A stretch of DNA of 34,685 nucleotides from Acidimicrobiia bacterium (lineage in GTDB: Bacteria > Actinomycetota > Acidimicrobiia > Spongiisociales > ZC4RG35): positions 1 through 34,685 of the forward strand of contig JAICRU010000027.1 of NCBI GenBank assembly GCA_025937235.1. The letters run 5' to 3'. Positions within the stretch are counted from its first letter, which is position 1. Each line of letters starts with the position of its first letter. Positions 1 through 34,685 of this stretch are shown one piece after another. The notes below the pieces were generated by a model, which saw only the letters and a list, made by a program, of their open reading frames with translations, was not told the origin of the DNA and ran no database searches. The position numbers were made by a program, and so were the translations under genes.

Positions 1-62
1 ATCAGGAACGTCACCGTTCCGCTGGGCAGGCTCGACGCCGAGCAAGCCGGACGATCAACCAT
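1..62 (-). CDS. Class III adenylate/guanylate cyclase-like protein, N-terminal fragment (runs off left edge)
   Basis: Only about 20 codons are inside the window, read leftward from an ATG at 62-60. The peptide ends LPSGTVTFL at the edge. In actinobacteria the string PSGTVTFL followed by (F/M)TDIEGST is the usual opening of a class III nucleotide cyclase domain, so I infer that the gene makes cAMP or a related signal. The metal-binding Asp would lie just outside. A good promoter (97-125, same strand) supports a real gene start here. The alternative is a chance frame; the match of nine residues is short, but it is very characteristic and is preceded by the right signals. Confidence 0.5.
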   Translation of the reverse strand, partial: MVDRPACSASSLPSGTVTFL

Positions 63-96
63 GCCGGTGCATCATGCTCCAGAAGTAGACACTGTG

Positions 97-125
97 AGCC
101 TACCTGGAGGGCCAATCGCTGTCAA
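97..125 (-). promoter_or_regulatory. Sigma-70-type promoter for the left-edge cyclase-like gene
   Basis: On the minus strand TTGACA (125-120), a 17-bp spacer and TAGGCT (102-97) form an almost ideal housekeeping promoter. Transcription would start near 91 and give a leader of about 30 nt before the ATG at 62. The same TAGGCT hexamer is found before the genes at 3311 and 3650. Confidence 0.7.
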
Positions 126-263
126 CGCGGAAGCGGGCGGGAACAACAATCAGCCCGGGAAGCTTGCGCCCCCCAGGCTGTCGATCACCAGGCACTCGCG
201 ACGCTGGCCGTCGTCGCGTGTACTGCACCGGCGTGGCGCCCCTCGCGGGTCGACCCGCCACCC

Positions 264-749
264 CGGACGCAGGAAGGGCTGCTCTGCCGGTTCGCCGACA
301 GGATCGCCTACCTCACCCACGATGTGGCCGATGCGCTCCGTGCGGGCGTGATCACCTACCAAGACATCCCCACCCGGGCCCTCATCACTTTCGGGGCCAC
401 TTCCCGGGAATGGATCGGTTCGCTGGCCACGTCGGTTATCGACGCCAGTCATGACGCGGGCAGCGTGGAGATGGGTGTGGATCACCTCGAGGCGATGTCG
501 GAGCTCCGTGACTTCATGTTCCAGCGGGTCTACCTCACTCCGGACAGCGAGAGCCAGAAGCAAAAGGCGATGATGGTGATACAGGACCTGATCGCCTACT
601 TCGCCCAGAGCCCTGGTGAGGTCCCGGATTCGGCCACGGTCCCAGGCGCCAGTGACCTGGATCGGGCCGTGGACTACGTCGCCGGTATGACCGATCGATT
701 CGCGCTGCACACCCACGACCGGCTCTTCCGGCCCACTCTCCTCGACTGA
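264..749 (+). pseudogene. dgt: dGTPase (dGTP triphosphohydrolase), C-terminal remnant
   Basis: The frame encodes RTQEGLLCRFADRIAYLTHD at its start, which matches the late HD-domain region of actinobacterial Dgt (EGxxVxxADRIAYxxHD, with the final metal-ligand Asp), and continues to a normal Dgt C-terminus with VDYVAGMTDRFAL near the end. About 161 residues remain of a family that is usually 380-430 long. The first HD-motif half is absent: codons before position 264 in this frame do not resemble Dgt, and at 97-125 a promoter for an opposite gene occupies the space. A GTG at 324 could start a 141-residue product, but it would lack the active site. I therefore read it as a truncated gene. Dgt normally hydrolyses dGTP to deoxyguanosine and triphosphate. 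Confidence 0.7.
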
Positions 750-1137
750 CGTCCTCCCCGTAACCTGGCTCCCACTCTCAAATCGCAGCCGTAGCGAGCC
801 GCATTCGACACACACCACCTTGTCTCAGTACGGGTGGGGAGCTCACGGAGCACCTCTCGGAGAGATGGCTCGTCCGACCATGTCCCACACAGGACCGAAT
901 GGGCGAGCGGTGACCAGGTCGTCACAACCGCCTCGGAGCACATGCGCGTACCGCCGACGTCTTGCCGATTCCCGCCTCACCCCGGACGAGCACCGCCAGG
1001 CCCTCGCCGTCCCTGGCTCCGGCGAGCAGCTTCTCGAGACGTTGCAGCACGTCGTCGCGTTCGAGGAATGGACGAACAGGCCATGGTACAAACGGCGGAC
1101 GGGGTCCCTATGGGGATCGACCCCTATCCTGGCTCGG
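750..1137 (+). other. Intergenic stretch with possible coding remnant next to the exporter genes
   Basis: No complete gene was recognised in these 388 bases. From about 955 to 1137 a frame contiguous with the ATPase gene has strongly GC-rich third positions and a natural-looking peptide (for example RLADSRLTPDEHRQAL and later VVAFEEWTNRPWY). It could be the tail of a decayed gene that now merges into the ATPase frame, or an N-terminal extension. The ATPase family normally begins at the GTG at 1138. Confidence 0.3.
1125..1130 (+). promoter_or_regulatory. -10 element for a leaderless ABC ATPase transcript
   Basis: TATCCT lies seven bases before the GTG start at 1138 and no ribosome binding site is visible. 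This spacing places the transcription start on or next to the start codon, the usual layout of leaderless actinobacterial genes. No convincing -35 box is seen. Confidence 0.4.
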
Positions 1138-2025
1138 GTGCTGGAACTGAAAGAGCTGCGCAAGCGGTACGACGACGTGATCGCCCTCGACGGCTGCAGC
1201 CTTGAGGTGAGACGAGGCCGAATGTTGGGGTTCTTGGGCCCGAACGGCGCCGGGAAGACGACCGCGATGAGGACCATCTTCGGGCTGGTCACCCCCGATT
1301 CGGGACAGGTGAGCTGGGAAGGTGACCCGATCACGATCGAGCAGAGACGTCGGTTCGGCTACATGCCCGAGCAGCGTGGCCTGTATCCCAAGATGAGAGC
1401 CCAGGAGCAGCTGGCCTACTTGGGCCGGTTACGCGGCATGGATGCCGGCGAGGCGTCCGCCTCGGCAGACAGATGGCTGGAACGCCTCGGGTTGTCAGAG
1501 CGCCGGACGGATCGAGTCGAGGTCCTCTCTCATGGCAACCAGCAGCGTGTGCAGCTGGCAGCCGCATTGGTTCACGACCCCGAGCTCCTGGTGATGGACG
1601 AGCCCTTCAGCGGACTGGACCCAATTGCCACCGAGACCATGGCCGACATCCTCAGGGAGGAGGCCGCCCGGGGCAAGGCGGTCGTCTTCTCCTCCCATCA
1701 GCTCGATCTTGTCGAGGACATCTGCGAGGAGGTGGCGATCATCAACGACGGGAAGATCGTCGTCGAAGGAGACGTCCAACGCCTCAAGGATGCAGCCCCG
1801 ATCCGGCATCTCGAGATCCAGATGGACGGAGAGATAGGGGACCTCTTCGACGACCTGCAGGGCGTTCGCCAGATCAGTTCGCACGACCACACCCACACAG
1901 CCATCATCGAGGCCGACACCGACGTGCGCGGGTTTCTCACCCGGGCCCAACAGGTGGGCATGCTCCGCCATTTCTCCTACACCACCCCCTCGCTCTCCGA
2001 CCTGTTCCGGGAGGCGGTGCGATGA
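1138..2025 (+). CDS. ABC transporter ATP-binding protein, NatA/YhaQ type
   Basis: This 295-residue protein is the ATPase of an ABC-2 exporter. It has Walker A GPNGAGKTT at residues 34-42, the signature LSHGNQQRVQ (His instead of the common Gly), Walker B LLVMDEPFSGLDP and the switch His in SSHQ. A C-terminal region of about 80 residues follows the nucleotide-binding domain, as in the COG4152 family (DUF4162). The GTG at 1138 was chosen because MLELKELRKRYDDV is the normal family start; the frame stays open upstream. The stop overlaps the permease start as ATGA, so the two are translationally coupled. Exported substrate is unknown; relatives act in sodium or drug extrusion. Confidence 0.9.
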   Translation: MLELKELRKRYDDVIALDGCSLEVRRGRMLGFLGPNGAGKTTAMRTIFGLVTPDSGQVSWEGDPITIEQRRRFGYMPEQRGLYPKMRAQEQLAYLGRLRGMDAGEASASADRWLERLGLSERRTDRVEVLSHGNQQRVQLAAALVHDPELLVMDEPFSGLDPIATETMADILREEAARGKAVVFSSHQLDLVEDICEEVAIINDGKIVVEGDVQRLKDAAPIRHLEIQMDGEIGDLFDDLQGVRQISSHDHTHTAIIEADTDVRGFLTRAQQVGMLRHFSYTTPSLSDLFREAVR

Positions 2026-3233
2026 CGTCGGCTCGCACCTTATGGCAGATCGCACTACGTGAGATCCGTGAGCACGGCCGCTCCAAGTCGTTCTTGATCA
2101 CCACCTTGGTCACCTTCCTCCTCGTCGGCGCGCTGGTGACAGTCCCCGGGCTGATCGGCGGTGACACCTCCACGTACACCGTTGGTGGAGTAGGGGAGGG
2201 CAACGAGCCGATCGCCATCGCCGCCGAGCTGCTCGGGAACGCGTCGGACGAGCCGGGTGCCGAGCCGTCGGTGGCGATCGAGCGGCAGGAGTTCGACAGC
2301 GTCGAGGCCGCCGAGACGGCGATGAGCGAGGGCGATCTCGACGCGATCCTCATCGACGGGTCGCAAGTGATCCTGGAGAGCGTTGGCGGTTTTGGTGAAT
2401 CTCCGCTTCTCGCACTGCTGCAGCGGGGCGCCGCATCGGTCCAGCTCGAGACGATCGTCGCCGAGGGTGGTCAGGCTGCAGCCGACGTGATCGAGGTGAT
2501 GACCTCGGATCCGTTGCAGACGACCACGCTCAGCGGTCAGGAGGCAGGGGACGAGACGCGCGGGGCAGTCGCCTACGCCGGGCTGCTCATGCTGTATCTG
2601 GCCGTCCTGCTCTACGGCAACTGGATGCTGGCGGGCGTCACCGAGGAGAAGTCGAACCGCGTGGTCGAGGTCCTCCTGTCCAGCGTCAAGCCGTGGCAGA
2701 TCCTGGCCGGCAAGATCATCGGGATCGGCGCCCTGGGCATCGCCCAGTTCGCCGGCACCATCCTGATCGCTCTTCTCGCCCTTCGTGTGACCGACGCTTT
2801 CGAGCTACCCAGCCTGGATGCCGCCCTTGTGTTCAACCTGATCGTCTGGTTCATCCTCGGTTTTCTCCTTTTCGCCGTCCTCTACGGGGCGGCCGGGTCA
2901 CTGGTGAGCCGGATGGAGGATGCGCAGAACGTGGCGTTCCCGATGTCGATGATCGCCGTGGCCGGGTTCTTCGTCTCCATCGCCGCCCTGTCGGATCCGG
3001 ACGGCACCGCCGCCGTGATCGGAACCTTCATCCCATTCACCGCCCCCTTCGTGGTCCCGGTTCGGGCCGCCCTCGAGGCGATCCCGGCCTGGCAGTACAT
3101 CGCCGCCGTGGTGATCACCATCGCCACCATCATCGGGTTGGTCTTGGTGGCCGGCAGGATCTACGCCGGGGGGCTGCTCCGCTTCGGGACGAGGGTCAAG
3201 CTCAGGGAAGCCTGGCGCTCGGCCGAGACCTGA
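2022..3233 (+). CDS. ABC-2 type permease, NatB/YhaP type
   Basis: The 403-residue membrane partner of the preceding ATPase. An N-terminal transmembrane helix (about residues 25-47) is followed by a large extracytoplasmic domain of roughly 130 residues, then about five hydrophobic helices. The cytoplasmic loop contains EEKSNRVVEVLLSSVKP and GKIIGIG, the hallmark of the COG1668 family that couples to NatA-like ATPases. The start codon overlaps the ATPase stop by four bases. Together they form a two-gene exporter; the substrate cannot be predicted. Confidence 0.9.
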   Translation: MTSARTLWQIALREIREHGRSKSFLITTLVTFLLVGALVTVPGLIGGDTSTYTVGGVGEGNEPIAIAAELLGNASDEPGAEPSVAIERQEFDSVEAAETAMSEGDLDAILIDGSQVILESVGGFGESPLLALLQRGAASVQLETIVAEGGQAAADVIEVMTSDPLQTTTLSGQEAGDETRGAVAYAGLLMLYLAVLLYGNWMLAGVTEEKSNRVVEVLLSSVKPWQILAGKIIGIGALGIAQFAGTILIALLALRVTDAFELPSLDAALVFNLIVWFILGFLLFAVLYGAAGSLVSRMEDAQNVAFPMSMIAVAGFFVSIAALSDPDGTAAVIGTFIPFTAPFVVPVRAALEAIPAWQYIAAVVITIATIIGLVLVAGRIYAGGLLRFGTRVKLREAWRSAET

Positions 3234-3244
3234 GGACCGGCTCG

Positions 3245-3291
3245 TAATTGGGAGCCGCAGTGTCGTATATGACACTTCCTCGTCCCATTTA
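3245..3291 (+). repeat. 47-nt dyad element, copy A
   Basis: Arms TAATTGGGA (3245-3253) and TCCCATTTA (3283-3291) are 29 nt apart. The outer dyad extends with CTCG before and CGAG after (3241-3295). A second dyad is nested inside: AGTGTC (3259-3264), GTATAT, GACACT (3271-3276). It lies between the exporter permease stop and the TfoX-like gene and covers the -35 region of that gene's promoter, so it may be an operator. Copies B and C occur at 24531-24577 and 9421-9467. Confidence 0.7.
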
Positions 3292-3298
3292 CGAGGGA

Positions 3299-3304
3299 TA
3301 GGCT
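3299..3304 (+). promoter_or_regulatory. -10 element TAGGCT, leaderless start of the TfoX-like gene
   Basis: TAGGCT ends six bases before the ATG at 3311 (CCCCGC between). With no ribosome binding site in the gap, transcription would begin at the start codon itself. Confidence 0.6.
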
Positions 3305-3310
3305 CCCCGC

Positions 3311-3640
3311 ATGGCCTACGACGAGGTCCTGGCCGCTCGGGTGCGGGAGCTGCTCGAGGGGAATCCGGACATCTCGGAGCGAAAGATGTTCGGGGGTATC
3401 GCCTTCCTCCTGGCCGGCAACATGTCGGTCGGGGTCAGCAAGGACCAGTTGATGGTCCGGATCGATCCCGAGGACCAGGAGACCGCCCTCGATCGCCCCG
3501 GGGTGCGCCCCTTTGACATGACCGGCCGCCCGATGAAGGGATGGATCCTGGTCGGACCCGAAGGGATCACCGAGGATGCCGACCTGGAGACCTGGGTGTC
3601 CGCCGGTCTCGACTTCGCCGGGACCCTCCCGCCGAAATAG
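3311..3640 (+). CDS. TfoX N-terminal domain protein
   Basis: A 109-residue stand-alone TfoX_N domain. The family pattern is visible: ISERKMFGGIAFLLAGNM (residues about 22-39) followed by MVRIDPEDQ and a Gly-Trp pair (KGWILVGPEG). Proteobacterial TfoX/Sxy is a competence regulator, but the short single-domain actinobacterial forms are uncharacterised and no competence role should be inferred. It appears leaderless, with copy A of the dyad element just upstream. The following gene starts ten bases after the stop with its own -10 element. Confidence 0.85.
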   Translation: MAYDEVLAARVRELLEGNPDISERKMFGGIAFLLAGNMSVGVSKDQLMVRIDPEDQETALDRPGVRPFDMTGRPMKGWILVGPEGITEDADLETWVSAGLDFAGTLPPK

Positions 3641-3643
3641 GCT
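3638..3643 (+). promoter_or_regulatory. -10 element TAGGCT, leaderless start of the enoyl-CoA hydratase gene
   Basis: TAGGCT overlaps the TAG stop codon of the TfoX-like gene and ends six bases before the GTG at 3650. Same hexamer and spacing as at 3299-3304. Confidence 0.55.
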
Positions 3644-3649
3644 CACGAC

Positions 3650-4459
3650 GTGGGCTATCAGCACCTGGATATCGAGCGCGATGGCGCAGTGGCCACGCTC
3701 TGGCTCAACAGGCCGGAGAAGCTCAATGCCATGTCGTCCGATATCTGGGAGGACATCCCTGTCGCCATGGCCGAGATCGACGCCGACGAGACGGCCCGGG
3801 TCGTGGTCCTCGTCGGCCGAGGCAAGGCATTCTCGGTCGGCATCGACGTGGGGCTGCTCGCCAACCTGCAGCCCGGGCCGGGCTCTCCCGCCGAGTCCAA
3901 TCAGAAGCTGTTCCGAACCATCAAGAGGCTGCAACAGACGGCCTCCTGTCTTGCCGACTCCCCCAAACCGGTCATCGCCGCCGTCCATGGCTACTGCCTG
4001 GGAGGCGGCATGGCCCTGGCCACCGCCTGCGACATCCGTCTCGCCGCCGCAGATTCGGTCTTCTCGGTCAGGGAGACCCGCATGGGCCTGGTCGCCGACA
4101 CCGGCATCCTGCAGCGGCTCCCGGCGATCGTCGGGCCCGGGCACACCGCCGAACTCGCCTACACCGGCAAGGACATCCATGCCGATAGGGCCTTGTCGAT
4201 CGGTCTGGTCAACGATATCTTCACCGACGCCCAGGCAACCCTTGCCGCGGCAGTCCGGCTGGCGACCGAGATCGCGGCGTCTTCGCCGCTCGTGATTCGA
4301 GGGATCAAGCAGGTGCTGGCGGCCAACCAGGGTCGCACAGTGGAGCAGGCGCTCGACTTCGTGGCCCAGTGGAACGCGGCGTATCTGATCTCCAACGACC
4401 TGACGGAGGCGATCACCGCCTTCTTCGAGAAAAGGGAGCCCGATTTCAGGGGCACCTGA
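3650..4459 (+). CDS. Enoyl-CoA hydratase/isomerase family protein (dienoyl-CoA isomerase-like)
   Basis: A 269-residue crotonase-fold protein acting on acyl-CoA esters. The oxyanion-hole motif HGYCLGGG is at residues 113-120. The block RETRMGLVADTGILQRLP (141-158) resembles delta3,5-delta2,4-dienoyl-CoA isomerase (ECH1) rather than classical hydratases. By counting from rat ECH1 (Asp176, Glu196, Asp204), Glu142 and Asp150 are kept but the first acid is Ala122. Classical hydratases need a Glu at that place too, so true hydratase activity is doubtful. Isomerase or another crotonase activity is more likely. The GTG start is preceded at six bases by TAGGCT. No beta-oxidation partners lie nearby. 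Confidence 0.85.
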   Translation: MGYQHLDIERDGAVATLWLNRPEKLNAMSSDIWEDIPVAMAEIDADETARVVVLVGRGKAFSVGIDVGLLANLQPGPGSPAESNQKLFRTIKRLQQTASCLADSPKPVIAAVHGYCLGGGMALATACDIRLAAADSVFSVRETRMGLVADTGILQRLPAIVGPGHTAELAYTGKDIHADRALSIGLVNDIFTDAQATLAAAVRLATEIAASSPLVIRGIKQVLAANQGRTVEQALDFVAQWNAAYLISNDLTEAITAFFEKREPDFRGT

Positions 4460-4513
4460 TCGGAACCAAGCACGTCTTACAGTCGTTGCTGTCCTGAAAA
4501 GAGAGAGGGAACC

Positions 4514-5302
4514 GTGCGCTCAAATCAGATGTGGATCGTTCTGCTGATGAGCCTTGTGGTGGCCTGCGCCGGCGATGACGGGGCCGCGTCGTCGACGACG
4601 ACAACCAGTCTGGCCACCACCACGTCGACACCTTCGACCACCATCAGCACGGTCGGCAGCACCACATCGATCGCTCCCGTCGTCACCACGACGAGCCTCC
4701 CCGAGACCACTACCACCACCACGAGCGACGAGCTGCCCGGCGCGCCGATCGATTTCGGGCCTGGGCAGGGCGACACACTGGCGGTCATCGGGGTGGCCCA
4801 CGACGACGTGCTCAATCTGCGGGCCGCTCCCGGCGCCGACCAGCAGATCGTCGGTGAGATCCCGCCCACCTTCGACACCCTCACTGCGCTCGGGGAGACC
4901 CGGGAACTGCCGGGATCGTTCTGGGTAGCCGTCGATTACGACGGGACGCCGGGGTGGGTGAACCTCAGATACGTCGGCTATCTGGGAGTCACCAACGACA
5001 CCACTCACATTGCGACCGAAGAGGGGGTACCTAGTGCCGACACGATGCTCGACCTCGGTTTCATGATGGCCGACGCAGTCGCCTCGGTGGATCCGCCCTC
5101 CGAGATCGTCCTGGTGGTCGCACCCACAGTCGGAGACCTTGGCGAGGTCACCTATGACGTGATCGGTTTCGCCGATGACGCTGTGCGCGGTCTCCGCGTC
5201 CACGTCTTCGGGCAACCGATCGACGAGGCATTCACCCTCGAGTCCGTCGAGGAGACGGCGCTGTGCGGCCGTGGGGTGGATCCTTCGGGCGCCTGCGTCT
5301 GA
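4514..5302 (+). CDS. SH3-domain lipoprotein with Thr-rich linker
   Basis: A 262-residue exported protein. The signal peptide ends in a lipobox LVVAC with Cys18 as lipidation site. Residues about 25-72 are a Ser/Thr-rich, low-complexity linker, as often found between actinobacterial lipoproteins and their domain. Next comes a bacterial SH3 domain ([20 protein letters not shown] to [13 protein letters not shown], about 95-157), normally a cell-wall ligand binder. The C-terminal 100 residues look like a separate beta-rich domain, of a kind I do not recognise. GAGAGGGA lies directly upstream of the GTG start, and a TACAGT hexamer (4478-4483) could be the -10 box. Confidence 0.75.
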
Positions 5303-5325
5303 GGAGGCCCGGCAGGCCCGCCGAT

Positions 5326-5355
5326 TAGGTTCCCACCCGTCGCACATGGAGGAGG
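5326..5355 (+). promoter_or_regulatory. Promoter -10 and strong ribosome binding site that fix a TTG start
   Basis: TAGGTT at 5326-5331 is a likely -10 box. GGAGGAGG at 5348-5355 lies five bases before a TTG at 5361. An in-frame ATG at 5346 overlaps the ribosome binding site and is therefore less likely to be used. Confidence 0.6.
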
Positions 5356-5360
5356 CTCCC

Positions 5361-6557
5361 TTGCAAGGTCACAAGGTCACGATGCTCGGCACCGGTCTCA
5401 TCGGTGACTTCTACACCATGACCCTGCACGGACCGAGGAGCCGGGACTCGGTGGGTGTCGTCTACTCACGGTCCGATGAGCGCGGCCAGGCTTTCTCGGA
5501 GCGCTGGGAGATACCGGCCCACACCACGAGCCTCGAGGATGCGATCAACCACCCCGATACCGACGTGGTGGTCGTCGGCCTGCCCAACTTCCTCCACGAG
5601 GAGGCGATCGCCCTCACCGCCGCCGCAGGCAAAGCGGTCCTGGTCACCAAGCCGCTGGCCAGGGATGCGACTGAGGCGAAGCGCATCCTCGATGTCGTGG
5701 AAGGGGCCGGGATCTTCGGCGGCTACCTCGAGGACCTGGTCTACACCCCCAAGACCATGAAGGCGGTCGACTCGGTCGCATCGGGTGCGATCGGTGACGT
5801 CACCTGGGTCCGGTCACGCGAGACCCACCCCGGGCCCCACTCCGCCTGGTTCTGGGACAAGGAGATGGCCGGAGGCGGCGCCATCGTCGACCTCGGCTGT
5901 CATTGCATAGAGATCATCCGCAACTTCGTCGGCAAGGGCAACCGGCCGATGGAGGTGATGGCCTGGGCCGACACCCTGGTCCACCCCATCGAGGCCGAGG
6001 ACAACGCGGTGGTGCTAATCCGCTTCGAATCGGGCGCTTTGGGTCAGTTCGAGGTGAGCTGGACCTTCCGGGGCGGCATGGACCTCCGGGACGAGGTGGC
6101 CGGCACGGAAGGGACCATCTGGCTCAATCACTTCCTCCGCACCGGGTTTGAGATGTACAGCTCTGGGGGAGGCGGCGGCTATGTGGCAGAGAAGTTGGAG
6201 TCGACCGAGGGCTGGCTGTTCCCCGTGGGCGACGAGATCAGCGAGCTCGGGTATACCGCAATGTTCGCCGACATGTTCGACTCGCTCGAGGCGGAGCGGG
6301 CGCCGCGGGAGACCATCTACGACGGGTACGTGGTGAACGCCATCATGGACGCCGCGTACTCATCCGCTGCATCCCGGCAATGGGAGCCTGTCGAGATGGA
6401 ATGGAGAGCAGGGTCCACGCCGAAGATCGGCAAGACCGCTCCTACCCACGAAGGGCACGCCATCGTCAAGGAGGAGACCCTCCCCGACGGGAGACGGAAG
6501 CTGATTCTCAGCGACAAGGACACCGGATCCGTGTTCGACGCCGTCGTTTCGGGTTGA
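5361..6557 (+). CDS. Gfo/Idh/MocA family oxidoreductase
   Basis: A 398-residue NAD(P)-dependent sugar or cyclitol dehydrogenase. The Rossmann motif is GTGLIGDF near the N-terminus. The usual EKP motif reads TKPLA: the Lys and Pro are present but Glu is replaced by Thr. The C-terminal domain has [22 protein letters not shown], with the conserved DxxxH-type active-site region altered to DLGCHC. The start is the TTG at 5361, chosen because of the adjacent GGAGGAGG. The stop overlaps the TTG start of the deaminase-like gene (TTGA), so the pair is one transcription unit and probably works on the same sugar. Confidence 0.85.
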
Positions 6558-7231
6558 GTCTCGACCTCGAGGTCATCCCCAGCGGTGAGTGGCCGATGCG
6601 GGTTGGCGCGAGACTGGGAGCGGTGATGGGAGCCGACCCAAGCAAACGGGTCTGCCTTGCCACCGGGGAGACGACCCGTCCCGTCTACGGCAGCACCATT
6701 CTGGCCGGCGCCCCCGAGGTGTTCCTTCTCGACGAGTTCGGTGGCCTGCCCGAGGACGACCCCGCACGGTGCGCCGCCATGCTTCGCCGAGACCTTCCGG
6801 GGGTGCCGTTCCATGGACCGGATGTCGACGCCGCCGACCCCGACCTGGCCGCCACCGAATATGGGAAGCTCATCACAGAAGACGTCCTCGATCTCGCCGT
6901 CGTTGGCCTAGGTCGCAACGGCCACGTCGGGATGAATGAGCCGGGCTCCACCCGGGAGTCCCGCACTCGCGTCGTACGGCTCCACGAGACGACAGCCGAC
7001 GGGGCGCGGGCCTACGGGGCGTCTACCCGACCCTCCTGGGGGATCACGGTCGGGATGTATGAGTTGCTCCAGGCTCGGGAGTTGTGGCTGGTGGTCACCG
7101 GCGGGCACAAAGCCGGGATCCTGGACCGGGTCATCACGGGACCGATCGGGCCGGAGATCCCGGCCACCTTCCTGCGGGAGCACCAAAACGCAGTCGTCCT
7201 GGCCGATCCCGCCGCTGCTGGCCACCCCTAG
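6554..7231 (+). CDS. Glucosamine-6-phosphate deaminase/6-phosphogluconolactonase family protein
   Basis: A 225-residue NagB-type protein, slightly short for the family (240-266). Recognisable blocks are [11 protein letters not shown] (phosphate loop), FLLDEFGGL with the catalytic Asp, [15 protein letters not shown] with the His and Glu of the GlcN6P ring-opening site, and a C-terminal [10 protein letters not shown]. The conserved pattern NEPGS favours an amino-sugar-phosphate deaminase over a lactonase. The TTG start overlaps the upstream dehydrogenase stop. At the 3' end its TAG shares the tetranucleotide CTAG (7228-7231) with the stop of the opposite gene. No nagA deacetylase is in the window, so a free amino sugar or an unusual substrate is possible. 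Confidence 0.85.
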
Positions 7232-8133
7232 CCGGATATGGTCAGCCATCGAGCCGGGTTGTCCACGAACAACCCGACGATCTGACCATCCTCCAGGCCA
7301 CGGTTGGCGAGGAGGGCTCGGAACTGGCCGTTCATCCACCCCGGCCCGCGCGGACCGCCGAGGCTCGACCACAGCGTTCGACGGGCCGCGTCGGTGCCGA
7401 TGAGCAGCTGGTTGCCGTACCCGTCGGCGACCAAGTCGACGACCAGAGCCGCCGTCTGCTCGCTCTGCCGTAAACCCTGATCGAGACAGAGCAAGGCTCC
7501 TGCGTCCAGGAGGGCCCGGTGATAACCCCGGTCCGCCACCTTGTCGGTGTGGGAGAGGCACACCCGTGACAACTGGATACCGAGGCGGCTGAGCAATTCG
7601 ATCTGGGCCACCGCACCCACGCCATCCTCGCAATGGGTCAGCACCGGAGCACCCGTGGCGGCGACGGCCATCGCAGCCGCCTCGAAGAGGCGACGCTCCT
7701 GCTCGCTGGGGTCGAGACCCAAGGTGGCCACCTTGATCACGCCCGCCCGTGGTGAAGGGCCGGTGATGGCTCGGATGAAGGTGTGGGCCAACTCCTCGGC
7801 CGAGGCACTGAGATGCCGGTCACCCGGCTCGTAGTAGCGCGCCGTGTGCATGCCCGTGGTGGCGACGACGTGGAGGCCGACTTGTCGAGACACTTCGGCG
7901 AGCCGGCCGAAGTGGCCACCGGAGCCGGCCGGCATGGCATCCACCACGGTCCCCACCCCGGCCTTCATCATCAGCTTCGATTCCGTAATCGCATCATCGA
8001 CCGAGGGCAGATGGATGTGCGGCAGGCTCCCGGCCACGATCGGGCTGTCGATGATCAGATGCTCGTGGGCCAGCACGGTCCCGAGCCGGTCGGCCTCGAC
8101 GTCGCCGAGCACTGTCCGGGCGAAGCCGGTCAC
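7228..8133 (-). CDS. Phosphotriesterase-family metal hydrolase (lactonase-like)
   Basis: A 301-residue amidohydrolase-superfamily TIM barrel. Metal ligands are readable in order: HEH in TVLAHEHLIID (about residues 23-25), the carbamylated Lys in VIKVATLGLD, His in LTHCED, His in CLSHTDK, and Asp in IGTDAARR. Bacterial members near sugar genes are often lactonases or phospho-sugar hydrolases, not organophosphate degraders. The GTG start overlaps the stop of the FAD oxidoreductase gene (GTGA), making it the last gene of the long minus-strand operon. I infer that it opens a lactone produced by an upstream dehydrogenase. Confidence 0.85.
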   Translation of the reverse strand: MTGFARTVLGDVEADRLGTVLAHEHLIIDSPIVAGSLPHIHLPSVDDAITESKLMMKAGVGTVVDAMPAGSGGHFGRLAEVSRQVGLHVVATTGMHTARYYEPGDRHLSASAEELAHTFIRAITGPSPRAGVIKVATLGLDPSEQERRLFEAAAMAVAATGAPVLTHCEDGVGAVAQIELLSRLGIQLSRVCLSHTDKVADRGYHRALLDAGALLCLDQGLRQSEQTAALVVDLVADGYGNQLLIGTDAARRTLWSSLGGPRGPGWMNGQFRALLANRGLEDGQIVGLFVDNPARWLTISG

Positions 8134-9464
8134 GACATCTCGAGGATCGCCCCGGCGGCCCGCAACCCCTCACGGAGCCGACCGGGGTCGACGGATCGGA
8201 CCTCGCCCCCGCCCGCCGCCGCTGTCGCCGCGGCCAGCCCGGCGGCATGGCCCATCGCCATGCATTGCGCCATCGACCGGATCGAGGCCTGCGCGTCGTG
8301 GGTTGCCGAGAAGCACCGACCCGGGGCGAGGATGTTCGAACCGTCCCGGACAACCAGGCTCCGATACGGGATGCCCACGGCGGTGCCCTCGGGAAGGTAC
8401 TCCCAGGTCGTCGTCTGGCCCGGGATGTGATCCTCGATCGGCGCCCCACACAGCCCGATCTGGTCGTCGAACTGGCGGGCAGACAACACGTCATCTCTCG
8501 TCACCCGATAGTCGCCGTACACCCTCCTCGTCTCCCGCAGGCCGATCTGGCTGCTCAGGGAGGCCAGGGAGGCCCCCTCGTAACCGGGCACACGATCTAC
8601 GAGAAACCGGGCGTACTCGAGCGCCTGACGCCGCCCCTCGATCTCGGCATGGGTGAGAACCTCCGGATCGGTGGCGTTGACCACCTGGCCGGCGTCGTCG
8701 TGGCCGACGTGCTCGATCCTGGTCATGACGGTGGCAGTCATGCCGCGAATAGGGGTTATGTGATCGCTCCCCTCTCGCCGGGGCAGCTGGTATTCACCCG
8801 ATTCCGCCGCCTCCTCCATCAACTCGTGGAAACGGGCCTTGTCGATGGTCCGCCTGCGCTCGTGATCCACGTTGACCATTCGGAAGGTGGTGGTCAGGGT
8901 CTGGGCCGAATCGATCTCCCCGGCCAGCTCGTAACCGAACCCGGCGTGATGGCAGACGTCGGCATCGCCGGAGGCATCAACGACGATGGCGGTGTCTACT
9001 TTCATAAGCCCGGCCTTGGTGGCTGCCACGAGCGTGGTGACGCGACCCTCTTCGACTTCCACATCCTGGACGAAGGCGTGCAGTAGCACGGTGACGCCGG
9101 ACTCCAGGACCAGCTGTTCCCAAACCACCTTGAGATGCTCCGCCAGATAGGTGACCCCGGTCCCGGCCCCGTAGGTATTGGGTCGCTCCACCACCTCACC
9201 CAGGCGACGGAGACGGTCGACCACGTCGTCGGCTACCCCACCCACCACCTTGATCGCCCGCTCACCCGGGGTGTAGAAGCCGTAGAACGTGTCGAGCACC
9301 GCGGTCGAGTTGCCACCGAGAAACGGGAGCTTTTCGATGAGCAGCGTTCGGGCGCCCGCCCGGGCCGATGCGATCGCGGCCGGTGATCCAGCCGAGCCGG
9401 ATCCGACTACGACTACGTCGAAATAGGGAGCCACGGTGTCGAAAATCGCATCTCCCGATCCCAA
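8130..9464 (-). CDS. FAD-dependent oxidoreductase (FAD_oxidored family)
   Basis: A protein of 444 residues from TTG 9464, or 434 from GTG 9434. The dinucleotide-binding motif is DVVVVGSGSAGSPAAIA, followed by an EK acidic end of beta 2. The C-terminus carries GRCFSATHDAQASIRSM and ends in an alanine-rich helix, typical of PF12831 members that are common in sugar-catabolic clusters of environmental bacteria. A bound FAD and oxidation of a sugar ring hydroxyl are inferred. Start choice is uncertain: TTG 9464 has a GAGG about eleven bases upstream, while GTG 9434 gives the more usual N-terminus (VAPYFDVVVV). The 47-nt dyad element copy C overlaps both options. Confidence 0.8.
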   Translation of the reverse strand: MGSGDAIFDTVAPYFDVVVVGSGSAGSPAAIASARAGARTLLIEKLPFLGGNSTAVLDTFYGFYTPGERAIKVVGGVADDVVDRLRRLGEVVERPNTYGAGTGVTYLAEHLKVVWEQLVLESGVTVLLHAFVQDVEVEEGRVTTLVAATKAGLMKVDTAIVVDASGDADVCHHAGFGYELAGEIDSAQTLTTTFRMVNVDHERRRTIDKARFHELMEEAAESGEYQLPRREGSDHITPIRGMTATVMTRIEHVGHDDAGQVVNATDPEVLTHAEIEGRRQALEYARFLVDRVPGYEGASLASLSSQIGLRETRRVYGDYRVTRDDVLSARQFDDQIGLCGAPIEDHIPGQTTTWEYLPEGTAVGIPYRSLVVRDGSNILAPGRCFSATHDAQASIRSMAQCMAMGHAAGLAAATAAAGGGEVRSVDPGRLREGLRAAGAILEMS

Positions 9465-9467
9465 TTT
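9421..9467 (-). repeat. 47-nt dyad element, copy C
   Basis: Read on the minus strand, arms AAATTGGGA (9467-9459) and TCCCTATTT (9429-9421) are separated by 29 nt. Counted without gaps, it agrees with copy B at 36 of 47 positions, including TCG directly after the left arm and CGAC in the centre. It covers the start region of the FAD oxidoreductase gene, within an operon. Confidence 0.6.
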
Positions 9468-9477
9468 GGAGAAGACC

Positions 9478-10392
9478 TCACTTCACATACGGGCTCAGGA
9501 CGTCACGGGCGAGGAGGAAGCCACGCTTTATGAGCTCGTCGGTCTCCTCGAAGCCCCGGTCCTCGTGCTCGACGATGATCGGCCCGTCATATCCGGCCCG
9601 ATACAAGGCCCTGAACACGATGGCCCAGTCCACGTCGCCGAGGCCGGGTAGACGCGGGATCTGCCATCCCATGCCCGAGGACAGGCTGCCGTTCTCATAC
9701 AGCCCGTTGCGGTCGATCATCACGTCTTTCGCCTGGAAGTGATAGAACCGCTCCCCGAACTCATCGATGGCGCGCTCGATATCGATCATCAGCCACACCA
9801 GGTGGGAGGGATCAAAGTTGAGACCGATCGTCTCCCCGAACTCCTCGAACATCCGACGCCAGATCTTTGGGTTGTAGGCGAGGTTGTGCCCCGCGGGCCA
9901 TTCATCCCTGGAAAAGATCATCGGGCAGTTCTCGATCGCGATCTTGATCCCGTGCTCCCCGGCCCAGGTGACGATCTCGGGCCAGACTCTGGTGGCCGAC
10001 TCCCAGTTCTCGTCCTGGCTCTTCGAGCTGTCTGCTCCAATGAAGGTATTGACGACCGGGACCCTCATCACCGAGGCAGCGGCAATCACCTTCTTCAGAT
10101 GGTCGATCACCATCCGCTGATGTTCGGCGTCGGGATGGAGTGGGTTCGGATAGTAGCCCAAGCCGGAGATCTCGAGGCCGAGTTGGGTCATCTCGCCAAC
10201 GATCTCGCTGGCCCGGGTCTCCGAGAAGTCGTCGACGTCGACGTGGCTGGTCCCCGCATACCGGCGGGAGTCGTCACTCGAGGCGGGCCAGGCGGCGATC
10301 TCGATAGTGGTGAAGCCGTTGTCCGCGGTCCACCGGGCGACCTCGGAGAGTGGTGTGCCGGGGAAAGGCGCGGTCAATAGACCGAGTTTCAT
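9478..10392 (-). CDS. Sugar phosphate isomerase/epimerase family protein (TIM barrel)
   Basis: A 304-residue xylose-isomerase-like TIM barrel (AP endonuclease 2 fold). Metal and catalytic residues are visible in IAIENCPM (Glu), GLNFDPSHLVW (Asp and His), YHFQAKDV (His, Lys, Asp) and IIVEHED (Glu). Members act as ketose or keto-inositol isomerases and epimerases, or as dehydratases. It begins with ATG preceded by GGAGGAG and lies 12 bases behind the Gfo/Idh dehydrogenase gene. The arrangement dehydrogenase plus isomerase is frequent in inositol and 3-keto-sugar pathways; which one applies here is not shown. Confidence 0.85.
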   Translation of the reverse strand: MKLGLLTAPFPGTPLSEVARWTADNGFTTIEIAAWPASSDDSRRYAGTSHVDVDDFSETRASEIVGEMTQLGLEISGLGYYPNPLHPDAEHQRMVIDHLKKVIAAASVMRVPVVNTFIGADSSKSQDENWESATRVWPEIVTWAGEHGIKIAIENCPMIFSRDEWPAGHNLAYNPKIWRRMFEEFGETIGLNFDPSHLVWLMIDIERAIDEFGERFYHFQAKDVMIDRNGLYENGSLSSGMGWQIPRLPGLGDVDWAIVFRALYRAGYDGPIIVEHEDRGFEETDELIKRGFLLARDVLSPYVK

Positions 10393-10404
10393 CTCATCTC
10401 CTCC

Positions 10405-11559
10405 TCATCGCTGGACGGTCACCCAGCGTTGCTCGATGTTGCTTCGGGCCACCGCATCGGTCACCAGGACTGCGTCGTGGCCGTCGCCGAACGTCGGGTA
10501 GGCGGGGCTCGACGCCGGGCCCCCGGTCATCACGTCGATGTAAATCCGGCTGAACAGGGCACGAAAGGTGTCCGGGAAGCCCTCTAGATGACCGCCCGGG
10601 TAGGCGATCAGAGCCGCGGCCTCGGGCCCGGCCAGGGCGGGATCTCGATGCAGGATCTCGTTGGGGCGGCCCCGATGCCCGATCCAGAGGTCGTCCGGAC
10701 GCTCAGATGTCCAGGCCAGCGCGGAGGCGCTCCCCGCTATCTCATATGCGAGCGAGTTGCGACGTCCGGCCGAGACCTGTGAGATCGTGACTGCGCCTCT
10801 CGCCCCTCCCTCGTAACGGAGCAGGATCCCAGCGGCGTCGTCGCTGGTCATCACCTCCTCGACCAGTTCCTGATCCGGGTCAACGGCGGCAAAGGTCTCC
10901 ACGGGCCCGGCCGGGTGTCGACGAATCGGAACGAGCGTGTGGAGGTCTGCCATCACCGCCTCGACTCTCCTTCCCGAGATGAAACGGGTCAGGTCGAGCC
11001 AGTGAGAGCCGATGTCGGCCACCGCTCTCAAGTCACCCGCCTCTTCGGGCTGCAGCCGCCAGTTCCAGTCGGTGTCCCGCAGGAGCCAGTCCTGGTGATA
11101 AGAACCGGTGATCAATCGCACGTCGCCGATCTCACCCGCCGCGACCATCGACATCGCCTGGTGGTTCAGCGGGTAGAACCGGCTGTTGAAGCACACCGCA
11201 TTGACCAGACCGCTCTCCTCGGCCCTGGCTACCAGATCCGCCGTGTCCTTGGCCCCGAGGGCGAGGGGCTTCTCGCAGACGACGTGCTTACCGGCGGTGA
11301 GACAGGCCCGCACCTGATCGGCATGGGCGTGGTTTGGGCTGGTGATGTGCACGACATCGATCGAGGAGTCTTCGGCCAGCTCCTCGACGGAGTCGTACAC
11401 AGGGGGGAGCCCGGCGGCTTCCGCCTTTGCCCTAGCCCGTTCCGGGCTCGACCCCACCACTCCACCGACCTCGACCCCGAGCCGGCGGAGGGCCTCGACA
11501 TGGGCAACGCCGATGAACCCGATCCCGACCACTCCTGCCTTGATATCGCCGTAAGCCAT
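10405..11559 (-). CDS. Gfo/Idh/MocA family oxidoreductase
   Basis: A 384-residue NAD(P)-dependent dehydrogenase with Rossmann motif GVVGIGFIGVAH at the N-terminus, the intact family motif CEKPLAL (catalytic Lys) and ADIGSHWLDL with the active-site Asp and His. It differs clearly from the plus-strand homologue at 5361, whose EKP and D-H motifs are changed, so two different oxidation steps or substrates are likely. GGAAGAAG precedes the ATG. It follows the second permease by nine bases and is part of the transport/catabolic operon. Confidence 0.9.
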   Translation of the reverse strand: MAYGDIKAGVVGIGFIGVAHVEALRRLGVEVGGVVGSSPERARAKAEAAGLPPVYDSVEELAEDSSIDVVHITSPNHAHADQVRACLTAGKHVVCEKPLALGAKDTADLVARAEESGLVNAVCFNSRFYPLNHQAMSMVAAGEIGDVRLITGSYHQDWLLRDTDWNWRLQPEEAGDLRAVADIGSHWLDLTRFISGRRVEAVMADLHTLVPIRRHPAGPVETFAAVDPDQELVEEVMTSDDAAGILLRYEGGARGAVTISQVSAGRRNSLAYEIAGSASALAWTSERPDDLWIGHRGRPNEILHRDPALAGPEAAALIAYPGGHLEGFPDTFRALFSRIYIDVMTGGPASSPAYPTFGDGHDAVLVTDAVARSNIEQRWVTVQR

Positions 11560-11568
11560 GTCTTCTTC

Positions 11569-12564
11569 CTATGAGGTTCCGGTGACTCGTGCGTACAGCC
11601 AGGCCAGACCGAGGACGATCCCCCCGTACACGATCTGTTGGATCGCCTGGCCGGCATCGAGGAAGGTGAGCATGGTGGTCAGCACGCCGAGGATGAGAGC
11701 GCCCAGGATGGTCCCGCTATAGGAGCCGATCCCCCCGAAGATCGAGGTGCCACCGATGACCGCCGCCGCCACCGATGGAAGCAGGAAGTTGACCGCCAGC
11801 TGGAGGTCCACCGCTCCTGTCCGGCCCGCGAGCAGGATGCCGGCGAGGGCGGCGAGAAGACCCGCGATGGCGTAGGCGGCGATTTGGACCTGCCAGATCC
11901 GGATCCCCGCCAACCGAACCGCGATCGGATTGTCACCAACCGCATAGAGGAGACGCCCCAGGCCGGTGCGACGCAGGCCATAGATGATCAGCACTGACAC
12001 TGCGGCCCAGACCAGGGCGTTGTAGGGGATCCGGTTGCCGAGAAAGGACCCCCCACCGATGGTCTTGATGAACTGAGCCACCGTGGTCGACCCTTGCAGC
12101 ACGGTGAAGGAGAGGGCGGTGAACAGCCCGAGCAGGATGGCCGACATGGCGAGGGTCATGATCAACGGATTGACCCGGAACAGCCCGACGCCTACCCCGT
12201 TGACGCTGCCGGCGACGACCCCCACCAGAAGCCCGAGGACGATCGCGATGGCAGCGCCATTGGGAGATTGGTTGCCGGCGACGTAGGCGGCAGCGGTGGC
12301 GATCATGCCCACCGAGAGGTCGATGCCCCCGGTCAACATCAGGATGGTCTGCGCGGCGGCCATGATGCCCAATGGGGCAGCGATCAGCACGGTGTTGCGC
12401 AAGCCACTGACGCCGAGGTAACGGGGCTCGATGATCGCGGTGGCGATCACCAGGGCGATGAGGACGATCCCCAGAACGAGTAAGGGATGATCGCGGAGGG
12501 CGGTCCGCCACTTCGAGTCGGGCAGGACTTCCATCTCGATCATGGGGGCGTTCGAGATGGTCAT
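11569..12564 (-). CDS. Sugar ABC transporter permease, RbsC type (second of two)
   Basis: A 331-residue polytopic protein of the BPD_transp_2 family (ribose/simple-sugar importers), with eight to ten hydrophobic segments. The conserved periplasm-proximal motif LTGGIDLSVG is present, as are GGTSIFGGIGS and the cytoplasmic coupling region around RTGLGRLLYAVGDNPIAVRLAG. The ATG overlaps the stop of the first permease gene (ATGA). Two non-identical permeases suggest a heterodimeric channel. Confidence 0.9.
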   Translation of the reverse strand: MTISNAPMIEMEVLPDSKWRTALRDHPLLVLGIVLIALVIATAIIEPRYLGVSGLRNTVLIAAPLGIMAAAQTILMLTGGIDLSVGMIATAAAYVAGNQSPNGAAIAIVLGLLVGVVAGSVNGVGVGLFRVNPLIMTLAMSAILLGLFTALSFTVLQGSTTVAQFIKTIGGGSFLGNRIPYNALVWAAVSVLIIYGLRRTGLGRLLYAVGDNPIAVRLAGIRIWQVQIAAYAIAGLLAALAGILLAGRTGAVDLQLAVNFLLPSVAAAVIGGTSIFGGIGSYSGTILGALILGVLTTMLTFLDAGQAIQQIVYGGIVLGLAWLYARVTGTS

Positions 12565-13568
12565 CCGGCCCTCTGCCTCCTCAGCTCGATGATCCCGGCC
12601 ACCATCATCACGACGACTATCAGGACACCTTGCACGACCTGCGCGCTGTTGGGGTCGATGCCCATGGCGCTCAGGATCGGGGACAGGGTGAAGAGAATGA
12701 TCCCGGCGGCGGCGGCGCCGACCACCGAGCCGATCCCGCCGGTGAGGGCGACACCGCCCAGCACGATGGCAGCCACCGATCGAAGGGTGAAGAGGGACCC
12801 GGTCGCGGCCCGGGATTCACCGGAGCCGGTGATCGCCAGGGCGGACAGGCCAGCCAATGCCGAGAACCCGCCACCCACCGCGTAGGAGACGATCTTCGCC
12901 CGTGCGGTCCGGACTCCGGACAGGTAGGCGGCCGTGGGGCTCGACCCGGTCGCGTAGAGCGAGAGCCCGGTGCGAGTGTTCTTCATCCACCAGGCGGCAA
13001 GGGCCATCGGGATCGCGATGGCGACAAGGGAGGGCCAGAAATTGGAGCCGCTCCCGGTGGTGGAGCCGGTGAACATGGCCCTGAAGCCCTCACTGGTGCC
13101 CCCGCCCGGGGAGGGGAGCACCAGAAGGGCGACGCCCGAGAGACTGAAGCTCGTCGCCAGAGTCACCACGATGTCGGGAACTCGGGAAACGGTGATGATC
13201 CAGCCCACCACCCCGTTGATCACGGCCCCGATCAGGATCACCAGGACTGCGATGGCCAGGGTGACTCCGAATGGCTGCTCGAACATCAGCTGGGCGGCGA
13301 TCGAGTTGGAGAGGATCAACATCGCTCCGACCGAGAGATCGATGCCCCCGGCGATCACGATGACCGCTTGCCCGATCGCCAGGTACACGAGGGGCAGGCT
13401 GTTCTTGGAGATCGAGGCGATCTGAAAGCCGCCGAACTTGGGGATCAGAGCCGAGTACCAGAGGATCATGAGAAGCAGGAGGAGCCAGACACCTGCCGTC
13501 CACCCCCGCCGGCGAAGCCAGGTGGACCAATCGAACCGCGTCGAGCGCCCGGCGGTCTCAGCGGTCAT
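12561..13568 (-). CDS. Sugar ABC transporter permease, RbsC type (first of two)
   Basis: A 335-residue polytopic permease of the same family, with VIAGGIDLSVGAML, GGVALTGGIGSVVG and the loop NTRTGLSLYATGSSPTAAYLSG. The N-terminal 25 residues are cytoplasmic and basic. The start overlaps the ATPase stop by four bases and its stop overlaps the next permease start, so ATPase and both permeases are translationally coupled. Confidence 0.9.
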   Translation of the reverse strand: MTAETAGRSTRFDWSTWLRRRGWTAGVWLLLLLMILWYSALIPKFGGFQIASISKNSLPLVYLAIGQAVIVIAGGIDLSVGAMLILSNSIAAQLMFEQPFGVTLAIAVLVILIGAVINGVVGWIITVSRVPDIVVTLATSFSLSGVALLVLPSPGGGTSEGFRAMFTGSTTGSGSNFWPSLVAIAIPMALAAWWMKNTRTGLSLYATGSSPTAAYLSGVRTARAKIVSYAVGGGFSALAGLSALAITGSGESRAATGSLFTLRSVAAIVLGGVALTGGIGSVVGAAAAGIILFTLSPILSAMGIDPNSAQVVQGVLIVVVMMVAGIIELRRQRAG

Positions 13569-15052
13569 GCCACCTCCTCCGACCTGATGCCGTGTGCCGC
13601 GGTGAGCAGTGACTCCTCGGTGGCGCTCTCGGCAGGTTGCTCGTCGACGATGGAGCCGCGGTAGAGGACCTGGACGCGGTCACAGACCAGGGGGATCTCG
13701 GCAAGCTCGCTCGTATAGAGGAGGACTGCAGCGCCATCGGCGGCCAGCTCGCGGATCAGGCCGTAGATCTGGGCCTTGGTCCTGACGTCGATCCCCCGGG
13801 TCGGGTCGAAACAGAGCAGGACCTGGAACCCGGCGGTCAGCCAACGACCCAGGACCACCTTTTGCTGGTTCCCACCCGACAGGCGCCCAGCCTGCCGAGC
13901 GGCGCGGGTGTCGATGGACAGCCGGTCGATGGCGTCGGCCACCTTCTCTTTTTCGTCTCGAGCCACCGAGAACCAACGTCTTATCCGGTCATACAGGGGA
14001 AGCCCCAGGTTTTCACGAACCGAGCGTTGCGGAAGGAGGGCGAGGAGTCGGTCCGGTGGCACCAGGACGACGCCGCGGGCCACGGCGTCGTAAGGCGATC
14101 TCGCTCGGAGCGACGCGCCTTTGACCAGGATCTCCCCGCGATCGGGCCGCCTGTCGCCGGCCAACACCTCGAACAGCCGGTCCTGGCCCTGTCCCTCTAG
14201 CGCCGCCAGGCCCAGCACCTCACCGGCATGGAGTCGGAACGAAACACCATTCACCTTGTCCCCGGATCCGATGTCGACGGCCTCGAGCAAGACCTGGCCC
14301 ACACCGGCACGAGCGGTTCTCACCGCGCCGGGTTCACCATGGACGACCTCACCGAGCATCGCTTCCACCAGACCCGACTCGCCGACTTCCTGGGGAGCCA
14401 CGGAGGCGACGGTTCGGCCATCCCTCAGCACGGTTGCCCGATCACACATCCGCATCACCTCGCCCAGACGGTGGGTGATGAACAGCACCGAGTTGCCACG
14501 GCTCCTCCATTCCTCCATGACCGTGAAAACGTGCTCCGCCTGATCGGCGGGAAGCGCCGCGGTGATCTCGTCCAGCATCAGCAGCGAGGGCTCGAGTGCG
14601 AGCGCCCGGGCCAGGTCGAGCAGACGGAGGAGGGGAAGAGGCAGCTCTCTGATCAGGGCACCGAAATCGAGGCTGGCTCCGTCCATCCGCTCCAGCCACA
14701 CGCGGACCTCACCCTCGTCGATCCCGGTGAGCCGCAGGTTCTGTCCGACCGTGAGGTCGGGGATCAGAGCCGGGTCCTGGAAAACCGTGGCCAGCCCGGC
14801 CGCGACCGCGGCGGCAGGTGTGGAGAGGCGGACTGATTCGCCCTCGACCTCGACGTCGCCCGCGTCGGCCTGATACACGCCGGAGAGGATCTTGACCAGG
14901 GTGGACTTGCCGGCGCCGTTGGCACCGAGCAAGGCGTGGATCTCGCCGGGAGCCACATCGAGCTCGACCGAACGCAGCGCGATCACGTTGCCAAAGCTCT
15001 TGGCGACGGCGCGCGTCGAGAGAAGTGGCCTTACGCCTGGCTCAATCGTCAC
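13565..15052 (-). CDS. Sugar ABC transporter ATPase, RbsA-like with two nucleotide-binding domains
   Basis: A 495-residue tandem ATPase from the GTG at 15052; the open frame upstream would cross a strong hairpin and is rejected. Domain 1 has Walker A GANGAGKST (about 43-51), but its signature is degenerate (LPLPLLRLLDLARAL instead of LSxGxxQ) and Walker B ends DEITAAL. Domain 2 lacks a normal Walker A (ALEGQGQDR), keeps a perfect signature LSGGNQQKVVL, and its Walker B reads CFDPTRGID, without the catalytic Glu. One composite site would thus join Walker A of domain 1 with the good signature of domain 2. Such asymmetry is known in this class, here more marked than in RbsA itself. Confidence 0.9.
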   Translation of the reverse strand: MTIEPGVRPLLSTRAVAKSFGNVIALRSVELDVAPGEIHALLGANGAGKSTLVKILSGVYQADAGDVEVEGESVRLSTPAAAVAAGLATVFQDPALIPDLTVGQNLRLTGIDEGEVRVWLERMDGASLDFGALIRELPLPLLRLLDLARALALEPSLLMLDEITAALPADQAEHVFTVMEEWRSRGNSVLFITHRLGEVMRMCDRATVLRDGRTVASVAPQEVGESGLVEAMLGEVVHGEPGAVRTARAGVGQVLLEAVDIGSGDKVNGVSFRLHAGEVLGLAALEGQGQDRLFEVLAGDRRPDRGEILVKGASLRARSPYDAVARGVVLVPPDRLLALLPQRSVRENLGLPLYDRIRRWFSVARDEKEKVADAIDRLSIDTRAARQAGRLSGGNQQKVVLGRWLTAGFQVLLCFDPTRGIDVRTKAQIYGLIRELAADGAAVLLYTSELAEIPLVCDRVQVLYRGSIVDEQPAESATEESLLTAAHGIRSEEVA

Positions 15053-15074
15053 AGAGTGGATACTCGCTGAAAAC

Positions 15075-15101
15075 GGGGCCGGGCGCCCGCTACCCGGCCC
15101 C
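15075..15101 (-). terminator. Strong hairpin between binding-protein and ATPase genes
   Basis: GGGGCCGGG and CCCGGCCCC form a perfect 9-bp stem with a 9-nt loop, followed on the minus strand by GTTTTC. It begins 24 bases after the binding-protein stop. Within an operon such a stem usually acts as partial terminator or RNA stabiliser, raising the binding protein over the membrane parts. Confidence 0.65.
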
Positions 15102-15125
15102 ATTCCCTGTCAATCGATCGGGTTC

Positions 15126-16163
15126 TTACTCCTCGCCAGGCCCGACACAGTCGGAGACCTGGGAGGCCTCGTAGGTGGTGTAGGGCTCGATCTCGACGTA
15201 GGTGCTCCAACCGACCTGCTGGTCCGGGTCGAAGAGCTCCTCCAGGCTGGCCTGGTCATCGGAGGCGAAGACCTCCGGTGTCAAGGTCACAACCTGCTCC
15301 GGCTCCTCACCGGTCAGGGCTTGGATTGCTATCGCAGCTCCCACACCACCGATGGCCGGTGGGTTGGTGACCGCGGCGCCGGTCAGCCCTTCGACATTGA
15401 GCAGCTGATCGATGAAGCCGTTGTTGTCGGCTCCGACGATCGGCACGAACTCGGCCCCGGCGCTCTGGAAGGCCTCGACGACTGTGTAGTCGATGCCCGA
15501 GGTCCAGATGCCGTCCACGTCGCCGGCGCTGATGATGTCCAGCGCTTGCTGGCCACCGGTGGTCGGGTCCCAGCCGGTGAACGTCTCCTGGGACACGGTG
15601 ATGCCCGGATAGTCGGCCAGAGCGGCCTCGAACCCGGCGTGACGGTCGGTGTCCGCAGGCACACCGTCGATGCCGCGCATCTCCACTACGTTGCCCTCAC
15701 CTCCGAGCTGATCGAAGAGCCAGCGGGCACCCAGCTCGCCATAGGCGACCTGGTCGTTTGTGGCCACGTAGGCGCCCTCGGCCGTCACGGCCTGGTCCAC
15801 CGCTACCACCACGATGCCTTGGCTGATGGCCTCCTCGATGACCGAGTTGAGACCTTCCCGCTCAGTGGGGTTGATGATGATGGCGTCAACGCCCTGTGAG
15901 ATCAGGGATTCGATCTGGCCGATCTGGCCCGTCGTGTCGGTGTTCTCGTTCTGGAGAACGACCTCATCCACGACCCCACTGGCCAGGGCCTGTGCCTTGA
16001 TCGCACAGATCATCTGCTCACGCCAGCCGTTGCCGGCAAGCGTGTTGCTCACCCCAATGGTGTAAGTCTCGTCCTCGGCGCTATCGCCACCCCCACAGGC
16101 AGCAGCGATCAAGGCGAAGACACCAACCAAGGCTGCGACCCGCAGTCCTGTCCTTCTCTTCAT
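15126..16163 (-). CDS. Sugar ABC transporter substrate-binding lipoprotein (RbsB-like)
   Basis: A 345-residue periplasmic-binding-protein type 1 (Peripla_BP_4) lipoprotein. A KRR start and hydrophobic core lead to the lipobox with Cys23 in IAAACGGG. The mature protein opens with [18 protein letters not shown] and contains [15 protein letters not shown] and [14 protein letters not shown], the typical ribose-class ligand-binding strands. AGGAGGAAGG stands directly before the ATG. It captures the sugar outside the membrane for the two permeases and ATPase encoded downstream. Confidence 0.9.
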
Positions 16164-16187
16164 CCTTCCTCCTCTTCCTTGTCTATG

Positions 16188-16229
16188 CCGTCTTCACGGC
16201 CTCTTTCCAATCATCCCGCGGTGGCGGGA
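16188..16229 (-). promoter_or_regulatory. Two small hairpins in the ROK / binding-protein gap
   Basis: TCCCGC-N4-GCGGGA (16214-16229) stands 10 bases after the ROK stop and GCCGT-GAAG-ACGGC (16188-16201) stands before the binding-protein ribosome binding site. Neither has a T-run. They may separate or tune expression of the two genes. Confidence 0.35.
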
Positions 16230-16238
16230 AGAGTCCTT

Positions 16239-17432
16239 TCAAGCGATGCCGGCCAGTACCTCGTCTATCGCACGTGGGGTCAGGATGTGGTCGATGGCCA
16301 TGGCAGCGGCGCCGATGACACCGGCCCTGTCACCGAGGGAGGACACCCCGATGGTCAGGTCGGTAGTGCTCAGAGTGGTCGACCGCTGGTAGACGATCTC
16401 CCGGATGCCTGCCAGGAGCTGCTGCTCGGCCCGGGCCAGGTCCCCGCCGATCATGATCAGCGACGGATTGAGCAGATTGACCATCGAGGCCAGCACCTGG
16501 CCGATGAGACGGCCGGCCTGTCTCACCGCCCTCGTTGCATCCTCGTTGCCCCTCTCGACGAGTCGGACCACATCGCGGCCACCCATCGCATCGAGACCCG
16601 ACTCCCGCAGCCGGGCAGCCAGGGCGGCGCCCCCGGCCAAGGCCTCCAAACAGCCGTTGTTGCCGCATCGGCACACCACATCCTCAGAGGTGGCACGCAC
16701 GTGGCCGATGTCCCCGGCAGCACCGTTGGCGCCGCGATGGAGGACACCACCGAGAATGAGCCCGGAGCCAATACCGGTGCCGACCTTGACGAAGACGAAG
16801 TCGTCCACCTTGGGCTCCATGACCCAGTACTCCCCCAGGGCCATGATGTTCACGTCGTTGTCGACCAGCACCGGGGCGTCGTAACGCTGAACGAACCCGT
16901 CTTTGATCGGGTGCATGTGCCAGCCGGCCATGATCGGCGGGTTGACTGCCATGCCACGGACGTAATCCACCGGTCCGGGCACGCCGATTCCGACGCCACG
17001 CACCTCGGACTGTGCCCTGCCGATCCCGTCGAGCAGCCGGTCGAACGTGTCGAGGAGCCAGCCGAGTACCTCATCCGGACCTTTGTTGATGTCGATCTCG
17101 GCGGTCGTCTCGACCAGTGATTCGGCGAGGAGGTTGCACACGGCAATCCTGGAATGCGTCGCCCCGAGGTCCGCAGCCAGGATGACGCCGGCTTCGGCAT
17201 TGAAGCCGAGCAGTGAGGGGGGCCGGCCACCGGTCGACGGTGCGCCACCGACCTCGACCACCAACCCGGCCTCGATGAGGGCGTCGATGCGCTGGGCAAC
17301 GGTGGACCGAGCCAGCCCGGTCACCTCACCCAGCTCGCCGCGGGTGCGGGCCCTTCCGGTGCGGATGAGGTTGAGCAGATCGCCGGGACGATCCGGCTCC
17401 GGGACCTGCGTCTTCTCGGTGTTGCTCACCAA
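16239..17432 (-). CDS. ROK family transcriptional repressor
   Basis: A 397-residue NagC/XylR-type regulator. Residues about 18-58 are a winged helix (LLNLIRTGRARTRGELGEVTG, then STVAQRIDALIEAGLV). The remainder is a ROK sugar-kinase fold with the zinc motif CRCGNNGCLE, GDIGHV for the ExGH-type motif, and DNDVN at the kinase Asp. It is expected to bind a sugar or sugar phosphate and release DNA. Start is TTG 17432 or GTG 17429, with GGAGG nearby. A promoter and a palindrome directly upstream suggest autoregulation, and the catabolic operon follows in the same direction. Confidence 0.9.
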   Translation of the reverse strand: MVSNTEKTQVPEPDRPGDLLNLIRTGRARTRGELGEVTGLARSTVAQRIDALIEAGLVVEVGGAPSTGGRPPSLLGFNAEAGVILAADLGATHSRIAVCNLLAESLVETTAEIDINKGPDEVLGWLLDTFDRLLDGIGRAQSEVRGVGIGVPGPVDYVRGMAVNPPIMAGWHMHPIKDGFVQRYDAPVLVDNDVNIMALGEYWVMEPKVDDFVFVKVGTGIGSGLILGGVLHRGANGAAGDIGHVRATSEDVVCRCGNNGCLEALAGGAALAARLRESGLDAMGGRDVVRLVERGNEDATRAVRQAGRLIGQVLASMVNLLNPSLIMIGGDLARAEQQLLAGIREIVYQRSTTLSTTDLTIGVSSLGDRAGVIGAAAMAIDHILTPRAIDEVLAGIA

Positions 17433-17455
17433 TGCTCGACGCCTCCAGTTTGTCC

Positions 17456-17507
17456 ACCATGCCAGACACTTTTGCGCGTGTCAAGAGCATAAGTCTCGAA
17501 CTTATGC
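17456..17507 (-). promoter_or_regulatory. ROK gene promoter with adjacent inverted-repeat operator
   Basis: On the minus strand TTGACA (17484-17479), 17 bases, then CATGGT (17461-17456). Two bases upstream of the -35 box is a perfect inverted repeat GCATAAGT-N5-ACTTATGC (17487-17507). Position and symmetry fit the operator of a dimeric regulator, most simply the ROK protein encoded next to it. Confidence 0.65.
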
Positions 17508-17521
17508 ACAGGCCCCCGGGT

Positions 17522-18313
17522 TCAATCGGCCGGCTTGCGTAAGACCCGGGCCAGACGCTCCGCATAGTCCGAGTAGGCCCGGTCGAAGAGACGATGCGAC
17601 TCGCTGGGGCCCACCAACGATGGGCTGGTCAAGACCGCGGGGGCGAGCCCACGCGCCACGAGACGGCCGGCGACCCGCACCTTCAACTCGTTCACGACAG
17701 CGGCGTTGGCCAGCGTCGATCCGGGTCCGACCGGGGTGCGGAGCCCGGGGACATGGACCAGGGCGTCGCCGGGCGGCGTCCCTATGTCGATGACCAGGTC
17801 GGCGTGGTCGAGGAGCCGGGTCCCACTCGTGTGAGTCGGGTCGGCTGCCATCGACTCGGCGATGGAGGTCACCGCTGCGACTCTCAGCCCTCGGCGACTT
17901 GCTCCCATGGCAATCTCGATCGGCACCGCCGAACGGCCACTGGCACTGAACACGACCATGACGTCTGCAGGACCGAAGTCGAAGTTGGAAAGGATGACTT
18001 CGGCGAGACCCTCCACCTGCTCGATGAACATGGCCTGCCTCTGGCCGTTACTGCCTACCACCTCGGTGTGGAAGGTCATGGACAGTTCGGCCATCGGGTG
18101 AAATCCGGAGAACGAGCCATAGCGGGGGAACATCTCCTCGAGCGGGATCCGTGAGTGACCCGAGCCGAACAGATGGACCAGCCCCCCACCTTCGATGGCA
18201 TCGGTGCACCAGACGGCCAGCTCGTCGATGGCGTCCATCTGCGAGCCCTCGATGTGATCGAGGATGGCCCGCGCCTCGTCGATCCACGTTCCCGCCCCTG
18301 CGTCCGCTGTCAT
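17522..18313 (-). CDS. SIS-domain sugar isomerase-like protein (UPF0309/COG4821)
   Basis: A 263-residue single-SIS protein. The sugar-phosphate loop is LVHLFGSGHSRIP near residue 50 and the second one is VVFSASGRSAVPIE near 120, the typical spacing of this uncharacterised family, which occurs beside amino-sugar genes in several phyla. AGGTGA lies seven bases before the ATG at 18313; in-frame upstream codons run through the divergent promoter and are rejected. A role as ketose/aldose (amino-)sugar-phosphate isomerase or sensor is inferred. It precedes the ROK repressor gene, with the repressor's promoter between them. Confidence 0.8.
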   Translation of the reverse strand: MTADAGAGTWIDEARAILDHIEGSQMDAIDELAVWCTDAIEGGGLVHLFGSGHSRIPLEEMFPRYGSFSGFHPMAELSMTFHTEVVGSNGQRQAMFIEQVEGLAEVILSNFDFGPADVMVVFSASGRSAVPIEIAMGASRRGLRVAAVTSIAESMAADPTHTSGTRLLDHADLVIDIGTPPGDALVHVPGLRTPVGPGSTLANAAVVNELKVRVAGRLVARGLAPAVLTSPSLVGPSESHRLFDRAYSDYAERLARVLRKPAD

Positions 18314-18338
18314 CTTCTCGTCACCTGCATCGGTGGGA

Positions 18339-18348
18339 TGTATATACA
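18339..18348. promoter_or_regulatory. Palindromic TGTATATACA in the divergent SIS / ROK-kinase region
   Basis: A perfect 10-bp palindrome lies in the 79-bp gap between two divergent genes. It contains TATACA on either strand, so it could serve as -10 box in both directions; it is also a plausible operator core. No good -35 box is visible on either side. Confidence 0.5.
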
Positions 18349-18392
18349 GGCCTGGTGAGTGACGCATCGTGTGAGCTGGCGAGAACCAACCA

Positions 18393-19307
18393 ATGAGCGG
18401 GCCTCTGCTAGGGCTCGACCTGGGGGGGACCAACATCAAAGTGGTCCTGCTCGTCCCGGATGGCGACACATTCCGGGCGGCGGGGACCTGGGAGTACCCC
18501 ACCGAGGCAGGAGAAGGCCCTACCCACGTGGCCGACAACCTCATTCGGGCAACACGGTCTCATCTCGGTGAGAACAGTGGAATCGATCGGGTCGGTGTCG
18601 GAGTGCCAGGGTTGTTCCACTCCGCCACCGGCGTCATCGAGCTCTTCCCCAACCTGCCGGGTGGTTGGGAGGGTTTCCCCCTAGGGGCGACGATCCAACA
18701 CGCCCTGGGCATCCCGGTAACGATGGTCAACGACGCACGCGCATTCACACTGGCCGAAGGCCTCGTGGGCGCGGGCAAGGGATTCAGGATCGTGGCGTGC
18801 CTCACCTTGGGAACAGGGATCGGGGGTGGGATCATGATCGACGGGCAGCTTCACCTCGGAGCATTCGGGGTCGCCGGTGAGATCGGGCATCAGATCATCG
18901 ATCCCGACGGGCCTTTGTGCGGATGCGGGAACAATGGCTGCGTCGAGGCGATGTCCCGAGCCGATGTCCTGACCGCCCTTGCCGGCAAGGAGAGCGCCGA
19001 AGAGGTCTATCGGACAGCCTCGGGTGGGGATGCGGGAAGTGTCGCCGCCATCGAAGCGGTGGCAGAAGCCCTCGGGATCGGGTTGGCCAATGTGGTGACG
19101 CTCATCGGGCCCGACCGCATCGTGATCGGAGGAGGCATCGCCGACGCCGGCGATCTCGTCCTCGATCCGATTCGCAGGACGATTCGGGAGCGGGTCACCC
19201 TGGTGCCTCCGGAACGGATCGATGTCGTGGCGTCCCAACTCGGCAAATGGTCGGGGGCACACGGCGCGGCTCTGGCCGCTGCTCAGCCACTGACGCGGGA
19301 CCGATAG
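18393..19307 (+). CDS. ROK family sugar kinase
   Basis: A 304-residue kinase without DNA-binding domain. LGLDLGGTNIKVV is the phosphate loop, VNDARAFTLAE holds the catalytic Asp, GTGIGGGIMIDG the sugar/ATP hinge, EIGHQI the ROK ExGH motif, and CGCGNNGCVE the zinc-binding cluster. It phosphorylates a hexose or amino sugar at the expense of ATP; glucokinase and N-acetyl-sugar kinases share this pattern. It is divergent from the SIS gene and overlaps the 3' end of deoC by 25 bases (tail to tail). Confidence 0.9.
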   Translation: MSGPLLGLDLGGTNIKVVLLVPDGDTFRAAGTWEYPTEAGEGPTHVADNLIRATRSHLGENSGIDRVGVGVPGLFHSATGVIELFPNLPGGWEGFPLGATIQHALGIPVTMVNDARAFTLAEGLVGAGKGFRIVACLTLGTGIGGGIMIDGQLHLGAFGVAGEIGHQIIDPDGPLCGCGNNGCVEAMSRADVLTALAGKESAEEVYRTASGGDAGSVAAIEAVAEALGIGLANVVTLIGPDRIVIGGGIADAGDLVLDPIRRTIRERVTLVPPERIDVVASQLGKWSGAHGAALAAAQPLTRDR

Positions 19308-20038
19308 TCGTCGAGGATCGTGGCCGTGGCAGTGGCGCCACATCTGTCTGCGCCCGCCTCGATCACTGCTAGCAGTGCGTCGAGGGTCCGCACGCCGTGT
19401 GCGGCCTTGACCTTAACCATCGGTCCGACGCTGGAACGCATGAGCCGAATGTCTTCGATCGTTGCGCCGGTCGGGGCGAACCCGGTCGATGTCTTGACGT
19501 AGTCTGCGCCTGCGCCCTCGGCCAGCCGACAGGCGACGATCTTCTGCTCGTCCGTGAGATAGGCGTTCTCCAGGATCACCTTGACGATGGCACTTCCGCC
19601 GGCCGTGTCGACCACAGCAGCGATGTCGTCCTGCACTGCCTGATGCTCCCCGGACAGGAGCCAACCGATGTTCATCACCATATCCAGCTCGACCGCCCCG
19701 TCTTCCATGGCGCCGGCCGCCTCGTTGATCTTGGTGGCCGTGGCGCTGTCGCCATGGGGGAAACTCACGACGGTGCCGACCGAGACCCCCGTTCCCGCCA
19801 GTTCCTTGGCCGCCAGTGCCACATCGGCCGGCCGAACGCATACAGACACCACCTGGTATCGAGCGGCCAGGGCGCAGCCCTCCACGACCTCGGTGAGCGT
19901 GAGCTGGGGTTTCAACAAAGAATGGTCGATGGTCCCCGCCAGCTTCTCGTAGCTGACGTCGTCGACTGTGAGACCGGTGGGCAGCATTCCGGGAGTGTCG
20001 TCGGCCGGGCGTGCTCTAGGCAAGTCCGCCCGCGGCAT
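19283..20038 (-). CDS. deoC: Deoxyribose-phosphate aldolase
   Basis: A 251-residue class I aldolase (234 if it starts at the ATG at 19987). The fold begins IDHSLLKPQLT. The Schiff-base Lys lies in GADYVKTSTGF; the second essential Lys in MVKVKAAHGVRT, where the family usually has KASGGIRT; a third in IVKVILENAYL. It cleaves 2-deoxyribose 5-phosphate to glyceraldehyde 3-phosphate and acetaldehyde. No ribosome binding site is clear at either start. Its place beside the sugar operon may mean a related deoxy-sugar phosphate. It is transcribed toward the ROK kinase gene and shares its last bases with it. Confidence 0.9.
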   Translation of the reverse strand: MPRADLPRARPADDTPGMLPTGLTVDDVSYEKLAGTIDHSLLKPQLTLTEVVEGCALAARYQVVSVCVRPADVALAAKELAGTGVSVGTVVSFPHGDSATATKINEAAGAMEDGAVELDMVMNIGWLLSGEHQAVQDDIAAVVDTAGGSAIVKVILENAYLTDEQKIVACRLAEGAGADYVKTSTGFAPTGATIEDIRLMRSSVGPMVKVKAAHGVRTLDALLAVIEAGADRCGATATATILDDYRSRVSG

Positions 20039-20213
20039 TGAGAGGGCGGGCTAGCTGGTCACCGCGACGGATTCTCGCCGATGGGTCATTCGACCCTAGA
20101 AACAAGAGACTCGAAGAGGTCGACTCTGCCTTATGGCAGGAGATGAAGCGTCAGTCCCGGGCCCCGGTTCGTGGCCTGCGGACGGGGAGCAAAGAGCCGG
20201 AGGAGGCAATGCC

Positions 20214-20537
20214 GTGACGCTGATCGACCGACTGGCGAACGGTCTGGGCAACGGCATTGGATTCTTGGTCAACAGTGGAATTCTGTTCGTTCTGTTTGCA
20301 CTGATATGGCTCGCCTTCGGGGCAGCACTCGTTTGGAGCCAGGGGAGCATCGATGCCGTGTGGTCCTGGATTCGCGACCTGCCGTGGCTTCTGGAAGGCG
20401 CAATTTGGCTTCTCTTCCTCCCGGTGATGCTTGGTATGTGGATCTGGCAGACCTCCTGGCCTCTGATCTTGCGACTCATTCTCATCGTGGGTATCGCCGG
20501 CTGGACCCTGCTGGTCTTTCCAAAGCCCTGGAAGTAG
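20214..20537 (+). CDS. Small membrane protein, unknown
   Basis: A 107-residue protein from the GTG at 20214, chosen because GGAGGAGG (20199-20206) stands seven bases upstream. After an amphipathic start (LIDRLANGLGNGIGFLVN) come three hydrophobic segments rich in Trp, Leu and Ile, separated by short loops, ending in FPKPWK. I recognise no family. It stands alone between deoC and a hairpin at 20581-20599. Confidence 0.65.
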   Translation: MTLIDRLANGLGNGIGFLVNSGILFVLFALIWLAFGAALVWSQGSIDAVWSWIRDLPWLLEGAIWLLFLPVMLGMWIWQTSWPLILRLILIVGIAGWTLLVFPKPWK

Positions 20538-20580
20538 CCCTCCCCAACCGGTGGGCCGTGACGTTGTCGACGGTACGCAA

Positions 20581-20599
20581 GCCCGCCTCTGGGGCGGGC
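20581..20599 (+). terminator. Hairpin after the small membrane protein gene
   Basis: GCCCGCC-N5-GGCGGGC forms a perfect 7-bp stem, 44 bases after the stop. It has no T-run on either strand, so the terminator role is only probable. Confidence 0.4.
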
Positions 20600-20647
20600 A
20601 TGTAGACCCGTTTGACGGCGGCGACGAGTGCGCCGGCGCCCGCTGAA

Positions 20648-20704
20648 TGCATCCACGGCCGCCGCCTGCCCGATGCTGGTGATCGTGCCGTCTCCCACGA
20701 GCAT
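20648..20704 (-). pseudogene. Possible amidohydrolase N-terminal scrap
   Basis: Downstream of the SDR gene on the same strand an ATG opens MLVGDGTITSIGQAAAVDA, which resembles the first strands of metal-dependent amidohydrolases. The expected PGLIDxHxH does not follow in any frame and the sequence turns into low-complexity Arg-rich translation. It may be a gene remnant or chance. Confidence 0.25.
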
Positions 20705-20729
20705 CCTTGACTAGTCGAGGGTTGCCACC

Positions 20730-21503
20730 TCATACCTCGGTGACACCCCATCCACCGTCGACCTCCAGCACCTGCCCGGTGATCTGCCTCGACTCGTCGG
20801 AGAGCAAGAAGACGGCTGCTGCAGCGATGTCCGCTGCATCGAGGAAACCGCCGGCCAGCGGCTGCTTCTCGCGCGCGTAGGAGACTGTGGCCGGGTCTGA
20901 GGAAGCGCGGGTAGACATCGGCGTGTCTACCAGCCCCGGTGCGATCAGGTTGACCCTGATCCGGTCGGATGCGTAGTGGGAGGCCAGTGACCTGGTCAGG
21001 GAGATCGCCGCTCCCTTGGCCGCCGCGTAGGCGTGGGTCACGAAGTACTGCGATGGATGCATGGCGGAGATGCTGCCGATCAGGACCACCGATCCTCCGC
21101 CACCAGGCCGCCTCATCACCTTGACCGCCTCACGAGCGGCGAGAAACGGAGGAACGGTGTTGATGTCCATGGTGTGACGCCAGCCCTCCAGGGGTATCTG
21201 ATCCAGCGGCCCATCCCCGTGGCCGCGCCCACTCGCGCCAACCACTGCGAAGAGGCCGGTCACGCCTCCGAAACGATCGGCGCATGCGGCAAACGCGGAG
21301 ACCGTGGACGCTTCGTCGGTGAGATCGGCCACCGACCAGCCGACCGGGCCGGCGTGCCCGAGTTCGGCCGCCAGGTCACGACATTGATCCTCGTCGATCG
21401 AGACGATGAACACGGATGCACCTTCGGAGGCGAACCGTCGAGCCCCGGCGGCCGCGATCCCGGAGGCACCGGTTACCACCACCACGTGCCCGGCGAGTCG
21501 CAT
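20730..21503 (-). CDS. Short-chain dehydrogenase/reductase
   Basis: A 257-residue classical SDR. The cofactor loop is VTGASGIAAAGA (TGxxxGxG altered in its last Gly), acceptors NxG region replaced by AVVGASG, catalytic Ser in IGSISAM and YAAAK for the Tyr-Lys pair. The C-terminus ITGQVLEVDGGWGV is standard. The ATG at 21503 is seven bases from a TACAAA hexamer and has no ribosome binding site, so it may be leaderless. Substrate unknown. A DosR-like palindrome lies upstream. Confidence 0.85.
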   Translation of the reverse strand: MRLAGHVVVVTGASGIAAAGARRFASEGASVFIVSIDEDQCRDLAAELGHAGPVGWSVADLTDEASTVSAFAACADRFGGVTGLFAVVGASGRGHGDGPLDQIPLEGWRHTMDINTVPPFLAAREAVKVMRRPGGGGSVVLIGSISAMHPSQYFVTHAYAAAKGAAISLTRSLASHYASDRIRVNLIAPGLVDTPMSTRASSDPATVSYAREKQPLAGGFLDAADIAAAAVFLLSDESRQITGQVLEVDGGWGVTEV

Positions 21504-21534
21504 GCCGGCGTTTGTAGCAGGACTTTCGGTCCCT

Positions 21535-21554
21535 GGTCTTAGGGACCTAAGACC
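21535..21554. promoter_or_regulatory. DosR-like inverted repeat in the divergent SDR / membrane-protein promoter
   Basis: GGTCTTAG-GGAC-CTAAGACC is a perfect palindrome with 8-bp arms. Shifted by a few bases, TTAGGGACCTAAGACCC resembles the actinobacterial DosR/DevR consensus (GGGACTTTAGTCCC with TT and AA flanks). Its centre is about 41 bp upstream of the SDR start codon, an activator position if that gene is leaderless. Confidence 0.45.
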
Positions 21555-21625
21555 CTCGTGCAGTCTTTCACAAGCGCCGAGGATGAACAGGTACGGCAGT
21601 TGGTCCTACAAGAAGGAGGCACCTT

Positions 21626-22165
21626 ATGACTGCTATCGATCGAGAGAAGCTGGTCGCTACCGAAGAGATCAGCCCTCCACGCAAGCCTTTTGTCCTTCTC
21701 ACCGCCGCCATCCTCTCGCTGGCCGTCGGACTTGGTTCATTTGCCGGGGGCATCTTCGGTGCCTGGTACACGTGGGATCAGGCCGTTGCTCAGGACGTGA
21801 CCACACCCGATGACGCCGTCATCCCGGAGACACCGGTGAGAGGCCCGTTCACGATGTGGGCCCAGGCCGACATCATCACCCACCACCAACTGGATAACAC
21901 CGAGGGCCTGTACTACGCGCAGATGCCACGGGAAGTGCCGGTGGTGGACGAGAACGGCGCCGCTGTCCTCGACGAGAACGGCGAGCAGGTCATGGGGCCC
22001 AACGAGGCCAGGGCATCCTGGATCCCCGCCACGACCCTGACCACCACTCTTGGGCTGGGAATCGTCTCCTACGCACTGTCCGCTTTCGCGGTCGTGATCG
22101 GGTTGACACTGATGTTCACCGGCTTCGTGTTCCTGTACATCCGCAAGAGGGCCGTCCTTCTGTAG
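21626..22165 (+). CDS. Membrane protein with two transmembrane helices, unknown
   Basis: A 179-residue protein. A hydrophobic helix at about residues 22-46 and another at about 140-172 enclose an acidic extracytoplasmic loop of 90 residues, ending in the cytoplasmic basic tail IRKRAVLL. The loop holds an aromatic and acidic mix (GPFTMWAQADIITHHQ) and an internal duplication VVDENGAAVLDENG. AGAAGGAGG stands before the ATG. I do not recognise the family. Confidence 0.75.
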   Translation: MTAIDREKLVATEEISPPRKPFVLLTAAILSLAVGLGSFAGGIFGAWYTWDQAVAQDVTTPDDAVIPETPVRGPFTMWAQADIITHHQLDNTEGLYYAQMPREVPVVDENGAAVLDENGEQVMGPNEARASWIPATTLTTTLGLGIVSYALSAFAVVIGLTLMFTGFVFLYIRKRAVLL

Positions 22166-22191
22166 GAACCAACGCCTCGCGGATGAGGTGG

Positions 22192-22219
22192 ATCGGGTCC
22201 CCGGCAACGGGGGCCCGAT
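22192..22219. terminator. Bidirectional-looking terminator hairpin between convergent genes
   Basis: ATCGGGTCCCC and GGGGGCCCGAT pair over 11 bp with one G-U and a 6-nt loop, 26 bases after the membrane-protein stop. On the plus strand TCGTGTGTC follows. Confidence 0.6.
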
Positions 22220-22264
22220 TCGTGTGTCATGACGACCGAGGCCGAAGCCGGTCGACACGGCTGG

Positions 22265-22948
22265 CTAACGATCCCGTCGCAGCATGGTCCGGACTGCCGA
22301 GTTTTTGTAGATGTTGGAGAACTGACCCCACTGCCGTTTCTTGTCCACGAGGAGGACCGTGGTCTCGACCACCGGTTCCTCGAGGCCGTAATGGGAGGCC
22401 ACCTGGGTCAAGGTGTGGTTCCAGATCCTGTCCTCCATGCGTGAGGTGTACAGCTTGAAGCTCATCTCGTAGAGAGGATCGTTGGCCCGGACCAAGAGAT
22501 GGATCCTGGCCACGGTGGTCCCATCGTCCCCGTCGTAGGCACTGAAGGTGATGATCGCCGCCCAGGGGTGGCCCTCCGGGGTCATGTAGGACCACGAGCG
22601 CTCGTCGGCATAGATCACTCTGACACCGGTCGTCACCTTGGCCGGGCCCTTGCCACCCCCGATCACGGCCACCTCACCGGGCGAAATGCCGCCGGCTGGG
22701 GCATAGAACTTGTTGTAGTCGGGCCAGAAGTCGCCGAACTTGGCCTTCCAGGTGGCGATCAGCTCCTCGGGTGTGGGTCCGGGGACCCGCACCTCATAGG
22801 TCTTCTGCCACAACTGACCGAAGCCCTGTAGCGGCCCGGTCGGCTTTCGCCCCTCGACGTTGCCCTTGCGTGCTCCCTCGGCGACCTCCCCCACGTGGAA
22901 GGCGTCGACCGGCTGCGCCCAGCTCTCCGAATTTCTTGGCTCGGTCAA
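22265..22948 (-). CDS. Conserved-looking hypothetical protein
   Basis: A 227-residue soluble protein from the TTG at 22948, chosen because GGAGAAAGGA stands five bases before it; in-frame ATG codons further upstream are possible. The core shows YEVRVPGPTPEELI, FWPDYNKFYAPAGGISPGE, SYMTPEGHPWAAIITFSAY and HLLVRANDPLYEM. The alternating strand pattern with a GHP turn reminds of SRPBCC/DUF1990-type lipid- or ligand-binding folds, but this is only a resemblance. It is divergent from the FAD protein at 23075. Confidence 0.6.
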   Translation of the reverse strand: MTEPRNSESWAQPVDAFHVGEVAEGARKGNVEGRKPTGPLQGFGQLWQKTYEVRVPGPTPEELIATWKAKFGDFWPDYNKFYAPAGGISPGEVAVIGGGKGPAKVTTGVRVIYADERSWSYMTPEGHPWAAIITFSAYDGDDGTTVARIHLLVRANDPLYEMSFKLYTSRMEDRIWNHTLTQVASHYGLEEPVVETTVLLVDKKRQWGQFSNIYKNSAVRTMLRRDR

Positions 22949-23074
22949 CTCGTTCCTTTCTCCGATCCCGTCAATGAACCATGCCCGCGTTCCGCCACCG
23001 TTACGAGACCCCGGGTTCCCACCATCCGGGTCGGTGACCATGTCGTAACGGGAGTGGGGCACAATCGTGGGTGA

Positions 23075-24469
23075 ATGTCCGAGTACGACGCGGTCGTTGT
23101 CGGCGCCGGCCCCAACGGGCTCTCTGCCGCGGCGGAGCTGTCACGACGCGGGCGAAGGGTCCTGGTCGTCGAGCAGGCCGAAGAGATCGGCGGTGGCACG
23201 AGAACCGAGGAGCTCACCCTTCCCGGCTTCGCCCACGACATCTGCTCGGCGATTCACCCGCTCGGGGTCGGCTCGCCGTTCTTCCGAGACCTCGGTCTCG
23301 AGGTCGAGTGGGTCCATCCCGACGTCCCCCTGGCCCATCCCCTCGGCGAGGGCCGGGTCGGGGTCGTCGAGCGAGACGTCGAGGCGACCGCCAGCCGCTT
23401 CGGGGATGATGCCCGCCATTATCGGCGAATCCTCGGCCCGCTGGTCGAGGCGGCCGATGCCCTGATGGAAGACTTCCTCGGCCCGATGACACTCGTTCCC
23501 GACGACCCGGGGAGCTTCGTGAAGCTGGCGAGCCGGGGCGCCCTGCCGGCCTCGATCATCGCCTCCGGGTTCACATCGACCGAGGCGCGCGGTGTCCTCG
23601 CCGGGCTCGCCGCCCACGCCATTGCCCCATTCAGCTCACCTCTGACGGGGGGAGTGGCATTGTTGTTCGGTGTGTCGGCTCACGCCTACGGGTGGCCCAT
23701 GGTCAAGGCTGGGTCCCAGCGAATAGCCGAAGCCCTGGCAAAGGTGATCGTCGACCATGGAGGCACGATCGAGACCGGGCGCATGGTCGGATCGATCGAC
23801 GAGCTGCCCGCAGCTCCTGTGATCGTCCTCGATGTCATGCCACGTGCCGCGGTCCGGATTGGTGGTGCTCGCGTCAGCCCATGGGAGCGACGACGACTGA
23901 CCGCTTGGAAGACGGGGCCTGCCGTGTTCAAGGTCGATTGGGCCCTCGACGCCCCCATCCCATGGGCCGACGAGTGGAGCACCAAGGCGGGAACTGTCCA
24001 TGTCGGAGGGACGTGGGAGGAGGTCGCAGCGGCCGAGGATCAAGTGCATTCGGGAAGCCACCCGGACCGACCGTTCGTCCTCCTCGCCCAGCAGAGCCGC
24101 TTCGATCCGACCAGGGCACCGGAAGGCAAACACACCGCTTGGGGCTATTGCCATGTTCCTCCGGGGTCGGCTGTCGACATGACCGAAGTCATAGAGCGAC
24201 AGGTCGAGCGGTTCGCACCCGGGTTCAAAGACCTCATACTGGAGCGTCACACGATGAACGCCGGCCAGTTCGAGGCCCACAACCCCAACTACATCAAGGG
24301 TGACATCGCCGGTGGCGGGTTCGGGATCAAGAAGGTGTTCCAGCTCGGATCCACCGCCCCCTACCGCATCGGCGACGGCCTGTTCCTATGCTCCTCGGCG
24401 GCCCCGCCGGGGGCCGGTGTCCACGGGATGTGCGGCTATTACGCGGCCCGGGCCGCCCTGAGGGGCTGA
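23075..24469 (+). CDS. Phytoene desaturase-like FAD oxidoreductase (COG1233)
   Basis: A 464-residue NAD(P)/FAD-dependent protein of the CrtI/retinol-saturase group. The N-terminus is VVVGAGPNGLSAAAEL with the acidic EQAEEIGGGTRTEE, and the C-terminal FAD signature is GDGLFLCSSAAPPGAGVHGM. The middle holds a substrate domain. COG1233 proteins in actinobacteria are often unlinked to carotenoid genes, as here: no phytoene synthase is present, so the lipid or isoprenoid substrate is unknown. A CACAAT hexamer lies nine bases before the ATG and could drive a nearly leaderless transcript. Confidence 0.85.
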   Translation: MSEYDAVVVGAGPNGLSAAAELSRRGRRVLVVEQAEEIGGGTRTEELTLPGFAHDICSAIHPLGVGSPFFRDLGLEVEWVHPDVPLAHPLGEGRVGVVERDVEATASRFGDDARHYRRILGPLVEAADALMEDFLGPMTLVPDDPGSFVKLASRGALPASIIASGFTSTEARGVLAGLAAHAIAPFSSPLTGGVALLFGVSAHAYGWPMVKAGSQRIAEALAKVIVDHGGTIETGRMVGSIDELPAAPVIVLDVMPRAAVRIGGARVSPWERRRLTAWKTGPAVFKVDWALDAPIPWADEWSTKAGTVHVGGTWEEVAAAEDQVHSGSHPDRPFVLLAQQSRFDPTRAPEGKHTAWGYCHVPPGSAVDMTEVIERQVERFAPGFKDLILERHTMNAGQFEAHNPNYIKGDIAGGGFGIKKVFQLGSTAPYRIGDGLFLCSSAAPPGAGVHGMCGYYAARAALRG

Positions 24470-24487
24470 CGTCCTGGTCCGCGAACG

Positions 24488-24509
24488 GGCCGGGCCCGCC
24501 GGCCCGGCC
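24488..24509 (+). terminator. Rho-independent-type terminator of the FAD oxidoreductase gene
   Basis: GGCCGGGCC-CGCC-GGCCCGGCC is a perfect 9-bp stem with a 4-nt loop, 18 bases after the stop and followed by ATTCTCTTGCGTCTCTT. Confidence 0.75.
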
Positions 24510-24530
24510 ATTCTCTTGCGTCTCTTGCGG

Positions 24531-24577
24531 AAATTGGGATCGAGAGTGACGGTATTCGACGCTCAGGCTCCCAATTT
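24531..24577 (+). repeat. 47-nt dyad element, copy B
   Basis: Arms AAATTGGGA (24531-24539) and TCCCAATTT (24569-24577) are 29 nt apart; with flanking G and C the dyad is a perfect 10 bp. It lies between the FAD gene terminator and the 3' end of the STAS gene, a place where no promoter is needed. Confidence 0.7.
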
Positions 24578-24588
24578 CGGCGCCCGGT

Positions 24589-24939
24589 TCAGACCGCGGA
24601 CAGCGCGGCGGCCTCGTCGTCGAAGATCTCGATCGCTTCGTCTAGACGCGTCAGCGAGAAGATCTGGCTGTAGTGGTCGGTCAATCCGTAGGCCATCAGG
24701 CGATGACCGCTTCGCTGGGCTCTGATCAAAGTGGTGACCAGTAACCCGATCCCACCGCTGTTCATGTACTCGAGCCCTTCGAAGTTGAGCACCACGGCGT
24801 CGACCCCGCCCTCCGCCGCCGCTTCGTGGGCGGTTGAGATCTCCTTCTCGGAGAAGGCGGTGATCTCTCCAGAGATGTCGATCACTCGCACCCGGGGGGC
24901 CACCTCCCGAACGTTCATGGTCGTGTTGGCTGTTGGCAT
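24589..24939 (-). CDS. STAS-domain anti-sigma factor antagonist
   Basis: A 116-residue RsbV/SpoIIAA-like protein. VRVIDISGEITAF is the first strand, and LEYMNSGGIGLLV carries the phosphorylatable Ser. GAGGAG precedes the ATG at 24939. The C-terminal half (GLTDHYSQIFSLTRLDEAIEIF) is closely similar to that of the next gene upstream, so both come from a tandem duplication. In the family the unphosphorylated form binds the anti-sigma kinase and frees the sigma factor. Confidence 0.9.
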   Translation of the reverse strand: MPTANTTMNVREVAPRVRVIDISGEITAFSEKEISTAHEAAAEGGVDAVVLNFEGLEYMNSGGIGLLVTTLIRAQRSGHRLMAYGLTDHYSQIFSLTRLDEAIEIFDDEAAALSAV

Positions 24940-24950
24940 GGGTCCTCTCC

Positions 24951-25292
24951 TCACCCGGCCGCGGCTGCAGCCGTCTCGTTGTCGTAGATGGTCATGAAAT
25001 CGGACAACCGGGTGATGGTGAACACCTCCCGGTAATGGTCGGTCAGGCCGAATGCGCCGACCGCGCGATGCTCGGCCCGGGCGATCGCCAGCACCCCGAC
25101 GATGACCGCTATCCCCGTCGAGTTGATGTAGTCGACGCCCCGGAAGTCCATCAGGATCTTCCCCGGCCCGGATGCGGCTTCCTCGTAGGCGCTTTCCAGG
25201 GCTTCCTTCGCCGCCCGGTTGACGGTCCCACTCATCACCACGACCGAACCGTCCTCGGTCCTCGACACCGTCGCCTCGAAAACGCTCTCCAT
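24951..25292 (-). CDS. STAS-domain anti-sigma factor antagonist
   Basis: A 113-residue paralogue of the neighbouring STAS protein, with VVVMSGTVNRAAKEAL, the phospho-site VDYINSTGIAV and GLTDHYREVFTITRLSDFMTIY. The ATG overlaps the TGA of the phosphatase gene by one base (TGATG), giving translational coupling, and GGAG stands seven bases upstream. It is a probable substrate of the SpoIIE and kinase domains encoded just before. Confidence 0.9.
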   Translation of the reverse strand: MESVFEATVSRTEDGSVVVMSGTVNRAAKEALESAYEEAASGPGKILMDFRGVDYINSTGIAVIVGVLAIARAEHRAVGAFGLTDHYREVFTITRLSDFMTIYDNETAAAAAG

Positions 25293-26923
25293 CAGAGGGC
25301 TCCTTCCCGGTTCATGACGAGCTCGACGGTGTGCGCCCCGCCATTGCTCGTCGACTTGACCTCGTCGACCATTTGCTCGATCAGGAACAGGCCCCAACCA
25401 CGCGGGGTCTGCTCACCGGCCAGCTTGGCTTCGATGTCGGGGACCGCCGCTTCGGGGATCAACTTGTCACCGCCTTGATCGGTGACGAGCACACTCACCG
25501 TGTCGTCGTTGGCGCAGACTTCGACCTCCACATCGAGCTCGGAGCGGAACTCGTTGCCGTGCTCGATTGCGTTCATCACCGTCTCCCCAACTGCGGTCTT
25601 GAGCCGCTCGAGACGGTCCGGCTGAAGCGCCAGTGAGCCGATGGCCGCGGTCACCTTGGCTATGGCGATCCGTTCGTTGCCTTCCTCGCTGGGAACACTG
25701 AACCTCGCCAGCACCTGCGGGCCTTCGGATTCCCCCCCATCCTGCAGCGGGACGCCCCCCTCCAGGGGGAGGAAGGTCGAGGCCGCACCCTGGGCAGAGG
25801 AGGTCCGTTTGACGACCACGAGCGTGATGTCGTCTTCCTGCTCTGCATCGGGCCCGGTGAACTTCTCCAGGTCGTTGACCACCTCGTTGAGCATGTCGTC
25901 CTCTGAGGTCTTCTTTCCGACCCGTCCCATGAGCCGGGCAAATCCGTACATCTCGCCCTCGGGGCTGTGGGCCTCGGTGATCCCGTCACTGGTCAGGACC
26001 ATGACCTCGCCGGCGCCCATCCCGTAACTCGTCTCCTCATAACTCATCCCCGGCATGAGCCCGAGCGGCATCCCTGTCGCCCTCAGCTCGATCACCCCGC
26101 CGTTGCTACGCACATACGGCAGGTTGTGCCCGGCGTTGGCGAAGACGATCTCGCCGGCCCCGGTGTCGATGATGGCGTAGAGGCACGTGACGAACATGGC
26201 CGGGGGGATCTCCGGAACCAGGGAATCGTTCACCTCGGCCAGAACCGCCGAAGGCGCGGAATGCCGCTGCGCCGCCGCCCGGAGCATCGACCGGCAGGTA
26301 GCCATCACGAGTGCCGCGGGCACACCCTTGTCCGTGACGTCGCCGATGACAACGCCGAGCCGCCCGTCTTCGAGGTCGATGAAGTCGTAGAAGTCGCCTC
26401 CGACGGCGCGTGCCGGTCGGTAGAACGCATCGACTTGCCATCCGGTGATGGCGGGCAACTCCTTTGGCAGCAGGGTCTGCTGGATCAGCGCGGCGACCTG
26501 GAGCTCCTGCTGGATGCGTTCCCGCTCCTTGGCCTCCGCCTGTTGCTCTCTGACCAGTTGGGCCACCTTCATGGCCGGCGCCACCTGAGAGGCAAGGCTC
26601 CCCAACAGACGCCGATCATCTGTCGAATAGGGCTGGTCGGAGAGACGGGGGCCGAGGTACAACGCGCCAAGGAGCTCGCCCTGGCCGATCAGCGGCACGA
26701 CCAGCTCCACACCGGACTGGCGTAAACCATCGAGGGCGGCCGACTCAAATTCGAGATCCCGCAGGACCACCGGGCCTCCGTTCGACAGGAGCAGTGCCTC
26801 GAGGGGATCCCCCATCGGGATCGGGATGGCGTCGATGAGCCTCGTCTTCGATTCCGACGCGGTCTCCTCCACCTGCGCCGACTCTGTCCCCTCAGCTCTG
26901 CGTCGTCTCATCAGCTGAACCAT
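25292..26923 (-). CDS. GAF - SpoIIE (PP2C) phosphatase - RsbW-like HATPase fusion protein
   Basis: A 543-residue signalling protein. Residues about 40-150 form a GAF-like sensor domain, a short coiled coil (EQQAEAKERERIQQELQ) follows, and a SpoIIE domain spans about 165-370 with metal Asp residues in GGDFYDF, GDVTDKG, TSDGITEA and EDDITLVVV. The C-terminal domain (about 400-543) is an ATP-binding anti-sigma kinase: N box GETVMNAIEHGN and GWGLFLIEQMVDEV. Thus phosphatase and kinase for the two STAS proteins sit on one chain. No sigma factor gene is present in the window, so the target is elsewhere. It lies immediately after the decayed membrane-protein copies. Confidence 0.9.
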   Translation of the reverse strand: MVQLMRRRRAEGTESAQVEETASESKTRLIDAIPIPMGDPLEALLLSNGGPVVLRDLEFESAALDGLRQSGVELVVPLIGQGELLGALYLGPRLSDQPYSTDDRRLLGSLASQVAPAMKVAQLVREQQAEAKERERIQQELQVAALIQQTLLPKELPAITGWQVDAFYRPARAVGGDFYDFIDLEDGRLGVVIGDVTDKGVPAALVMATCRSMLRAAAQRHSAPSAVLAEVNDSLVPEIPPAMFVTCLYAIIDTGAGEIVFANAGHNLPYVRSNGGVIELRATGMPLGLMPGMSYEETSYGMGAGEVMVLTSDGITEAHSPEGEMYGFARLMGRVGKKTSEDDMLNEVVNDLEKFTGPDAEQEDDITLVVVKRTSSAQGAASTFLPLEGGVPLQDGGESEGPQVLARFSVPSEEGNERIAIAKVTAAIGSLALQPDRLERLKTAVGETVMNAIEHGNEFRSELDVEVEVCANDDTVSVLVTDQGGDKLIPEAAVPDIEAKLAGEQTPRGWGLFLIEQMVDEVKSTSNGGAHTVELVMNREGAL

Positions 26924-26932
26924 GCCCTTTTT

Positions 26933-27404
26933 CTATCCCTCCAACGTCCCGAAATCGTTACGAATCCAAACCGAGACCGACGACGGCTGCATCGTCTCGG
27001 ACACGACACCCACCCAGCCCCCCACCAGCGTGTTTGGGTCGAGACCCTGGCGGAGCGAGCCGGAAAACCCATCCATCACCTGCTCGGCGTCATGGCGGGA
27101 ACGGTTGAATCTCCTCACCACCCCGGGTTGGACCCATCGCCGCAGCGGTGTGAAGAGGGCGGCGGCCAGCGTAGAAGCCGCGACGGTCAGAGAGTGCTCC
27201 GAGAAGAGGGACGACATTGACGCTGGGGCCGATCAGATAGACACCGGACAGGACTCCGAGGACAATCAGGTACGAGACCGTCCTGGACAGGATCCGGTCG
27301 CCGAACAGGACGCCCGCCATCTGGAGGACTACCCAGAAGACACCTAAAGTCAGCATCATCAGCGCCCAGAGGGCGAGCGCGATCCGGGCCACTGTGCTTC
27401 TCAT
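26933..27404 (-). pseudogene. Decayed membrane-sensor paralogue (internal deletion and frameshift)
   Basis: From an ATG at 27404 (MRSTVARIALALW) the frame gives one helix and then jumps directly to DRILSRTVSYLIVLGVLSGVY, which corresponds to the last third of the intact paralogues; some 250 residues are missing. Near 27220 the reading frame shifts: the continuation SLTVAASTLAAALFTPLRRW to NRSRHDAEQVMDGF is in another frame and ends at 26933. Both parts match the genes at 27623 and 28735. Confidence 0.75.
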
Positions 27405-27409
27405 CGGGC

Positions 27410-27499
27410 CTACCGCACCCACATACCGGCCGAAGTCTGTTGCATCGTCCTGGCGACGACGCCCAGCCAGCCTTCCACCACCCCGTCGGAGTCGACGGG
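27410..27499 (-). pseudogene. C-terminal scrap of another membrane-sensor paralogue
   Basis: VDSDGVVEGWLGVVARTMQ, then SAGMWVR and a stop, corresponds to the final 30 residues of the intact neighbours (GWVSVVNETMHPASAGVWVR). A stop codon 46 bases upstream (27545-27547) closes the frame. It stands five bases before the ATG of the other decayed copy, as expected for remains of a tandem array. Confidence 0.7.
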
Positions 27500-27622
27500 C
27501 GAAGGACATCCCGACGCCCAAGGCGATTCAGTCGAACCCAAGGATCATCACCAAAGGGAAGAAATCGGACGTTCGGTGGGTCGCACGGACTCGGCTACAA
27601 GGCCTGTGAACGGAAGCGCCTC

Positions 27623-28738
27623 TCATGGTTCGCGCACCCAGACTCCGGCGGCTGCGGGCTCCATAGCCTGCCTGACCGCAGAGACCCATCCGCTCATGAT
27701 CGCGTCCGGATCGACTTCATCGCGGATAGAGCCCGCGAAGCCGGCCATCACCCGCTCCGCGTCGTACTGAGATCGGTTGAAACGCCGGTCCACCCAGACC
27801 TGCACCCGTCTCCGCACAGGGTTGAACAGAGCCGCCACCGCCAGGGTGGATGCCGCGACTGCCAGATCGCTTTCCGTGTCGAGCAACGAGCTCGCCAGAG
27901 TCACGATGCCGGCGAACACCGCTGCCAGGAGACCGACCACGATCAGGTAGGTGAAGGTGCGGGAGATGAGTCGATCGATCTCGAAGAGCTGGTATCTGAC
28001 CACCGCGACACCGATCGAGATCGGGATCGCCGAGCCACCCAGCAACCAAAGATACTCGCCGGCCGAATCCTCTGGCAGGAACTGACCCAGAGCGATGATC
28101 AGCACGAAGACGGAGCCACCAAAGAGCAACCAGCGATACTGCAGACGCTCGATCCCCGAGCTGCGACGTAACCGACGGATGAGGCTCGTCAAGGCCAAGA
28201 CCGCCAAGAGCACCACGAACAAGAATCCCGAATCTTCGGTGATAAGCGTGAAGGCCGGCGAATCGGCGACCCCCAGCGGATTGGCCAGACCGGTGTCCTC
28301 GAGTGGCGCGGGACTGAACGCGAATCCGAGAGTGGCCCAGACGCCGATGACCCAGAGGCTGCGGCTCACCAGACGCTCGATGCGACCGCCGGGCTGTCCG
28401 GTGGGAAAGTTGGCGAGGAGCCAGACGATGATCAACCAGGGGACTACGCCGAGCACCGTATATCCGAGCTCGATCCAGGCGGCAGTCTGATCGGGGATGT
28501 CGAGGACGACGGATTGCATGGCGAAGGACAGCCCCCAGACCAGGCCGATGGCGAGACAGGCAATCCCTATCCGGTTGCCCGGCTTACGAAAGAGGATCAC
28601 ACCTCCGACCACCGGCCATGAGATCCAGGTGAGGGGCCAAAGCCTGTCACCAGTGTCGGCGAGTGGGCCGTGGAGCATCGCCATGACGGGGCCCACGACA
28701 GAGAGCAACACCAGGAAGGAGATCCAGATCCTTCTCAC
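27623..28738 (-). CDS. Polytopic membrane sensor-like protein (paralogue 2)
   Basis: A 371-residue protein with about eight to nine hydrophobic helices, then ALFNPVRRRVQVWVDRRFNRSQYDAE and a short cytoplasmic end GWVSAVRQAMEPAAAGVWVREP. In other bacteria the same membrane region with the RRFNR(S/A)xYDAxR motif precedes histidine-kinase or phosphatase output domains; here the chain simply stops. It may therefore signal through a separate protein. GTG 28738 was chosen because it overlaps the upstream stop (GTGA) and matches the N-terminus of the paralogues; a GTG at 28756 is possible. Confidence 0.75.
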   Translation of the reverse strand: MRRIWISFLVLLSVVGPVMAMLHGPLADTGDRLWPLTWISWPVVGGVILFRKPGNRIGIACLAIGLVWGLSFAMQSVVLDIPDQTAAWIELGYTVLGVVPWLIIVWLLANFPTGQPGGRIERLVSRSLWVIGVWATLGFAFSPAPLEDTGLANPLGVADSPAFTLITEDSGFLFVVLLAVLALTSLIRRLRRSSGIERLQYRWLLFGGSVFVLIIALGQFLPEDSAGEYLWLLGGSAIPISIGVAVVRYQLFEIDRLISRTFTYLIVVGLLAAVFAGIVTLASSLLDTESDLAVAASTLAVAALFNPVRRRVQVWVDRRFNRSQYDAERVMAGFAGSIRDEVDPDAIMSGWVSAVRQAMEPAAAGVWVREP

Positions 28739-29928
28739 TGACCGCCCCGCACCCACACCCCGGCCGATGCAGGATGCATGGTCTCGTTGACCACCGATAC
28801 CCAGCCCCCCACGACCTTTTCCGCATCGACCTCATCCCTGAGTGTGTCGGTGAACCCGGTCATGACCTGCTCCGCGTCATATCGGGTGCGATTGAACCGA
28901 TGGTCGACCACACCCTGGACTCGTCGCCGCAGTGGGTTGAAGAGCGCGGCCGCGGCCAAGGTGGAGACAGCCACAGCCAGCGGAGAGTCGGTGTCGAGGA
29001 GGGAGGTGAGCCCGGTCAGACCCACGGCGTAGACCAGGGCAAGCAGCGCGATCACGATCGCGTAGGACACGGTCCGGGAGATGATCCGGTCGATCTCGTA
29101 AAGCCGGTATCGCAGGATCGCAAGCGTCGCCGCGATCGGTATGGCGATGATCGATAGGTCGATCCATAGGTCCACGATGTATGGCGGCTCGGCGAGTCCC
29201 ATGCTCTCCAAGGCGATCTCGGCACCCAGGGCGGCAACGAAGGAAGCGCATGCGAGGAGGAACCACTTCAGCTGGAGCCGTTCCACGGTCTCCGCCTTCC
29301 GGTAACGCATGAACAACGACAAGACGGCTCCACCCATGAAAACGGGATACAGGGCGAACAGCGGGCCGGACAGCCAGCCGAACTCCGGGTTAGGCATCCC
29401 CCGAATGCCGATTGGGTTGCTGACCCACTGCAGACACTCCCCGTCGGAGAAATCGGCGCAGAGCTGATCGGTGAAGGAGTAACTGATGAAGGTGAGCGCC
29501 ACCAGAGCCAAACCGAGCCACTGCAGCCATAGCCATCGTCGCGACGGAACCTCACCCGTCGGGAACCAAAGAACCAGGGTGCCCACACCGATGATCCATC
29601 CCAGCCACAAGCCTCCTCCGATGGCGGAGAACGCCAGATATCCCCGGTCGGCCAGACCGCCGGCTATCGCCGAACCGGCAATGAACAGCCCGATCCCGGA
29701 GAAGACCCAGCCGACACGGTTCCCGTTTGCTTTCCATAGGACGAGGGGGCCGAGGACGAGAAAAAGGGTCATCGTCATCAGGTTTCCCCAGGTCTCGGTA
29801 TCGAAGGGCAAGGGATCCAGCCATCCAACCATCCCACCGCCGATCCGAACCGAGAGCAGGAACACACCGATGAGCGCTACCACCCATGCGCTCCCGGCCC
29901 CGACGCGGGCTGCCTCTCCATCCCTCAT
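28735..29928 (-). CDS. Polytopic membrane sensor-like protein (paralogue 1)
   Basis: A 397-residue protein of the same family: about nine transmembrane helices, the RYRLYEIDRIISRTVSYAIV segment, NPLRRRVQGVVDHRFNRTRYDAE, and the terminal NETMHPASAGVWVRGGQ. No kinase, cyclase or DNA-binding domain follows. Start is ATG 29928 (or GTG 29937), with no ribosome binding site. It is the first gene of a series running through the decayed copies to the SpoIIE fusion and STAS genes, and is divergent from the BTAD regulator gene. Confidence 0.75.
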   Translation of the reverse strand: MRDGEAARVGAGSAWVVALIGVFLLSVRIGGGMVGWLDPLPFDTETWGNLMTMTLFLVLGPLVLWKANGNRVGWVFSGIGLFIAGSAIAGGLADRGYLAFSAIGGGLWLGWIIGVGTLVLWFPTGEVPSRRWLWLQWLGLALVALTFISYSFTDQLCADFSDGECLQWVSNPIGIRGMPNPEFGWLSGPLFALYPVFMGGAVLSLFMRYRKAETVERLQLKWFLLACASFVAALGAEIALESMGLAEPPYIVDLWIDLSIIAIPIAATLAILRYRLYEIDRIISRTVSYAIVIALLALVYAVGLTGLTSLLDTDSPLAVAVSTLAAAALFNPLRRRVQGVVDHRFNRTRYDAEQVMTGFTDTLRDEVDAEKVVGGWVSVVNETMHPASAGVWVRGGQ

Positions 29929-29952
29929 GCGATACACAGAATGGCATCGCAG

Positions 29953-30059
29953 CGTTACGTAAATGAAACGAAGAATGTCCCGGAACACCATACGTTCCGA
30001 TTTGGGTCGGTTTTCCGTTCCGTAACGCCCCGCTACGTTGCCCGCTGCAACGGTGAGGT
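29953..30059. promoter_or_regulatory. Divergent control region with nested inverted repeats
   Basis: Outer arms CGTTACG (29953-29959) and CGTAACG (30021-30027) enclose CGGAAC-N7-GTTCCG (29981-29999); GTTCCG recurs at 30017-30022. TACGTT (30034-30039) is a possible -10 box for the BTAD gene and GAGGTGA (30054-30060) its ribosome binding site. Confidence 0.45.
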
Positions 30060-30067
30060 GACGGGTC

Positions 30068-32803
30068 TTGCTCGAAATCAATCTCTTGGGACGTCCCGAG
30101 GTGCTCCTCGACGGAAAGCCGGTCGTGGTCGATACCCGCAAGGCCATCGCCCTGCTCGCCTTTCTGACGGTTGAGAGGTCGGGATCGAGGGATTCGCTGG
30201 CGGCCCTGTTCTGGGCCGACGCATCACAGGAACGGGCCCGGGCAACCCTGAGACGCACCCTCTCCGCCCTTCGGGGAGCCACCCGGTCCGATCTGATCGG
30301 GGCGGACCGCAACCTGGTCACGCTGATCGGGCCGACGCGGTCGGACCTCGAGATCCTGGAAGCCGAGATCGCCGCCACCCGGGACCACGGTCATGACCCG
30401 CGCGATGTCTGCGACCGCTGCATCCCGCATCTGCGCAAAGCCGCCGACCTCTACCGGGGTGACTTCCTCGAGGGCTTCTCGTTGAAAACGTCCCCCGAGT
30501 TCGAGGACTGGGTCCGGAACATGTCCGAAACGGTGCGGATCCGGATTGGGGAGACCTACCACCGGCTGGGCACGGCCCTGGCCGCCGCTGGTGATTATCC
30601 GGGTGCGATCACGGCGGTGACCCGGTGGCTGGAGCTGGACCCCCTCCACGAACCGGCCCATCGCTTCCTCATGCTGCTCCATGCCTGGTCGGGTGACCGG
30701 CCCGGTGCGATAGAGGCCTATCGCGCATGTGTCACGGTTCTCGAGCAGGAGCTGGGGGTGGCACCGCTCGAAGAGACCACCGAGCTGTACGAGGCCATAC
30801 TCGACGAGGACCTGCCGCCGGCGCCGGGGGCTCCACGCCGGGTCAAGGCGGAAACACCTATCAGGACGGTCCAGCAGCCCGACCTCATCGACCGAGAGGA
30901 TGAGCTTGGCCTCCTGAGCCGGACGTTGCGCCGAGCCACTGCCGGGCAGGGATGTGTGCTGTCGATGATCGGGGCGCCGTGGATGGGGAAGACCCGCCTC
31001 CTCGAAGAATTCGCATCGAATTCCGGTCGTGAGTCCGGCATCCTGATCGGCCGGGCCTTCCGAATGGAACAAGACCTGCCTTATGGCGTGGCCATCCAGG
31101 TCCTGGCCGGGGCAGCGCCGTTGATCGATGGGAGCCGGGATGAGATCCCGGATTGGGCAGTCCACGAAGTGGGGAGGCTCGTGCCCGGGCTCCAGTCCGG
31201 TGAAGCCACGACGACGCCCGATCGATTCGGTGAGCTCAGGCTGTTGGAGGGGATCCTCACCGCTCTGTCGACTCTCGCCGCGAGGCGTCCACTGGTCGTG
31301 ATCCTCGACGACGTCCAATGGATGGACCAGGCATCGGCCTCCCTGTTCTCGTACCTCGCCCGGCGCATCGGGGACCTCCCCGTCCTGATGGTGCTCGCCG
31401 CCAGGAGCGAGGATGATCTCCTTCCGGGTGTTGCTGAGATGATGTCCGGAGCCGCCGAGAGAGTCGAGGTCCAGCCCCTGGCCCTGGAGCACCTGATCCC
31501 ACTGACCGATGGCGACGACAACGAAGCCGCACGGTTGCTCGAACAGACCGGAGGGGTTCCTCTGCTGATCAACGAGGCCCTTTCTCCGGACGCGGATCCA
31601 GCGACTCCTGGAATGGCCCGCTACATGGAGGCGCGACTACTCGAGGTCGGCGACCTCGCCCGTCAGATCCTCACCGCGGCCGCGGCCCTGAATGGCACCT
31701 GTGATGCCACCCTCCTGCGTGAGACGAGCGGTCGAAATGAGGAGGAGGTGGTCGAAGCCGTCGAAGAACTCATGGCCGCCCGCCTCTTGCGGGAGATACC
31801 GGAGTCCGATGGCCTCGCATTCACTCTCGACGCCCTAGAGCGAGTCGCTTACGAAGCGACGTCGATGGTGCGTCGGCGGCTCCTCCACCGCAGGGCGGCC
31901 CGCGCCTTGTCGGAGCGGGGGCACGCCCGTTCGGATGCCCGGCTGGCCGCTGCCGTCGCCGGTCATTATCAGGCGGCCGGCGACGACAAGGCTGCGGAGT
32001 GGTACCACCTGGCCGGGGACCTTTCTCGGAGCGTGTATGCCAACGAATCGGCCCGGAAGTTCTACGAGATCGCCCTGGCCGTCGGTGATCCAGACGTCAC
32101 CGGTGCCCGATTGGCCCTCGCCGAGATCGCCATGGCCGCCGGGGAGTACGAACGAGCCAGACGTGAGCTAACTCTGGCGTCGGCACATGCCGAACCGGGT
32201 TCAGCAGGGGTCATCGAGCATCGGACCGGCGAGGTAGAACGCCTGCTCGGGCGCTTCGACGACGCCGAGGCGCACTTCGAGCAAGCCATCCTCAGCCACC
32301 CGGCGCCGGCCGAGGTGCTCGCCGACTGGGCATTGCTGGCGCATCGGGTTGGGGACGCGGCCAAGGCCGCCGAGCTGGCGGAGCGGGCCCGATCGGCCGC
32401 CGAGGACGACGACAGCCCGGCTCACCGATCCAGGGTGCGCAACATCCTCGCCGTCGTCAGCAGCGACAGCAAGGAGGCGTTGGTGCATGCCGATGAGGCC
32501 CTCAGACTCGCGGGAACCGACGATCTGCTCCGGATGGCGGCACTCAACAACAAGGCGATTCTCCTGTCAGAGGACGGCGACAGCCTGACGGCTGTCCGGC
32601 TCGTGGAGGAGGCGATTTCGATCGCCGACCGTACCGGACATCGTCATCGGGAGGCGGCGCTCTGGAACCATCTCGCCGACCTCCATCACCGCGCCGGCCG
32701 TGAAGCCGAGGCGCGGGACGCCCTGAACAAGGCGGTGTCATTGTTCGCCGACATCGACTCGGGCGAGTTCGAGCCCGAGCTCTGGCTCCTCTCCCGCTGG
32801 TGA
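30068..32803 (+). CDS. BTAD/AAA/TPR transcriptional regulator (SARP/AfsR-like)
   Basis: A 911-residue regulator from a TTG start, supported by GGTGAGGTGA eight bases upstream. Residues 1-95 form the OmpR-like winged helix of SARP proteins (EINLLGRPEVLLDGKPV, RKAIALLAFL, ERARATLRRTLSALR). The bacterial transcriptional activation domain spans about 95-250 (YRGDFLEGF, ELDPLHEPAHRFLM). An STAND/AAA module has Walker A GAPWMGKTR near 303 and Walker B LVVILDDVQWMD near 410. The C-terminal 300 residues are TPR-like helical repeats. There is no C-terminal LuxR helix-turn-helix. Such proteins use ATP to activate transcription; the divergent membrane-sensor genes are the nearest candidate targets. Confidence 0.9.
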   Translation: MLEINLLGRPEVLLDGKPVVVDTRKAIALLAFLTVERSGSRDSLAALFWADASQERARATLRRTLSALRGATRSDLIGADRNLVTLIGPTRSDLEILEAEIAATRDHGHDPRDVCDRCIPHLRKAADLYRGDFLEGFSLKTSPEFEDWVRNMSETVRIRIGETYHRLGTALAAAGDYPGAITAVTRWLELDPLHEPAHRFLMLLHAWSGDRPGAIEAYRACVTVLEQELGVAPLEETTELYEAILDEDLPPAPGAPRRVKAETPIRTVQQPDLIDREDELGLLSRTLRRATAGQGCVLSMIGAPWMGKTRLLEEFASNSGRESGILIGRAFRMEQDLPYGVAIQVLAGAAPLIDGSRDEIPDWAVHEVGRLVPGLQSGEATTTPDRFGELRLLEGILTALSTLAARRPLVVILDDVQWMDQASASLFSYLARRIGDLPVLMVLAARSEDDLLPGVAEMMSGAAERVEVQPLALEHLIPLTDGDDNEAARLLEQTGGVPLLINEALSPDADPATPGMARYMEARLLEVGDLARQILTAAAALNGTCDATLLRETSGRNEEEVVEAVEELMAARLLREIPESDGLAFTLDALERVAYEATSMVRRRLLHRRAARALSERGHARSDARLAAAVAGHYQAAGDDKAAEWYHLAGDLSRSVYANESARKFYEIALAVGDPDVTGARLALAEIAMAAGEYERARRELTLASAHAEPGSAGVIEHRTGEVERLLGRFDDAEAHFEQAILSHPAPAEVLADWALLAHRVGDAAKAAELAERARSAAEDDDSPAHRSRVRNILAVVSSDSKEALVHADEALRLAGTDDLLRMAALNNKAILLSEDGDSLTAVRLVEEAISIADRTGHRHREAALWNHLADLHHRAGREAEARDALNKAVSLFADIDSGEFEPELWLLSRW

Positions 32804-32942
32804 GAGGCTTCGCGTACGAATGCAACTCAACGTCCATGCGCTGGCCGCCGCAAGTGAGGGTGTCGGTCGCAGGGGCAGCCCGTCCAAACCTCTCGGTGGT
32901 TTCGGTTGATGTCCGCTCCTTGGGGCAGCAGATTCGAGGTGG

Positions 32943-33320
32943 TCAAGACCCTCGCTCGGCGAGTTCGAAACCCCGCCGACCTGCGTTGTAGATCACGATC
33001 ATCTCGACCGGATCGGAGCCGACGTTTCGGGCATTGTGGGCCATGCCTGCCGGCACGATCAACATGTCGCCCGCGGCCAGCTCCATCGTGTCGGGACCGA
33101 CGGCGTGCTCGACGTTGCCGGCCAAGAAGAGGATTATCTCGGCACAGTTCGGGTGTATGTGTAATGGGTTCTCCGCTCCCGGTTGGATCAGAGCGGTACC
33201 CACTGTGACGCCCGGAATCGAGGTGATCTCCTCGTCGGCGAGGATGTTGAGCCACCCCCAATCCTGGGACGATCCGGCGGCCGGGTCGACCACGCCGCGC
33301 CTGACCAAGTAGTCGCTCAT
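32943..33320 (-). CDS. Cupin domain protein
   Basis: A 125-residue single cupin. Motif 1 is PLHIHPNCAEIILFLAG (two His and Glu for metal) and motif 2 is GDMLIVPAGMAHN. The ATG overlaps the SDR stop (ATGA). Small cupins beside dehydrogenases may be isomerases, dioxygenases or ligand-binding proteins; the sequence does not decide. It ends the right-hand operon, 139 bases from the BTAD gene; no clear terminator is seen in that gap. Confidence 0.85.
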   Translation of the reverse strand: MSDYLVRRGVVDPAAGSSQDWGWLNILADEEITSIPGVTVGTALIQPGAENPLHIHPNCAEIILFLAGNVEHAVGPDTMELAAGDMLIVPAGMAHNARNVGSDPVEMIVIYNAGRRGFELAERGS

Positions 33321-34048
33321 GGCATGTTGTCCCCGCCGTTCGGAGAGAGGACCTGTCCGGTGTAGAAGGAACCGCCCTCGGAGAGTAGGAAGAGGACGGT
33401 GTTGACGGTGTCCTCGACGGTCCCATACCGGCCGAACGGGATCTTGGACAGCTGGAGGTCCTTCCACCACTGGGGAAGTCCGGCCACCCGCTCGGTCAGG
33501 GTCATCACCGGGGCGACCGCATTGACTGCGATGTGGTCCGGCGCCAGTTCCAGGGCGAGGGCCCGGGTCAACCCCACCACTCCGGCCTTCGACGAGGCGT
33601 AGCCGACCTGTTGTGCCTCTGGCCGCAGCCCCATGTTGGAGGTCAGGTTCACGATGCGTCCCTGTCCTGCCTCCCGCATCCGGGGCACGACCGCCCGGCA
33701 GCATAGGAAGGTGCCCTTGAGGTTGAGGTCGATGAGCAGGTCCCAGATTTCCTCGGTCGTCTCGGTGAGCGGGGCGATCCGGTTCGTGCCGGCAATGTTG
33801 ACCAGGGTCGTCGGAGTCCCGAACCTTTCGGTTACCCGGGCCACTCCGGCCTCGATCGATTCGGCCGAAGTCACGTCGACGAGCTCCAGCGAGAGCGAAT
33901 CGGGATGTTCCTCGGCCACGGGCCCGAGGGTGGCGTGGTTCACATCAAACCCCCCGACCCTGTATCCGTTCTCGAGAAGCGCGATCGTGGTCGCGTGGCC
34001 GAGGCCGCCGGCCGCCCCGGTCACGATGGCCACCTTGGAGTCAGTCAT
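33317..34048 (-). CDS. Short-chain dehydrogenase/reductase
   Basis: A 243-residue classical SDR with VTGAAGGLGHATTIAL (TGxxxGxG), NIAGTN, the Ser of LTSNMG, YASSKAG for Tyr-Lys, and TGQVLSPNGGDNMP at the C-terminus. ATG 34048 has GGAAGGTGG upstream and overlaps the preceding gene by eight bases. It is more regular in motifs than the SDR at 20730. The likely reaction is NAD(P)-dependent oxidation of a hydroxy acid or sugar alcohol. Confidence 0.9.
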   Translation of the reverse strand: MTDSKVAIVTGAAGGLGHATTIALLENGYRVGGFDVNHATLGPVAEEHPDSLSLELVDVTSAESIEAGVARVTERFGTPTTLVNIAGTNRIAPLTETTEEIWDLLIDLNLKGTFLCCRAVVPRMREAGQGRIVNLTSNMGLRPEAQQVGYASSKAGVVGLTRALALELAPDHIAVNAVAPVMTLTERVAGLPQWWKDLQLSKIPFGRYGTVEDTVNTVLFLLSEGGSFYTGQVLSPNGGDNMP

Positions 34049-34685
34049 TAAGTCCCACCTTCCTCTCATCGGGCATGCCGGCAAGGGAAGAGAGCACTTG
34101 CATGACGACAGCCGGGTCCTGGTCCTGCCACCCATTCGCGGCTGCCGAGAGCAGGAATGACCCCGCCATGGACAGCAGCGGCACCGGGCAGTTTTGGTCC
34201 GCGGCGAATCCGAGGATGATCTCGGTGTCCTTGGTCAAGGTGTCGACCGTTGCTGATCCTATGTCGTAGTCGCCAGCCACCATGAGCGGCCCCCGGACCT
34301 CCAACATGCGAGAGTTGCCAGCCCCCGAAGTGAGCAGCTCGAGCGCGGCCCCGAGGTCGAGCCCGCACTTTTCTGCCAGGGTGAGGGCCTCGGCAGCAGC
34401 GACGGTGTGCACCGCAACCAGGAGGTTCGACACGAACTTCATGACCGATCCCGCTCCGAAGTCGCCGACCCAGGGAGCGTCCCTGGATATCGCTTCGAAA
34501 ACCGGCCGACACTTCGCCACTAGCTCGGCAGGACCGCTGGCATACAGGACGATGTCGCGGCTCCGCGCTTGACTGCCGGTCCCGCTGACCGTGCAGTCGA
34601 GCAGGGCGATGTTCTTGGCCTCCAGGGCCCCAGCGGCGGCGGTCTTCGCGGCGAGCGGGAAGGTTCCGCTCTCGATGCAGATGAT
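34041..34685 (-). CDS. 3-hydroxyisobutyrate dehydrogenase-like protein, C-terminal part (runs off right edge)
   Basis: 214 residues are visible; the N-terminal Rossmann motif is outside the window. The sequence IIXIESGTF-type strand, LLDCTVSGTG (substrate loop), VGDFGAGSVMKFVSNLL with the catalytic Lys, and the helical dimerisation region ALTLAEKCGLDLGAALELL identify a beta-hydroxyacid dehydrogenase. It oxidises 3-hydroxy acids with NAD(P). Followed by the SDR and cupin genes in overlapping order. Confidence 0.85.
   Translation of the reverse strand: MICIESGTFPLAAKTAAAGALEAKNIALLDCTVSGTGSQARSRDIVLYASGPAELVAKCRPVFEAISRDAPWVGDFGAGSVMKFVSNLLVAVHTVAAAEALTLAEKCGLDLGAALELLTSGAGNSRMLEVRGPLMVAGDYDIGSATVDTLTKDTEIILGFAADQNCPVPLLSMAGSFLLSAAANGWQDQDPAVVMQVLSSLAGMPDERKVGLND

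Follow-up and report, generated by a model that had tools for sequence, protein, structure and literature searches.

In the window, the whole stretch of 34,685 nucleotides analysed here from an Acidimicrobiia genome, an array of four related sensor genes, two of them intact, leads into the gene of a SpoIIE-family phosphatase and two STAS genes. The C-terminus of the sensors and the N-terminus of the phosphatase are both homologous to parts of one GAF domain, proteins that carry sensor, GAF domain and phosphatase in a single chain occur naturally, and the sensor and phosphatase genes are linked and co-occur across genomes. The parts themselves are of known kinds (7TM sensors, a PPM phosphatase, an RsbW ATPase and STAS proteins). 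On balance we favour the reading that the array supplies the receptors for a many-to-one partner-switching locus, in which the sensors would complete the split GAF domain of one phosphatase.

The sensor array and its neighbours

The window is an entire contig of a 3.08-Mb assembly. On its minus strand the order is sensor copies A, B, C and D, the SpoIIE phosphatase/HATPase gene and then the two STAS genes, all copies running in one direction towards SpoIIE (25292–26923) and STAS as the first-pass annotation had described. Copy A (28735–29928, minus strand) is intact and encodes 397 residues from its ATG: a 7TM region, a linker helix with the motif RFNRTRYDAE and a C-terminal half-GAF tail. The tail (residues 369–397; 28738–28824, minus strand) comprises GAF helix 1 (369–384) and a strand-1 segment ending PASAGVWVRGGQ. 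Copy B (27623–28756, minus strand) is also intact, with 377 residues, and its GTG start overlaps the 3′ end of A by 22 nt. The shared architecture and the motif RFNR(S/T)xYDAE noted earlier for these two genes are borne out: A and B share 42% identity where they match, B has the variant RFNRSQYDAE, and RFNRSRHDAE is found in D. What remains of D matches residues 308–395 of A with 59% identity (E = 1.4e-24); with the A/B identity, this match means that the kinship within the array is not due to chance.

Copies C and D are decayed. C (27410–27493, minus strand) consists of about 27 C-terminal codons (the half-GAF tail) and a stop at 27410–27412 (DSDGVVEGWLGVVARTMQQTSAGMWVR, then the stop), with a reading frame that is open only shortly upstream; it is the C-terminal relative that had been recognized at 27410–27499, slightly shorter than the 30 residues then given. 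D (26933–27404, minus strand) has its ATG at 27404, its stop at 26933–26935 and an open C-terminal frame of 94 residues. The large deletion and frameshift that had been read from the window alone are seen directly against the intact orthologue in a congener (G001): about 0.67 kb, mostly of the membrane region, is gone, a 1-nt insertion shifts the frame and 3 nt are deleted, while the remainder is nearly identical. The copy adjacent to SpoIIE in the window is thus broken; its counterparts beside SpoIIE in G001 and G002 are intact, and in the sensor tree the D-type sensor of G001 pairs with the SpoIIE-adjacent one of G002. The stop of D and the ATG of SpoIIE share a frame in the window, with three codons between them. 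Stop-codon read-through from D into SpoIIE was considered and rejected, as the frames differ in G001, G002 and G009.

Pfam finds no output domain, neither HisKA nor HATPase, in A, B or D, in agreement with the first-pass annotation. The HisKA_7TM family (PF16927) is matched by B alone (33.7 bits, cut-off 28.6), and A has no Pfam match.

The phosphatase (25292–26923, minus strand) has a disordered N-terminus, a GAF domain without its first part, a coiled-coil helix, a PPM phosphatase domain and an RsbW-like HATPase_c_2 domain. The SpoIIE domain (PF07228) scores 174.6 bits, and the motifs GGDFYDF, GDVTDKGVPAALVM, SDG and EQEDD, which we take to be those of the metal site, are retained in all eight aligned phosphatases. 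HATPase_c_2 (PF13581) scores 65.2 bits; NAIEHGN, presumably the N-box, is present in seven of the eight aligned sequences, namely those long enough. STAS protein 1 (24951–25292, minus strand), of the anti-sigma-factor antagonist type, contains NSTG, and STAS protein 2 (24589–24954, minus strand) contains NSGG, motifs that we assume mark the place where such proteins get phosphorylated. The locus brings together the phosphatase, ATPase kinase domain and STAS antagonist of a partner-switching module. A divergent gene for an AfsR-like BTAD/AAA/TPR regulator (30068–32803, plus strand) follows on the other side of the array, and this orientation is kept in 22/22 loci where the gene is seen.

GAF segments of the phosphatase and the sensors

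The half-GAF of the phosphatase spans residues 40–151 (26471–26806, minus strand). In the structure model the chain is disordered to about residue 30 and continues with a helix (40–48), strands 74–80 and 83–90, with a short bridge in this part, and a long helix (101–151) that leads into the phosphatase. A complete GAF fold is not found in the window SpoIIE protein alone, its model being without helix 1, strand 1 and strand 2. Profile matches agree: those two Pfam GAF models that exceed their cut-off match only from profile positions 47 and 60 onwards, all Pfam GAF matches begin at positions 45–60, and solved GAF structures are matched from late positions (e.g. residue 100 of the 153-residue DevS GAF). 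The short N-terminus is usual among orthologues, 32 of the 43 in which the VPL..GELIG motif was found having at most 110 in-frame residues upstream of it.

The first part of the domain is found at the end of the sensors. Twenty aligned standalone sensors have an invariant Pro and Trp near the C-terminus, with the stop shortly downstream, and the last 28 or so residues match the GAF start (helix 1 and strand 1) of longer relatives in which 7TM and GAF are followed by SpoIIE, a histidine kinase or a cyclase. Chain ends are bimodal. Among 123 distinct C-termini (ORFs without a stop, matches of fewer than 80 columns and matches ending short of model position 138 being left out), 105 end no more than 43 residues after the strand-1 Trp and the remaining 18, which include the decayed L141/L112, run at least 293 residues past it, with none between. 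By hhalign, 99 standalone tails match 17 fused 7TM-GAF relatives (97.9%, E = 2e-12), as do 27 N-terminal regions taken from half-GAF SpoIIE proteins (99.1%, E = 8e-18; this alignment nominally covers the template, and is confident over the latter half of the GAF domain plus the coiled coil); the 99 and 27 sequences are the sets left after filters. Aligned directly to one another, these tails and SpoIIE N-termini give no match (0.4%). Judged by homology to fused relatives only, sensor tail and SpoIIE N-terminus together would cover one GAF domain, in which strand 2 is not clearly assigned: it has no clear home in either chain in the sensor and SpoIIE models. The suggestion that the sensors need a partner is in this way supported and sharpened, the sensor C-terminus probably being the opening part of a GAF domain whose remainder is probably carried by the SpoIIE protein.

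In the model of the lone sensor chain, helix 369–384 is followed by residues mostly with pLDDT below 50. This is what one would expect of a strand lacking its sheet, although disorder at a chain end is no proof by itself. Conservation in the sensors is highest in the linker (mean identity 0.53–0.62 vs 0.33–0.37 in the TM region).

Natural fusions join the same elements in one chain. L152 (899 residues) contains the 7TM region, the sensor linker, a complete GAF domain and SpoIIE; Pfam aligns GAF over its full length (1–133/133) at residues 472–617, beginning within the sensor tail match, which ends at 498. The same arrangement recurs in L159 and L160, where the Pfam GAF score is weaker or absent. 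Standalone sensors correspond to the L152-type string cut after strand 1, and these one-chain proteins are domain-fusion evidence for joint action of the window sensor and SpoIIE proteins. A further candidate, L141 (993 residues), was rejected as a fusion: its sensor part is decayed and there is no clean read through the GAF start.

A search with the half-GAF profile of all ORFs examined recovers no other half-GAF output protein: all else that it finds is fused relatives and SpoIIE-like ORFs that are truncated or have diverged.

Linkage, co-occurrence and copy number across genomes

Linkage of sensor and SpoIIE is strong. At 33 of 44 standalone half-GAF SpoIIE loci a same-strand sensor lies in the examined stretch, and at 24 of the 44 a sensor stands immediately upstream (within 250 nt); tandem runs of as many as six sensors occur. 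No sensor is present in the examined stretch at five loci (G016, G501, G339, G190 and F089). The other loci outside the 33 have tail fragments only (G017, G488, G507), a decayed in-frame sensor (G649) or a sensor on the strand opposite to SpoIIE (G580); G390, which shows no sensor, is also left out of the 33, although L088, a more complete record of it, carries sensors on the SpoIIE strand some 3.9 kb downstream. A single copy unlinked to SpoIIE, the pattern that the first-pass annotation had named as speaking against a functional link, is not what related genomes show. Copy number varies and is often above one, and sensors are widely, if not universally, linked to an orthologous SpoIIE/HATPase–STAS–STAS block.

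Across 396 genomes of the phylum, a strong sensor (E ≤ 1e-43) is found in 33/33 SpoIIE-positive and 6/363 SpoIIE-negative genomes, at cut-offs that we chose and with at most the best seven or best ten candidates per genome scored. Full rescoring of ten genomes gives one extra partial SpoIIE among the six sensor-only genomes (G650, 7.6e-50), and five remain. Eight genomes have standalone sensors and a half-GAF SpoIIE match that is absent or no better than 1.6e-23: G315 (98% complete), G515 (96%), G526 (100%), G449, G462, G019, G008 and G006, the last three from the window genome's own family. G462 has two tandem sensors beside a BTAD gene, SpoIIE being absent from the following 0.8 kb. In a sample of the class, matches occur in only 8/296 genomes (two of the eight, G128 and G190, count or include fused chains), so the system is patchy.

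Many genomes hold several sensors for one phosphatase. At E ≤ 1e-41 there are five standalone-type sensors per one SpoIIE in G506 (one contig), five in G478 (two contigs) and nine in G374 (six contigs), and several further genomes have at least ten sensor candidates. The window genome has standalone relatives beyond the window on contigs C1, C19, C30, C38 and C107, the C107 match with an internal stop, and on C82 a sensor relative is fused to GAF and guanylate cyclase domains. Its orphan sensors adjoin tRNA-ligase, transporter and enzyme genes, with no output-domain gene among their scanned neighbours. A tree of 34 of the 74 sensors has many weak forks; it contains lineage-specific expansions in G020 (seven) and G374 (five), and it pairs A and B each with a G009 copy (support 98/97 and 99/95). 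Orthologous copies together with lineage expansions amount to birth and death of sensors, and the loss of C and D fits this.

Co-variation was also compared. Half-GAF distances correlate with sensor-tail distances at r = 0.55, against 0.27 for the phosphatase domain of the same chain (32 of 40 loci yielded a pair). The correlation is only suggestive, and the tail signal is not specific because the TM region also correlates with the half-GAF (r = 0.48). Within genomes, the likeness of tails is no greater than TM similarity predicts (a value as high as that observed arises in 279 of 2000 permutations; 74 sensors, mapped loci), and there is thus nothing to suggest that tails have adapted to a common partner.

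A possible mechanism and its alternatives

In this reading each sensor consists of a 7TM region, a long cytosolic helix and GAF helix 1 with strand 1, followed by the stop, and the SpoIIE/HATPase protein opens with the remaining GAF, from which a coiled-coil helix runs into the phosphatase. By docking its tail into the incomplete GAF domain, a sensor would make that domain whole at the membrane. Changes in the 7TM region could then move the linker helix and alter the coiled coil that dimerizes and switches the phosphatase. The phosphatase would dephosphorylate both STAS proteins, with the HATPase domain working against it as a kinase. Sensors that are duplicated or scattered might all plug into the one phosphatase, so that copies would be freely gained and lost, with A and B kept and C and D lost. 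The data show the anatomy, the homology of both pieces to one GAF domain, the natural fusions and the conserved linkage and co-occurrence; we infer the physical complementation, the direction of the switch, the many-to-one wiring and the STAS substrates.

The sensors might instead act by membrane recruitment or by lateral coiled-coil contact in the manner of RsbT, the half-GAF tail being a relic of gene fission that has ceased to build a GAF domain with its counterpart. We regard this as the less probable course, though one that deserves some weight: RsbT orders the RsbU linker without any split domain in the account that PMC12143880 gives of it in the part available, the last residues are disordered in the lone sensor model, and strand 2 lacks a clear home. 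A relic would be expected to drift, and against this the tail keeps its invariant Pro and Trp in 20 sensors and a common stop region in 105/123 chains. That the sensors serve some other partner (other GAF proteins, sensor dimers or transporters), with adjacency to SpoIIE reflecting co-expression only, is improbable. The eight genomes with standalone sensors and no orthologous half-GAF SpoIIE match, and the orphan sensors scattered beside transporter and enzyme genes, would suit it, but co-occurrence (33/33 vs 6/363), the one-chain SpoIIE fusions and the lack of another half-GAF output protein in the profile search all point to SpoIIE. Least of all do we expect the array to be decaying baggage, a set of duplicated membrane proteins without function. 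Two of the four window copies are indeed broken and the C107 match has an internal stop; yet A and B remain whole and each has a partner copy in G009, the linker is conserved above the TM region, and the family and its linkage are maintained across the phylum sample.

The proposed completion of the phosphatase GAF domain by the sensors can be set beside known systems. The window SpoIIE protein is best matched, in structure and in sequence, by Rv1364c of Mycobacterium tuberculosis (E = 1.5e-19 by fold, 2.4e-24 by profile), a single chain of PAS, RsbU, RsbW and RsbV of which the RsbU and RsbW domains have a solved structure (3ke6). As in the window, an RsbU-type phosphatase is joined to an RsbW-type ATPase with STAS partners. 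Rv1364c differs in having a PAS sensor and the anti-anti-sigma domain in the same chain (PMC12143880, available part), whereas the window has a stand-alone membrane protein as sensor and a GAF domain in two pieces. In Bacillus subtilis RsbU/RsbT and RsbP/RsbQ, as in our proposal, a separate protein controls a PPM phosphatase via an N-terminal region and helical linker; as far as the same part of PMC12143880 describes them, RsbT and RsbQ are not membrane sensors and share no divided domain with the phosphatase. According to that account RsbT activates RsbU by ordering the linker into a coiled coil, and such ordering is also proposed for GAF-, PAS- and HAMP-linked phosphatases. It is a precedent for the coiled-coil-to-phosphatase half of the mechanism. 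Among HisKA_7TM histidine kinases (PF16927), for which copy B passes the Pfam cut-off, the long relatives are single chains with 7TM, GAF and kinase parts; the window sensors, unlike these, end after the first GAF part, without a kinase. Clostridioides difficile RsbZ (tandem GAF plus PPM phosphatase) differs in that its GAF domains and phosphatase are in one chain. A GAF domain split between membrane sensor and phosphatase was not found in the titles and abstract beginnings of the open-licence literature searched.

Kinship of the 7TM part to GPCRs was rejected, as Foldseek GPCR matches have E-values of at least 0.036 and low TM-scores, and none reach 0.001. Acetylcholine receptor profile matches of the sensor (best E = 0.00085) were set aside, since they seem to reflect membrane helices.

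In many partner-switching systems the route from membrane signals to the RsbU/SpoIIE-type phosphatase is an open question. The locus offers a testable answer, that sensor and enzyme share one domain, with the natural fusions as built-in controls. Such sharing would account for the families of ‘sensors without output’ in these mostly uncultured bacteria, and would give a natural case of interchangeable receptors for one enzyme. More tentatively, and with rather less assurance than for the window locus itself, we suggest a wider scheme of split-domain receptors around a hub. In it widespread receptors, of which a genome may have ten or more, would all end in GAF helix 1 and strand 1 and would activate one shared cytosolic phosphatase by completing its GAF fold in trans through strand complementation; receptors could then duplicate, vanish or scatter while the output wiring stays.

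Junction of the decayed sensor copy and the SpoIIE gene

The stop codon of copy D, the decayed sensor copy adjoining the SpoIIE gene (26933-27404, minus strand), and the start codon of SpoIIE (25292-26923, minus strand) share one reading frame and lie three codons apart (26920-26935). Unlike in the window, the frames differ at this sensor/SpoIIE junction in the related genomes G001, G002 and G009. The 3' end of copy D overlaps a likely ribosome-binding site, GGAGGG (26920-26935).

At eight related loci (L122-L126, L128, L130 and L133) the half-GAF phosphatase ORF is shorter, about 394-414 aa, and is overlapped by a separate HATPase ORF (Pfam check at L123 and L125 only).

Sensors outside the array and chain variants

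Orphan sensors lie elsewhere in the window's own genome. One (L063, contig C107) has an internal stop; its neighbours include a gene of the BioY type and one for a branched-chain amino acid ABC transporter. Another (L061) is surrounded by solute-binding-protein genes. A sensor from a Thermomicrobiales MAG (L090, 1268-2971) carries an additional N-terminal segment ahead of the membrane part, which appears cupredoxin-like by eye and gives only a weak DUF998 match in Pfam.

A relative in the window's own genome (L062, 4155-6209, contig C82) combines 7TM, GAF and adenylate/guanylate cyclase domains in a single chain, and a chain at locus L067 resembles it.
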